46,398 nt of DNA from Chloroflexota bacterium (GTDB lineage: Archaea; Iainarchaeota; Iainarchaeia; Iainarchaeales; GCA-2688035): the NCBI GenBank assembly GCA_017610335.1, contig JAFCCG010000013.1, positions 1 to 46,398 on the forward strand. Reading direction: 5' to 3'. Below are positions 1-46,398 of the stretch, piece by piece; within the stretch, counting starts at the first letter, position 1; each line of letters opens with the position of its first letter. The position numbers and the translations under genes are program-made. Under the pieces are notes generated by a model. The model saw only the letters and a list, made by a program, of their open reading frames with translations, was not told the DNA's origin and did no database searches.

Positions 1-67
1 AGTTTTGACTCATAAAGAAGCCAAAGAAAAAGGTCTTGGCGGCAGACTTATAGCATATGTATATTAG
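1..67 (+). CDS. rps8: 30S ribosomal protein uS8, C-terminal end (partial)
   Basis: Only the last 21 codons and the TAG stop are inside the window; the frame reads ...GLGGRLIAYVY. This matches the end of archaeal uS8, whose C-terminus has a GG-x-LL/I-A-Y-V pattern, and uS8 directly precedes uL6 in archaeal spc operons. uS8 binds 16S rRNA in the central domain of the small subunit. The gene is cut by the window edge rather than truncated biologically. The next start (uL6) is 12 nt after the stop. Confidence 0.85.
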   Translation, partial: VLTHKEAKEKGLGGRLIAYVY

Positions 68-79
68 GTGAATTTTTTT

Positions 80-637
80 ATGAAAAAAGAAACAGTTGAA
101 AAAATAATTGACTTGCCAGAAGGCATTACTGCAGAGGTAAGAGAAAACATTGTTTCAGTAAAAAGAGCAGGAAAAGAGGCAACAAGACAATTGAAAACAA
201 ACGGAATTTCATTTAAGAAAGAAAATAGCAGTATTGTTGTAATTGGAAAGCCAGCTTCAAGAAAAATTAATGCAGTAGTTAACACAATTGCATCCCATAT
301 AAACAATATGATAAGCGGACTTGAAAACGAATATGTTTACAAATTAGTTATTGTTTACAGCCATTTTCCAATGAATGTTACAATTAAAGGCAAGATTATT
401 GAAATAAAGAATTTTGTCGGAGAAAAAAAACCAAGAAATGCAAAAATTGTTGAAGGCGCAACAATAACCATAAAGGGAAAAGACGTTGTTGTCAAAAGCC
501 ACAGCAAAGAAGCTGCAGGGCAAACAGCAGCAAACCTTGAAAATGCAACAAAAGTCAAAGGAAAAGACAAAAGAGTTTACCAAGATGGAATTTTTATTGT
601 AAAAAAAGGACTGCAGGAAGAAAAGGAGAATAAGTAA
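80..637 (+). CDS. rpl6: 50S ribosomal protein uL6
   Basis: The protein begins MKKETVEKIIDLPEGITAEV and has the two-lobed uL6 pattern, including a mid-region HINNMISGLENEYVYKL segment typical of archaeal L6. It is a large-subunit protein near the GTPase-associated/sarcin-ricin region. The ORF track starts at a GTG at 68. I prefer ATG 80 because GGTGAA at 67-72 is the recurring ribosome binding motif of this operon and would otherwise be coding. That gives 185 residues, a normal length. The stop is followed after 1 nt by the eL32 start, with an AAAGGAGAATAAG ribosome site inside the uL6 end. Confidence 0.93.
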   Translation: MKKETVEKIIDLPEGITAEVRENIVSVKRAGKEATRQLKTNGISFKKENSSIVVIGKPASRKINAVVNTIASHINNMISGLENEYVYKLVIVYSHFPMNVTIKGKIIEIKNFVGEKKPRNAKIVEGATITIKGKDVVVKSHSKEAAGQTAANLENATKVKGKDKRVYQDGIFIVKKGLQEEKENK

Positions 638-638
638 A

Positions 639-1379
639 ATGGCTGAAGCAAAAAAAGCAACACATGCAAAAAAGCACGCAGAAAAAGCAAAGAAAGCTGT
701 AAAAGAAAAAACAGTTGCTAAAACAAAACAGGCTGTAGAAAAACACCCTGCAAAAAAACATGTTGAAAAAACAACACCTGCTGCAAAAAAACATGTTGAA
801 AAAGAAACGCCAAGTGCAGAAAAAACAAAGACTGTAACAGAAAAAACAAAGCCAGCAAAAGAAACAGAAAAAACAAAAGAAAAGCACGCTGAAAAGGGCA
901 AAGAAAAGCACGCAGAAAAGGGCAAAGAAAAGCACGCAGAAAAAGCAAAGACTGCAAAGAAGCCATATGTTAAGAAAAAGCCGGTTAAGATTACAAAAAG
1001 TAAAGAAATTAAAAAATTATCAGCACTTGTGAGAGCAAAGAAAAGACATATGTTTAGAGGGAGATTTGGAAAAAGAAGCGTTAGAAAGGTTAGTAGAGAA
1101 AAATGGCAAAAATGGAGAAAACCAAGAGGTATTGATATTGTATTTAAGAAAGAGGACGGACTTGTACCAGGAACAGGTTACATGACTCCAAAAAAAATAA
1201 GATTTATTCACCCTTCAGGCTATAAAGAAAAACTTGTTAGGAACATGAACGAACTAGTGGCAATGGAAAAAGAAAAAGGAAATACTGCTGTAAAGATTTC
1301 AAGAACTATTGGAAAGAAAAAAAAGACAGAAATTCTAAAAAAAGCAGACGAACTTAAAATTGTGGTTTTAAACAGGTGA
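639..1379 (+). CDS. rpl32e: 50S ribosomal protein eL32 with long Lys/Ala/Glu-rich N-terminal extension
   Basis: Residues from about 120 onward are a full eL32 domain: RHMFRGRFGKRSVRKVSREKWQKWRKPRG, GYMTPKKIRFIHPSG and a C-terminal VVLNR-type end. The first ~115 residues are low complexity (AEKAKKAVKEKT, KHAEKGKEKHAEKGK) and contain a 24-bp tandem repeat. Archaeal eL32 is usually about 130-150 residues, so the 246-residue length comes from this tail. The tail is probably disordered and basic and may contact rRNA or nucleic acid nonspecifically (inference). It lies between uL6 and eL19, the conserved archaeal order. The stop overlaps the AGGTGAATTGAATG start context of eL19. Confidence 0.92.
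   Translation: MAEAKKATHAKKHAEKAKKAVKEKTVAKTKQAVEKHPAKKHVEKTTPAAKKHVEKETPSAEKTKTVTEKTKPAKETEKTKEKHAEKGKEKHAEKGKEKHAEKAKTAKKPYVKKKPVKITKSKEIKKLSALVRAKKRHMFRGRFGKRSVRKVSREKWQKWRKPRGIDIVFKKEDGLVPGTGYMTPKKIRFIHPSGYKEKLVRNMNELVAMEKEKGNTAVKISRTIGKKKKTEILKKADELKIVVLNR
876..946 (+). repeat. 24-bp tandem repeat in the eL32 N-terminal extension
   Basis: The unit AAAGAAAAGCACGCWGAAAAGGGC occurs at 876 and 900, with a third slightly diverged copy from 924. It encodes KEKHAEKG. The copies are nearly identical at DNA level, which suggests recent slippage or unequal recombination within the coding sequence. Confidence 0.8.
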
Positions 1380-1384
1380 ATTGA

Positions 1385-1831
1385 ATGCAACAAGACAAAG
1401 TTAAAGAAATGGCAGCGGGCATTTTGAAATGCGGCAAAAATATTATATGGCTTGACCCAAAAGAAGGCGACAAAATCAAGTCAGTTATGACAAAGGACGA
1501 TGTAAGGGGACTTATAAAAGAAAAAGTAATAAAGAAAAGTGGAAAAAATAGCCAGAGTAGGGCAAGAGCCAGAAAACTCCAGGAGAAAAAGAAAAAAGGA
1601 AGAAAGAGAGGAAAAGGAAAAAGAAAAGGAACAAAAAAGGCACGAGTTGAAAAAAAACCAACCTGGATGAAAAATGTAAGAAGCCAGAGAAAGATGCTTA
1701 AACAATTACAAAAAGAAACACCTGAAGCAGTTGAAAAAATTGGCTACAGGATATTGTACAAAAGAATTAAAGGCGGTTATTTCAAGGGTAAAAAGTATTT
1801 GAAAGCAGCAGTTGAAGGAAAAAAAAGGTAA
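1385..1831 (+). CDS. rpl19e: 50S ribosomal protein eL19
   Basis: 148 residues with the eL19 signature: an N-terminal region ending ...MTKDDVRGLIKEKVI, a very basic central helix (SRARARKLQEKKKKGRKRGKGKRKGTKKARVEKK), then TWMKNVRSQRKMLKQL and a C-terminal YRILYKRIKGGYF segment. eL19 is a long helical archaeal/eukaryotic large-subunit protein that bridges to the small subunit. Length is normal. The ATG is preceded by AGGTGAATTGA, which includes the eL32 stop, so the two are probably translationally coupled. Confidence 0.95.
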   Translation: MQQDKVKEMAAGILKCGKNIIWLDPKEGDKIKSVMTKDDVRGLIKEKVIKKSGKNSQSRARARKLQEKKKKGRKRGKGKRKGTKKARVEKKPTWMKNVRSQRKMLKQLQKETPEAVEKIGYRILYKRIKGGYFKGKKYLKAAVEGKKR

Positions 1832-1837
1832 TTAAAA

Positions 1838-2398
1838 ATGGCTAACAAAACTACATTTAAAGTTCCGTTTCGGAGAAGAAAAGAAGGAAAAACAAACTAC
1901 AAGAAAAGATTAAACATGCTTAAGAGCGAATCTCCAAGGCTTGTTGCCAGAAGAACAAACAAGTATGTAACCGTACAGCTTATAGAATATCTTGATATAG
2001 GAGACAAAACAATTGCACATGCAAACAGCAGAGAACTTGAAAAGTTTGGCTGGAAAGCAGGAAAGAAAAGCGTTCCTGCAGCATACCTTACAGGCTTGCT
2101 TGCAGGCAACAGAGCAAAAAAGGCAAACATTGAAAAGGCAATCCTTGATATTGGCTTTGCCATCCCTCAAAGAAAGGGTTGGTGGTCAGGCGCACTTAAA
2201 GGTGCAATTGATGCAGGACTTAAGATTCCGGCAGGAAAAGAAGCAATGCCTGATGAAAACAGGATTAAAGGAAAACACATTGAGGATTTTGCAAAAATTT
2301 CCAAAGGAAAGTCTTTTGGAAAAATTAAAGAAGCAGATTTAGAAAATACGGTAAAGATTTTTGAAAAAGTAAAACAAAAAATTTTGGATACAAAATAA
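1838..2398 (+). CDS. rpl18: 50S ribosomal protein uL18
   Basis: 186 residues. The N-terminal FKVPFRRRKEGKTNYKKRLNMLKSESPRLVARRTNKYVTVQLIEY and the central AHANSRELEKFGWKAGKKSVPAAYLTGLLAG block are characteristic of archaeal uL18, the 5S rRNA-binding protein of the central protuberance. The C-terminal half includes the usual archaeal IKGKHIEDFAK region. It lies between eL19 and uS5 in the conserved order. The start ATG follows the eL19 stop by 6 nt. Confidence 0.95.
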   Translation: MANKTTFKVPFRRRKEGKTNYKKRLNMLKSESPRLVARRTNKYVTVQLIEYLDIGDKTIAHANSRELEKFGWKAGKKSVPAAYLTGLLAGNRAKKANIEKAILDIGFAIPQRKGWWSGALKGAIDAGLKIPAGKEAMPDENRIKGKHIEDFAKISKGKSFGKIKEADLENTVKIFEKVKQKILDTK

Positions 2399-2410
2399 AT
2401 GGTGATTTGA

Positions 2411-3115
2411 ATGGCAAGAGAACGAAGAAAATTTAGCGCTGAAGAAAGAGCACAAAAGGCAACAGAAAAAAGAGAAGCCGAGCTTGCAAAATGGGTTCCA
2501 AAAACAGAACTTGGCAAAAAGGTCCTTGCAGGCACAATAACAAGCATGGATGAAATTGTAAAAGGAAACAAACCAGTGCTTGAAGCAGAAATTATTGATT
2601 ATCTGATGCCAATGGAAGAAAAAATGATTGAACTTAAGAAAACAACCAGGGTTGTAAGAGCAGGAAGAAAATTCAGCTTTAGAGTTTCTGTATTGGTCGG
2701 AAACAAAAACGGATTTGTAGGAATAGGCACTGCAAAAGATCTTGAAAAATGGCCAGCTGTAAAAAAAGCAACCAGAAAAGCAAAACTCAACATTGTAAGG
2801 GTAAGAAGAGGATGCGGAAGCTGGGAATGCACTTGCGGAACAGGACACAGTGTTCCATTTAAAGTAAGCGGAAAAAATGCAAGCGTAAGAATTTCATTCC
2901 TTCCGGCACCAAAAGGAACAGGAAGAGTTGCAGGAGAATCTGTTAAAGATGTCTTAAAGTTCGCAGGAGTAAACGACGTTTGGACAAGGGTAGCAGGCTC
3001 AACCGATACAAGACTTAATTTTGTAAAGGCGGCAATAAACGCACTGGAACAAACAAACAAGATGAAAGTTTCTGAAGAGATTGAAAAAAAAGACAAAAGC
3101 GAGGGCATGATTTGA
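2411..3115 (+). CDS. rps5: 30S ribosomal protein uS5
   Basis: 234 residues. The S5 N-terminal double-stranded-RNA-binding-like domain (GRKFSFRVSVLVGNKNGFVGIGTAKDLEKWPAVKKATRKAKLNIVRVRRGCGSWEC) is followed by the C-terminal fold (FLPAPKGTGRVAGESVKDVLKFAGVNDVWTRVAGST). uS5 lies at the mRNA entry channel and affects decoding accuracy. The CGSWEC..CGTGHS segment is an archaeal/eukaryotic insertion. The start is set by GGTGATTTGAATG. The stop TGA abuts the uL30 start with no gap (TTTGAATG). Confidence 0.95.
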   Translation: MARERRKFSAEERAQKATEKREAELAKWVPKTELGKKVLAGTITSMDEIVKGNKPVLEAEIIDYLMPMEEKMIELKKTTRVVRAGRKFSFRVSVLVGNKNGFVGIGTAKDLEKWPAVKKATRKAKLNIVRVRRGCGSWECTCGTGHSVPFKVSGKNASVRISFLPAPKGTGRVAGESVKDVLKFAGVNDVWTRVAGSTDTRLNFVKAAINALEQTNKMKVSEEIEKKDKSEGMI

Positions 3116-3571
3116 ATGTATGCTGCAATAAGAGTTAGAGGAAAAGTTAATGTGTCTCCAAGAATTAAGAAAACTCTTGAATTACTCAGACTTGATAGAG
3201 TCAACCATCTTGCACTCGTAAAAAAAGAACAAAAAGGAATGCTTGAAAAGGCCCAGTCATTTATTACATTTGGTGAAATAAACGAGGAAACACTTGCTCT
3301 TGCAGTTGAAAAAAGAGGAAGACTTCCAGGAAACAAAAAAATTAGCAAGAATTTTTTAAAAGAGAAAAAAATCGCTTCATTTGAAGAACTTGCAAAATCA
3401 ATTATTGAAGGAAAGACAAGACTTGAAGATGTTGGCATAAAGCCAATTTTAAGACTGTCACCCCCAAAAAAAGGTTATGAAAGAGCCGGCATAAAAAAAA
3501 GCTATAGTGTCGGAGGAGCCTTGGGTTACAGGGCTAGTGACATAAACAAGCTTGTTAAAAGGATGATTTAA
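3116..3571 (+). CDS. rpl30: 50S ribosomal protein uL30
   Basis: 151 residues. The N-terminal YAAIRVRGKVNVSPRIKKTLELLRLDRVNHLALV is the uL30 domain; the rest (LAVEKRGRLPGNKKISKNFLKEKKIASFEELAKSIIEGKTRLEDVGIKPILRLSPPKKGYER) is the longer archaeal form. It is the usual neighbour of uS5 and uL15. The start codon is directly adjacent to the uS5 stop, so coupling is expected. The CATGATTTGAATG start context resembles those of uL15 and uS2. Confidence 0.95.
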   Translation: MYAAIRVRGKVNVSPRIKKTLELLRLDRVNHLALVKKEQKGMLEKAQSFITFGEINEETLALAVEKRGRLPGNKKISKNFLKEKKIASFEELAKSIIEGKTRLEDVGIKPILRLSPPKKGYERAGIKKSYSVGGALGYRASDINKLVKRMI

Positions 3572-4141
3572 ATGGTTGTAAGAAGAAGAAAAAAGAGAGT
3601 AACCAAGATGCTTGGACAGCGCACCAGAGGAAATGGAGACACGAAAAAAAGAAGAGGCGCAGGAAGCAGAGGCGGTCGAGGTTTGGCCGGATCTCACAAG
3701 CACAAATATAGCAAGTATGCAGGCAAGTTTGGAAAGGAAAAGAAAAAAGTATTGTCAAGAAAGATTATTAGAGAAATAAATATTGACTTGCTTATTCAAA
3801 AAATGCCAAAACTTGAAGCTGCAGGAAAAATTTCAAAAGAAGAAAATACAATTATTGTTGATGGTTCAAAAATTGGGTTTGATAAACTGCTTTCAAAAGG
3901 AGAATTAACACAAAAAATTATTGTAAGAAACATGAAAGCAAGCAAAAAAGCAATTGAAAAAATAAAAAAGGCCGGCGGAGATGTTGAATTAGAAGAAATT
4001 GCTGAAGAAGAATTTGAAGAAAAAGCTGAAGAAAAAACAGAAGAAGTGGTTGAAAAAGAAGAACCAGTAAAAGAGAAAAAAATAGTTGAAAAAATTGAGG
4101 AAAAAAAAGAAGTTAAAAAAGAGGAAAAGAAAAAAAAGTAA
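3572..4141 (+). CDS. rpl15: 50S ribosomal protein uL15 with acidic/basic C-terminal tail
   Basis: The N-terminus (RTRGNGDTKKRRGAGSRGGRGLAGSHKHKYSKYAGKFG) is the glycine/arginine-rich extension of uL15 that penetrates rRNA; residues ~60-130 form the globular part (GKISKEENTIIVDGSKIGFDKLLSKGELTQKIIVRNMKASKKAIEKIKKAGG). From about residue 135 on there is a Glu/Lys-rich low-complexity tail of ~50 residues not typical of uL15 and probably disordered. It directly precedes secY, as in most archaeal spc operons. Confidence 0.93.
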   Translation: MVVRRRKKRVTKMLGQRTRGNGDTKKRRGAGSRGGRGLAGSHKHKYSKYAGKFGKEKKKVLSRKIIREINIDLLIQKMPKLEAAGKISKEENTIIVDGSKIGFDKLLSKGELTQKIIVRNMKASKKAIEKIKKAGGDVELEEIAEEEFEEKAEEKTEEVVEKEEPVKEKKIVEKIEEKKEVKKEEKKKK

Positions 4142-4157
4142 TTTTTAGTGATTTTAA

Positions 4158-5522
4158 ATGACTTTTCTTGATGCATTGCAACCAATTTTCAGGCTACTTC
4201 CTGAAGTCAAGCCACCGGCAAAAGAACTTACACTTAAGACAAAGCTAATGTGGACATCGCTTGCATTGGTGATTTTCTTTGTTATGGGAAATATCACCCT
4301 GGTGGGACTCGATGTTGCAAGAGCAGATTATCTTTTGGGAATCCAGACAATTCTTGCAAGCAATATGGGAACATTGATTAGTGCAGGAATAGGCCCAATT
4401 GTGTTGTCATCTATTGTGTTACAGCTTTTGGTTGGAGCAAAATTTATCAACATTGATATGAGCAATCCTGCAGACAAATCAAAATTCCAAAGCCTACAAA
4501 AGCTTTTTGCAATAGCATTATGCTTTTTTGAAGCTCTTGCATATACAATTACAGGAACGCCCTTGCTTGCAAAACCAGGTTTTATGCTGCTTGTAATTTT
4601 ACAGGTTGCACTTGGTTCAATTATTCTTCTATACCTTGACGAACTGGTATCAAAATACGGTATTGGTTCAGGTATTGGATTGTTTATTGCAGGAGGAGTA
4701 AGCGGAGCCTTTTTCTGGCAGGTTTTCAGACCACCTACACCGATAGAACCAACAGGCGGAGTAATAATGCAGTTTATTGCATCTCTTGGAACAGGTGCAA
4801 ACTTTTTGCTATTCCTGCCAATAATAGTTGCAATTATAATTTTCGCAATTGTGGTATTTGCAGAAGGAATTCACGTAAATATTCCGATTACAATGGGAAG
4901 AAAAGGTATGGGGGGACGTTTCCCGGTAAAGCTTTTGTATGTTTCAAACCTTCCGGTAATTCTTGCAATTGCCTTGTTTGCAAACTTGCAACTATGGGCA
5001 ACAGTAGTAGAAAGCGTTCCTATTTTAGGCCAAATTATGGGATTCCTCGCATGGGCCACAACAAGCCCGTTCAATTTGTTCTATGATATAATTGTAAGGA
5101 TTGGAAGCGAAGGATTTATTCCTGCATTATCATTTATGGCACCTGATATTTTTCAGGCAATAATTTATTTGATTATTTTACTTGTATGTTGTATTGTATT
5201 TGGAATATTCTGGGTTAATATGGGAAACCAGGGTCCTGCAGCAGTTGCAGACCAATTACAAAGTTCAGGGATGTATATTCCGGGATTTAGACGTGATAAA
5301 AGAATTATTGAAGGAATTTTGAATCGGTATATTCCGACAATTACAATTCTTGGTTCAATATTTGTAGGTCTTTTAGCCGGAGTTGGAAATATGGCTTTGG
5401 GCGGTCTGTCAAGCGGAACAGGAATTTTGCTTACAGTAGGAATTGTTTACAGATTATATGAACAACTTGCAAAAGAGCAGATGATGGCAATGCATCCAAT
5501 GCTCGGGAAATTGTTTGGGTGA
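4158..5522 (+). CDS. secY: Preprotein translocase channel subunit SecY
   Basis: 454 residues with about ten hydrophobic membrane segments. Recognisable SecY/Sec61-alpha landmarks are the N-terminal LDALQPIFRLLPEVKPPAKELTLKTKL amphipathic region, the GIGPIVLSSIVLQLLVGAKFI plug/TM2 region, the YGIGSGIGLFIAGGV segment, and the cytoplasmic loop VNIPITMGRKGMGGRFPVKLLYVSNLPVIL. It forms the protein-conducting pore of the cytoplasmic membrane. Start ATG 4158 follows a short spacer with TTTAGTGATTTTAA. In many archaea adenylate kinase follows secY; here the next 100 bp contain only a tiny ORF. Confidence 0.97.
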   Translation: MTFLDALQPIFRLLPEVKPPAKELTLKTKLMWTSLALVIFFVMGNITLVGLDVARADYLLGIQTILASNMGTLISAGIGPIVLSSIVLQLLVGAKFINIDMSNPADKSKFQSLQKLFAIALCFFEALAYTITGTPLLAKPGFMLLVILQVALGSIILLYLDELVSKYGIGSGIGLFIAGGVSGAFFWQVFRPPTPIEPTGGVIMQFIASLGTGANFLLFLPIIVAIIIFAIVVFAEGIHVNIPITMGRKGMGGRFPVKLLYVSNLPVILAIALFANLQLWATVVESVPILGQIMGFLAWATTSPFNLFYDIIVRIGSEGFIPALSFMAPDIFQAIIYLIILLVCCIVFGIFWVNMGNQGPAAVADQLQSSGMYIPGFRRDKRIIEGILNRYIPTITILGSIFVGLLAGVGNMALGGLSSGTGILLTVGIVYRLYEQLAKEQMMAMHPMLGKLFG

Positions 5523-5528
5523 AGTAAA

Positions 5529-5621
5529 ATGGCTGGAAAAACGGATAATTTATATTCTATTCCCTTTTCAAGTAATTTAGGGAATGCTTATTTCCTGCCG
5601 AATTTTTTTGGTGACTTTTAA
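5529..5621 (+). CDS. Possible 30-residue ORF between secY and the insertase gene
   Basis: An ATG seven nucleotides after the secY stop opens a frame reading MAGKTDNLYSIPFSSNLG...NFFGDF that ends in a TAA directly abutting the next gene's ATG. It has no strong ribosome binding site of its own. Its centre can fold as ATTCCC-15 nt-GGGAAT. It occupies the place where many archaea have adk. It could be a remnant, a coupling leader or chance; I do not recognise the peptide. Confidence 0.25.
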   Translation: MAGKTDNLYSIPFSSNLGNAYFLPNFFGDF

Positions 5622-6251
5622 ATGGTATTTGTAGATATTGTGATAGAGATTGGTCTGATTGCATTGGTTGTTGTAGTCGTAAGCAAAATTTTGCAATCAA
5701 AAATGATTGACAAGAAAAAGCAAAAAGAAGCACAGGCAAAAATGAAAGAAAAACAAAAAAAGATAAAAGAATTGATGAAAAAAGGAGATGAAAAAAGCAA
5801 GAATGAAATGAACAGACTACAAAAAGAAATGCTTGAAGATATGAATGCAACAATGCAGGGAACAATGAAATATATGCTTGTAAGCATGCCGCTTTTCTTT
5901 GGAGCATTTTTTGTACTTGGAAGTCTTTATGGAGGCATGTTATTTAATGCACCGGTTATATTACCAAAATTTCAGGGATTTTTCTTCCTAAATCCATTCA
6001 CATGGATTCCTGTGGGATGGGGTTATGAAACAGGCTGGCTAAAATGGTATTTTGTAATTTATTTAATTGCGTCAATTATTATTGCGATTACATTAAAGGT
6101 TAGAGAAAAAGTAGTGAAAAAGGGAAGTATTATTAAAAATGCCGACGAAGAAAAAAAGGGTGTTGACAATGCTAAAATAAAAGATACAGAAGAAGTAAAA
6201 AGTATAGAAAATGCCGACGAAGAAAAAAAGGGTGTTGAAGATGCCAAATAG
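5622..6251 (+). CDS. DUF106/EMC3-type membrane insertase (YidC/Oxa1-like)
   Basis: 209 residues. TM1 at ~5-23, a charged coiled-coil hairpin at ~25-80 (KKKQKEAQAKMKEKQKKIKELMKKG), then TM2 (~90-110) and TM3 (~145-165). This layout matches the archaeal DUF106 family, the YidC/Oxa1/EMC3-superfamily insertases, and the gene position after secY is conserved. The C-terminal 50 residues hold a duplicated NADEEKKGV unit (24-residue period) that is unusual. The last 11 nt overlap the eL34 start. Function as insertase is inferred from family and context. Confidence 0.85.
   Translation: MVFVDIVIEIGLIALVVVVVSKILQSKMIDKKKQKEAQAKMKEKQKKIKELMKKGDEKSKNEMNRLQKEMLEDMNATMQGTMKYMLVSMPLFFGAFFVLGSLYGGMLFNAPVILPKFQGFFFLNPFTWIPVGWGYETGWLKWYFVIYLIASIIIAITLKVREKVVKKGSIIKNADEEKKGVDNAKIKDTEEVKSIENADEEKKGVEDAK
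6137..6238 (+). repeat. 72-bp-period duplication at the end of the insertase gene
   Basis: The 30-mer beginning AAATGCCGACGAAGAAAAAA occurs at 6137-6166 and again identically at 6209-6238, in the same reading frame. The second copy lies just upstream of the eL34 ATG at 6241. Confidence 0.85.
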
Positions 6252-6576
6252 AAGTGAAAGATCAAAAAAAACAAAATTCAGAAGAGTTGCCGGAGGCAAG
6301 TCTAAAAGAATTTTTGTCAGGGGAAAAACAGGAAAGCATAAATGTGCTTTGTGCAAAAACGTTTTGCACGGCGTCCCCCATGGAAAAACAAGTGCAGAAG
6401 TTGGAAAGCTTTCAAAAACAAAGAGGAGACCAACAGCATTATTTGCAGGAGTTTTATGCAGCAAATGCAGGCACTTGGTTGTAATGGAAGCAGCACAGGT
6501 TGAAGCAAAGGCAAAAAAGTTTGATGAAGTTGAATTACGTTTACAGAATTATGTAAAACAGGTAAAGGTGAAATAA
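6241..6576 (+). CDS. rpl34e: 50S ribosomal protein eL34
   Basis: The protein MPNRSERSKKTKFRRVAGGKSKRIF, then KHKCALCKNVLHGVPHG and CSKCRHLV, is eL34 with its zinc-ribbon cysteine pairs (CALC and CSKC). The track starts ten codons earlier inside the repeat of the preceding gene. ATG 6241 is the canonical N-terminus (MP-R-x-R-S) and gives 111 residues. It overlaps the insertase gene by 11 nt. In many archaea cmk follows; here eL14 follows after one nucleotide. Confidence 0.93.
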   Translation: MPNRSERSKKTKFRRVAGGKSKRIFVRGKTGKHKCALCKNVLHGVPHGKTSAEVGKLSKTKRRPTALFAGVLCSKCRHLVVMEAAQVEAKAKKFDEVELRLQNYVKQVKVK

Positions 6577-6577
6577 A

Positions 6578-6802
6578 ATGGCTGGACTTGAAAAAGGAAT
6601 GGTTTGTATTAAGACAAGAGGCAAGGAAGCCGGACGAAAAGTTGTTATTGTTGACTTTGACAGCAAAAAGTATGAGGCAACAATTGATGGTCCGTTGGTT
6701 AAGAAAAGAAAATGCAATGCAAAGCATTTGCTTCCAACAGGCCAAAAAATCGATTCAGCAAAAATAAAAACAAATATGGATTTTAAGGAGCTTTTGGGGT
6801 AG
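6578..6802 (+). CDS. rpl14e: 50S ribosomal protein eL14
   Basis: 74 residues with the KOW-like eL14 fold: GMVCIKTRGKEAGRKVVIVDFDSKKYEATIDGPLVKKRKCNAKHLLPTGQKI. This is the short archaeal form. It lies one base after eL34. The archaeal order normally has cmk before it and truB after it; both are absent here and uS13 follows at 8 nt. The ATAAAATGGCTGG start context lacks a strong independent site, so coupling to eL34 is likely. Confidence 0.92.
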   Translation: MAGLEKGMVCIKTRGKEAGRKVVIVDFDSKKYEATIDGPLVKKRKCNAKHLLPTGQKIDSAKIKTNMDFKELLG

Positions 6803-6810
6803 TGAATTGA

Positions 6811-7287
6811 ATGACAGAAAATGAAGAATTCAGGCATATTGTAAGGGTTGCATCAAAAGACCTAAACGGAAATATGCCTATTTGCAGAGCACTTATAAAA
6901 ATAAAAGGCATTGGAATAAGAATGGGAAAAAGTATTGCACTTGTGTTTGAAAAAGAAACAGGCACAAAATATGACAGCAAACTTGGTTTATTGCCTGAAA
7001 ATCTTGACAAAGTATTGGAAGACATTGTACTGGATCCAAAAAAGCACGGAATTCCAGTGCATGATTTGAACAAGCGAAAAGAATATGCAAGCGGAGAAGA
7101 CAAGCACTTAGTAATGGCAGACCTTGACTTCCAGGCAAGAACAGAATTCCAAAGACTTAATGAAATAAAATCTTATAGAGGACTTAGAAGAAGCTGGGGC
7201 CTGACTGTGAGGGGACAAAGAACCAAATCAACCCACAGAGGCAAAGGTGGAACAATCGGTGTAATGAAAAAGGATAATAAAAAGTAA
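6811..7287 (+). CDS. rps13: 30S ribosomal protein uS13
   Basis: 158 residues. FRHIVRVASKDLNGNMPICRALIKIKGIGIRMG is the H2TH-like N-terminal region, and the C-terminal SYRGLRRSWGLTVRGQRTKSTHRGKG tail is the rRNA/tRNA-contacting extension. uS13 sits in the head and contacts P-site tRNA and the large subunit. It begins the alpha-operon block uS13-uS4-uS11-rpoD. Start: TAGTGAATTGAATG. Confidence 0.95.
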   Translation: MTENEEFRHIVRVASKDLNGNMPICRALIKIKGIGIRMGKSIALVFEKETGTKYDSKLGLLPENLDKVLEDIVLDPKKHGIPVHDLNKRKEYASGEDKHLVMADLDFQARTEFQRLNEIKSYRGLRRSWGLTVRGQRTKSTHRGKGGTIGVMKKDNKK

Positions 7288-7302
7288 AAGAGTTGATGAA
7301 AC

Positions 7303-8097
7303 ATGGGCGACCCGAGAAAAACAAGGAAACAGTTCAAAAGACCTTTGATGATTTGGAACACTGCAAGCATTGCAAGAGAAAAAGTTTTGAAAGAAACATT
7401 TGGACTTAAAAACAAAAGAGAAATTTGGAAAACTGAAACAAACCTGAGGAAAAAAAGACACAGTGCAAGAAGCCTTTTGGCATTGCCACTGGAAGAAAGA
7501 TTGAAAAGAGAAAAAGAACTTATTGGAAGTCTTTCAAGAATGGGAATTTTAAGCGAAAACGCAGGACTTGATGATGTTTTAACATTGACAATCGAAAGTT
7601 TTCTTGAAAGAAGATTGCAGACTATAGTATGGAGAAAAGGACTTGCAAACACTGCAACACAAGCAAGACAGTTTGTAACACACAGACATATTGCAATCGG
7701 AGGAAAAAGAGTTACAGCTCCAAGTTATATGGTTACAACTAAAGATGAAGGAAAAATTGATTATTATGCTGGCAAAAAAATGATACTTACACCTATTGTA
7801 AAAGAGGCAAAAAAAAATGAAAAGAAAAAAACCATTAAGGAAGAATTTGAAGAAGCAAAACCTGCAGAAGCTCCAACTAAAAATGCCGTTGACATAATGA
7901 AGGCAATAAAAAACGCCAGAGAAAAGTCCGGATCCAAAGAAGAAAAAGGCGGGAAAGAAAAAGAAAAGACAGCTGCAGAACCTACAAAAGAGAAAAAAGC
8001 AGCAAAAGAAGAGCCTAAAAAAGAGAAAAAAGCAGCAAAAGAAGAGCCTAAAAAAGAAGAAAAGGCAGCAAAAGGCAAGAAAGAGGTGAAGAAATGA
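7303..8097 (+). CDS. rps4: 30S ribosomal protein uS4 with Lys/Glu/Ala-rich C-terminal tail
   Basis: The first ~170 residues are archaeal uS4: [19 protein letters not shown], then the S4 RNA-binding domain ([45 protein letters not shown]). uS4 is a primary 16S-binding assembly protein. The remaining ~90 residues are low complexity with a [13 protein letters not shown] repeat and are unlikely to be structured. The gene overlaps uS11 by 4 nt (ATGA), implying translational coupling. Confidence 0.94.
7987..8055 (+). repeat. 33-bp repeat in the uS4 C-terminal tail
   Basis: Two near-identical 33-bp units containing AGAGAAAAAAGCAGCAAAAG and GAAGAGCCTAAAAA (offset exactly 33 bp) encode [12 protein letters not shown] third diverged unit follows. 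They lie inside the low-complexity tail. Confidence 0.7.
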
Positions 8098-8408
8098 GCA
8101 AAAAAGGCATTATACATATTTACGCTTCCCACAATAACACAATGATTTTACTAACCGATATAACCGGAGCAGAAACGATTGCAAAATGTTCAGGCGGAGA
8201 AGTTATAAAAGCACAGCACAAAGAAGGTAGTCCATATGCTGCAATGAAAATTGCAGAAACTATTGCTGAAAAAGCAAGAGAACGAAATATGGCAGCAATA
8301 AAAAGCTTGACAAGAGCAGGACTAAGAATTGTGACAATTGAAAATGTTACCCCAGTACCACACAATGGATGCAGAAAAAAGAAAAAATTTAGAGGGAAGA
8401 AAAAGTAA
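8094..8408 (+). CDS. rps11: 30S ribosomal protein uS11, internally shortened
   Basis: 104 residues. The N-terminal half ([60 protein letters not shown]) and the C-terminal part ([30 protein letters not shown]) are clear uS11. Family members have an intervening strand and loop ending in a Gly-Pro-Gly motif before xxIRAL; here ARERN runs straight into MAAIKSL, so roughly 20 residues are missing. The frame is intact and overlaps uS4 by 4 nt. uS11 forms part of the platform near the 3' end of 16S rRNA. It may be a genuine lineage deletion or an assembly artefact. Confidence 0.92.
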
Positions 8409-8438
8409 GGTGTTAAACCAAATAGGAGTTGAATTATT

Positions 8439-9194
8439 ATGACAATTAGCATAAAAAAACTTGACAAAGAAGGAAATGTTTCACGTTATCTTGTTAAAGA
8501 CACAAGCATTGCATTCATTAATGCAGTCAGAAGAAGCGTAATGCTGCATACACCATGTCTTGCAATTGAAGATGTTTCAATATATCAAAACGACTCTGTG
8601 CTGTTTGATGAAATGCTTGCACACAGGCTTGGTATGCTTCCAATAAAAACAGATAAGACATATAAACTAGGCGACAAAGTAAAGCTTGTTGTAGAAAAGG
8701 AAGGACCTTGCACTGTTTACAGTAAAGACATTAAAAGCACTGATCCAAAAATAGATATAACCGACAAAAACATTCCAATTACAAAACTTACAAAGGATCA
8801 AAAAATTAAAATTGAAATGCAGGCAGTTATGATGCCTGGCAGAGAACATGCAAAATGGCAACCGGCAATTATAAGCTATAGCGAAGTTCCACAGTTTATT
8901 GTTTCAAAAGACTGCAATGGATGCGACCACTGCGCAAAAGCATGCCCAGTAAAGATTATTGAAATAAAAGGCAAAAAGCCTATTTTAAAGGATCAGTATA
9001 AATGCACATTATGCGGGGCATGTGTTGACTCATGTGAAAAAGAAGCCTTAAAACTTGATTTTAACAAAAATGAATATATTCTTGTAATAGAACCAGTTGC
9101 AGGACTTTCAGAAAAAGAAACAATTGAAGGGGCAACAAATGCAATAATAGAAAAAAGCAAGGAATTTGAAAAAGCTTTACAAAAGTTAAAATGA
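8439..9194 (+). CDS. rpoD: RNA polymerase subunit D (Rpo3) with a two-cluster ferredoxin-like domain
   Basis: 251 residues. FINAVRRSVMLHTPCLAIEDVSIYQNDSVLFDEMLAHRLGMLPIKTD is the alpha/Rpb3 dimerisation motif. Residues 159-199 hold two CX2CX2CX3C sets (C159/162/165/169 and C189/192/195/199; CNGCDHCAKACP and CTLCGACVDSC), enough for two [4Fe-4S] clusters. Rpo3 pairs with Rpo11 to start RNA polymerase assembly. Some archaea keep one, two or no cluster sets; this one appears complete. Start set by AGGAGTTGAATTATTATG. Confidence 0.95.
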   Translation: MTISIKKLDKEGNVSRYLVKDTSIAFINAVRRSVMLHTPCLAIEDVSIYQNDSVLFDEMLAHRLGMLPIKTDKTYKLGDKVKLVVEKEGPCTVYSKDIKSTDPKIDITDKNIPITKLTKDQKIKIEMQAVMMPGREHAKWQPAIISYSEVPQFIVSKDCNGCDHCAKACPVKIIEIKGKKPILKDQYKCTLCGACVDSCEKEALKLDFNKNEYILVIEPVAGLSEKETIEGATNAIIEKSKEFEKALQKLK

Positions 9195-9214
9195 GGTATT
9201 ATGGAATAGATTAA

Positions 9215-9331
9215 GCAGGAGTTCCCGAGCGGTCAAAGGGGCGGGACTTAAGTTGTATTTCATTTATTAAAGAGGTGCAGAAGAAATCCCGTGGCTTAGT
9301 GCCTTCGGGGGTTCGAATCCTCCCTCCTGCA
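9215..9331 (+). tRNA. tRNA-Leu (anticodon UAA), interrupted by a 33-nt intron
   Basis: The acceptor stem GCAGGAG/CTCCTGC has discriminator A at 9331; CCA is not encoded. The D-arm contains CCCGAGCGGTCAAAGGGG. The anticodon stem CGGGA/TCCCG encloses the loop CT-TAA-G/A. A type II variable arm (GGC-TTAGT-GCC) and T-arm GGGGG-TTCGAAT-CCTCC follow. The class II arm and UAA anticodon identify leucine. It lies between rpoD and eL18; a tRNA-Leu in front of eL18-uL13-uS9 is known from Haloarcula marismortui, so the placement is conserved. Confidence 0.93.
9253..9285 (+). other. Intron in tRNA-Leu with bulge-helix-bulge geometry
   Basis: The intron sits after position 37, the canonical archaeal site. 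Its ends pair as TGTATTTC/GAGGTGCA (8 bp with wobbles). The central helix is CTTA/GAAG (one A-G mismatch), flanked by 3-nt bulges AG^T and AA^A. This is the substrate shape for the archaeal tRNA-splicing endonuclease, in a slightly relaxed form. Confidence 0.85.
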
Positions 9332-9357
9332 ATTAAGAAAAAAAAAGGTGAAAAATT

Positions 9358-9717
9358 ATGAGAACTGGACCAACAAAAGAAAGAGCAAAAAAAGTAATAG
9401 CATTACTTGAGAAAACAAGCAGAAAAAGCAAGAGTGCACTCTGGCTTGATATTGCCACAAGAATTGCAAAACCAAGAAGACAAAGGGCAAGTGTAAATCT
9501 TTGGAAGCTTAACAGTCTTGCAAGAATTTTTAAAGGAAAAACATTAATTGTGCCAGGAAAGGTTCTTGGAAACGGAGTAATTTCAGAAAAAGCAAATATT
9601 GTTGCATTTGAATTCAGCGATTCTGCTGAAGAAAAAATAAAAAAGGCAGGAGGAAAAGCAACTCTATTAGAAAACGCTGTTTCCGAACCTGTAAAAACAA
9701 TGGTAATAGTAAAATAG
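9358..9717 (+). CDS. rpl18e: 50S ribosomal protein eL18
   Basis: 119 residues. RTGPTKERAKKVIALLEKTSRKSKSALWLDIATRIAKPRRQRASVNLWKLNSLARIFKGKTLIVPGKVLGNG is the archaeal eL18 (uL15-fold) sequence; the C-terminal AFEFSDSAEEKIKKAGGKATLLENAV is the family's closing segment. It begins the eL18-uL13-uS9-rpoN-uS2 run. The ATG is preceded by AAAAAGGTGAAAAATT, a clear ribosome site 27 nt after the tRNA. Confidence 0.95.
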   Translation: MRTGPTKERAKKVIALLEKTSRKSKSALWLDIATRIAKPRRQRASVNLWKLNSLARIFKGKTLIVPGKVLGNGVISEKANIVAFEFSDSAEEKIKKAGGKATLLENAVSEPVKTMVIVK

Positions 9718-9727
9718 GTGTTGTAAA

Positions 9728-10144
9728 ATGATATTGGTTAATGGCGAAAATGTTATTATGGGAAGATTGGCATCCTTTGTTGCCAAAAAAGCAATTGAAG
9801 GAGAACAAGTTACAATAGTAAATGCTGAAAAGGCATCAATAACAGGCACAAGAGATGCTGCAATGCAAAAGTTAAAAGTAAGACTTAAAATAGGTGGAAA
9901 GGGAAATCCTGAAGAAGGACCAAAGTTTAGCAGAATGCCTGACAGGGTTTTAAGAATGTCCGTAAGAGGAATGCTTCCATGGAAAAGCAGCAGAGGAAGA
10001 GAAGCATACAGAAGAATTCATGTTTATATTGGAATTCCGGAAGAATTTAAAGGAAAAAAATTTGAGGAAATTCCAAGCAAAGGAGAATCAAGAAAAAGTA
10101 TTGAATTAGGAACAATATGCAAATTGCTTGGAGCAAAATGGTGA
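9728..10144 (+). CDS. rpl13: 50S ribosomal protein uL13
   Basis: 138 residues. ILVNGENVIMGRLASFVAKKAIEGEQVTIVNAEKASITGTRDA and MLPWKSSRGREAYRRIHVYIGIPEEF match archaeal uL13. It is an early large-subunit assembly protein. The start follows AGGTGTTGTAAA. Its last codons (AAA TGG TGA) overlap the sequence that supplies the ribosome site for uS9. Confidence 0.95.
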   Translation: MILVNGENVIMGRLASFVAKKAIEGEQVTIVNAEKASITGTRDAAMQKLKVRLKIGGKGNPEEGPKFSRMPDRVLRMSVRGMLPWKSSRGREAYRRIHVYIGIPEEFKGKKFEEIPSKGESRKSIELGTICKLLGAKW

Positions 10145-10149
10145 AAAAA

Positions 10150-10575
10150 ATGATTGAAAAAAAGAAAAGAAAAAGAAAAACAGGACTTAATAGCAAAGCC
10201 AAGAAAAAAGAAGCTATTGCAAGAGCAGTTATAAGAAAAGGCAGTGGAAAAATAAAAATAAACAAACGCGATATAAGCCTTTTTGAACCCAAGCAAGTTA
10301 AAGCATTTATTGAAGAGCCATTAAAAATCTTGCCAGATCTTGCAAAAGAAGTAGACATTGATATAAGTGTCAAAGGTGGTGGAGTTATGGGACAGGCAAG
10401 CTCGATAAGAAGTGCAATTGCAAAAAGCTTTGTTTTATTCAGCAAAGATGTTAAAGTAAAACAGGCATTGGTTGCTTATGACAGGCTTTTACTTGTTGAT
10501 GACGTAAGACGTGTTGAAAGTAAAAAGCCATTAGGAACAAAAGCAAGAAAGAAAAAACAAATGAGCAAAAGGTGA
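10150..10575 (+). CDS. rps9: 30S ribosomal protein uS9
   Basis: About 141 residues. It contains RKTGLNSKAKKKEAIARAVIRKGSGKIKINKRDISLF, then VDIDISVKGGGVMGQASSIRSAIAKSFVLFSKD, ending in the KARKKKQMSKR tail that reaches the P-site tRNA. The ORF track starts upstream inside uL13. I choose ATG 10150 because GGTGA at 10140-10144, overlapping the uL13 stop, is the operon's usual ribosome site; ATG 10138 or GTG 10141 are alternatives. Confidence 0.93.
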   Translation: MIEKKKRKRKTGLNSKAKKKEAIARAVIRKGSGKIKINKRDISLFEPKQVKAFIEEPLKILPDLAKEVDIDISVKGGGVMGQASSIRSAIAKSFVLFSKDVKVKQALVAYDRLLLVDDVRRVESKKPLGTKARKKKQMSKR

Positions 10576-10582
10576 TTAAAAT

Positions 10583-10777
10583 ATGATGGTTCCGATAAGA
10601 TGCTTCAGTTGTGGAAAACAGCTTGCAGGCGTGTATGAAGAGTTCAAAAAGAAAGTTGAAAAAGGCGAAAAACCTGAAAAAGTAATGGACGACCTAGGCA
10701 TAAAAAGATACTGTTGCAGAAGAATGGTTTTTTCACAGGTTGATTTAATAGACGAAATTTCAAAATATCCGAGATGA
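10583..10777 (+). CDS. rpoN: RNA polymerase subunit N (Rpo10/Rpb10)
   Basis: 64 residues. [23 protein letters not shown] and [19 protein letters not shown] give the zinc-binding CX2C...CC pattern (C7, C10, C44, C45) of Rpb10. It helps the Rpo3-Rpo11 subassembly join the polymerase. The start has tandem ATGATG after AAGGTGATTAAAAT, so the true first Met could be codon 2. In many archaea rpoK and enolase follow rpoN; here uS2 follows immediately. Confidence 0.95.
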
Positions 10778-10782
10778 TTCAA

Positions 10783-11502
10783 ATGGACGAGACAAAAAAT
10801 TCAAAGCATTTGGTAGAGCTGGACGAATATCTTAAAACAGGCTCACACATCGGTACAAAATTCAAAACAGGTGACATGAAACGCTACATTTACAAGCAAA
10901 GAAGAGATGGCTTGAAAGTGCTTGACGTTGAAACAATTGACAACAGAATCAGAATAGCTGCAAAATTCATTGCAAAATTTGATTCAAACGGAATAATTGT
11001 TGTTGCAAGAAAAACATATGGACAAGAACCAGCAAAACAATTTGCAAAAGCAGTAGGCGGAAAAGCAATTTTAGGCAGATTTGTACCGGGAACATTTACA
11101 AATCCAAATGCAAAAAAGTTCATGGAACCAAAAATAGTAATTGTAACAGACCCTGAAGCAGACAGGCAAATATTGAAAGAGATTGGAAAAACAAAGGCAC
11201 CTGTTATTGCAATGTGCTCAACAAACAACAATCTTACAACAATTGACCTTGTTATACCAATAAACAACAAGGGAAGAAAAAGCATGGCTCTCGCATATTT
11301 CCTTCTTGCAAGAGAAGTTTTAAAAGAAAAAGGCGAAATTAAAAAAGACGAAGACTTCAAGAAAACAATAGAAGACTTTGAATACAAAATGAAAGAAGGA
11401 CAAAGAGAACAGCCAAGACATGAACAAGGCGGATATGGAAGAGATAGACGCTCTGATGACAGACGCTCCGATAACAGACGCGGTGGCTCCAGACGAAGGT
11501 AA
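10783..11502 (+). CDS. rps2: 30S ribosomal protein uS2 with Arg/Asp-rich C-terminal tail
   Basis: The protein (HLVELDEYLKTGSHIGTKFKTGDMKRYIYKQRRDGLKVLDVETIDNRIRIAAKFIA ... FVPGTFTNPNAKKFMEPKIVIVTDPEADRQILKEI ... PVIAMCSTNN) is archaeal uS2. The last ~40 residues (GGYGRDRRSDDRRSDNRRGGSRRR) are a low-complexity RGG/RS-like tail. The track starts at ATG 10774, overlapping rpoN. I prefer ATG 10783 because its GATGATTCAAATG context matches the starts of uL15 and uL30; the overlap start remains possible. Confidence 0.92.
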   Translation: MDETKNSKHLVELDEYLKTGSHIGTKFKTGDMKRYIYKQRRDGLKVLDVETIDNRIRIAAKFIAKFDSNGIIVVARKTYGQEPAKQFAKAVGGKAILGRFVPGTFTNPNAKKFMEPKIVIVTDPEADRQILKEIGKTKAPVIAMCSTNNNLTTIDLVIPINNKGRKSMALAYFLLAREVLKEKGEIKKDEDFKKTIEDFEYKMKEGQREQPRHEQGGYGRDRRSDDRRSDNRRGGSRRR

Positions 11503-11511
11503 GGAAACTCA

Positions 11512-11519
11512 TTTAAATT
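11512..11519 (+). promoter_or_regulatory. TATA box for the MEMO gene
   Basis: TTTAAATT is centred about 26 bp before the ATG at 11542, with no ribosome binding site in between. This spacing predicts a leaderless mRNA and a transcription start at or next to the start codon. Confidence 0.6.
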
Positions 11520-11541
11520 AACTTTTCTCCAAATTCTTTTT

Positions 11542-12333
11542 ATGAAAGCAAGGGAACCAAGCGCGGCAGGCAGCTATTATCCAGCACAAAAAGAACAACT
11601 TGAAAAACAACTAGAAAGTCTTTTTGAAAATGTTCCAAAACAAGAAAAAACAAAATGTGTTATTGCACCACATGCCGGATATGTTTACAGTGGCAAAACC
11701 GCAGCATATTCTTTTAAAGCATTGCAGGAAAACAAAACTTTTATGATTTTAAGCCCAAGCCATACAGGTCTTGGACCCGAAGTAAGTGTAAGTGATGCAA
11801 CAGAATGGAAAACGCCACTAGGAAATGTGCAACTTGACACAGTACTTAGAGAAAAACTCCTTACAAAAATTGGAATTGAAGCAGATAATTTAGCACATAT
11901 TGACGAACACAGTATTGAACTACAAATTCCATTCTTGCAAAAAATGTTTAAGGAATTTAAAATTTTGCCAATAACTATAATGGAACAAAGATTTGAAGAA
12001 CTTGAAAAAATTGGCAATATTATTGCAAAACTTGAAAATGATTTTTCAATAATTGCCTCAGGTGATTTTACACACCACGAACCTGTTGAAACAGCAACAA
12101 AAAAAGACCATGAAGCAATCAAAAAAATAGAAAAATTAGATGCAGAAGGATTTCATCAAAAAGTGGTTTCAGAAAACCTAAGTATCTGCGGGCTTTCACC
12201 AATCACTGTTTTAACCCAATATTGTAAAAAAACAGGGTTTGAAAAAGGAAGACTTTTGCACTATGATACAAGCGCTACAGCAACAGGAGACAAGGAAAGT
12301 GTTGTTGGATATGCAGCAATAGGCTTTTATTGA
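11542..12333 (+). CDS. MEMO1 family protein
   Basis: 263 residues. It starts REPSAAGSYYP and contains APHAGYVYSGKTAA, LSPSHTG, DEHSIELQIPFLQ and ASGDFTHHEP, the conserved histidine/aspartate blocks of the MEMO (AmmeMemoRadiSam B-like) family, a fold related to class III extradiol dioxygenases. The biochemical role in archaea is unsettled. In many archaea MEMO lies next to uS2, as here, but a separate TATA box suggests independent transcription. Confidence 0.9.
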   Translation: MKAREPSAAGSYYPAQKEQLEKQLESLFENVPKQEKTKCVIAPHAGYVYSGKTAAYSFKALQENKTFMILSPSHTGLGPEVSVSDATEWKTPLGNVQLDTVLREKLLTKIGIEADNLAHIDEHSIELQIPFLQKMFKEFKILPITIMEQRFEELEKIGNIIAKLENDFSIIASGDFTHHEPVETATKKDHEAIKKIEKLDAEGFHQKVVSENLSICGLSPITVLTQYCKKTGFEKGRLLHYDTSATATGDKESVVGYAAIGFY

Positions 12334-12365
12334 TGTAATTCCTTAACTGTATAGGGTAAAGTTAA

Positions 12366-12406
12366 ATATAGAAAAACGCCTATAATATATGCAATATATA
12401 GAAAAA
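12366..12406 (+). promoter_or_regulatory. Promoter and possible operator of the TrmB-like regulator gene
   Basis: The 40 bp before the gene contain two copies of TATAGAAAAA (12367 and 12397) and a symmetric ATATAT-GCA-ATATAT element between them. The TATA-like TATAATATA lies about 30 bp before the ATG. Symmetry over a promoter fits autoregulation by the downstream winged-helix protein (inference). Confidence 0.45.
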
Positions 12407-12416
12407 GTGACATTTG

Positions 12417-13154
12417 ATGGATAACAAAGAATTAAATTTATTGCTTGAAAAAATCGGTTTGACCGAATACGAAAGTAAAACACTCGGAACACTTTTCAAA
12501 ATGGGCGAAGCAGAGGCCCCTGCCATAAGCAGGATTGCACAGGTTCCAAAAACAAGGGTTTATGATGTTCTTGACAAACTTGTTGAAAAAAACCTCGTAA
12601 TAGAAATTAGAGGCAGACCAAAAAGATACAGGGGGATAGAAGCCAAAAAAGCATTTAATTCACTTTTGCAAAAAAGAAAAGACGAACTGCAAGACCTTGA
12701 AAATAGGATTGATGGTATAGAAGCACTTATTGCAAGCACGACAAGAAAAGACGAGCAGGGTGAAACAGTTATGAAAGTAAAAGACAAACACGATTTTGAA
12801 AGAATTCTTGCACAGGAAATTTCAAAAGCAAAAACAAGTATTGTTGGATTTTCAGAACTTACAGACAAAGAACCAGCAATAAAAGAAGCAATTGAATCAG
12901 CAGGCAAGAAAAAAATTGATGTAAAACTTATTAACACATTTCAAAACAATTGGCTGCAAAAGGCTACCAACACAAAACAATTAGAGCATGGATTGAACGC
13001 ATATATTATTGACAACAAAAATGTTGTTCTTGCATTAAGCGATTTTAAACAAGAAAAACCAGAATATCATTTTACAATTTTTAACGGCCACAAGCCAATG
13101 GTAAACGCATTACAACACTATTTTGAAAAATGCTGGCAGGATGCAAAAAAGTAA
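12417..13154 (+). CDS. TrmB-like winged-helix transcriptional regulator
   Basis: 245 residues. Residues ~5-75 (LLEKIGLTEYESKTLGTLFKMGEAEAPAISRIAQVPKTRVYDVLDKLVEKNLVIEIRGRPKRY) are the TrmB/sugar-specific-type HTH with wing. A coiled segment (LLQKRKDELQDLENRIDGIEALI) and a C-terminal PLD-like regulatory domain follow. TrmB proteins sense sugars in Thermococcales; here the ligand is unknown and no sugar transporter is adjacent. The track begins at TTG 12414; ATG 12417 is preferred. The direct/inverted repeats upstream suggest autoregulation. Confidence 0.85.
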   Translation: MDNKELNLLLEKIGLTEYESKTLGTLFKMGEAEAPAISRIAQVPKTRVYDVLDKLVEKNLVIEIRGRPKRYRGIEAKKAFNSLLQKRKDELQDLENRIDGIEALIASTTRKDEQGETVMKVKDKHDFERILAQEISKAKTSIVGFSELTDKEPAIKEAIESAGKKKIDVKLINTFQNNWLQKATNTKQLEHGLNAYIIDNKNVVLALSDFKQEKPEYHFTIFNGHKPMVNALQHYFEKCWQDAKK

Positions 13155-13166
13155 GGAAATGTAATA

Positions 13167-13448
13167 AGGGGAAGAATAATCAACCGGGTAAGAAGACGAA
13201 AAAAAGTCAATCAAAGAATAAAAAGAGAAGACTTAGGAAGCCAATTGCCAGGAATGACTGGCAAATATTCCAAAGCCCATCGCAATAGACTGCGAAAACA
13301 ATACACAGAAGAACTCAGGCAAAAAGAAGAAAAGGAGAAAAAAACTTTCAAGGAGACTTTAGGCTTCCGCTTCTTTGAATACATACTAATTCAGGCTGAA
13401 AACAGATTTAAGGTTTTTGTCTGTGTTTTTCTAATCCAAGTGCTTTGA
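13167..13448 (+). CDS. Doubtful small basic ORF after the TrmB gene
   Basis: An open frame runs from 13167 to 13448 (RIINRVRRRKKVNQRIKREDLG..LPGMTGKYSKAHRNRLRKQYTEELRQKEEKEKK...). The first 60 residues look coding-like, basic and possibly helical, but there is no ATG; TTG 13245 is the only common start. The tail overlaps the 3' end of the opposite-strand phosphatase gene and turns hydrophobic, which is atypical. I do not recognise it. It may be a decayed gene, a 3' UTR or a real protein with an unusual start. Confidence 0.25.
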   Translation, partial: RGRIINRVRRRKKVNQRIKREDLGSQLPGMTGKYSKAHRNRLRKQYTEELRQKEEKEKKTFKETLGFRFFEYILIQAENRFKVFVCVFLIQVL

Positions 13449-13991
13449 GCAGTTAAGCAGCATTACCTTGTGATTTTTGTCTTCCCTTATTTCAAATACA
13501 CTAACTGAAGCATTTGACTGGCAGGCAATCTTTTTCAAAGACTGGTTTAAGATAATCCTCTCCAAAGCCTTGTTTATTCCAATATGCCCAACAAATACAA
13601 CAATACCGTTTGGATGGCTTTTGCAGGCCTTGTCAAGCACTTTCCTGACACGCTTTGTCATGCTTGCCTTGCTTTCAATTTCCTTTGGCCGGTTTGCCCA
13701 ATCAAGAGCACTCGCCTTTTTTCCCGCATACTTTCCCAAAAAAGTTTCCCGCAAATTCTTTGAAAGATGCAATGGCACCTTTGGATGAAATGCAAGAATT
13801 TCTTTTGCAGTATTCTTTGCTCTTACAAGGTCGCTTGAATAAACGGCGTCAATTTTTTTGCCCTTAAGCCTTAGCGCAAGCTTTTTTGCCTGCCCTATTC
13901 CCTTCTTTGAAAGTGTTCCAATCTTTTGCCCTTGCAGAATTCCTTTCTTATTTTCCTCTGTTTCACCATGTCTTGTCAAAATAAGCTTCAT
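13431..13991 (-). CDS. Histidine phosphatase family protein (phosphoglycerate mutase-like)
   Basis: 186 residues from MKLILTRHGETEENKKGILQGQ, the RHG phosphohistidine motif of the branch. It continues with the acidic/loop region VYSSDLVRAKNTAKEI, LRETFLGKYAGK, and VVFVGHIGINKALERIIL with the second catalytic His. It could be a cofactor-dependent PGM-like mutase or a broad phosphatase; sequence alone does not decide. The track ORF extends 52 codons upstream through non-homologous sequence; ATG at 13991 is the true start by motif position. It is divergent from gltX. Confidence 0.88.
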   Translation of the reverse strand: MKLILTRHGETEENKKGILQGQKIGTLSKKGIGQAKKLALRLKGKKIDAVYSSDLVRAKNTAKEILAFHPKVPLHLSKNLRETFLGKYAGKKASALDWANRPKEIESKASMTKRVRKVLDKACKSHPNGIVVFVGHIGINKALERIILNQSLKKIACQSNASVSVFEIREDKNHKVMLLNCSKHLD

Positions 13992-14052
13992 ACTATTAAA
14001 ATAAAAGTTTAAACATGAATAAAAGATTATCTTACCATTAATTGCTTGAATT
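13992..14052. promoter_or_regulatory. Divergent promoter region, phosphatase / gltX
   Basis: A 61-bp AT-rich gap between two divergent start codons. It holds the palindrome GTTTAAAC (14008-14015) and a CTTTTATTC-like element on the minus strand about 28 bp from the phosphatase ATG. Neither gene has a clear ribosome binding site, so both may be leaderless. Confidence 0.5.
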
Positions 14053-15675
14053 ATGACCATTGAAGAGGATGCATACAGGTATGCTGTAAAAAATGCAAGT
14101 TTGCACAATGGCAAAGCAAGCTCTGGCGCAATTATGGGAAAAATCAAAGCACTTTACCCAAAGCTTGACATAAAAAAAACAATGGAAATTGCCCTTGAAG
14201 CCGTAAAAAAAGCAAACGGCCTTGAACCAGTTGAATTGAAGAAAGAATTTGAAAAATTTGAAAAACAAGGCTGGGAACTAAAGCCAAAAGAAAAAGAAGA
14301 AAAATTGCCAATGCTTGAATGGGCAAAAAAAGAAAAGGTTGTAACAAGATATGCACCAAATCCAAACGGACCATTTCATTTAGGAAATGCAAGAACAGCT
14401 GTGCTAAGCAAAGATTATGCAGAAAAGTATAATGGTAAATTTATTCTAAGATTTGATGATACAGATCCAAAAGTAAAAAAGCCAATAGCAAATGCAGAAG
14501 CCATTTTTAAGGAAGATCTGAATTGGCTTGGTTGTACTCCTGATGAAACATTTTTTGCATCAGACAGACTTGACATTTATTACAGTTACTTGAAAACCGC
14601 ATTGCAAAAAGGCTATGCATATATTTGCCAGTGCAAGTCAGAGGAATGGCGGGAAAAAATTAAGAAAAAAGAAGCATGCAAATGCCGTGAAATTAAACCA
14701 AGAAAACAGCACAAGCTTTTTGAACAAATGCTAAAAGGAGAAATAAAAGAGGGAACTGCCGTCATTCGTATCAAAACCGACCTTGAAAACAAAGACCCAA
14801 GTGTTAGAGACTGGTGGGCTGCAAAAATTGTGGACGAAGCAATTCATACAAATCCAAAAGCAATGGAAAAATATGTTTGGCCAAGCTACAATTTTGCCTC
14901 TGCAATAGATGACCACTTACTTAAAGTTACACTGATTATAAGAGGACAAGAACATGAGCAAAACAAAACCAAACAAGAATTTCTTTACAAGCATTTTGGA
15001 TGGGAATACCCGCACTGCTTTCATATAGGCAGGATTGGCTTGCCCGGATTGATGCTTAGCACAAGCAAAATAAAAGAAGGGATAGAAAAGGGCTTGTACT
15101 CCGGATGGGATGACCCAAGACTTGGTACAATTTGTGCTTTTAGAAGGCGCGGGTTTAAAGCAGAGGCATTGAAAGAAGCATTGTTTGATTTGGGCGTGAA
15201 CACAAACGATTCCACTATTCAATGGGCAAAATTAATTGACCTGAACAAAAAGCTAATTGAACCCGAAAGCGAGCGAATGGCATTTTTTGAAGAACCGTTA
15301 CAACTTGACGTCCATCTTGCACCAGAACAAAATGGAAAGCTTATTGTAAACAAAAAGGTTTTTGAAAAATTCAAAAAAGGCGATGTTATAAGACTAAGGC
15401 AGTTGTTTAATATAAAAATTACAAAAAAAGATTCTTTGCAGGTTTTTGCCGATTTTGTTGGAACAGCAAAAATAAATAAGCCAATTGTTGGATGGTTTAG
15501 AGAAAGAACAGATGTTGAAATTGTAATGGATGATAATTCAAAAAAACTAGGAATTGCAGATATGAAAATTGCAGGAAAAGAAAAAGGCGAAAGGGTTTAC
15601 TTTGACGGCCTTGGATTCTGTATTGTGGACAGCAAGGAAGAGAAAAAGGTTTTGCTGAGGTTTACGCACAAATAG
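14053..15675 (+). CDS. gltX: Glutamyl-tRNA synthetase (archaeal type)
   Basis: 540 residues. An N-terminal archaeal extension (~1-90) is followed by the class I catalytic core: YAPNPNGPFHLGNARTAVLS (HIGH-like), RFDDTDPKVKKP, CQCKSEEWREK, and LPGLMLSTSKIKEGI (KMSKS-like LSTSK). GluRS charges tRNA-Glu and, in archaea lacking GlnRS, usually also tRNA-Gln for later amidation by GatDE (known biology; not visible here). DDPRLGTICAFRRRGF is typical of this family. It heads an operon with the orphan gene at 15691. Confidence 0.94.
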   Translation: MTIEEDAYRYAVKNASLHNGKASSGAIMGKIKALYPKLDIKKTMEIALEAVKKANGLEPVELKKEFEKFEKQGWELKPKEKEEKLPMLEWAKKEKVVTRYAPNPNGPFHLGNARTAVLSKDYAEKYNGKFILRFDDTDPKVKKPIANAEAIFKEDLNWLGCTPDETFFASDRLDIYYSYLKTALQKGYAYICQCKSEEWREKIKKKEACKCREIKPRKQHKLFEQMLKGEIKEGTAVIRIKTDLENKDPSVRDWWAAKIVDEAIHTNPKAMEKYVWPSYNFASAIDDHLLKVTLIIRGQEHEQNKTKQEFLYKHFGWEYPHCFHIGRIGLPGLMLSTSKIKEGIEKGLYSGWDDPRLGTICAFRRRGFKAEALKEALFDLGVNTNDSTIQWAKLIDLNKKLIEPESERMAFFEEPLQLDVHLAPEQNGKLIVNKKVFEKFKKGDVIRLRQLFNIKITKKDSLQVFADFVGTAKINKPIVGWFRERTDVEIVMDDNSKKLGIADMKIAGKEKGERVYFDGLGFCIVDSKEEKKVLLRFTHK

Positions 15676-15690
15676 TATTAAGGTGATTAG

Positions 15691-16335
15691 ATGGCTATTG
15701 GATTAAGAAAACCTGTTTTGTTTTCTGTCGAGCATGAACCAAAAGAAGTAGAAAAAAGAATGGCAGAATTTAGGCAAGTTATTAAAGGCAAAAAAATTCT
15801 TTTCATTGAACTTACTTCTGAAGAAGTTTTTGAAACAGTTAAAAAAGATGTGATTAGGCATACAACCCTTGTTGGCGCTTTCCAAAGATTTGTATTTGAA
15901 GCAAACAAAACAGGCTTGAAGGTTGTTGGCTTAGACAATAAAAAAGACATAGATGAACTTATAGGGGCAGGAAATGCAGCAAGTATAATAGGCAGAGATA
16001 AAGAATGGGACTTTAGTAACGCAGAAAAAGCCAATTATTTAGCCTATAACAAAAGAGAAGGGAAATGGATAAGAAAACTTAAGACCGCCAACGAAACAGC
16101 AGTTATTGTAATGAATCCTGTTCATGCAAGTGAGATTGCAAAGAAGCTGAGGATTCCGAAAAATAATATTATTGGTAAGCTTCGGGAAAGACCATTGAAC
16201 AGAAAACTTGCAAAAACAGAAGCTATAAAGAGAAAAGCGAGAAAAGCAGAAGAAATGAGGAAAAAGGCAAGGCAGGCAGGGCAGGCAACAGGCTTTGAAA
16301 GAAGAAATTTGGCAAGGAAAAGGCGCGGGAAGTGA
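15691..16335 (+). CDS. Unrecognised protein, TIKI/TraB/EreA-like superfamily pattern
   Basis: 214 residues, preceded by AAGGTGATTAG and 15 nt after gltX. I do not recognise a named family. The layout resembles the TIKI/TraB/EreA-ChaN superfamily: an early VLFSVEHEP, then ILFIELTSEEVF, GLKVVGLDNKKD, an internal R-x-x-x-x-x-x-x-N-A helix, and AVIVMNPVHASEIAKKL near the end of the domain. This is a pattern judgement, not a search result. The last 45 residues (KRKARKAEEMRKKARQ...RRNLARKRRGK) are very basic, like the tail of the next gene. Possibly a metal-dependent hydrolase-like fold. Confidence 0.75.
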   Translation: MAIGLRKPVLFSVEHEPKEVEKRMAEFRQVIKGKKILFIELTSEEVFETVKKDVIRHTTLVGAFQRFVFEANKTGLKVVGLDNKKDIDELIGAGNAASIIGRDKEWDFSNAEKANYLAYNKREGKWIRKLKTANETAVIVMNPVHASEIAKKLRIPKNNIIGKLRERPLNRKLAKTEAIKRKARKAEEMRKKARQAGQATGFERRNLARKRRGK

Positions 16336-16342
16336 GAAAGGT

Positions 16343-17008
16343 ATGGCTGCAAAGAAGGAAAGGTGTGGGGCTTATGTAAAGCCTGGGCCGATAGAAGTGG
16401 ATAAAAAGGGCTTTAAGTCTGGTGAGTATATAATAAGCATTGGGAAATATGACAAAATCCTGCTGGAAAAAGGCGAAATGTTTACTTCAAGCCCTGAAAT
16501 AAGTAAAAGGATTGCAGCAATAAATGGAAAACATGAATTAAAGGGAAAAGTGCGCACTGGGTACATTAGATTCTTCACTTTTCTAGTTGGACCAAAAGTC
16601 GTCAGGATAGGGGGCTATTGGCCTTTTACAAGAAAAAGATATGAGGTACCTTTCGAATTAGGAAAAAAATTGAAGGGATTCGGCCTTGCTTCAAGGATAG
16701 ACCTAATGGTATTGAAAGACTTGAAGAAAAAGTTTCCTGGCCACAAGGTTGTTGTTCAGCCAGGTACTGCGCAAGGACCACTAAGGACACACTTAATAAA
16801 GAGGGGCAGCTATCAATTCGCAACAGATTTCATAAAGCCGTTTGAATTCCGAGAAGAAATTCAAAGAATTGCAGACTACGTTGGGCTAAAGGGAATGGAA
16901 AAAAGGGAAGGAAAATCAGGTGTGAAGAGGCTGCTTGCGGCAAGGAAAAAGGCCAGGGCAAGAAAGCAGGCTGGAGAGAAAAGGCAAGCAAGGAAAAGGC
17001 ACAAGTGA
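16343..17008 (+). CDS. Orphan paralog A of a tandem pair (possible GNAT-like fold)
   Basis: 221 residues from MAAKKERCGAYVKPG. It is clearly homologous to the gene at 17127: both start MAAKKER, share IGKYD, a K-G-x-x-F-x-S-x-P-x-IS-x-RIA block, G[FM]GLA-x-[RK]I-[DE]L-x-x-LKDL-x-KK-[FL]PG and EIQRI-x-D-x-VG, and end in a Lys/Arg-rich tail. The GFGLASRIDLMVLKDLKKKFPG segment with a later IKRGSYQF resembles acetyltransferase motif A and the closing strand of GNAT proteins, but this is weak. The track start (16295) is replaced by ATG 16343, eight bases after the previous stop. Confidence 0.78.
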   Translation: MAAKKERCGAYVKPGPIEVDKKGFKSGEYIISIGKYDKILLEKGEMFTSSPEISKRIAAINGKHELKGKVRTGYIRFFTFLVGPKVVRIGGYWPFTRKRYEVPFELGKKLKGFGLASRIDLMVLKDLKKKFPGHKVVVQPGTAQGPLRTHLIKRGSYQFATDFIKPFEFREEIQRIADYVGLKGMEKREGKSGVKRLLAARKKARARKQAGEKRQARKRHK

Positions 17009-17025
17009 GGAAAGGAGGGATGATT

Positions 17026-17097
17026 ATGGCAAAAATTGGAAGGAACAGAAGCCCGAATTCAAGGAAATGGAAACGGATAAAGCAGGAAAAGATTTGA
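17026..17097 (+). CDS. Possible 23-codon ORF upstream of paralog B
   Basis: MAKIGRNRSPNSRKWKRIKQEKI follows AAAGGAGGGATGATT, one of the strongest ribosome binding sites in the window. It ends 29 nt before paralog B, which lacks a good site itself. It may be a coupling leader peptide or the start of a frameshifted longer protein. I do not recognise it. Confidence 0.35.
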   Translation: MAKIGRNRSPNSRKWKRIKQEKI

Positions 17098-17126
17098 AGA
17101 CAGCGAATAGAAAAAGAGACAATTTT

Positions 17127-17798
17127 ATGGCAGCAAAAAAAGAGCGCTGGGGCGTATATATAGAGCTGGAATCAGCCGGCTTAGCTAGAGAAGCTGATGG
17201 AAGCGCGAGCACAATTTACAACTACAAAGTAATAATTGGGAAGTATGATAGGGAAAGCCTTAAGCCAGGGAAAGCCTTTGTTTCAAATCCAAAAATAAGC
17301 GTTAGAATTGCAAAAGTGCAAAAAATGCTGAATTTTAATGGAATGCTTCCCATAGGCAATATGTCTTTTTTGATAGAAAGAACAGGAAATCTAATTAAGG
17401 TCGGCAACTATTATCCCTTTTATCATTTCATGCTGGAGGGAAGCCCAAAAGGTTCTAATAAAAATCAGGATGCAAAAATATTCAAAATGCTTACTGGAAT
17501 GGGCCTTGCAAATAAAATAGAGCTAAGGGCATTAAAAGACCTGCAAAAGAAGCTCCCTGGATTTATGTATGTTCCAGGCAACAAGCACAATGATAAATCG
17601 CGCATCAGACAATTAGGGAACAGGGACAGTGAATTAAACAAGCCTGTGCCAATCCAGGCGGAAATACAGAGAATAGTCGACAGGGTTGGCGGATTTGCAA
17701 AGAAAAAAATGTGGCGAAGAAAGGCAAAAAGAAGAATTCTTGCCCCAATAAAGAAGGTCGCAGACTTTTTGAAAAACCGGCAGAAATCAAGAAAATAG
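17127..17798 (+). CDS. Orphan paralog B of a tandem pair (possible GNAT-like fold)
   Basis: 223 residues from MAAKKERWGVYIELE. Alignment by eye with the preceding gene supports this start over the long upstream frame of the track. Shared blocks are listed under paralog A. Divergence is substantial (many replacements between blocks), so the duplication is not recent. It has a central FNGMLPIGNMSFLIERTGNLIKVGNYYPFYHF segment matching GYIRFFTFLVGPKVVRIGGYWPF in A, and ends with a basic helical tail. Function unknown. It is the last gene before the L7Ae promoter. Confidence 0.78.
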   Translation: MAAKKERWGVYIELESAGLAREADGSASTIYNYKVIIGKYDRESLKPGKAFVSNPKISVRIAKVQKMLNFNGMLPIGNMSFLIERTGNLIKVGNYYPFYHFMLEGSPKGSNKNQDAKIFKMLTGMGLANKIELRALKDLQKKLPGFMYVPGNKHNDKSRIRQLGNRDSELNKPVPIQAEIQRIVDRVGGFAKKKMWRRKAKRRILAPIKKVADFLKNRQKSRK

Positions 17799-17822
17799 TT
17801 TAATTCAGGTGTTTTACTTAGC

Positions 17823-17925
17823 TTTTTAAACATTGCCAAGGGCAATTATTTCAGAGAAAAATTCTTTTTTCTGCCGATGAAAAATGAAACCGCTTTTTAA
17901 GGCGGTGGAGGAGGTGTAGCAGAAA
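17823..17925 (+). promoter_or_regulatory. Promoter and structured leader of the L7Ae operon
   Basis: A TATA box TTTTTAAA (17823-17830) predicts a start near 17850-17855. Three consecutive inverted repeats follow: ATTGCC-aag-GGCAAT (17832-17846), CAGAGAAAA-attc-TTTTTTCTG (17852-17873) and ACCGC-8 nt-GCGGT (17889-17906), then GGAGGAGGTG before the ATG. The first may be a DNA operator because it lies before the expected start; the other two can fold in the mRNA. L7Ae binds K-turn RNA and can bind its own mRNA in some archaea (established), but I could not draw a convincing K-turn here. Confidence 0.6.
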
Positions 17926-18291
17926 ATGACTAACTTAGTGAAATTTGAGGTTCCTGAGAAACTTATGCAGGAGCAGCTTGCCGTTGTTGAAAAAGCAAAA
18001 AGCAAGGGAAAAATAAAAATCGGAGTAAACGAAGTAACAAAAGCTATTGAACGAGGCGTTGCAAAGCTTGTGTTGATTGCACAGGATGTTAGCCCTCCGG
18101 AAATAGTAATGCATTTGCCTTTACTATGCAAGGAAAAAAATGTACCTGTTAGTGTTGTCCAAACCAAAAAGGCATTGGGTGAAAAAACAGGCATTGCAGT
18201 TAGCACTGCAGCAATCGCAATTCTTGACGAAGGCGATGCAAAAAAGGAGCTGGCTGAAGTGATAAAGAAAATCACTGAGCTAGCAAAGTAA
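17926..18291 (+). CDS. rpl7ae: Ribosomal protein L7Ae (eL8), K-turn-binding protein
   Basis: 121 residues. IKIGVNEVTKAIERGVAKLVLIAQDVSPPEIVMHLPLLCKEKNVPVSVVQTKKALGEKTGIAV is the L7Ae/L30e fold with the RNA-binding NEVTKAIERG motif. Besides the 50S subunit, archaeal L7Ae is a component of box C/D and H/ACA RNPs and of RNase P. It heads the conserved L7Ae-eS28-eL24-ndk cluster. The start is set by GAGGAGGTGTAGCAGAAAATG. Confidence 0.97.
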   Translation: MTNLVKFEVPEKLMQEQLAVVEKAKSKGKIKIGVNEVTKAIERGVAKLVLIAQDVSPPEIVMHLPLLCKEKNVPVSVVQTKKALGEKTGIAVSTAAIAILDEGDAKKELAEVIKKITELAK

Positions 18292-18303
18292 GGTGGTTTA
18301 ATA

Positions 18304-18510
18304 ATGGATGCGGGAACACCAGCGGAAGTTGTTGAAATAGTAAAAAAGACAGGCGTTCACGGAGAAGTAACGCAGGTCTTGTGCAAAATCCTCGAAGGCA
18401 TTGAAAAAGGCCGTGTAAAAAGGAGAAATTGCAAAGGCAATGTACAAAAAGGAGACGTCTTGATTCTCTTAAATACTGAAAGAGAAGCCAAGGAAATAAA
18501 AACAAGGTAA
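18304..18510 (+). CDS. rps28e: 30S ribosomal protein eS28
   Basis: 68 residues. [61 protein letters not shown] matches the OB-fold eS28, ending in the typical E-x-E-A-x-x-I pattern. It lies near the mRNA exit channel. It sits between L7Ae and eL24, the standard archaeal order. The start follows AAGGTGGTTTAATA. Confidence 0.96.
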
Positions 18511-18528
18511 TGGGAGAGTGTTGGAAAA

Positions 18529-18813
18529 ATGGCAGAATGTTCTTTTTGCGGAGAAAAAATTAAGCCAGGAACAGGTTTCTTGTATGTGAAAAAAGATGGC
18601 ACAGCCTTTTTTTTCTGTAGCAGAAAATGTGAAAAAAATTTGCTAAAACTTAAAAGAAAGCCTATTGCCACAAAGTGGACAAATGCATATATCCATGTCA
18701 AAGAATTAAACAAGGCAGGATTAAAGAAAGTTAAAAAAGTAAATGTTGTAGAAAAGAAGGAAAAGCCAACAAAAGTAAAAAAGAAAAAAGTTAGGAAAAA
18801 GAAAAAGAGGTGA
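18529..18813 (+). CDS. rpl24e: 50S ribosomal protein eL24 with Lys-rich C-terminal extension
   Basis: 94 residues. AECSFCGEKIKPGTGFLYVKKDGTAFFFCSRKCEKNLLKLKRKPIATKWTNAY contains the four zinc-ligand cysteines (CSFC and CSRKC) of eL24. Typical archaeal eL24 ends about here; the last ~30 residues (KKVKKVNVVEKKEKPTKVKKKKVRKKKKR) are a basic extension. It is part of the L7Ae-ndk cluster. Confidence 0.95.
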   Translation: MAECSFCGEKIKPGTGFLYVKKDGTAFFFCSRKCEKNLLKLKRKPIATKWTNAYIHVKELNKAGLKKVKKVNVVEKKEKPTKVKKKKVRKKKKR

Positions 18814-18819
18814 ATAGGA

Positions 18820-19299
18820 ATGCGGCAGACTCTAGTAATCATAAAACCCGATGCAGTAAACAGATGCCTTACAGGCAAAGTAATTCAAAGATTTGAAGAA
18901 AAAGGATTACAAATAAAAGCAATGAAAATGGAGCTGCTGCAACCCTATGTTCTCAAAGAACACTACGCCCACCACAAGGACAAAAAATTCTTTGAGGGCC
19001 TCATAAAATATATGACCAGCATTCCAAGCATTTTAATAATCTTGGAAGGCAAAGACGCCGTTTCTGTGATAAGAAAAATGGTTGGTTCAACCCAGGGAAG
19101 GGACGCAGAATCTGGAACAATAAGAGGCGACTATAGTGTAAGCAATCAGTCAAACATAGTTCATGCTTCTGAAAATGAGGAAGAGGCAAAAAAGGAAATT
19201 GCAAGATTTTTCAAAAAAGAAGAAATCTACGAATATCAAAAAATGAACTTTGACTGGATTTACAGCAGAGACGAAACATATATGGAAAAAGAAAAGTGA
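18820..19299 (+). CDS. ndk: Nucleoside diphosphate kinase
   Basis: 159 residues. QTLVIIKPDAVNRCLTGKVIQRFEEKGL is the N-terminal KPDA motif, and GTIRGDYSVSNQSNIVHASENEEEA includes the catalytic histidine (NIVHAS). It transfers phosphate from ATP to NDPs to supply NTPs and dNTPs. Its position after eL24 is conserved in archaea. It adjoins a dUTPase here. That is of interest because adk and cmk are missing from their usual positions in this window. Confidence 0.96.
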   Translation: MRQTLVIIKPDAVNRCLTGKVIQRFEEKGLQIKAMKMELLQPYVLKEHYAHHKDKKFFEGLIKYMTSIPSILIILEGKDAVSVIRKMVGSTQGRDAESGTIRGDYSVSNQSNIVHASENEEEAKKEIARFFKKEEIYEYQKMNFDWIYSRDETYMEKEK

Positions 19300-19316
19300 T
19301 TTGGAAAAGTGTTTGA

Positions 19317-19748
19317 ATGAAACTAAAGGTAAAAAAAATTCATGAAGATGCAAAAATTCCAGCATATGCTCACGAAGGCGACAGTGGAATGGATCTTTAC
19401 TCTGTAGAAGAAACAATACTGCAGCCAGGTGAAACAAAACTTGTAAAAACAGGGTTACAGATTGCTATTCAAAAAGGATTTGAAGCACAAGTAAGACCAA
19501 AATCAGGTTTGGCAGCAAAGTTTGGAATAACTGTTTTGAATACTCCAGGAACAGTTGATTCAGGATACAGAGGAGAAGTAATAGTTATTCTTGTAAATCA
19601 TGGAAAAGAAGAATACAAAGTTGAAAAAGGAAAAAAGATTGCACAAATGGTAATTGCAAAAGTCGAAGAAGCCGAGATTGAAGAAACCTTTGACCTGGAT
19701 GAGACAACAAGAAAAGACGGTGGATTTGGCAGTACAGGACTGAATTAA
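19317..19748 (+). CDS. dut: dUTP diphosphatase (trimeric dUTPase)
   Basis: 143 residues with the dUTPase motifs in order: 1 AHEGDSGMDLYS, 2 VRPKSGLAAKFGI, 3 NTPGTVDSGYRGEVIVIL, 4 KGKKIAQMVI, 5 RKDGGFGSTGL. It hydrolyses dUTP to dUMP and PPi, limiting uracil in DNA and feeding dTMP synthesis. Insertion between ndk and aIF5B is not the most common arrangement and groups two nucleotide-pool enzymes. The start ATG lies 17 nt after ndk. Confidence 0.96.
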   Translation: MKLKVKKIHEDAKIPAYAHEGDSGMDLYSVEETILQPGETKLVKTGLQIAIQKGFEAQVRPKSGLAAKFGITVLNTPGTVDSGYRGEVIVILVNHGKEEYKVEKGKKIAQMVIAKVEEAEIEETFDLDETTRKDGGFGSTGLN

Positions 19749-19763
19749 AGCAAAGGGATTTGT

Positions 19764-21542
19764 ATGAAAACAAGACAGCCAATTATAACGGTTTTAGGTC
19801 ACGTCGACCATGGCAAAACAAAATTGCTGGACAAAATCAGAGGCACCACTATTGCAGAAAAAGAAGCAGGTGCGATAACACAGCATATTGGTGCAACACA
19901 AATGCCAATAGACCTGATTAAAAAAATTGCAGGAAAATTAATGAAACAATACGGCTTTGATGTAGACCTTCCAGGACTTTTATTTATTGATACACCAGGA
20001 CACGAAGCATTCACTTCATTAAGAGAAAGAGGCGGAAGCATTGCAGACCTTGCAGTACTCGTTGTTGATATAACACAGGGATTACAACCTCAGACAATTG
20101 AAGCAATAAGCATACTAAAAACATTCAAGACACCGTTCATTGTTGCAGCTAATAAAATTGATCTAATACAAGGCTGGAAAAGTGAAGAAGGAGAATTTTC
20201 TGCAAACCTGAAAAAACAGGATAAAAAAGCAGAAGATTTTGTTGACGAAAAAATTTACATACTTATGGGGAAATTACACGAACAAGGATTTCAAAGCGAA
20301 AGATTTGACAGATGCAACGATTTCCACAAACAAATTCCAATTGTGCCAATCAGTGCAAAGACAGGTGAAGGTCTGCCGGAATTATTGATGTTTTTAACAG
20401 GACTAAGTCAAAAATTCCTCGAAAACAAACTTTTAATTGACGATGAAGAAGCAGGCAAGGGGACAATTCTTGAAGTAAAAGAAGAAAAGGGACTTGGAAA
20501 AACAATTGACGTAATTCTTTACAGTGGAGTACTAAGACTAAATGACAAAATTGTTCTTGGAGGAAGAAAAAACGTAATTGAAACAAAAATAAGAGCATTG
20601 CTTATGCCAAAACCGTTGCAGGAAATCAGAGGAAATTCTGCAGAAAAATTTTTAAAGGTTAAAGAAGTACACGCGGCCGCAGGAATAAAAATCGCGGCAC
20701 CAGGATTAGAAGATGCGCTTGCTGGAAGCCCGATACTTGTTGAAAAAGGTTTAGAAGAAAAAGCAGCAATTGAAAAAGAAATTGCCTCAGTAAAAAGAGA
20801 AACAAACACAATTGGACCAGTGCTCAAAGCAGATACACTTGGAAGCCTTGAAGCAATGATTGTATTGCTTGAAAATGAAGCAAAGTTAAAACCAAAAAGT
20901 GCAGATGTTGGCGAAGTTACAAGAAGAGATGTAATGGAAGCTGTTGCAGAAAAAGAAAAAGACGAATTAATGGCAGTTGTTTTTGCATTCAACGTAAAAA
21001 TAGAGGATTCTGCAAAAGCAGAAGCAGAAAAGCACAAAATTCCAATATTTGCAGGAAAAATCGTATACAAAATTATTGAAGATTACAATGAATGGTTAAA
21101 GGAAAAGCAAGAAGAACAAAAAATGGAAAAACTTGCAAAAGTTACAATGCCTGTAAAGATGAGATTTATGCAAGGGTGTATATTCAGACATAGCAAGCCG
21201 GCAGTTATAGGTGTAAAAATCCTTGAAGGAAAACTTAAGCCAGGCATAAAAATGCTGAATGAAAAAGGAACAATTGTTGGAACAATTTCAGGAATTCAAA
21301 TACAAGGCAAAAGCATTGAAAAGGCAATAAAAGGACAGGAAGTTGCCATATCAATAAGCGGAACAGTAGCGATTGTCGGAAGAAACATTCAGGAGAACCA
21401 TTTTCTTTACTCGTATATTCCAAACAGACAGTTCCCCGAACTTAACCAAATGAACAATTATTTTAATCTGGATGAACAGGAATTGATTGAAGAAATTCAC
21501 GAACTGGAGAAAAAAACAGTAAAAGAAAAGGAGGCTGAATAA
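19764..21542 (+). CDS. infB: Translation initiation factor aIF5B
   Basis: 592 residues. The GTPase domain shows G1 GHVDHGKTKLLDKIRGT, DTPGHEAFTSLRERGG (G3) and NKIDLI (G4). It is followed by beta-barrel domain II, domain III, and the C-terminal barrel with the PVKMRFMQGCIFRHSKPAVIGV segment. It promotes subunit joining at initiation. No intein interrupts G1. Position after ndk/dut and before eS6 matches archaeal gene order. Confidence 0.96.
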   Translation: MKTRQPIITVLGHVDHGKTKLLDKIRGTTIAEKEAGAITQHIGATQMPIDLIKKIAGKLMKQYGFDVDLPGLLFIDTPGHEAFTSLRERGGSIADLAVLVVDITQGLQPQTIEAISILKTFKTPFIVAANKIDLIQGWKSEEGEFSANLKKQDKKAEDFVDEKIYILMGKLHEQGFQSERFDRCNDFHKQIPIVPISAKTGEGLPELLMFLTGLSQKFLENKLLIDDEEAGKGTILEVKEEKGLGKTIDVILYSGVLRLNDKIVLGGRKNVIETKIRALLMPKPLQEIRGNSAEKFLKVKEVHAAAGIKIAAPGLEDALAGSPILVEKGLEEKAAIEKEIASVKRETNTIGPVLKADTLGSLEAMIVLLENEAKLKPKSADVGEVTRRDVMEAVAEKEKDELMAVVFAFNVKIEDSAKAEAEKHKIPIFAGKIVYKIIEDYNEWLKEKQEEQKMEKLAKVTMPVKMRFMQGCIFRHSKPAVIGVKILEGKLKPGIKMLNEKGTIVGTISGIQIQGKSIEKAIKGQEVAISISGTVAIVGRNIQENHFLYSYIPNRQFPELNQMNNYFNLDEQELIEEIHELEKKTVKEKEAE

Positions 21543-21544
21543 AA

Positions 21545-22036
21545 ATGAAGCTTGTTATATCAGATAAAAAAACAGGAAAAGCTTACAACAAAAAAACAGA
21601 AGAAGATGTTTTTCTCAATAAAAAAGTAGGCGAAGAAGTTGACTTAGGTGTTGTAGGGCTTACCGGCTTCAAAGCAAAGATTACAGGCGGAAGCGACAAA
21701 CAGGGCTTTCCAATGAAATCAAGCATTGAAGGACAGACAAGAAGAAAAATCCTTGTAAAAAAAGGAGTTGGAGTTAACCTGAAAGAAAAAGGAAAAATTG
21801 TCAGAAAAAACATGAGAGGAAATACCGTTGGCAAAGACATTATCCAAATTAATCTTGTAATAACAAAACAAGGTGACAAACCAATAAACGATTTTATAAA
21901 ACCTGTTGAAACAAAAAAAGAAAAAGAGATAAAAGAAAGTGCAAAAGAAAGAATGATAAAACAAAGCCTTGAAAACGTTGGCAATATAGAGCTAGCTGAA
22001 GAGGCCAAAAACATAAAAGGAAAAATAAGAGGTTAA
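21545..22036 (+). CDS. rps6e: 30S ribosomal protein eS6 (S6e)
   Basis: 163 residues. KLVISDKKTGKAYNKKTEEDVFLNKKVGEEVDLGVVGLTGFKAKITGGSDKQGFPMKSSIEGQTRRKIL is the conserved eS6 core (GGSDKQGFPMK). The C-terminal ~40 residues are a helical, charged extension. It starts 3 nt after aIF5B with AAGGAGGCTGAATAAAAATG and leads into aIF2-gamma, the standard archaeal pair. Confidence 0.95.
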   Translation: MKLVISDKKTGKAYNKKTEEDVFLNKKVGEEVDLGVVGLTGFKAKITGGSDKQGFPMKSSIEGQTRRKILVKKGVGVNLKEKGKIVRKNMRGNTVGKDIIQINLVITKQGDKPINDFIKPVETKKEKEIKESAKERMIKQSLENVGNIELAEEAKNIKGKIRG

Positions 22037-22041
22037 AAAAC

Positions 22042-23433
22042 ATGAGTGAAAAAAAGGCTGGAAAAAAGGTTGAGCACAAACCAAAGAAGCCAAAGGCAGC
22101 TCCAAAAGGAGCTGCCAAAGTTAAAGCAGGCAAGACTGCCAAAACTGAAGCAGGCAAGACTGCCAAAACTGAAGCAGGCAAGACTGCCAAAACTGAAGCA
22201 GGCAAGACTGCCAAAACTGAAGCAGGCAAAGCCTCAAAGACAGGCAAAAATACCGAAACCAAAATAGTAAAAACAGAACATGCTTCAAAAGAAAGTGCAA
22301 AAGATGAGGCAGTTCAGGCAGAAATAAACATTGGAATGGTTGGCCACGTTGACCATGGGAAAACCAGCATTACTCAGGCTCTTACAGGAAAATGGACCGA
22401 TACACATAGTGAAGAACTAAAAAGAGGAATAAGCATCAGACTTGGATACGCAGATGTTATATTCTACAAATGCGAACACTGCAAAGGAATAGAGGCATAT
22501 TCAACAAAAGCTGTTTGTCCAATATGCGGCAAAAAGGCAAAGAAGTTGAGAAAAATTTCTTTTGTAGACGCGCCAGGTCACGAAACTTTAATGACCACAA
22601 TGCTTTCAGGAGCAGCAATTATGGACGGAGCAATTCTGGTAATTGCTGCAAATGAAAAATGTCCACAGCCTCAGACAGAAGAACATCTTACTGCATTGAA
22701 AATGGCAGGCATTGAAAAAATAGTAATTGCACAAAATAAAATTGACCTTGTAGAAATGCCAAAAGCAAAAGAGAACATGAAACAAATTAAGGAATTCCTT
22801 GACCTGCTAATAGAAGCAGTGGAAAAAACAATTCCAACACCAAAATTTGATTTGAAAAAACCTCTTTTGATGTATTGTGCAAGATCCTTTGATATAAACA
22901 AACCAGGTTCAAAGCTAAAAGCAATGCAGGGCGGAGTAATAGGCGGAACAATTATTCAAGGCAAAGCAATTATTGGAGAAAAAATTCTGATAAGACCAGG
23001 AATTGAAGGCAAAGAAATTTCAACAGATATAAGAAGTCTTAGTTGCAGTTCAGGAAATCTTAAAGAAGCAATTCCGGGCGGACTTGTTGCAATAGGAACA
23101 GGACTTGACCCAAGCCTTACACAAAATGACAGATTAAGAGGACAGGTTGTTGGAACAGAAAAAAGTCTGCCTGAAACAGTAACAGATCTTAACACAGAAA
23201 TTAATTATATTAAAAGAGTTGTTGAAAAAGTTGAAAGAAAAATAAAACCAAACGAAACAGTTGTGCTTACAATTGGCACAATGGCAGAAGTTGGAATTGT
23301 TACGAGTATAGGCGGAAACAAAGCAAAAATTTCACTAAAAAATAAGATCGTGGTATTACCAGGACAAAAGATTGCAGTAAGCAAAAAAGCAGAAGGAAGG
23401 TGGCAGCTAGTTGCATACGCCGTTGCAAAGTAA
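22042..23433 (+). CDS. eif2g: Translation initiation factor aIF2 subunit gamma with repetitive N-terminal extension
   Basis: 463 residues. The GTPase core starts near residue 95: INIGMVGHVDHGKTSITQALTGKWTDTHSEELKRGISIRLGYAD, then a zinc-knuckle-like CEHCKG...CPICGKKAKKL, FVDAPGHETLM (G3) and NKIDLV (G4). C-terminal barrels bind Met-tRNAi. The first ~90 residues are non-homologous, built on GKTAKTEA repeats encoded by a 24-bp tandem repeat. The 3' end overlaps the PIN-protein frame by 23 nt. Confidence 0.96.
   Translation: MSEKKAGKKVEHKPKKPKAAPKGAAKVKAGKTAKTEAGKTAKTEAGKTAKTEAGKTAKTEAGKASKTGKNTETKIVKTEHASKESAKDEAVQAEINIGMVGHVDHGKTSITQALTGKWTDTHSEELKRGISIRLGYADVIFYKCEHCKGIEAYSTKAVCPICGKKAKKLRKISFVDAPGHETLMTTMLSGAAIMDGAILVIAANEKCPQPQTEEHLTALKMAGIEKIVIAQNKIDLVEMPKAKENMKQIKEFLDLLIEAVEKTIPTPKFDLKKPLLMYCARSFDINKPGSKLKAMQGGVIGGTIIQGKAIIGEKILIRPGIEGKEISTDIRSLSCSSGNLKEAIPGGLVAIGTGLDPSLTQNDRLRGQVVGTEKSLPETVTDLNTEINYIKRVVEKVERKIKPNETVVLTIGTMAEVGIVTSIGGNKAKISLKNKIVVLPGQKIAVSKKAEGRWQLVAYAVAK
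22126..22233 (+). repeat. 24-bp minisatellite in the aIF2-gamma N-terminal extension
   Basis: Four identical copies of GCAGGCAAGACTGCCAAAAC+TGAA (22126, 22150, 22174, 22198) plus a half copy, encoding AGKTAKTE. Complete identity of the copies indicates recent expansion or homogenisation. Confidence 0.95.
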
Positions 23434-23809
23434 ACCGAAAATTGCATTTGACACAAATATGCTGCTCACAATAGGACAGTTAAAAATTGATGTGTTTTTT
23501 GAGGTTGAAAAAAAATTTGGAAAGGAAATAATGCTTGCAATTCCAAAACAGGTTTTGGAAGAACTTGAAGGATTTAAAACAAGCAATGAAAAAATGAAAA
23601 AAGATATAAAAATAGCATTGGAGGAAATTAAAAGGCACAAAGTTGAAAAAATGCAGGTCGAAGCAGGAAATGCAGATAATGCTCTGGAAAAGATGGCAAA
23701 ACAGGGTTTTTACGTTGCTTCAAACGATGCAGTGCTTAGAAAAAGAATAAAAGGCTTTGGTGGAAAAGTTATTTACTTAAGACAAAGTCGTTTTCTTGAA
23801 ATAGAATAG
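23411..23809 (+). CDS. PIN-domain ribonuclease (Fcf1/Utp24-like)
   Basis: About 132 residues. PKIAFDTNMLL carries the first catalytic Asp of PIN domains, VLEELEGFK the conserved Glu, and GNADNALEKMAKQGFYVASNDAVLRKRIKGFGGKVIYLRQ the later acidic cluster. Archaeal Fcf1-like proteins sit between aIF2-gamma and rpoE1, as here, and are candidate pre-rRNA nucleases. No ATG precedes the catalytic Asp; TTG 23411 or TTG 23423 must start it, overlapping aIF2-gamma. The exact start is uncertain. Confidence 0.88.
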   Translation: MHTPLQSKPKIAFDTNMLLTIGQLKIDVFFEVEKKFGKEIMLAIPKQVLEELEGFKTSNEKMKKDIKIALEEIKRHKVEKMQVEAGNADNALEKMAKQGFYVASNDAVLRKRIKGFGGKVIYLRQSRFLEIE

Positions 23810-23822
23810 GAGGAAGACAAAA

Positions 23823-24422
23823 ATGTATAGCGTTGTAAAAATAAGGGAAAAGGTAAGAGTTCCACCAAAACTTTTGGGCGGAAAACTTGAAAATTCAGTG
23901 CTTGAAATAATTCAAGAAGGATACGAAGGATTAGTGGACGACGATGTCGGACTTGTAATTGCAGTTACAAAAGCAGGAAACATTGGCGAAGGAAAAGTTG
24001 TTTTAGGCGACGAAGCAGCTTATTTTGAAGCAGATATTGAAATGCTTGTATACAAACCATTAATGCATGAGCTTGTTGAAGGCAATATTTCAGAAATAAC
24101 AGAATTTGGAGCATTTATTAGGATAAGTCCAATTGAAGGATTAATCCACGTAAGTCAAATAATGGATGATTTCATAAACTACGATGCAAAAATGCCTGGC
24201 TTTGTCGGCAAAAAAACAGGAAAAAAGATTACAGTAGATGATGATGTTCTGGCAAGAATTGTAACAATTTCACTCAGAGGAAACATCCAAAACAGTAAAA
24301 TTGGTCTTACAATGAGACAGCCTTTTCTTGGAAAAGAAGGATGGGCAAAAAAGGATGAAAAGATAGCAAAAGTAAAAGCTGCTGAAAAAAAGCCAGCAAA
24401 AAAAGAAAAGGAGAAACAATAA
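23823..24422 (+). CDS. rpoE1: RNA polymerase subunit E' (Rpo7/Rpb7)
   Basis: 199 residues. YSVVKIREKVRVPPKLLGGKLENSVLEIIQEGYEG is the Rpb7 N-terminal ribonucleoprotein-like domain, and VVEGNISEITEFGAFIRISPIEGLIHVSQIMDDFI-type sequence is the S1/OB domain that binds emerging RNA. It forms the polymerase stalk with Rpo4. Start: AGGAGGAAGACAAAAATG. The last ~25 residues are Lys/Glu/Ala-rich. Confidence 0.96.
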   Translation: MYSVVKIREKVRVPPKLLGGKLENSVLEIIQEGYEGLVDDDVGLVIAVTKAGNIGEGKVVLGDEAAYFEADIEMLVYKPLMHELVEGNISEITEFGAFIRISPIEGLIHVSQIMDDFINYDAKMPGFVGKKTGKKITVDDDVLARIVTISLRGNIQNSKIGLTMRQPFLGKEGWAKKDEKIAKVKAAEKKPAKKEKEKQ

Positions 24423-24434
24423 AAGTGAACGCTT

Positions 24435-24629
24435 ATGGGAAAAGAAAAAGCCTGCAGAAAATGTAGAATGGTTGTAGAAGAAAAAGAAAAATGCCCAAAT
24501 TGTGAAGGAGACAATTTCACAACATTCTGGAGAGGATATGTTATAATACTTGACCCGGAAAATAGTGAAATTGCAAAAAAAATGGGAACAACCAGACCTG
24601 GAAAATTTGCACTAAGACTAAGCCGGTAA
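24435..24629 (+). CDS. spt4: Transcription elongation factor Spt4
   Basis: 64 residues. ACRKCRMVVEEKEKCPNCEGDNFTTFWRGYVIILDPENSEIAKKMG has the two CX2C zinc pairs and the WxGxxxIxDPxxSxIAxxxG signature of Spt4 (RpoE''). With Spt5 it forms the universal processivity factor. In many archaea a DUF359 dephospho-CoA kinase gene follows; here eS24 follows directly. Confidence 0.95.
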   Translation: MGKEKACRKCRMVVEEKEKCPNCEGDNFTTFWRGYVIILDPENSEIAKKMGTTRPGKFALRLSR

Positions 24630-24659
24630 AAAAAAGTAAAAAGGACTAAGGTGAGTTGA

Positions 24660-25085
24660 ATGGAACTAGAGATAACTGGAAAAAAAGAAAATAAAACACT
24701 TCAAAGACAAGAAGTAAAAATTGAAATAAAAAATGCAATGCTTACACCAAGCAGAAAAGAACTAAGACCAAAAATTGCAGCATTGCTTGGAGCAAAAGAA
24801 GAGCTTACAGTAATTGAAAACATTGATCACACTTTTGGCACAAACCAAGGGAAAATAAAAGCCCATGTTTACGAAAACGAAGAAGCAATGAAAAAAACAG
24901 AACCAGCTTACCTTATTCAAAGGGACTTGGGAAAACAAAAGAAAAAAGGCAAAGAAGAAAAAAAGCCTGAAGGCAAAGAAGAAAAGCCTGCTAAAACTGA
25001 AGAAAAGAAGCCCGAAGGGAAAGAAAAAAAGCCTGAAGGCAAAGAAGAAAAACCGGCTGAAAAAAAGAAAGAAGGTGACAACTGA
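24660..25085 (+). CDS. rps24e: 30S ribosomal protein eS24 with repetitive Lys/Glu/Pro tail
   Basis: 141 residues. The first ~95 (NKTLQRQEVKIEIKNAMLTPSRKELRPKIAALLGAKEELTVIENIDHTFGTNQGKIKAHVYENEEAMKKTEP) are eS24. The remainder repeats KPEGKEEKP and is probably disordered. The start follows AAGGTGAGTTGA. The last base of the stop codon is the first base of the eS31 ATG frame, so the two overlap by one nucleotide. Confidence 0.94.
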   Translation: MELEITGKKENKTLQRQEVKIEIKNAMLTPSRKELRPKIAALLGAKEELTVIENIDHTFGTNQGKIKAHVYENEEAMKKTEPAYLIQRDLGKQKKKGKEEKKPEGKEEKPAKTEEKKPEGKEKKPEGKEEKPAEKKKEGDN

Positions 25086-25408
25086 TGCCAAAGAAACAAA
25101 AAGAAAGAAAGGGAAAAAAAGTAAGGAAAAAACATCCAAAGCACCTTAAGTCTACATTGTACGAAGCCAAAGAAAATGCAATTGAAAGAAAAAGAAGAAG
25201 CTGTCCAAAATGCGGGGCAGGCATTCTACTGGCAGAACACAATAACAGACTCAACTGCGGAAAATGTGGCTACACAGAATTCAAAAGCAAAACTGCTGAA
25301 CCAAAGCAAACAGAAACAAAACAAGAAAAAACAGCCGAAACAAAAGAAGCTCCAAAGGAAGAAAAAGCTGCAGAACACAAGGAAAAAAAAGTTACCAAAG
25401 GTAAATAA
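25085..25408 (+). CDS. rps27ae: 30S ribosomal protein eS31 (S27ae) with charged tail
   Basis: 107 residues. The basic N-terminus is followed by SCPKCGAGILLAEHNNRLNCGKCGYTEF, the four-cysteine zinc ribbon of archaeal S27ae. The core is about 60-65 residues; the rest is a Lys/Glu/Thr/Ala-rich tail. In eukaryotes this domain is fused to ubiquitin; no such fusion is present here. It overlaps eS24 by one nucleotide. Confidence 0.95.
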   Translation: MPKKQKERKGKKVRKKHPKHLKSTLYEAKENAIERKRRSCPKCGAGILLAEHNNRLNCGKCGYTEFKSKTAEPKQTETKQEKTAETKEAPKEEKAAEHKEKKVTKGK

Positions 25409-25422
25409 GAAAAGGTCAGTAA

Positions 25423-25965
25423 ATGATTGAAAGCTTTATTTTCAATATTTTTTTTGACCTTGCCCTAATTTCGCTCCCAATAGCATTTCTTCTTTCAAGA
25501 AAAAGAAATCTAAAAAAAACATTACAAGAACTTGGCTTTGGTAAAATTAATGGCCTAAGCCTTTTGAAAAAAAGCCTGCTTCTTTTTGTTGCACTAATTA
25601 TTTCATCAATAATACTCTCCACAGCATTTGGCTTTTTTGGATTGAATGATTTAAACCTTGTAGCAGAATCAATTAAAAAAATAAGTCCGATTATTCCACT
25701 GTTTTTAATGATTGTAATTCTTCGAGTAATAAGCGAAGAAATTTTCTTCCGAGGGTTTCTTGTTGAAAAAATAGGAATTGTTGCAAGCAGCGGAGTATTT
25801 GCATTATTCCACATAGGATATGGGAGCATTGCAGAAATAATCGGCGCGTTTGCTTTAGGCCTGATTTTGGCAAAAGCGTTCCAATTAAATAAAAATTTGT
25901 ACCCAAATATACTGGCACATGCGGCATACAATGCCATTGCATTAGGAGCAATATTTTTGGTGTAA
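25423..25965 (+). CDS. CPBP-family intramembrane metalloprotease (CAAX protease-like)
   Basis: 180 residues, about five to six hydrophobic segments. The CPBP motifs are present: ISEEIFFRGFL (motif 1, Glu-Glu...Arg), VFALFHIGYGS (His) and NILAHAAYNAIAL (motif 3). Related proteins are CAAX-prenyl endoproteases and bacteriocin-maturation proteases; the substrate here is unknown. It is inserted between eS31 and Sua5/Kae1, an unusual location in an otherwise conserved cluster. Confidence 0.88.
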   Translation: MIESFIFNIFFDLALISLPIAFLLSRKRNLKKTLQELGFGKINGLSLLKKSLLLFVALIISSIILSTAFGFFGLNDLNLVAESIKKISPIIPLFLMIVILRVISEEIFFRGFLVEKIGIVASSGVFALFHIGYGSIAEIIGAFALGLILAKAFQLNKNLYPNILAHAAYNAIALGAIFLV

Positions 25966-26031
25966 AAAATGGCAATAATAAAATTGCCTAAAAACAATAA
26001 TTAAAGGTGTAAAAAAAATGGCAATAATAAA
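25961..26031 (+). repeat. Duplicated translation-start segment before Sua5
   Basis: TGTAAAAAATGGCAATAATAAAA-type sequence occurs at about 25961-25983 and again at 26009-26032. The first copy opens only an 11-codon frame (25969-26004) with the same MAIIK start as the real gene. This looks like a local duplication of the leader and first codons. Confidence 0.75.
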
Positions 26032-26635
26032 AAAAATGTTTCCTGGAAAAGAAAAAGAAATAGCTGAAAAAGCCGCAAAAATAATGAAAGAAGGCGGAGT
26101 AATTGTTTTTCCAACAGAATCAAGTTACGGAATTGGAGTTGACGCAACAAACGAAACAGCAATAAAAAAGATTGCACTCATAAAGCAGCAGCCTGAAGAA
26201 AAAAACATTTCAATAATAGTTTCAAATATTGAACAAGCAGAACAATTCGGATTTGTAAAAGAAGACGCAAAAAAACTTGTTGAAAGATTTATGCCTGGTC
26301 CGCTTACACTTATTGTGAAAAAAAAACCAGGGGTTTCAAGACTGCTTGGTAATGAAACAATTGCCTTCAGAATTTCAAGCAACCCAATTGCAAGATCTGT
26401 TTGCACAGCACTTGGCAACGGAATTACTGCAACATCTGCAAACCTTCACGAAAGACCAAACATTTATGATGCAAGAGAAGCAATAAAAGAATTCAACAAC
26501 CGTGTCCACCTGATAATTGACGACGGAGAGCTTGCACACAACACGCCAAGCACAATCTACAATGTGCAGGAAAAAAAGATACTGAGAACAGGGCCAATAA
26601 TGGAATTCAGGATAAAGCAGGCGCTTGGGGGATAA
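26018..26635 (+). CDS. sua5: Threonylcarbamoyl-AMP synthase (Sua5/YrdC)
   Basis: 205 residues. GGVIVFPTESSYGIGVDATNETAIKKIALIKQQP, FMPGPLTLIVKKKPG, IAFRISSNPIARSV and ITATSANLHERPNIYDAREA are the YrdC-domain blocks. It makes threonylcarbamoyl-AMP for t6A37 in ANN-decoding tRNAs, the substrate used by Kae1 two genes downstream. It lacks the C-terminal Sua5 domain, so it is the YrdC-only form. The usual K-x-R-P pocket is partly altered (KQQPEEKN). Start set by AAGGTGTAAAAAAAATG. Confidence 0.92.
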   Translation: MAIIKKMFPGKEKEIAEKAAKIMKEGGVIVFPTESSYGIGVDATNETAIKKIALIKQQPEEKNISIIVSNIEQAEQFGFVKEDAKKLVERFMPGPLTLIVKKKPGVSRLLGNETIAFRISSNPIARSVCTALGNGITATSANLHERPNIYDAREAIKEFNNRVHLIIDDGELAHNTPSTIYNVQEKKILRTGPIMEFRIKQALGG

Positions 26636-26638
26636 GGA

Positions 26639-27361
26639 ATGGGTGCTGCGGGAGACACTGTGATAATAATTCCGGCCTATAACGAAGCAATGTGGATTGG
26701 CAACACAATTGACTCAATTAGGAAAACGGGCATTAAGGCAGAAATAATTGTGGTAAGCGACAGAAGCATGGACGGAACGGCTTCCATTGCAAGAAGCAAG
26801 GGAGTAAAAGTAATTACTTTGAAAAAGCATCTTGGCAAAACAGGCGCTATATTCACTGGCCTTAAAGAAGCTCTTAAAAGAAAACCTTCAGCAGTGCTTT
26901 TCCTTGATGCAGACATTGAAAAGATTCGAAGGAAAACATTGATAGAAATGGTTAGAAACGCAATGAATGGAACAAGACAAGACAGGTCAGTGATGACTAT
27001 AGCAGGATACAGACAAAGGAATAACAGAGAAATACAAACAGAATATTCCGGAAACCGCTCATTTAGCCTGCCGGCAGCCTGGAAACTGCATTCAACAAAA
27101 TTTAAGGGCACGCCAACTGGTTATGGCCTTGAAGAATTTTTAAATGGAAGCGATATTTTTACTGAAAAAAAGATTACTAAGGGAAACCCCTTTGTGCAAA
27201 GGCCTTTTGACGAAGCAAGCCATTTACCTTGGATTCCTAGCGCCGATATTGTTGAAACAAAGCAAAAAATGCAAAAGAAGAAAATTGTTTCAAAAAAGGT
27301 GCTTAGATTTCCAGATAGATTTCCAAAAATCAGAGGCTTTTCATCAAGAAAAAGGAGATAA
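26639..27361 (+). CDS. Family 2-like glycosyltransferase
   Basis: 240 residues. VIIIPAYNEAMWIGNTIDSIR, IIVVSDRSMDGTASIARSKG and AVLFLDADIEKI (DxD-like) are the GT2/GT-A nucleotide-sugar-binding elements. No C-terminal membrane segments are visible, so it resembles soluble dolichol-phosphate mannosyltransferase-type catalytic domains. The acceptor is unknown. The C-terminal 80 residues are basic and unlike other GT2 proteins I know. It lies between Sua5 and Kae1 and starts 3 nt after Sua5, so it is cotranscribed. Confidence 0.85.
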   Translation: MGAAGDTVIIIPAYNEAMWIGNTIDSIRKTGIKAEIIVVSDRSMDGTASIARSKGVKVITLKKHLGKTGAIFTGLKEALKRKPSAVLFLDADIEKIRRKTLIEMVRNAMNGTRQDRSVMTIAGYRQRNNREIQTEYSGNRSFSLPAAWKLHSTKFKGTPTGYGLEEFLNGSDIFTEKKITKGNPFVQRPFDEASHLPWIPSADIVETKQKMQKKKIVSKKVLRFPDRFPKIRGFSSRKRR

Positions 27362-27383
27362 AGAATTTTGGAAGTGAAAGAAG

Positions 27384-28379
27384 ATGATTTGTTTAGGTAT
27401 TGAAAGCACTGCGCATACCTTTTCAATCGCAATCGTGTCAGATAAAGGAGGAAAGTGCAACATCCTTGCAAACGAAAAGCATTCGGTTGTAACAAAACAG
27501 GGCGGCATGATTCCAAGAGAGTTGGCAATTCACCACCAAAAATATGCCGTGCCTGTTCTTAAAGCAGCTTTAAAAAAAGCAAACTTGAAATTAAAGGACA
27601 TTGATTTAATCGCGTTCTCAATTGGGCCTGGCATAGGCAATGCCTTAACTGTTGGAGCGGTAGCAGCAAGAGCATTAGCTTTAGCCAACAACAAGCCATT
27701 GCTTGGGGTAAACCACTGCGTTGCCCATATTGAAATAGGAAAGGCCCTGACAGGGACCAAAGACCCGATTGTTGTTTACGTAAGCGGGGCAAATACTCAG
27801 ATAATTGGTTACGAGAAAGGAAGGTACCGCGTATACGGCGAAACTTTGGATATAGGGATTGGCAATCTTCTTGACACTTTTGGCAGAAAACTGGGATTGG
27901 GCTTTCCTGCCGGGCCGGTACTTGATGGAATGTACTTTGAGGGAAAGCAATATGTGGAACTGCCTTACACTGTGAAAGGAATGGACCTTGCGTTTTCAGG
28001 ATTGCAAACAGCCGCAGTGCAAAAAATCGGAAAGGAAAGGAAAGAGGACCTTGCTTACTCCCTTTTGCACAATGCATTTGCAATGGTTGCAGAAGTAAGC
28101 GAAAGAGCACTTGCACACACAGAAAAAAAAGAGCTTTTGCTCACCGGAGGGGTAGCAGCAAGCAAGGCATTGAGGGAAATGCTTCAAAAAATGTGCGATG
28201 AAAGGAAAGCAAAATTCTTTGTGCCGCCATTTGCAGCATGCCTTGACAATGGCTTATTGCCAGCATGGCTTGGAATTGTGGAATACAAAACAGGAAACAG
28301 GATGAAAGTTGAAGAAACTGCTGTTGACCAAAGGCAGAGGACTGATTCAATTAATGTAAACTGGATTCAACATATGTGA
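27384..28379 (+). CDS. kae1: KEOPS complex subunit Kae1 (tRNA threonylcarbamoyltransferase)
   Basis: 331 residues. CLGIESTAHTFSIAIV is the ASKHA nucleotide-binding start, AIHHQKYAVPV and NHCVAHIEIG hold the metal-binding histidines, and LLLTGGVAASKALREML and ACLDNGLLPAWLG the phosphate and metal sites. It transfers the threonylcarbamoyl group to A37 of tRNA. Its kinase partner Bud32, often fused or adjacent, is 14 kb away here. Start ATG follows GTGAAAGAAG. GC content and codon use look similar to the neighbours. Confidence 0.96.
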   Translation: MICLGIESTAHTFSIAIVSDKGGKCNILANEKHSVVTKQGGMIPRELAIHHQKYAVPVLKAALKKANLKLKDIDLIAFSIGPGIGNALTVGAVAARALALANNKPLLGVNHCVAHIEIGKALTGTKDPIVVYVSGANTQIIGYEKGRYRVYGETLDIGIGNLLDTFGRKLGLGFPAGPVLDGMYFEGKQYVELPYTVKGMDLAFSGLQTAAVQKIGKERKEDLAYSLLHNAFAMVAEVSERALAHTEKKELLLTGGVAASKALREMLQKMCDERKAKFFVPPFAACLDNGLLPAWLGIVEYKTGNRMKVEETAVDQRQRTDSINVNWIQHM

Positions 28380-28456
28380 AGAAACAACCAGAAAATACAT
28401 TAACGGTGTTCGCAATTCATCCACCCGTTAAAACCGGCGGTATTCTTGCGAAATAG

Positions 28457-28464
28457 TTATAAAA
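28457..28464 (+). promoter_or_regulatory. TATA box of the DUF3160 lipoprotein gene
   Basis: TTATAAAA is centred about 30 bp before the ATG at 28490, with no ribosome binding site between. This fits a leaderless or near-leaderless transcript. A CCGTTAAAACCGGCGG segment lies further upstream. Confidence 0.55.
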
Positions 28465-28489
28465 GAAAGGATACATTACTTTCTGTAAT

Positions 28490-30841
28490 ATGAAGGAAAA
28501 GATTTTGGCGTTTGCATTAATTGTGCTTGTTGCATTTTCAGGCTGCCTGCAGCCTGGACCTGGACCTTCACCCGAACCAGGACCTGGGCCAACCCCTCCA
28601 CCGCTTACAATAAAGCCGATTGATTTAAGCAATATTTCAACAGAAAGGATGCAGTTTGCAAGCAACTATGTTTTGCCAGGCATTGAAATAGAGCTGAAGA
28701 CATCACAATATGAGCTGCCTGTTTCAACTGGTGAAATAAGCAATTTTTCAGATTTTAGCTCAAAAATTTCTCTCAGCCAAAATGCCATGGCACTGCTGCA
28801 GCAAAATGGATTTGTTGTAATAAATGACCCGTTCTATGAAAAGCAGCAATATATTACACAGCCTTACAAGACGCTGAAGCAGGAAGAAGTGCCAATTTTT
28901 ATAACATCTGATTCATTGCTGCACCTTTACCACATTCAGTTTGATGAAACCCTTAGGCAGATAGAAGAAAGGGAATTTTATGAAATGATTTGGGATATTA
29001 GCAAGAAATTGTATGAGAACAGCGTAGCAGGCTATAATGCAAACGAAGGAGACCTAAAAGAAACATATAAAAGGAACGCGGAATTCTTTGCGGTTGGACT
29101 TGAATTGCTGAAACCAAAGCCAGAACAGGTAAAGCCAGAGTGCACCAAGGACGACTGGGAATGCGAAATGGAAAATTCGTCAGATGCATTTTTTACTAAA
29201 GAGGAAGCGGCCAAGTATGTTTTTGAACCAGCAGGCTTTGTGAAACAGGATGTTGAAGCAGAGCTTGCCTTGATTGAAACGCACCAGGGATTTGCAAAAT
29301 CACCAATTTTCCATTACAAGGAAGACTATTCACAGTATGTGCCAAGAGGGCATTACACAAGAAGCGAGAAGCTCAAAAATTACTTCAAGGCATTTATGTG
29401 GGATGGCAGAATAAGCTTTTTGCTCAAAGGCTGTGAAAATCCAGAAGAATGCCTTGTAAGTGAAAAGGATGCAAGGATTCAGACAATGGGAGCAGCATTG
29501 ACTGCTTCAGATATTGGAACAACACCAGAACTTAAGGAGAAATGGGATAGGATTTATGATGTTACAGCGTTCTATGTCGGCTTGTCCGATGATTTGGGCC
29601 CCTATGAATACCTTGAAACCATGAATTTTGTTTTTGGAAACAGCTTTGACCCAAAGGATTTGACTGCAGAAACGGTTTTGGAGCTTAAGGAAAAGCTTGC
29701 CAAATACAGTGGCCCAAAAATTTATGGAGGAACAGGTGACTGCGTTATAGAGCCTCCTTTTACCGCTGAGCAGGCAGACCAATGCCTTGAAAACACAAAG
29801 GGATTCAGATTGATGGGACAAAGATTCATTCCGGATTCATACATGTTCAGCAACCTTGTAGGACAGTATACAGGACTTTACTTGGGAGACAAAAACCCGT
29901 TTACTCTTGTTATAAGTGGTGCAGGCAGGCCGATAAGGGGCTTTCCCAGGGGTTTGGATGTAATGGCATTGCTTGGCTCTGAAAGGGCAAGAGAGCTCTT
30001 GGATGAACTTGATGACAGCAATTACGAGTTTTATGACAGGCAGTTTGACAAACTTGAGCAGGAATTTGATTCCTTTGACGAGGCAGAATGGAACAAAAAC
30101 CTTTACTGGGCCTGGCTTTTTGCATTAAAGCCACTGCTGAAAGAATATAGTGGAGGTTATCCAACATTCATGCAGACCGAAGCCTGGCAGAACAAGCAGT
30201 TAACAACTGCCCTGGCAAGCTGGGCAGAGCTAAGGCATGACACAATCCTGTATGCAAAGCAAAGCTACACAATGGCAGAAAGCAGTATGCCTATGCCTGA
30301 ACCTGATGTTGTCGGCTATGTGGAACCGGTTCCTGAATTTTACAACAGGCTGCTTGCATTGACGAGAATGACAAGCAATGGTCTGGATGACATGAAAGTT
30401 CTTGACGAAGCATCAAAATCAAGGCTGCAGAGACTTGAGGGAATCCTTGAAAGGCTTGTTGTTCTTTCAGAAAAAGAGCTGGCAAATGAAAAGCTGGAAG
30501 AAGCTGACTACGAGTTCATAAAGAACTTTGGCAAAGAATTAAATGGCGTTATTGCAGATGTTGATGACAAAGCAAAGAAGACAACGGTTATAGCTGATGT
30601 ACACACAGACGGAAACACAAGGCAGGTTTTGGAAGAAGGGGTTGGCTATGTGAAAATGATTGTAGTTGCATACAAGGTTCCTGACGGAAGAGTTTTGGTT
30701 GGAGCAGGGCCTGTTTTCTCATATTATGAATTCAAGCAGCCAATGTCCCAAAGGCTTACTGACGAGGCCTGGCGTGAAATGCTTGAAAATGGAGATGCCC
30801 CTGCAAATGTTGAATGGGCAGGCAGCTTTACAGCAGAATAA
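28490..30841 (+). CDS. Large DUF3160-type surface lipoprotein
   Basis: 783 residues. The N-terminus is a lipoprotein signal (ILAFALIVLVAFSGC, Cys19), followed by a Pro/Gly linker (PGPGPSPEPGPGP). The body matches my recollection of DUF3160 proteins: PIFITSDSLLHLYHIQFDETLR, FKAFMWDGRISFLLKG, and a late FMQTEAWQNKQLTTALASWAELRHDTILYAKQSY block. DUF3160 proteins occur in some bacteria and archaea and have no assigned activity; they are predicted to be surface-anchored. It is the largest secreted protein in the window and forms its own transcription unit. Confidence 0.88.
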   Translation: MKEKILAFALIVLVAFSGCLQPGPGPSPEPGPGPTPPPLTIKPIDLSNISTERMQFASNYVLPGIEIELKTSQYELPVSTGEISNFSDFSSKISLSQNAMALLQQNGFVVINDPFYEKQQYITQPYKTLKQEEVPIFITSDSLLHLYHIQFDETLRQIEEREFYEMIWDISKKLYENSVAGYNANEGDLKETYKRNAEFFAVGLELLKPKPEQVKPECTKDDWECEMENSSDAFFTKEEAAKYVFEPAGFVKQDVEAELALIETHQGFAKSPIFHYKEDYSQYVPRGHYTRSEKLKNYFKAFMWDGRISFLLKGCENPEECLVSEKDARIQTMGAALTASDIGTTPELKEKWDRIYDVTAFYVGLSDDLGPYEYLETMNFVFGNSFDPKDLTAETVLELKEKLAKYSGPKIYGGTGDCVIEPPFTAEQADQCLENTKGFRLMGQRFIPDSYMFSNLVGQYTGLYLGDKNPFTLVISGAGRPIRGFPRGLDVMALLGSERARELLDELDDSNYEFYDRQFDKLEQEFDSFDEAEWNKNLYWAWLFALKPLLKEYSGGYPTFMQTEAWQNKQLTTALASWAELRHDTILYAKQSYTMAESSMPMPEPDVVGYVEPVPEFYNRLLALTRMTSNGLDDMKVLDEASKSRLQRLEGILERLVVLSEKELANEKLEEADYEFIKNFGKELNGVIADVDDKAKKTTVIADVHTDGNTRQVLEEGVGYVKMIVVAYKVPDGRVLVGAGPVFSYYEFKQPMSQRLTDEAWREMLENGDAPANVEWAGSFTAE

Positions 30842-31026
30842 GTAATTACTTATACATAACAATTCCGCATTTGCTGAATTTTTACAGAGTATACTATTTA
30901 AAACTACTATATCTCAAACCATTAAACTCCCAAAATTCGGCAAATAATGAAGAAAAGAGCGTAATTAAGGGTATTTTTGAGCTATTTTAAGCAATATTAA
31001 GGCTTTTTCACCTTTCAATAGAGCGT

Positions 31027-32346
31027 TTATTTGATTCTTTTAAGCAGATAGTAAGCTGGCAAGCCCAAAAGGATGGCAATAGAGCCAAAAACAACCGCCC
31101 CAAAATCTATCCTGCTAATCATGAAAACAGATGCAACAACGCCAATAAGCGGAATAATTGGGACTTTTCCAATATTGCCAGGAATGCAAAAAATGCGTTC
31201 CTGCTTTGGCTTTGACAGGCGCATTACTATGACAGCAAGGTTTACCATAAAAAACAGTACAAAAATTGCAAAAGTTGTCACAAAAGCAACATGCCTTAGA
31301 CCACCTAAGAGCACAAAAAGCATTGCAATTATCGATGTTGCTGCAATCGAAACATAAGGGGTTTTTGTTTTGCAGTGCACTTTTGAAATTATTCCAGGCA
31401 GGCTATGATCTGAAGCCATTCCATACAAAAGCCTTGACACTGCAACAAGAATTATCAGGACAGTGCTTGCAGTAGCAAACAATGCAATAAATGAAAAAAT
31501 TACTGAACCCATCGGGCCAAGAACTGTTCCGGCCACAAGGGAAATTGGCGCAGAGGTTGAAGCAAGCTCCTGCCAGGGAACAATACTTATTGCACTAATT
31601 GAAACAAGCACGTAAAGAATTGTTGAAATTATAAGAGAAATTAAAATCGCCTTTGGAACGGCATGCTTTGCATTAACCGTTTCCTCACTGATATTTGCAA
31701 TATCCTCAAAGCCAATGTATGCAAAGAAAATTAATGCAGCGGCAATTGTAACATTGTTCAGCATTTCAGGCAGAGGAATGTTTGGAATGGTTGAAGAAAA
31801 ATAATCAACCGTCCCAAAAAAAGGAACAGCCATGAAAATTATCAGAATAAGACCGCCAATTGCAACCAAAGTAAAGCCCATATTAAGCCTTGCACTTTCC
31901 TTAACTCCCAAAAAGTTTACAATTGAAAGAATTGCAATTACACCAATTGCTGTAAGAACAAGCTCTGTTCCAAACAATGCATTAAAATAGCCTGCAAAGC
32001 CAATTGCAACAGCTGAAACAGAAATCACTGCAACAAACAACGAAATCCATCCCATTAGAAAGCCAAAAAGGTTTGAATTAAACGCATGCTTTACATAAGT
32101 GTATTCTGCAGCAGACTTTGAAAACATACTGCTTAATTCGCAATAACTTAAGGCAGTGAAAGAGGCAATTGCCGAAGCCAAAATAAATGAAAGCCAGATG
32201 CTGTTTCCGGCAATTCCGGCGGCTTCACCAATCAAGGCATAAATTCCTGCACCAAGAATAATTCCAAGACCATAGATAACTGCTTCTGTAAGAGAAAGAC
32301 TTCTTTCAAGATGAGGGGGACTTGGCTGATGTAATGGATGCCTCAA
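31027..32346 (-). CDS. APC-superfamily amino acid permease
   Basis: 439 residues with about twelve membrane segments. LERSLSLTEAVIYGLGIILGAGIYALIGEAAG is the APC N-terminal substrate-site motif (GAGIY), and FFAYIGFEDIANISEETVNAKHAVPKAI the conserved TM6-loop. It likely imports amino acids, which would suit an organism with limited biosynthesis (inference). The substrate cannot be read from sequence. It is transcribed convergently with the DUF3160 gene; the 185-bp gap between them holds no ORF I can support. Confidence 0.92.
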   Translation of the reverse strand: MRHPLHQPSPPHLERSLSLTEAVIYGLGIILGAGIYALIGEAAGIAGNSIWLSFILASAIASFTALSYCELSSMFSKSAAEYTYVKHAFNSNLFGFLMGWISLFVAVISVSAVAIGFAGYFNALFGTELVLTAIGVIAILSIVNFLGVKESARLNMGFTLVAIGGLILIIFMAVPFFGTVDYFSSTIPNIPLPEMLNNVTIAAALIFFAYIGFEDIANISEETVNAKHAVPKAILISLIISTILYVLVSISAISIVPWQELASTSAPISLVAGTVLGPMGSVIFSFIALFATASTVLIILVAVSRLLYGMASDHSLPGIISKVHCKTKTPYVSIAATSIIAMLFVLLGGLRHVAFVTTFAIFVLFFMVNLAVIVMRLSKPKQERIFCIPGNIGKVPIIPLIGVVASVFMISRIDFGAVVFGSIAILLGLPAYYLLKRIK

Positions 32347-32354
32347 AAAAACAC

Positions 32355-32906
32355 CTACCTGTTTCTATAGGATGCGGTAAACCTATACATGTAATAAAAA
32401 GCGCCAAGAATTATGATGGCAATAACTGCATTGATTATTGTTGTAACTGGAGACGTAAGACCAACTCTGCTCCAGGGAATTAATTCAAACTCTGGATCAA
32501 AATATGCATAAATTGCAACAACCACTGCAGTAACAAACATAAAATCAATTAAAAGCAATGCAGGCGCTCTCGGATCATTCTTTGCATTACTCAGCTTTTC
32601 CTTCACAGCCTGTTTTATTATTCCAGGCGCAGACTTTTCTGCTTTGAAAAGCAATGGATTCCTTTTCATAATCGAATAGGAAAGAATTGCCAAAACAATT
32701 ATTGACATTACAAACACAATAATAGCAGTAGGCTCAAAAACAGGTTTTATTTCAAAAATTCTTAAAACAAAATTAACATGCAATCCCAGAATCTGCAAAG
32801 CCTGCACAACAATCAAAACAAGAAGCAAAAGCTGGGCAAAAACCATGCAAATAATTCGCCAATCACGCCTTATAATTCCACGGTCAACATCCTTTAACAA
32901 AGCCAT
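32355..32906 (-). CDS. Membrane protein of unknown function, upstream of the permease
   Basis: 183 residues from MALLKDVDRGIIRRDWRIICMV, with about four hydrophobic segments and a charged central loop (KAEKSAPGIIKQAVKEKLSNAKNDPRAP). The longer track ORF extends upstream through the intergenic promoter, so I take ATG 32906. A TTAAATAC element ~30 bp upstream on the minus strand supports this start. It ends 8 nt before the permease, so the two form an operon and it may be an accessory subunit. I do not recognise the family. Confidence 0.75.
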   Translation of the reverse strand: MALLKDVDRGIIRRDWRIICMVFAQLLLLVLIVVQALQILGLHVNFVLRIFEIKPVFEPTAIIVFVMSIIVLAILSYSIMKRNPLLFKAEKSAPGIIKQAVKEKLSNAKNDPRAPALLLIDFMFVTAVVVAIYAYFDPEFELIPWSRVGLTSPVTTIINAVIAIIILGAFYYMYRFTASYRNR

Positions 32907-32985
32907 ATCAAGAAAAAAGAAGTGCAAAGAAGTATTTAATGGTTTTTTGCAGAAAATACAAAGCTTTTTTAGGGAAAAGAAACAA
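32907..32985. promoter_or_regulatory. Divergent promoter region
   Basis: An AT-rich gap between the divergent membrane-protein and orphan genes. Minus strand: ATTAAATAC about 30 bp from the ATG at 32906. Plus strand: AAAATACA about 30 bp from the ATG at 32986. Both suggest leaderless transcripts. Confidence 0.45.
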
Positions 32986-34314
32986 ATGTTTTCTATGAAC
33001 CCGAGGAAAAGAGTTACAAAAACAAAAAAGAAGCTTGTGATGCTGACAGGCACAAAACAGCCAAGAGAGGATTTGAGAAAGCTTGTTGCCTTTCACACAC
33101 TTTCAAACCCAAAGCATGTTTTAAGGGTTGCTTCTCCAAAAAGAGTAGCTTTGGAGACAAAGGCTTTGCAAAAAAGGTTTCCAGAACTTGGGAGGCGACT
33201 TGCAAAAAGGCCTGCACCAGAAAGGATTAAAGTAATGGAAAAACTTGATGCATATGACCTTAAAGCTGTTGAAAGTGGATTAAAAAAAGGTTTTGCACTG
33301 GAAGAAATGCTGCAATATCCAAACAGATTAGAGTTAAGGGAATTCCTGAAGAGAACAACCCCTGAAAGGACAAAGCAGCTTAGAAAGCTTGGATTGAACG
33401 AAATAAGAGCAAGGGCCTGCTGTGCCCTGGTAGAAAAACATGGTTTTGAAAAAACCAAGGCATTTATTGAAATGATAAAAGGAAAAGGCATTGACCCAAA
33501 TTACCTGAAACCTGAATTCCTAAAGGAATTTCATTCAACAGGCACAAGCAGCCTGGGAAAAAAGCCAGAAGCAGGAGAAAGTGAACAAAGATATAAGTAT
33601 GTACAAAGACCTAGTGGCGAAGTCAGATTTTTTGAACCATCTTGGGGAAGAATGCGTTTTGTAGACTTTAAGCGCTATGGCCAGCCGTTGTTTTCAAAAG
33701 AATTTAGGTTTTCAAAAAGCCAGCAGGCAGCTCTTGCAAGGAAAGGAATAAGGACATTTAATTTCAATGGAAAAATGAAACAGATTGCAAGCTCAAATCC
33801 AGTGGTAAGCAAATGGAGCGGAAGGCAGGTGTTTTATTTGGAGGTTCCAAACATTGCTTCATTGTTAAAGGAAGCAAAGCCAAAAAGACAGCATTTGAAA
33901 AACGTGCTTGGCTTTGCAGACCTTGCGGTTTCACAAAAAGGCAAAAACCTCCACATACTTGAACTGCAGTCAGACATTGCAAGAAAGCTTGGAGCAAGCA
34001 AAGAAAAATACAGGAGTTGGGCTGAACTTACAATTCTTGGAGTAGCAAAGTATGCTGAAAAAAACGGCTTTAAGAATATTTCACTGTCAAGCCCTCACAT
34101 AATAAAGCAGGTTTGGCCTCATCTTGGGAAAAACCTGACTAACGAACTTTATTATGAGCTGCCAAAGAAAATGGGCTTTGAATTGTTTGAAAAAAAGGTG
34201 CAGGTTTCGCATTACGACAGCGCTTTTGGACAGCAACAATTTGGCAAAAGTGGAACATTATGGGATGTAAAAGTTGCAACAATAAAGAAAAAGTTTCCGG
34301 AATTTTTTAAGTAG
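32986..34314 (+). CDS. Orphan protein with GNAT-like C-terminal region (phage polyvalent-protein-like)
   Basis: 442 residues from MFSMNPRKRVTKTKKKLVML; the track's longer start runs through the promoter. The first ~190 residues are helical and basic, with repeating short helices (LAKRPAPERIKVMEKLDAYDLKAVESGLKKG). The C-terminal ~170 residues contain LHILELQSDIARKLG, SWAELTILGVAKYAEKNGFKNISLSSP and ELPKKMGFELFEKK. This resembles the E-[IL]-QSD ... W ... A-x-x-x-G-x-x-x-I ... K-x-x-G-F pattern I recall from acetyltransferase-like domains of phage/plasmid polyvalent proteins. Function unknown; horizontal origin is possible. Confidence 0.75.
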   Translation: MFSMNPRKRVTKTKKKLVMLTGTKQPREDLRKLVAFHTLSNPKHVLRVASPKRVALETKALQKRFPELGRRLAKRPAPERIKVMEKLDAYDLKAVESGLKKGFALEEMLQYPNRLELREFLKRTTPERTKQLRKLGLNEIRARACCALVEKHGFEKTKAFIEMIKGKGIDPNYLKPEFLKEFHSTGTSSLGKKPEAGESEQRYKYVQRPSGEVRFFEPSWGRMRFVDFKRYGQPLFSKEFRFSKSQQAALARKGIRTFNFNGKMKQIASSNPVVSKWSGRQVFYLEVPNIASLLKEAKPKRQHLKNVLGFADLAVSQKGKNLHILELQSDIARKLGASKEKYRSWAELTILGVAKYAEKNGFKNISLSSPHIIKQVWPHLGKNLTNELYYELPKKMGFELFEKKVQVSHYDSAFGQQQFGKSGTLWDVKVATIKKKFPEFFK

Positions 34315-34743
34315 CTATTCCTCAACCTTTAGCCCAAATTCCTCGTCTATTTCCTTTGCAGTCTTTTTCATTTTTGCAAAAATTCGGTCAATATCTTCTT
34401 CAATTTCTTCAATAGTTCTAACCATTGACCTGCTTCTTGAAAGATAATGCCTCCCATTTCTTATCACAAGGCCTGAGCGCTGCAGGTTGTTGAGGTGATT
34501 AACAACACTACCCCTGCTCATTTCAACCTTTTCTGCAAGATCTGTACTCGTCAAAGGCATGCCCTTTTCAGTAGCAGCAACAATCTGCCTAAAGATATGC
34601 GCAGCTATTTTATCCCTATCAATCACTTCAAAAAATCCAAGACTGCGGCAAATCCATTCAAACTCAGATTCAGGCGAGGGCCTGAAAGGCCGTTCAATTC
34701 GCCTAATAACAATCTTAAAAGAAGCCGGTCTTAGTTCATCCAT
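34315..34743 (-). CDS. Winged-helix transcriptional regulator, divergent from the heat-shock operon
   Basis: 142 residues. IFRQIVAATEKGMPLTSTDLAEKVEMSRGSVVNHLNNLQRSGLVIRNGRHYLSRSRS is a clear winged HTH (ArsR/MarR-like). An N-terminal ~45-residue segment and a C-terminal acidic coiled helix (TIEEIEEDIDRIFAKMKKTAKEIDEEFGL) flank it. The C-terminal helix probably dimerises. Its start faces grpE across a 133-bp gap. By position it is a candidate regulator of grpE-dnaK-dnaJ and of itself (inference); it is not obviously Phr. Confidence 0.85.
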   Translation of the reverse strand: MDELRPASFKIVIRRIERPFRPSPESEFEWICRSLGFFEVIDRDKIAAHIFRQIVAATEKGMPLTSTDLAEKVEMSRGSVVNHLNNLQRSGLVIRNGRHYLSRSRSMVRTIEEIEEDIDRIFAKMKKTAKEIDEEFGLKVEE

Positions 34744-34876
34744 ACAAAAAAAAGAGCTAAGAAAAGAATATAAAGGTTTTGTTTAAAAGAATATGTAAAT
34801 GTTTAAAGAGTTTAGTCGTTTTCATTGCTTTTGAAGATGGTTAGCTGTTTAAGCCTTTCGTAGTTTTGGTGTTTTA
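34744..34876. promoter_or_regulatory. Divergent regulatory region, heat-shock regulator / grpE
   Basis: On the minus strand CTTTATATTC lies about 27 bp before the regulator ATG. On the plus strand GTTTAAA occurs at 34781 and 34801, exactly 20 bp apart, and GTTTAAG at 34847. Two helical-turn spacing suggests regulator sites overlapping the TATA box; which copy is the TATA box is unclear. Confidence 0.5.
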
Positions 34877-35500
34877 ATGGATAAAGAAAAAAAAACAATA
34901 GCAGAAAAGGAAGACCCTGAAAAGAAAGCAATAGCAGAAAAGGAAGACCCTGAAAAGAAAGCAATAGCAGAAAAGGAAGACCCTGAAAAGAAAGCAATAG
35001 CAGAAAAGGAAGGTTCTGGAAAGAAAAAGCACGCCGATGCAAAAGAGCATAAAGCAAAGGAAAACAAGGAAAAAGCCGAACTTAAAGAAAGCTTGCAAAG
35101 GCTTCAGGCAGAATTTGAAAACAGCAGAAAAAGAATGGAAAAAGAAGCACAGGATTTTGCAAAAATTGCAAATGCAGGAATTGTAAAAGAACTTTTGCCA
35201 TTAATTGACAGTATTGAAGCCGCAGAAAAGCATTTGAAAGAACAGGAAAAGGTTTCAAAAGAGGACGCAATAAAAGGAATGGAAACATTAAAACAGCAAC
35301 TTGAAACAGGACTTAAACTTTATGGACTTGAAAAAATAGATTGTGTTGGAAAAAAATTTGACCCAATGAGAGATGAATGCGTAATGCAGGGAAAAGACGA
35401 AGAAAAAAAAGACGGAATTGTTTTAGAAGAATTTCAAAAAGGATACATACTTAATGGAAAAGTTTTAAGACATTCAAAGGTAAAGGTGAACAAAATATGA
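34877..35500 (+). CDS. grpE: Nucleotide exchange factor GrpE with repetitive N-terminal extension
   Basis: 207 residues. Residues ~65-205 are GrpE: a long helix (ESLQRLQAEFENSRKRMEKEAQDFAKIANAGIVKELLPLIDSIEAAEKHL) and the beta-domain FDPMRDECVMQGKDEEKKDGIVLEEFQKGYILNGKVLRHSKVKV. It releases ADP from DnaK. The first ~45 residues repeat KKAIAEKEDPE, encoded by a 33-bp tandem repeat. It is preceded by GGTGTTTTA. The TGA stop overlaps the ATG of a 23-codon ORF (ATGA). Confidence 0.94.
   Translation: MDKEKKTIAEKEDPEKKAIAEKEDPEKKAIAEKEDPEKKAIAEKEGSGKKKHADAKEHKAKENKEKAELKESLQRLQAEFENSRKRMEKEAQDFAKIANAGIVKELLPLIDSIEAAEKHLKEQEKVSKEDAIKGMETLKQQLETGLKLYGLEKIDCVGKKFDPMRDECVMQGKDEEKKDGIVLEEFQKGYILNGKVLRHSKVKVNKI
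34896..35012 (+). repeat. 33-bp tandem repeat in grpE
   Basis: CAATAGCAGAAAAGGAAGAC + CCTGAAAAGAAAG units begin at 34896, 34929, 34962 and 34995 (the last partial). They encode AIAEKEDPEKK. Units are almost identical, as in the aIF2-gamma and eL32 minisatellites. Confidence 0.92.
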
Positions 35501-35568
35501 CATTTGAACCAAACCCTATTGATTTTCCGGAAGAATTTATGCCGGAACAGCCACCAATAGGAAATTAA
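35497..35568 (+). CDS. 23-residue microprotein ORF between grpE and dnaK
   Basis: The frame MTFEPNPIDFPEEFMPEQPPIGN starts at ATG 35497, overlapping the grpE stop by four nucleotides. It is preceded by AAAGGTGAACAAAAT, the same ribosome site used by ribosomal genes here. It is too short for the track. The peptide is acidic, proline-rich and unlike the Lys/Glu tails common in the window. Overlap plus site plus position within a chaperone operon make translation likely; function is unknown. Confidence 0.55.
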   Translation: MTFEPNPIDFPEEFMPEQPPIGN

Positions 35569-35641
35569 AAAACGGGGAAAAAAAAATAATTTTTAAAAAA
35601 ATTCAAAAAAATGATTTTTAAAAACGGAGGAATGATAAAAA
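35569..35641 (+). promoter_or_regulatory. AT-rich gap before dnaK, possible internal promoter
   Basis: Seventy-three bases, almost all A/T, with repeated ATTTTTAAAAA elements and then ACGGAGGAATGATAAAAATG, a strong ribosome site. The TTTTTAAAA elements could serve as a TATA box for separate dnaK expression or as a U-rich pause/termination site. Confidence 0.4.
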
Positions 35642-37546
35642 ATGAGTAAGACTATAGGAATAGACCTTGGGACCAGCAATTCAGCTGCTGCTTTCTTGGA
35701 AGCAGGCAAGCCAAGAATTATTGCAAGCGCAGAGGGAGCAAGTGTTTACGGAAAAGCATTTCCCTCATATGTTGCTTTTACAAAAGACGGACAGATATTG
35801 GTAGGCGAACCAGCAAAAAGACAAGCCGTAAGCAATTCTGAAAATACTTTTACATCATTCAAAAGAAAAATGGGAACAAGCTTTAAGTACAAATCACTTG
35901 GCAAAGAATATACCCCGCAACAGCTTAGTGCATTTATTTTGCAAAAAGTAAAAAAGGATGCCGAAGAATTCCTCGGGGACAAGGTTGAAAAAGCAGTTGT
36001 TACAGTTCCGGCATACTTTGATGACAACCAAAGACAGGCAACAAAAGATGCAGGAAAAATTGCAGGACTTGAAATCATAAGAATTGTCAACGAGCCAACA
36101 GCAGCATCTCTTGCATACGGCGTTGACAAAAAAGGCAAAGAACAAAAAATCCTCGTATTTGACTTAGGCGGAGGAACACTTGATGTTACAATAATGGAAT
36201 TTGGTGACGGAATATTTGAAGTGAAGTCAACAAGCGGAGATACACAGCTTGGCGGAACAGACATGGATGAAGTTCTTATAAAATATATTTCAGAAGAGTT
36301 CAAAAAAGACCAGGCAATTGATATTACAAAAGATGAAATGGTAATGCAAAGGCTAAAAGAAGCAGCAGAAAAAGCAAAAATTGAACTTTCAACAGTACTT
36401 GAAACAGACATTAATTTACCATACATTACTGCTGACAAAAGCGGACCAAAGCACTTGACTATGAAAATTTCAAGAGCAAAACTTGAACAACTTGTAGATC
36501 CATTAATCAAAAAATGTGAAAAACCATTACAACAAGCGCTTGCAGATGCAAAACTGCAACCATCAGACATTAGCAGAATAATTATGGTTGGAGGACCGAC
36601 AAGAATGCCGGTTGTTCAAAAGTTTGTTGAAAAAATAGTTGGAAGCAAAGTTGAAAGAGGCGTTGATCCAATGGAATGTGTTGCAATGGGAGCAGCAGTA
36701 CAGGCAGGAGTCCTAAGCGGAGACGTTAAAGATGTTTTATTGCTTGACGTAACACCATTAACTCTTGGAATTGAAACACTTGGCGGAATAAGAACACCAC
36801 TTATTGTAAGAAATACTACAATTCCAACCAAAAAGAGCCAGGTATTTTCAACCGCTGCAGACAACCAGCCGGCAGTTGACATTCATGTATTGCAGGGAGA
36901 AAGAGAAATGGCAGCAGGAAACAAGACACTGGGAAGATTCCAACTTGTTGGAATTTTACCAGCCCAAAGAGGCGTTCCACAAATAGAAGTAACTTTTGAC
37001 ATTGACGCAAACGGAATTGTGCACGCAAAAGCAAAAGATTTGGGAACAGGAAAAGAACAAAGCATAAAGATTGTTGCATCACAAAAGCTTAACGAAGACG
37101 AAATTGAAAAAATGAAAAAGGATGCAGAAGCTCATGCAGAAGATGACAAAAAAAGGAAAGAAGAAATTGATATAGTAAATCAGGCAGATGCCCTGACATT
37201 CAGCACAGAAAAAATGCTGGAAGATATAAAGGAAAAAGTTGACCAGACAAAGCTTGATAGTATAAAGAAAAAGAACGACGAGCTAAAAGAACTGCTTGGA
37301 AAAGAACCAAAAGACATCACCACAATAAAGACAAAAACCGATGAAATGAACAAGGAAATGCAGGCAATCGGAACAGAAATTTATCAAAAGGCACAGCAAG
37401 AGCAACAAGCACAGCAGGGCGCACAAGGCGCAGGACCTGAACAGGAAGCAGGTGCAGAAGAAAAGAAAGGCGAAGATAAAATAGTTGACGCAGACTACGA
37501 AGTCAAAGATGATAAAAAAGAAAAAGACAAAAAGAAAGGCAAGTAA
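35642..37546 (+). CDS. dnaK: Molecular chaperone DnaK (Hsp70)
   Basis: 634 residues. [20 protein letters not shown] opens the ATPase domain; [43 protein letters not shown] and [34 protein letters not shown] follow, then [10 protein letters not shown]. The substrate-binding domain ([17 protein letters not shown]) and the helical lid come next, with a Gln/Ala/Gly-rich linker and a charged tail including DADYE. It folds proteins with DnaJ and GrpE encoded alongside. A strong ribosome site precedes it and a hairpin terminator overlaps its stop. Confidence 0.97.
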
Positions 37547-37560
37547 AAGCTTGCCTTTTT
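37535..37560 (+). terminator. Hairpin terminator after dnaK
   Basis: AAAGGCAAG-TAAAAG-CTTGCCTTT is a perfect 9-bp stem with a 6-nt loop followed by further T residues. The left arm includes the last dnaK codons. It resembles a bacterial-type intrinsic terminator and would reduce readthrough into dnaJ. Confidence 0.75.
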
Positions 37561-37593
37561 TAATCTCTTTTTCCAATAATTTAACTGATTAAA

Positions 37594-38754
37594 ATGCCTA
37601 CAAAACGTGATTACTATGATATTTTAGGCCTCAAAAAAGGAGCCTCGACAAGTGAAGTAAAAGAAGCTTACAAAAAACTTGCCAAAAAATACCACCCTGA
37701 TTTAAACAAAGACAATGGAGCAGAAGAAAAATTCAAAGAAACTTTGGAAGCATACCAAACTCTTTCTGATTCAAAGAAAAAAGCAAACTATGACCAGTTT
37801 GGTCATGCGGCAGAAGGCTTTCAGGGATTCCAGGGTTTTAGAGGAGGCGGAGGAACACGCGGCTTTGACTTCAATATGGGAGACATTTTTGGAAGCGGAG
37901 GAAGCTTCGGAGGCTTTGGCGGAATGGAAGACATTTTCAGAGCCTTTGGCGGAGGCGGAACAGGAAGAGGAGCAGCAGGCCCTACAAGAGGAGCAAACCT
38001 CAGAATTGACCTTTCAATAAGCTTTGAAGAAGCCGTTTTTGGAACAGAAAAAACTGTTGAACTTACAAGAATTGAAAACTGCAAAGAATGCAAAGGCAAA
38101 GGCGGTTCAGGAGAAGAAACATGCGACCAATGTCATGGCGCAGGAATAATAAGACAGCAAAGAAAAACAATGTTTGGAACATTTGTCACACAAGGAACCT
38201 GCCCAAGATGCGGCGGAAAAGGAAAAACTATTAAAAATGTCTGCAAAAAATGCGAAGGCAGAGGAAGAGCAAAAGCAAAAAGGGAAATAAAAATAAAAAT
38301 TCCTGCAGGAATTGACACAGGAAATCATTTGAATCTAAGAGGCGAAGGAAATGCAGGAATTAACGGCGGTCCAAGTGGTGATCTTTTTGCAGTAATCTTT
38401 GTTGAAACAGACAAAGTATTCAAAAGAGACGGCGAAGACATTTATGCAGAAATGCCGATTTCTTTTTCAGAAGCAGCACTTGGAACAAACCTTGATGTAC
38501 CAACACTTGAAGAAAAAACAACAATAAAAATTCCAAACGGAACACAAACAGGAACAATCTTCAGACTAAAAGGCAAGGGAATTAAAAAATTGGGCGAAAC
38601 AAGACATGGAGACGAATATGTAAAAATAATTGTCCAAACCCCTTCAAAAACGAACAAAAAACAAAAAGAACTATTTGAACAGCTTGCAAAAGAAGACGAC
38701 GTAAAAAAACAAAGAAAAGGATTCTTTGAAAAAATTAAGAAAAAGTTTAGGTGA
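37594..38754 (+). CDS. dnaJ: Chaperone DnaJ (Hsp40, class A)
   Basis: 386 residues. The J domain ([37 protein letters not shown]) has the HPD motif. A Gly/Phe-rich region ([23 protein letters not shown]) is followed by four CX2CXGXG zinc repeats ([32 protein letters not shown]) and the two C-terminal substrate-binding domains. It delivers substrates to DnaK and stimulates its ATPase. The stop (AGGTGA) provides the ribosome site for the next frame. Confidence 0.97.
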
Positions 38755-38807
38755 AGCAATTAAAATGAAAAAAAAATGATGCAATTAAGAAAGAAATTGA
38801 AAGTATC

Positions 38808-39332
38808 ATGCCTAATTCGCCCTTGGATTTTGAATTAAAACATTCAAAACTCACTTTGAAGTGGTGTCTTTATCTGAAACCTGACGCAGACAATGCATTG
38901 CAGATTGCCGCTCTTGCTCACGATATTGACAGAGCAGTTACTGGAATAACAGAAACTTATGACTTAAAAGATTACAGCAAAATAAATGAATTCAAAGCAG
39001 AACATGCAAAAAGGTCTGCAAAAATTATTTCGGATTTAATGAAAAAGTTTGAATTTGATGAGAAAACAATTGAAAAAGTAAACAGGCTTGTTCTAAATCA
39101 CGAAGTGGGAGGAGATAAAGAAACAAATATTTTAATGGATGCTGATAGCATTGCTTATTTTGATTATAACATAAATGGATACTTTAAGAAAAATGGAAAA
39201 GAAAAAACAAAAAACAAAGTAAAATTTATGTACAGAAGGTTAAGTGAAAAAGCAAAAAAACTCGTTAATGAAATAGAGTTCGAACAAGAAATAAAAGATT
39301 TATTTCAAGAAGCTATTGCAGAATTAAAATAA
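38808..39332 (+). CDS. HD-domain protein, probable frameshift at its N-terminus
   Basis: 174 residues as annotated. ALQIAALAHDIDRAV (HD motif) and VNRLVLNHEVGG and LMDADSIAYFDYN (later metal ligands) indicate an HD-superfamily phosphohydrolase; the layout recalls DUF4202. The ATG at 38808 has no ribosome site. In the same frame upstream the reading is NDAIKKEIESIMPNSPLDFELKHSK, which looks coding. An ATG at 38765 with a good AGGTGAAGCAATTAAA site enters this frame if one A is removed from the A9 run at 38768-38776. Either a sequence error, a real frameshift or slippage is involved. Confidence 0.78.
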   Translation: MPNSPLDFELKHSKLTLKWCLYLKPDADNALQIAALAHDIDRAVTGITETYDLKDYSKINEFKAEHAKRSAKIISDLMKKFEFDEKTIEKVNRLVLNHEVGGDKETNILMDADSIAYFDYNINGYFKKNGKEKTKNKVKFMYRRLSEKAKKLVNEIEFEQEIKDLFQEAIAELK

Positions 39333-39344
39333 AAAAAATACAGA

Positions 39345-39989
39345 TTAAAGTTTATTCTTTCCACTTTTTTTAAACAAATAAAGTGAGTAGATCATTGCCC
39401 CGAATCCTGCAATCAAAGCACCGCCGACCAAAACCCAAATGGTTGCACTTGGAAAAGGAACGCTTACAAGTGCTGCAAATCCTGCAAGAATAAAAAGTTT
39501 GCCACCTACTTGATGAGTCTTTTTCCAAACTTTGTCATCAGCCAAAGTCCAAGGTGTTCTAATACCGACAAAAAAGTTTCGCTTAAAAGAAGGAAGCAAA
39601 ATACCAATGCTTATGAAAAGCATTGCCATAGGCAAAACCAAAATCTGTGAAAAATTAAAGTCATAACCAAAATTTGGCAAAAGAGTCATAATGTAAAAAA
39701 GAAAGAAAAACAATTGAATTACAAATGCAAGAATCCAGTATTCCTTTTCAAAACCCTTAAAGTTTTTCTTAAAAACCACAATCAGCGGAATAATTACAAA
39801 CAGAAGCAGAATGCCGGCCATCATAATTGGAAAAATAAATGCTCCTTCCCAACTTGCACCCCAACCATCAGCTTGCCCTGCAGCATTCCAATGGGTTGGA
39901 ACACTCTCGGGTAGAATAGAATAAACAGAAAAAGCAAGAATTACTGCCAAAATTACGACTGCAAAACAGCCTGCCTTAAATATCTCCAT
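39345..39989 (-). CDS. SdpI/DUF1648-family membrane protein
   Basis: 214 residues, six hydrophobic segments. The N-terminal YSILPESVPTHWNAAGQADGW is the DUF1648 signature; RNFFVGIRTPWTLADDKVWKKTHQVGGKLFILAGFAAL is the SdpI signature. Bacillus SdpI gives immunity to the SdpC toxin and acts in signalling; related proteins are common in archaea with unknown roles. No SdpC-like toxin is visible nearby. It ends 13 nt from the HD gene's stop on the opposite strand. Confidence 0.9.
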   Translation of the reverse strand: MEIFKAGCFAVVILAVILAFSVYSILPESVPTHWNAAGQADGWGASWEGAFIFPIMMAGILLLFVIIPLIVVFKKNFKGFEKEYWILAFVIQLFFFLFYIMTLLPNFGYDFNFSQILVLPMAMLFISIGILLPSFKRNFFVGIRTPWTLADDKVWKKTHQVGGKLFILAGFAALVSVPFPSATIWVLVGGALIAGFGAMIYSLYLFKKSGKNKL

Positions 39990-40064
39990 TCCAAAATATA
40001 TATAGTTTGCCTACTTTTTATTCTTTTCCTATTTAAGAATATTAAAAGAAAGAGGCGTATTTGA
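39990..40064. promoter_or_regulatory. Divergent promoter region, sdpI-like / valS
   Basis: AT-rich 75 bp between divergent starts. Plus strand: TATTTAAG at 40030-40037, about 30 bp before the valS ATG. Minus strand: AATAAAAAG about 29 bp before the membrane-protein ATG. A run ATATATATAG lies next to the minus start. Confidence 0.5.
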
Positions 40065-42452
40065 ATGGCTTTGGATTTGCAGAAAATGGAAGAAAAATGG
40101 CAAAAACAATGGGAAAAAGACAAAATATACAAGTTTGACCCAAAAAGCAAAAAGTCGGTTTACAGCATTGATACCCCGCCTCCAACTGTTTCAGGCACAA
40201 TGCATATGGGACATGCCTTTGCATACTCACAACAAGACTTTATTGCACGCTATAAAAAAATGCAGGGATTTGAAGTTTTTCACCCAATAGGATTTGACAA
40301 CAACGGCTTAGCAACAGCTTTAATGGTTGAAAAGAAAAAAGGAATTAAAAGTAAGAATTTTTCAAGAGAAGAGTTTATCAAAATTGTTTTAGAAGGAACA
40401 GCAGAAGAAGAAGAAAAAATGAAAGCTGGCTTCAAAAGCATTGGCATCAGCTTTGACTGGAGCCTTTTATACAGAACTATTGATGATTTGGCAAGAAAAA
40501 CATCACAATACAGCTTTTTGGATTTATACAAACAGAAAAGATTGTACAGAAAAGATGCGCCAACAATGTGGTGCCCAAACTGCGGAACAGCAATTGCACA
40601 GGCAGAATTGGAAGATAAAGAAAAAGACTCAAGTTTTGTTTACATTCAGTTTGAAACAACCGACGGAGAAAAAATATCAATTGCTACAACAAGACCTGAA
40701 CTAATGCCTGCATGTGTTGCAATTCACGTACATCCAGATGACAAAAGATATAAAAAATTTGTTGACAAAGAAGTCAAAATTCCTTTTACTGGCGGAAGAA
40801 CAGTAAAAGTTTACACAAACAAGGAGGTGGACCCTGAATTTGGAACAGGAGCAGTATACCATTGTACTTTTGGAGATTTGGATGACGTTAAATGGATTCT
40901 TGAAACAAATGTTCCAATTATTGAAATTATAAACAAAGACGGAACTTTTAATGAAAAAGCAGGAATACTAAAAGGACTTAGAACAGAAACGGCAAGAAAG
41001 AAAATAATAGAAGAACTTGAAAAAGCAGGACATATAGTGAAACAGGAGCCAATAAAACACGTTGTAAATGTTCACGAAAGATGCAAAACTCCGATTGAAA
41101 TAATTGGAGCAAAACAATGGTTTGTAAAATATCTTGACCTGCGAGACGAATACATTGCCAAAGCAAATACCCTGCAATGGATTCCGCCTTATATGAAAAA
41201 AAGACTTGACAATTGGATTAATGGTTTGAAATGGGACTGGAATATTTCAAGACAAAGACATTACGGTGTTCCCTTCCCAGTATGGTATTGTAAAAAATGT
41301 GAAAAGGAAATTATTGCAGACGAAAAAGATTTGCCAATTGACCCTTTAAAAAGCAAGCCAAAAAGAAAATGCACATGCGGAAGCACTGAATTTGTCGGAG
41401 AAAAAGACACCTTTGATACTTGGTTTACTTCTTCTTTAACACCACAGATTAATTGCAGATGGGTTAAGGACAAAAAATTCTTTGAAAAAATGTTTCCAAT
41501 GGACTTGAGACCACAGGGACACGATATAATTGCATTATGGGCATTTAACACAATTGTAAAAGCATTATTCCACCAGCAAAAATTGCCATGGGAAACAATT
41601 ACAATAAACGGCTGGGCACTGGATTCAAAAGGCAAAAAAATGTCAAAAAGTCTTGGCAATGTAATAAAACCAGAGGAAATGATTCAAAAATATTCAGCCG
41701 ATGTATTAAGATATTGGGCAGGCCTTCCTGTTTTGGGAGAGGATATTCCATTCCAGGAAAAAGAAATGGTTTCAGGAAGAAAATTCCTTACAAAAATGCT
41801 AAACGCAAATAGATTTGTTTCAATGGTAACAAAAGAAAAGACAGAGAAGATAAATAAAAAAACCTTGCTTCCGGAAGACAAAGCAATCTTAAGCAAACTA
41901 AACAGAGTAATCAAAGAATCCACCAAAGCCTTTGAAAGATTTGAATTTAGCAAATGCCTTAACCCAGTAAGAAACTTTTTCTGGCTTGAATTTGCAGACT
42001 TTTACATTGAAGAAGTAAAATCAAGAATTTATAATGATAAAGGAGCTTCAGGAAAAGCTGCAGCAGCAGTATTACAGGAAGTTGCCTGGAAAACCTTGCT
42101 TTTATTAACGCCATTTGTACCACACACAGCGGAAGAAATTGCACAGGAACATTTTAAGGAAAGACTTTCAGGAAAAAGTATTTGTTTAGAGCAATGGCCA
42201 AAAGCAGATGAAAGTTTGATTGACAAAGAAACAGAAAAGATAGGTGAGGCAATAAATTCTGTTGTTGCCGAAATGAGAAAACAAAAAAGCGATGCAAGAA
42301 AGCCATTGAATACGCCTGTAAAAAAAGCAGTTGTCACAATTGAAGATGCAGAAAAGCTTGAGCAGAACTCTGAAGTAATTAAGCGAACAATGGCTGTTGA
42401 AGCACTTGAAATAAAAAAAGGAAAAGAATTTTCAGTAAAACTTGAATTCTAG
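40065..42452 (+). CDS. valS: Valyl-tRNA synthetase
   Basis: 795 residues. PPPTVSGTMHMGHAFAYSQQDFIARYKKMQG is the class I HIGH site (HMGHA). WCPNCGTAIAQAELEDKEKDSSF and TTRPELMPACVAIHVHPDD belong to the connective/editing domain, which removes mischarged Thr. DPLKSKPKRKCTCGS and GWALDSKGKKMSKSLGNVIKPEEMI give the KMSKS loop. The C-terminal anticodon-binding domain is present (LPEDKAILSKLNRVI...). It forms an operon with bud32 12 nt downstream. Confidence 0.96.
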   Translation: MALDLQKMEEKWQKQWEKDKIYKFDPKSKKSVYSIDTPPPTVSGTMHMGHAFAYSQQDFIARYKKMQGFEVFHPIGFDNNGLATALMVEKKKGIKSKNFSREEFIKIVLEGTAEEEEKMKAGFKSIGISFDWSLLYRTIDDLARKTSQYSFLDLYKQKRLYRKDAPTMWCPNCGTAIAQAELEDKEKDSSFVYIQFETTDGEKISIATTRPELMPACVAIHVHPDDKRYKKFVDKEVKIPFTGGRTVKVYTNKEVDPEFGTGAVYHCTFGDLDDVKWILETNVPIIEIINKDGTFNEKAGILKGLRTETARKKIIEELEKAGHIVKQEPIKHVVNVHERCKTPIEIIGAKQWFVKYLDLRDEYIAKANTLQWIPPYMKKRLDNWINGLKWDWNISRQRHYGVPFPVWYCKKCEKEIIADEKDLPIDPLKSKPKRKCTCGSTEFVGEKDTFDTWFTSSLTPQINCRWVKDKKFFEKMFPMDLRPQGHDIIALWAFNTIVKALFHQQKLPWETITINGWALDSKGKKMSKSLGNVIKPEEMIQKYSADVLRYWAGLPVLGEDIPFQEKEMVSGRKFLTKMLNANRFVSMVTKEKTEKINKKTLLPEDKAILSKLNRVIKESTKAFERFEFSKCLNPVRNFFWLEFADFYIEEVKSRIYNDKGASGKAAAAVLQEVAWKTLLLLTPFVPHTAEEIAQEHFKERLSGKSICLEQWPKADESLIDKETEKIGEAINSVVAEMRKQKSDARKPLNTPVKKAVVTIEDAEKLEQNSEVIKRTMAVEALEIKKGKEFSVKLEF

Positions 42453-42464
42453 AGGTAAATATTC

Positions 42465-43067
42465 ATGAAACTAATAGCACAAGGAGCAGAAGCAAAATTA
42501 TTCAAAACAAAATTTAATAGCAAAAACGCTTTGCTAAAACAGCGTGTGCCAAAAGCATACAGATGCAATGAACTTGACGAAATGCTTCGAAGTACCAGAA
42601 CAACTGCTGAAGCAAACATGTTTAGGAAAGCAAGAGCTCTTGGAGTAAACACTCCCACAATATTTGAAGTTGACAAAAAGAAAAAAGAAATTGTAATGGA
42701 ATTCATTGAAGGACCGCGTCTAAAAGATGCTTTGAAAAAGGAAAACCTTGCCCTATGCAAACAGGTGGGGCAAATGGTTGCATTAATGCATTCAGGAAAC
42801 CTTATCCACGGAGATCTTACAACAAGCAACATAATGGTAAATGACAAAGACCTTTTCTTCATTGACTTTGGTTTGGGAAAAACCAGTGCAAAAATAGAAG
42901 ATAAAGCAGTTGACCTCCTAGTCTTTCGCAAAACCTTTGAAGCAACACACATTAACCTAATGCCAAAAGGATGGGACCAAATCCTCGAAGGATACCTTTC
43001 AAAAAGCGGAAAGAAAGAAGTTTTGAAGCAGATGGAAAAAGTGGAAGGAAGGGTAAGATACCACTAA
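42465..43067 (+). CDS. bud32: KEOPS kinase/ATPase Bud32
   Basis: 200 residues. The minimal RIO-like kinase fold shows KLIAQGAEAKLFK (glycine-loop equivalent), VMEFIEGPRLKDALKK, LIHGDLTTSNIMV (catalytic loop) and FFIDFGLGKTSAKIEDKAVDLLVF (DFG), and ends GRVRYH like the Arg-rich Bud32 tail. It supports Kae1 in t6A synthesis through ATP hydrolysis. In many archaea Kae1 and Bud32 are fused; here they are separate and distant. Start follows AGAGGTAAATATTC. Confidence 0.95.
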   Translation: MKLIAQGAEAKLFKTKFNSKNALLKQRVPKAYRCNELDEMLRSTRTTAEANMFRKARALGVNTPTIFEVDKKKKEIVMEFIEGPRLKDALKKENLALCKQVGQMVALMHSGNLIHGDLTTSNIMVNDKDLFFIDFGLGKTSAKIEDKAVDLLVFRKTFEATHINLMPKGWDQILEGYLSKSGKKEVLKQMEKVEGRVRYH

Positions 43068-43254
43068 AAATCGAGTTTTTTTATTCCAAGCCGTTTCATG
43101 GAAACCCTAATTATTTTGTCAACCTTTGCTGAAGCAATTTGTTTTTCAACCAAACCTTCAAAACTTTTTGGATTCCATAGTCGCTAAATATATAACATTT
43201 AAAAAGAAAGAAACACTATAGTATCACAAATAAGTATAGTAATTGGTGAAATAA

Positions 43255-43980
43255 ATGAAAAAAACGATTAGTATTATTTTGGCAGTGATGGTTTTACTAT
43301 TTGTTGGAAGCAGTTGTGTTTTTGCAAACAGTCCAGATATGCCCAATGAACAAAGAGGAATTGATGCTGACGTAAACCAGCCAGACCAGAGAACTGACCA
43401 AGGGCAGCAAATATCGCAGGGAACACAAAACACCGGCGATATACAAGTAATAATGATTCAACAAATGGGACAAATAAGGGCCGGCAATTCAGAAGAATTG
43501 GGCCAGATGATACAACAAATGCGACAGGAAATGAACCAAGAGCTTCAAGGACTTGGAACAGGTCTGCAAAATATTTATCAAAACCAAAATAAAGTGAGAT
43601 TAGCAGTTCACTCCCTGCTTGCTATGGAAGACCTTGTTGGAGAAAAAGGCCCTCAAATCAGAGAAATTGCCAGAGATTTTAATAACTCGGTTCAGGCAAC
43701 AATTAGGGCAGAAAAAAAAGTACAGGAGAGAAACTGGCTCATGCGAGTTTTGTTCGGTGGCGATGAAGCAGCCGCAGAAGAACTTGAGCAAGAGGTAAAC
43801 ACAAACCAGGAAAGAATACAAACCTTGAAACAGTTGAGGGAAGAATGCGATTGTGAAGAGCAGATAAGAACAATGCTGCAAGAGCAAATACAAAACATTG
43901 AACAAGAGCAAAACAGGTTGCAGCAACTGGCACAGACAGAAAAGCAAAGCAAAGGATTACTGGGCTGGATTTGGAAATAA
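43255..43980 (+). CDS. Secreted coiled-coil protein of unknown function
   Basis: 241 residues. A signal peptide (MKKTISIILAVMVLLFVGSSCVFA) probably ends after Ala24. A Gln/Asn/Asp-rich spacer follows, then QMIQQMRQEMNQELQGLGTGLQNIYQNQNKVRLAVHSLLAMEDLVGEKGPQIREIARDFNNSVQATIRAEKKVQERN and a second coiled coil ending in GLLGWIWK. I recall similar proteins in methanogens without known function. A FFGGDE-type turn (LFGGDEAAAEE) separates the helices. Start is set by TTGGTGAAATAAATG. It is a single-gene unit. Confidence 0.85.
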   Translation: MKKTISIILAVMVLLFVGSSCVFANSPDMPNEQRGIDADVNQPDQRTDQGQQISQGTQNTGDIQVIMIQQMGQIRAGNSEELGQMIQQMRQEMNQELQGLGTGLQNIYQNQNKVRLAVHSLLAMEDLVGEKGPQIREIARDFNNSVQATIRAEKKVQERNWLMRVLFGGDEAAAEELEQEVNTNQERIQTLKQLREECDCEEQIRTMLQEQIQNIEQEQNRLQQLAQTEKQSKGLLGWIWK

Positions 43981-44073
43981 AGAATTCATTCTTGCCATAA
44001 TTAAAGCAGGTATCCTCCAAACTAATTCTTAGACAATTAAGGCAAACAATGTTTTCAAGAATAGGAAGCTTAA

Positions 44074-44098
44074 AACCATTAATTTTAAGGCCTTGACA
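44074..44098 (+). promoter_or_regulatory. Copy A of a shared 25-bp promoter-like element
   Basis: AAACCATTAATTTTAAGGCCTTGACA recurs at 46280 with three mismatches. TTTTAAGG could be the TATA box, with a start near 44110 at a 24-codon leaderless-type ORF (44103-44177). Confidence 0.45.
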
Positions 44099-44102
44099 TT
44101 AT

Positions 44103-44177
44103 ATGATGCGTACGGCAATAATGAGATTAACACCTACCCCCTTACAACAAGTTCCGATAAAAATAGGGCATATTTAA
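44103..44177 (+). CDS. Possible 24-residue leaderless ORF
   Basis: MMRTAIMRLTPTPLQQVPIKIGHI opens with tandem ATGs about 20-25 bp after the TTTTAAGG element and ends at TAA 44177. No ribosome site. The only support is its position relative to a promoter-like motif shared with the exported-protein gene at 46325. It could be chance. Confidence 0.25.
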   Translation: MMRTAIMRLTPTPLQQVPIKIGHI

Positions 44178-44238
44178 TGGGCATTGAATGTGTACTATTT
44201 ATATACTTTATTGCATATTTATTGAGTATGGTGATTTT
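44168..44238 (+). promoter_or_regulatory. Promoter and possible operator of the toxin-antitoxin pair
   Basis: GCATATTTAATG (44169) and GCATATTTATTG (44213) are near-identical 12-mers 44 bp apart, flanking TATTTATATACTTTA, a TATA-like element. GGTGATTTTATG then sets the antitoxin start. Repeated sites around the promoter fit antitoxin/complex autoregulation, common in this class (inference). Confidence 0.45.
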
Positions 44239-44475
44239 ATGAATGCAGACCTTGGAGTGCCTTATGAGGCAATCATGAAAAAGGCAATTGAAAAAGGCTA
44301 TGCTGGAAACCAGACAGAAGTTATCAGACAGGCTTTGCTTAGCTATGAGAGAATGATTGAAGAAGAGGAAAAAGAACTTGTTGCCAAGGCGGTTAAAATA
44401 GAAATGGACGAAGTAAAAGCAGGCAACATCAAAACAAAGTCTTTTGGCAAAGTCAAGAAAGAGTTTAAGTGGTAA
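44239..44475 (+). CDS. Ribbon-helix-helix antitoxin
   Basis: 78 residues from MNADLGVPYEAIMKKAIEKGYAGNQTEVIRQALLSYERMIEEEEKELV. The short N-terminal strand followed by two helices with GNQTEVIRQAL is the RHH DNA-binding/dimerisation unit; the C-terminal acidic-to-basic segment (MDEVKAGNIKTKSFGKVKKEFKW) would bind the toxin. The track start at 44188 runs through the promoter, so ATG 44239 is preferred. It is followed 1 nt after its stop by the toxin gene. Confidence 0.85.
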   Translation: MNADLGVPYEAIMKKAIEKGYAGNQTEVIRQALLSYERMIEEEEKELVAKAVKIEMDEVKAGNIKTKSFGKVKKEFKW

Positions 44476-44476
44476 A

Positions 44477-44737
44477 ATGGAAGTACGAATTCTTGAAACC
44501 GCTGAAAAAGAACTTGAGAAAATAGCCAATCCCTTAAACAAACAGTTCGGAAAACATATTGAAAAAATTGCTTCGAAAGAAATCGATAGACACATGAAAC
44601 GCGGTTTGCCTTACTTCACTGAAAATGTTACAAAACAAGCAAGAATTATTTACTACCTCGAGGATGAAACCATTTTCATCCTGCACTGCTTCAAAAACCA
44701 TAAAGAATACGAAAGATGGTACAAGTCATTCAAGTAA
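44477..44737 (+). CDS. RelE/ParE-superfamily toxin
   Basis: 86 residues from MEVRILETAEKELEKIANPLNKQFGKHIEKIA. ARIIYYLEDETIFILHCFKNHKEYERWY is the core beta-sheet and terminal strand/helix of RelE/ParE folds. RelE toxins cleave mRNA in the ribosome A site and ParE poisons gyrase; the subtype is not decidable by eye, though the His-Lys-Glu-Tyr end is RelE-like. It forms a bicistron with the RHH gene. Confidence 0.85.
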   Translation: MEVRILETAEKELEKIANPLNKQFGKHIEKIASKEIDRHMKRGLPYFTENVTKQARIIYYLEDETIFILHCFKNHKEYERWYKSFK

Positions 44738-44869
44738 AAGTTCTTATTAGTTACCAATACTACATTAATTAGGCGATGATGAGGTCATTAATTCTTTAAT
44801 CTTTATTTTCTAAAATTACTTCCCCTTTATCTCCATTTACAGTAATGGTTTGGCTAAGCTTTGCATAAA

Positions 44870-44903
44870 CAGAGAAAAAAGAAAATAAAAAAGAAAAAGA
44901 GTT
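44870..44903 (-). terminator. Pyrimidine-rich stretch after hsp20
   Basis: On the minus strand, immediately after the hsp20 stop, the sequence reads CTCTTTTTCTTTTTTATTTTC and onward. Archaeal RNA polymerase terminates efficiently at such U-rich runs, so this is the likely hsp20 terminator. Confidence 0.55.
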
Positions 44904-45380
44904 TTACTTTACTTCAATTTGCTTTGGCTTGTATTCAGGCAGTTCTTTTTTTGGGATTGAAATTTTTAGGACGCCGTTTTCATAGTTTGCATCTGCTTTT
45001 TCCTCATCCGCATTTTCTGGCAAGGAAAAGCTTCTGTAGAATCCTTTGAAAGAGCGCTCGATTCTGTGAACACCTTTTTTCTTTTCCTCTTTTTCATGCT
45101 TTTTCTCTGCTTTTATTTCAAGCAGCCCTTTCTTGATATTAAGCTTAATGTCTTTTTTGTCAATTCCGGGCAAATCTATTTCTGCTTTGAATTCTTTGTC
45201 AGTTTCCCAAAAATCGGTTAATGGCGTGCTGAGATCTTCTACTTTCTCTGGAAGCATTGAAGCTGTTGTTGGAATAAGTCTTCCCTTGTCTGCAAAATGC
45301 TCGCCTCTAAAAAAATCTTCAAACAAGGAATCCATTCTTTCCTGCATTCTCTTCATCTCATCCCAAATGCTTCTCACCAT
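44904..45380 (-). CDS. hsp20: Small heat-shock protein (Hsp20/alpha-crystallin)
   Basis: 158 residues. An N-terminal amphipathic region (VRSIWDEMKRMQERMDSLFEDFFRGEHF) is followed by the alpha-crystallin domain: DFWETDKEFKAEIDLPGIDKKDIKLNIKKGLLEIKAEKK...IERSFKGFYRSFSLPENADEEKADANYENGVLKISIPKK. It is an ATP-independent holdase. A very strong ribosome site (CTTGGAGGTGATTGT) precedes the ATG. A 42-codon ORF and a terminator-like hairpin lie in its leader, suggesting leader-based control. Confidence 0.96.
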   Translation of the reverse strand: MVRSIWDEMKRMQERMDSLFEDFFRGEHFADKGRLIPTTASMLPEKVEDLSTPLTDFWETDKEFKAEIDLPGIDKKDIKLNIKKGLLEIKAEKKHEKEEKKKGVHRIERSFKGFYRSFSLPENADEEKADANYENGVLKISIPKKELPEYKPKQIEVK

Positions 45381-45405
45381 ACAATCACCTCCAAGTTATC
45401 TTTTG

Positions 45406-45534
45406 CTATTTTTTAGAGCAATACCAGTGGTTTTTACAGTTATATCCATCAAAAATTGTAAAGGTGGGTTTTGAGGGAGAAAAAAAGGCAATCGCCTTTC
45501 TCCCAAAAACATGGCGATTGCCTGAAAAACACAT
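45406..45534 (-). CDS. 42-residue leader ORF upstream of hsp20
   Basis: On the minus strand AAGGGAGGTGTTTGAAATG starts a frame reading MCFSGNRHVFGRKAIAFFSP...YNCKNHWYCSKK, which stops 25 nt before the hsp20 ATG. The ribosome site is as strong as that of hsp20. The ORF encloses the hairpin/T7 element, so it may be a leader peptide rather than a functional protein. The Cys/His-containing end (YNCKNHWYC) is unusual. I do not recognise it; it is below the track's size limit. Confidence 0.5.
   Translation of the reverse strand: MCFSGNRHVFGRKAIAFFSPSKPTFTIFDGYNCKNHWYCSKK
45475..45522 (-). promoter_or_regulatory. Terminator-like hairpin with competing alternative fold in the hsp20 leader
   Basis: Minus-strand order: GGCAATCGCC (45522-45513), 16-nt loop, GGCGATTGCC (45496-45487), then T7 (45486-45480): a perfect 10-bp stem plus U-tract. 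Alternatively GGGAG/AAAGGC (45504-45494) pairs with GCCTTT and CTCCC (45489-45475) around a GATT loop, using the same right arm and the T-tract. The two folds exclude each other, as in terminator/antiterminator switches. Confidence 0.65.
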
Positions 45535-45671
45535 TTCAAACACCTCCCTTGTTTTTCATTTATATTCTTATATCGCCTCCTTCTTCAGCAACACGAAAAA
45601 ATAGTGCTTTTTTTCTTTAAAAGCTTTTTTTCAAAAAAAATTCAAAAAATAATACTAAAAGAAACTTTTAA
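45523..45671. other. Remaining hsp20/Lrp-like intergenic sequence
   Basis: The 326-bp gap from 45381 to 45706 holds the leader ORF and hairpin (above), this AT-rich promoter stretch with long A/T runs (e.g. CTTTTTTTCAAAAAAAATTC), and the palindrome next to the regulator gene. I see no further gene in it. Confidence 0.6.
45555..45572 (-). promoter_or_regulatory. Candidate TATA element of the hsp20 transcript
   Basis: The minus strand reads GATATAAGAATATAAATG just upstream of the leader ORF. Either TATAAG or TATAAA could be the TATA box, giving a start close to the leader ribosome site. Another TTTTAAAG lies ~55 bp further upstream (about 45622-45630). Confidence 0.4.
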
Positions 45672-45705
45672 CAATATTTTTATTTTTTTCGGAACAAAAA
45701 TATTG
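45672..45705 (+). promoter_or_regulatory. 10-bp inverted repeat abutting the Lrp-like regulator start
   Basis: CAATATTTTT (45672-45681) and AAAAATATTG (45696-45705) form a perfect inverted repeat with a 14-bp spacer, ending one base before the ATG at 45707. It overlaps the expected transcription start and TATA region, so it is a likely autoregulatory operator. Confidence 0.6.
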
Positions 45706-45706
45706 C

Positions 45707-46219
45707 ATGGAAAAGCTGACAAAACGAGAATCACAGGTTCTTACAGAACTTCTTAAGAACGCAAAAACAACAGACCAAGAAATAGCGAGAAGAATAGGCA
45801 TTTCAAGGCCAGGAGTAGCAAAAATACGGGGAAGGCTCGAAACCAGAGGAATAATAAAAGGTTACCGTGCACTGCCGAACTACGAAAAGCTCGACCTCAA
45901 AATACACGCCATAATACTCTACAGATGGAAAGACTACTCAAAAAAACAAGAACTGGAAGAAGTGATAGAATACATAAAAAAACAGCCACAGATTATACTA
46001 TTCGTGAAAGGAGAAGGAATGGGCAGCAAAACAGACGCAATAATTTCCATCCACGAACAACTGGAAGATTACGAAAAATTCATACGCAACCTCAAAAACG
46101 TGTGGAAAGACAACGTGGAAGACATTGAAGTATTCCTCTCATCAGTATCAGGAATAAACAAAGAATACTTACTAAACAGTCCCGCACTGGAAAAAATATC
46201 GCAAATAGTAAAACAATAA
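45707..46219 (+). CDS. Lrp/AsnC-like winged-helix regulator
   Basis: 170 residues. LTKRESQVLTELLKNAKTTDQEIARRIGISRPGVAKIRGRLETRGIIKGYRALPNYEKLDL is an AsnC-type HTH with linker. The following beta-alpha domain (IHAIILYRWKDYSKKQELEEVIEYIKKQPQIILFVKGEGMGSKTDAIISIHEQLEDYEKFIRNL) resembles RAM/ligand-binding modules in length and alternation. No ribosome site, so a leaderless transcript is likely. It is divergent from hsp20 and could control it or itself. Codon use (frequent ATA, CTC, AAC) looks slightly different from neighbours. Confidence 0.88.
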   Translation: MEKLTKRESQVLTELLKNAKTTDQEIARRIGISRPGVAKIRGRLETRGIIKGYRALPNYEKLDLKIHAIILYRWKDYSKKQELEEVIEYIKKQPQIILFVKGEGMGSKTDAIISIHEQLEDYEKFIRNLKNVWKDNVEDIEVFLSSVSGINKEYLLNSPALEKISQIVKQ

Positions 46220-46279
46220 TGGCAAAATAGTCTGCAGCAACCTAATTCCTTCGCCGGAAGAAAACAAAAAATGGCTATG

Positions 46280-46304
46280 AAACCGTTAATTTTAAGGCAT
46301 TAAC
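46280..46304 (+). promoter_or_regulatory. Copy B of a shared 25-bp promoter-like element
   Basis: AAACCGTTAATTTTAAGGCATTAACA matches 44074-44098 at 22 of 25 positions. TTTTAAGG is centred about 32 bp before the ATG at 46325, giving a short-leader or leaderless transcript. Confidence 0.5.
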
Positions 46305-46324
46305 ACCACAGGATATGTAAAGAT

Positions 46325-46398
46325 ATGAAACAAAAAACAAAAGCCATAATAACGGTCGCAGTACTGCTTCTGGTTTTGCTTGCCTGGGCGCCATGGCT
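46325..46398 (+). CDS. Exported or membrane protein, N-terminus only (partial)
   Basis: MKQKTKAIITVAVLLLVLLAWAPW runs off the window edge. A charged start followed by a 15-residue hydrophobic core is a signal peptide or signal anchor. Nothing can be said of the mature protein. The upstream element (46280-46304) shares its sequence with one before the small ORF at 44103. Confidence 0.65.
   Translation, partial: MKQKTKAIITVAVLLLVLLAWAPW

Follow-up and report, generated by a model that had tools for sequence, protein, structure and literature searches.

How the only HSP20 gene found in this archaeal genome is turned on and off, and whether the short leader in front of it takes part in that control, are the questions raised by this locus. 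The window, meaning the whole stretch of DNA that was analysed, is an entire contig of 46,398 bases from an incomplete archaeal genome of 1.29 Mb. The gene in question, hsp20 (44904–45380, minus strand), encodes a small heat-shock protein of 158 aa (Pfam PF00011, HSP20; E 9e-25) and lies downstream of a leader that a preliminary description had read as a leader-peptide attenuator. The elements behind that reading are present, exceed chance and probably occupy a 5′ leader, but an antiterminator, a coding signature, a run of regulatory codons and a relative of the peptide are all missing. By the tests run, this is not a classical leader-peptide attenuator. It is a real, unusual and possibly functional element, one that likely acts in cis by a putative mechanism and that could serve as a ribosome-gated on/off element for hsp20.

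Setting, predicted promoter and reading frame of the leader

The contig appears to be correctly binned, since its Bud32-type kinase is 88% identical to that of a same-genus genome (the ground on which misbinning was considered and rejected) and since a close copy of hsp20 was found in a Candidatus Diapherotrites archaeon genome. The hsp20 gene itself is absent from the five same-genus genomes searched, which are 79–92% complete. Together with a divergent regulator gene it forms a cassette (44882–46319) that is 90–96% identical to its counterpart in a genome of another family (G054/G057), whereas the contig's kinase gene is just 50% identical there, and this disparity suggests that the cassette was probably acquired by recent horizontal transfer. 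The one close copy of the cassette in G054/G057 is on contigs that end at hsp20 codon 24 and regulator codon 83, and elsewhere in the G054 assembly a search for a leader of the window's type returned AT-rich noise alone. Identity to G054/G057 stops where a 40-nt repeat ends (46319); this repeat is also present at 44073–44112. A weak ParD/ParE-like toxin–antitoxin pair (44233–44737), both members of which fall under Pfam cut-offs, adjoins hsp20.

A promoter block for hsp20 with a BRE/TATA-like sequence, GAAAAAAAGCTTTTAAAG, is predicted at 45615–45659 (minus strand) by homology to regulator-linked promoters of Pacearchaeota, to which it is identical at 35, 33, 33 and 30 of 45 positions; the maximum reached in 5000 mononucleotide shuffles of the comparison was 27–28. 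Its distance from the regulator start is also similar, at 61 nt in the window versus 64–65 nt in Pacearchaeota. The TATA-like CTTTTAAAG near 45618 would set the transcript start at about 45592, so that the first ribosome site, the leader ORF and the hairpins described below would all lie within the hsp20 mRNA, and the leader is thus probably transcribed. Weaker TATA-like sequences, which might serve instead, occur closer to that ribosome site (45574–45558) and at about 45440.

The preliminary description had pointed to an ORF of 42 codons with a very strong ribosome site, and both are in place. The ORF (45406–45534, minus strand; MCFSGNRHVFGRKAIAFFSPSKPTFTIFDGYNCKNHWYCSKK) runs from an ATG at 45534 to a TAG stop ending at 45406 and is preceded by SD1, GGGAGGTG, at 45548–45541; SD2, the ribosome site of hsp20 itself, is GGAGGTGAT (45384–45392, minus strand), a nine-base match to the SD consensus. 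The motif GGAGGTG has just four occurrences on both strands of the 46-kb window, two of which are accounted for by SD1 and the hsp20 site. The peptide is less convincing. Its coding score falls at the 47th percentile of spurious ORFs and the 3rd percentile of gene segments, it has no Pfam or NCBIfam match, and tblastn of its 42 residues against all fetched loci returned only itself. Moreover, it holds neither a regulatory codon run nor a known arrest motif, its longest single-residue repeats being FF and KK.

Two overlapping hairpins and a U-run

Inside the ORF, a perfect 10-bp hairpin followed by T7 had been described; the hairpin and the T run are indeed present, with a stem of 11 bp instead of 10. 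The left arm, AGGCAATCGCC (45513–45523, minus strand), begins 11 nt past the A of the leader ATG, and the right arm, GGCGATTGCCT (45486–45496, minus strand), meets seven consecutive T (U) at the stem base (45480–45486, minus strand). This terminator-type hairpin, with a loop of 16, has a predicted energy of −18.5 kcal/mol at 37 °C. Within the window it is unique as a perfect stem of 11 bp or longer that has at least six GC pairs and leads into a U-run, and none of 30 dinucleotide shuffles produced a stem equal to the 11-bp hairpin with its U-run. The whole leader likewise folds better than shuffles (z −2.6), as does its core (z −3.3).

It is conceivable that the inverted repeat acts as DNA and not as RNA, for example as the end of a mobile element, a recombination site or a protein-binding site, and the apparent movement of the hsp20–regulator cassette between families would fit such a role. 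However, the genome has a single copy of the repeat, which is internal to the cassette and away from the cassette ends, and a T-run follows the repeat on the hsp20 strand only; we regard this as the least probable of the readings weighed. The leader as a whole is also single copy in its genome, and a dispersed repeat or MITE was rejected for the window.

A second hairpin (45475–45504, minus strand), in which GGGAGAAAGGC (45504–45494) pairs with GCCTTTTTTTCTCCC (45489–45475), is found in both the MFE and the centroid structures of the full leader. As the preliminary description had it, this fold joins GGGAG to CTCCC, has its right arm in common with the first hairpin and absorbs the U-run. With the left arm of the first hairpin masked, its energy is −18.0 kcal/mol, compared with −10.4 ± 2.6 kcal/mol in 1000 shuffles of loop and tail, of which 0.7% were as good; the fold therefore beats 99.3% of them.

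Prefix folds, computed with the RNA starting at 45592 or at 45545, give the terminator-type hairpin a probability of 0.98–1.0 when RNA is exposed as far as 45488–45486, with polymerase positioned on the U-run; for the second hairpin the probability is 0.85–0.99 when exposure extends to the CTCCC arm and further, as in read-through RNA. The second fold requires CTCCC (45479–45475), which is transcribed after the U-run, and it therefore cannot antiterminate or decide termination; neither the sequence nor the prefix folds hold an antiterminator that would form before the terminator and exclude it. The proposed competition between the folds thus survives as an overlap of arms and as dominance of the second fold in read-through RNA, but that fold comes too late to be an antiterminator. 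Much the same applies to the proposed ribosome over the left arm. Given where that arm begins, a ribosome positioned on the ATG would overlap it in part, but the alternative fold that such a ribosome was supposed to favour does not antiterminate.

Classical attenuation would have the position of a ribosome on the ORF pick between terminator and antiterminator, with heat or the state of translation as the signal. The hairpin, U-run and ribosome site are correctly placed for it, and bacterial trp/his-type attenuators share with the window a short SD-led ORF and a hairpin directly followed by a U-run, where a ribosome over the left arm blocks the hairpin. Unlike them, however, the window leader has no regulatory codon run, encodes a peptide that looks non-coding and would be read by an archaeal polymerase, and its alternative hairpin lies downstream of and includes the U-run, hence the lack of an antiterminator. 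With the second fold made after the U-run, no coding signature, no peptide relative found and no predicted temperature switch, we consider this reading very improbable.

Nothing ties the leader to heat, which the preliminary description had suggested might act on hsp20 through it. The predicted accessibility of SD2 shows no temperature switch and at 37 and 60 °C is the same as in shuffled leaders (P 0.25–0.53), and a search of Rfam for a known RNA family gave no match; these results argue against an RNA thermometer. The ROSE and fourU thermometers of bacterial small heat-shock genes resemble the window in being structured leaders before such genes, but the window leader has no predicted SD sequestration beyond chance. 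One fold in which the left arm sequesters SD2 (CAAUCGCC:GGUGAUUG) was appealing; it did not exceed shuffles and depends on the assumed transcript start.

The divergent regulator and the leaders of relatives

The gene divergent to hsp20 (45707–46219, plus strand) encodes a winged-helix regulator of 170 aa (HTH_24, PF13412; E 2.6e-8) whose profile matches the solved LrpC and other Lrp-family chains at E values down to 5e-12; domain and profile together place it in the Lrp/AsnC-type class. Immediately upstream of its start is a 10-bp inverted repeat with a loop of 14, CAATATTTTT...AAAAATATTG (45672–45705), which is a candidate operator. Searches around a Pacearchaeota genome recovered regulator orthologs 49–64% identical to the window's, the heat-shock neighbours of which were Pfam-checked for examples. 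These orthologs are divergent to hsp20-grpE at L081 and L087, to groES or groES-groEL at L088, L089, L090, L091, L095, L117 and L118, and to grpE-dnaK at L116; at L057, L092, L093 and L094 the divergent partners are other or small ORFs. We propose this Lrp/AsnC-type family, new here in that role, as a candidate heat-shock regulator of DPANN archaea. The open-licence papers searched yielded no description of a regulator of heat shock in DPANN archaea, which is weak evidence of absence.

Two further observations concern the regulator homologs. The Pacearchaeota genome G056 has two regulator copies, ~90% identical, at L081 (contig C79) and L083 (contig C76), the latter cut near its start by the contig end, with its divergent gene beyond view. 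Upstream of the homologs at L059, L060 and L062 is a conserved-looking element with ends of the GGTGGTTG...CAACCACC type and a GTGAGCC core, for which Rfam gave no match at E 0.1.

With a regulator so placed, it is possible that hsp20 is controlled at its promoter and that the leader is an inert or fast-drifting spacer whose hairpins and ORF are functionless. The known case of heat-shock control in archaea is a regulator bound at the promoter, Phr in Pyrococcus (PMC10746257), and a DNA-binding regulator at the hsp20 promoter is the level of control that this precedent would lead one to expect in the window. The window's regulator differs from Phr in being Lrp/AsnC-type and divergently encoded and, in relatives, in being linked also to groES-groEL and grpE-dnaK. 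Such a leader is missing from most groES genes linked to the regulator (L089, L090, L091, L095, L117 and L118), and the non-coding look of the leader peptide points the same way. Against a spacer, chance is unlikely to have brought a U-run, a pair of overlapping hairpins and a strong, rare SD together in one short leader, and on balance we judge it rather unlikely.

Leaders of similar layout, in which an SD-like site and a TTG start are followed by a strong hairpin, precede hsp20 in G056 and G351 and groES in G380. Their hairpins, AAAGGAAGCT...AGCTTCCTTT, start 18–24 nt into the ORF and have z scores of −3.3 to −3.9; the leader is present in one copy per genome and its sequence is unrelated to that of the window leader. 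These Pacearchaeota leaders have a weak U-run (TTTGCTTTT or TTTGATTG), and the three diverge in the frame that follows the TTG, so that what they have in common is the layout, neither a peptide nor a terminator, and they lend no support to termination as a common function. Covariation in their stems was set aside, the three sequences being near-identical, with a single G-C to G-U change, and too few to count. When the 130 nt before the start were scored in 28 hsp20 leaders, with stem placement judged by eye, a stem containing GC and flanked by a ribosome site on each side was found only in the window and at L047, the G056 locus. Other strong-scoring leaders owed their scores to a repeat made up of A and T only (L008), to a hairpin located between hsp20 genes in tandem (L031) or to stems a good distance upstream of the ribosome site (L006 and L012), and inspection of the remaining fetched hsp20 leaders revealed none with the SD-start-hairpin layout. 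A palindromic element, present once per genome, lies between an SD-like site and groES or hsp20 at L088 (2122–2240, where its ends are TTGATTAA...TTAATCAA) and in the L081 and L087 leaders.

Such leaders make it conceivable that the window's hairpin works after transcription, with the hairpin and, at the 5′ end, a ribosome or an unoccupied SD stabilising or processing the hsp20 mRNA or tuning its translation, and with the U-run incidental. The similar-layout leader does exist in Pacearchaeota without a strong U-run, the G380 element sits between the SD-like site and the groES start where G325 has no insert, and the full-length window RNA favours the non-terminator fold. Yet the hsp20 ribosome site is no more or less accessible than in shuffled leaders, the window and Pacearchaeota leaders are unrelated in sequence, and the position of T7 exactly at the stem base would have to be coincidence. 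We consider a post-transcriptional role unlikely, and place it below the inert spacer.

Ribosome initiation as a possible gate

The reading that we tentatively place first, while still holding it doubtful, is a cis-acting leader gated by ribosome initiation, to which the peptide is irrelevant, in line with its poor coding score. The hsp20 mRNA would start near 45592 and carry the leader, whose likely input would be initiation and not the peptide. If SD1 and its ATG were empty as polymerase reached the U-run, the 11-bp hairpin would form behind the enzyme and favour pausing or release at U7. An initiated ribosome, by covering the left arm, would instead let transcription continue into hsp20, and the second hairpin would then form in the read-through RNA and fold the U-run away. 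On-off control at the promoter would probably fall to the divergent Lrp/AsnC-type regulator.

Several points count against such a gate. It would close when ribosomes are scarce, which makes no obvious heat-shock switch, and T runs of seven or more also occur inside the window's genes on the sense strand, at 0.25 per kb (10 in 41 kb). Moreover, archaeal U-tract termination occurs without preceding hairpins, as seen by Term-seq (PMC8716108), and because the hairpin is not strictly needed it may have no bearing on a stop at U7. The U7 of the leader is within the four to seven U reported for aCPSF1-assisted termination in archaea (PMC8716108); unlike those terminators, the window has a strong hairpin that abuts the U-run inside a leader. 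The open-licence papers searched describe no leader gated by ribosomes for any heat-shock gene of archaea, again weak evidence of absence.

The broadest form of the proposal, that a heat-shock gene of an archaeon is under the control of a transcription attenuator gated by ribosome initiation and that SD-hairpin leaders of this layout arose at least twice beside the same Lrp-type regulator in DPANN archaea, we regard as improbable. If true, it would mean that attenuation can make use of an archaeal polymerase with a ribosome trailing it, even though archaeal U-tract termination needs no hairpins. The linked regulator, for its part, provides a testable entry point to the control of heat shock among uncultured DPANN archaea.
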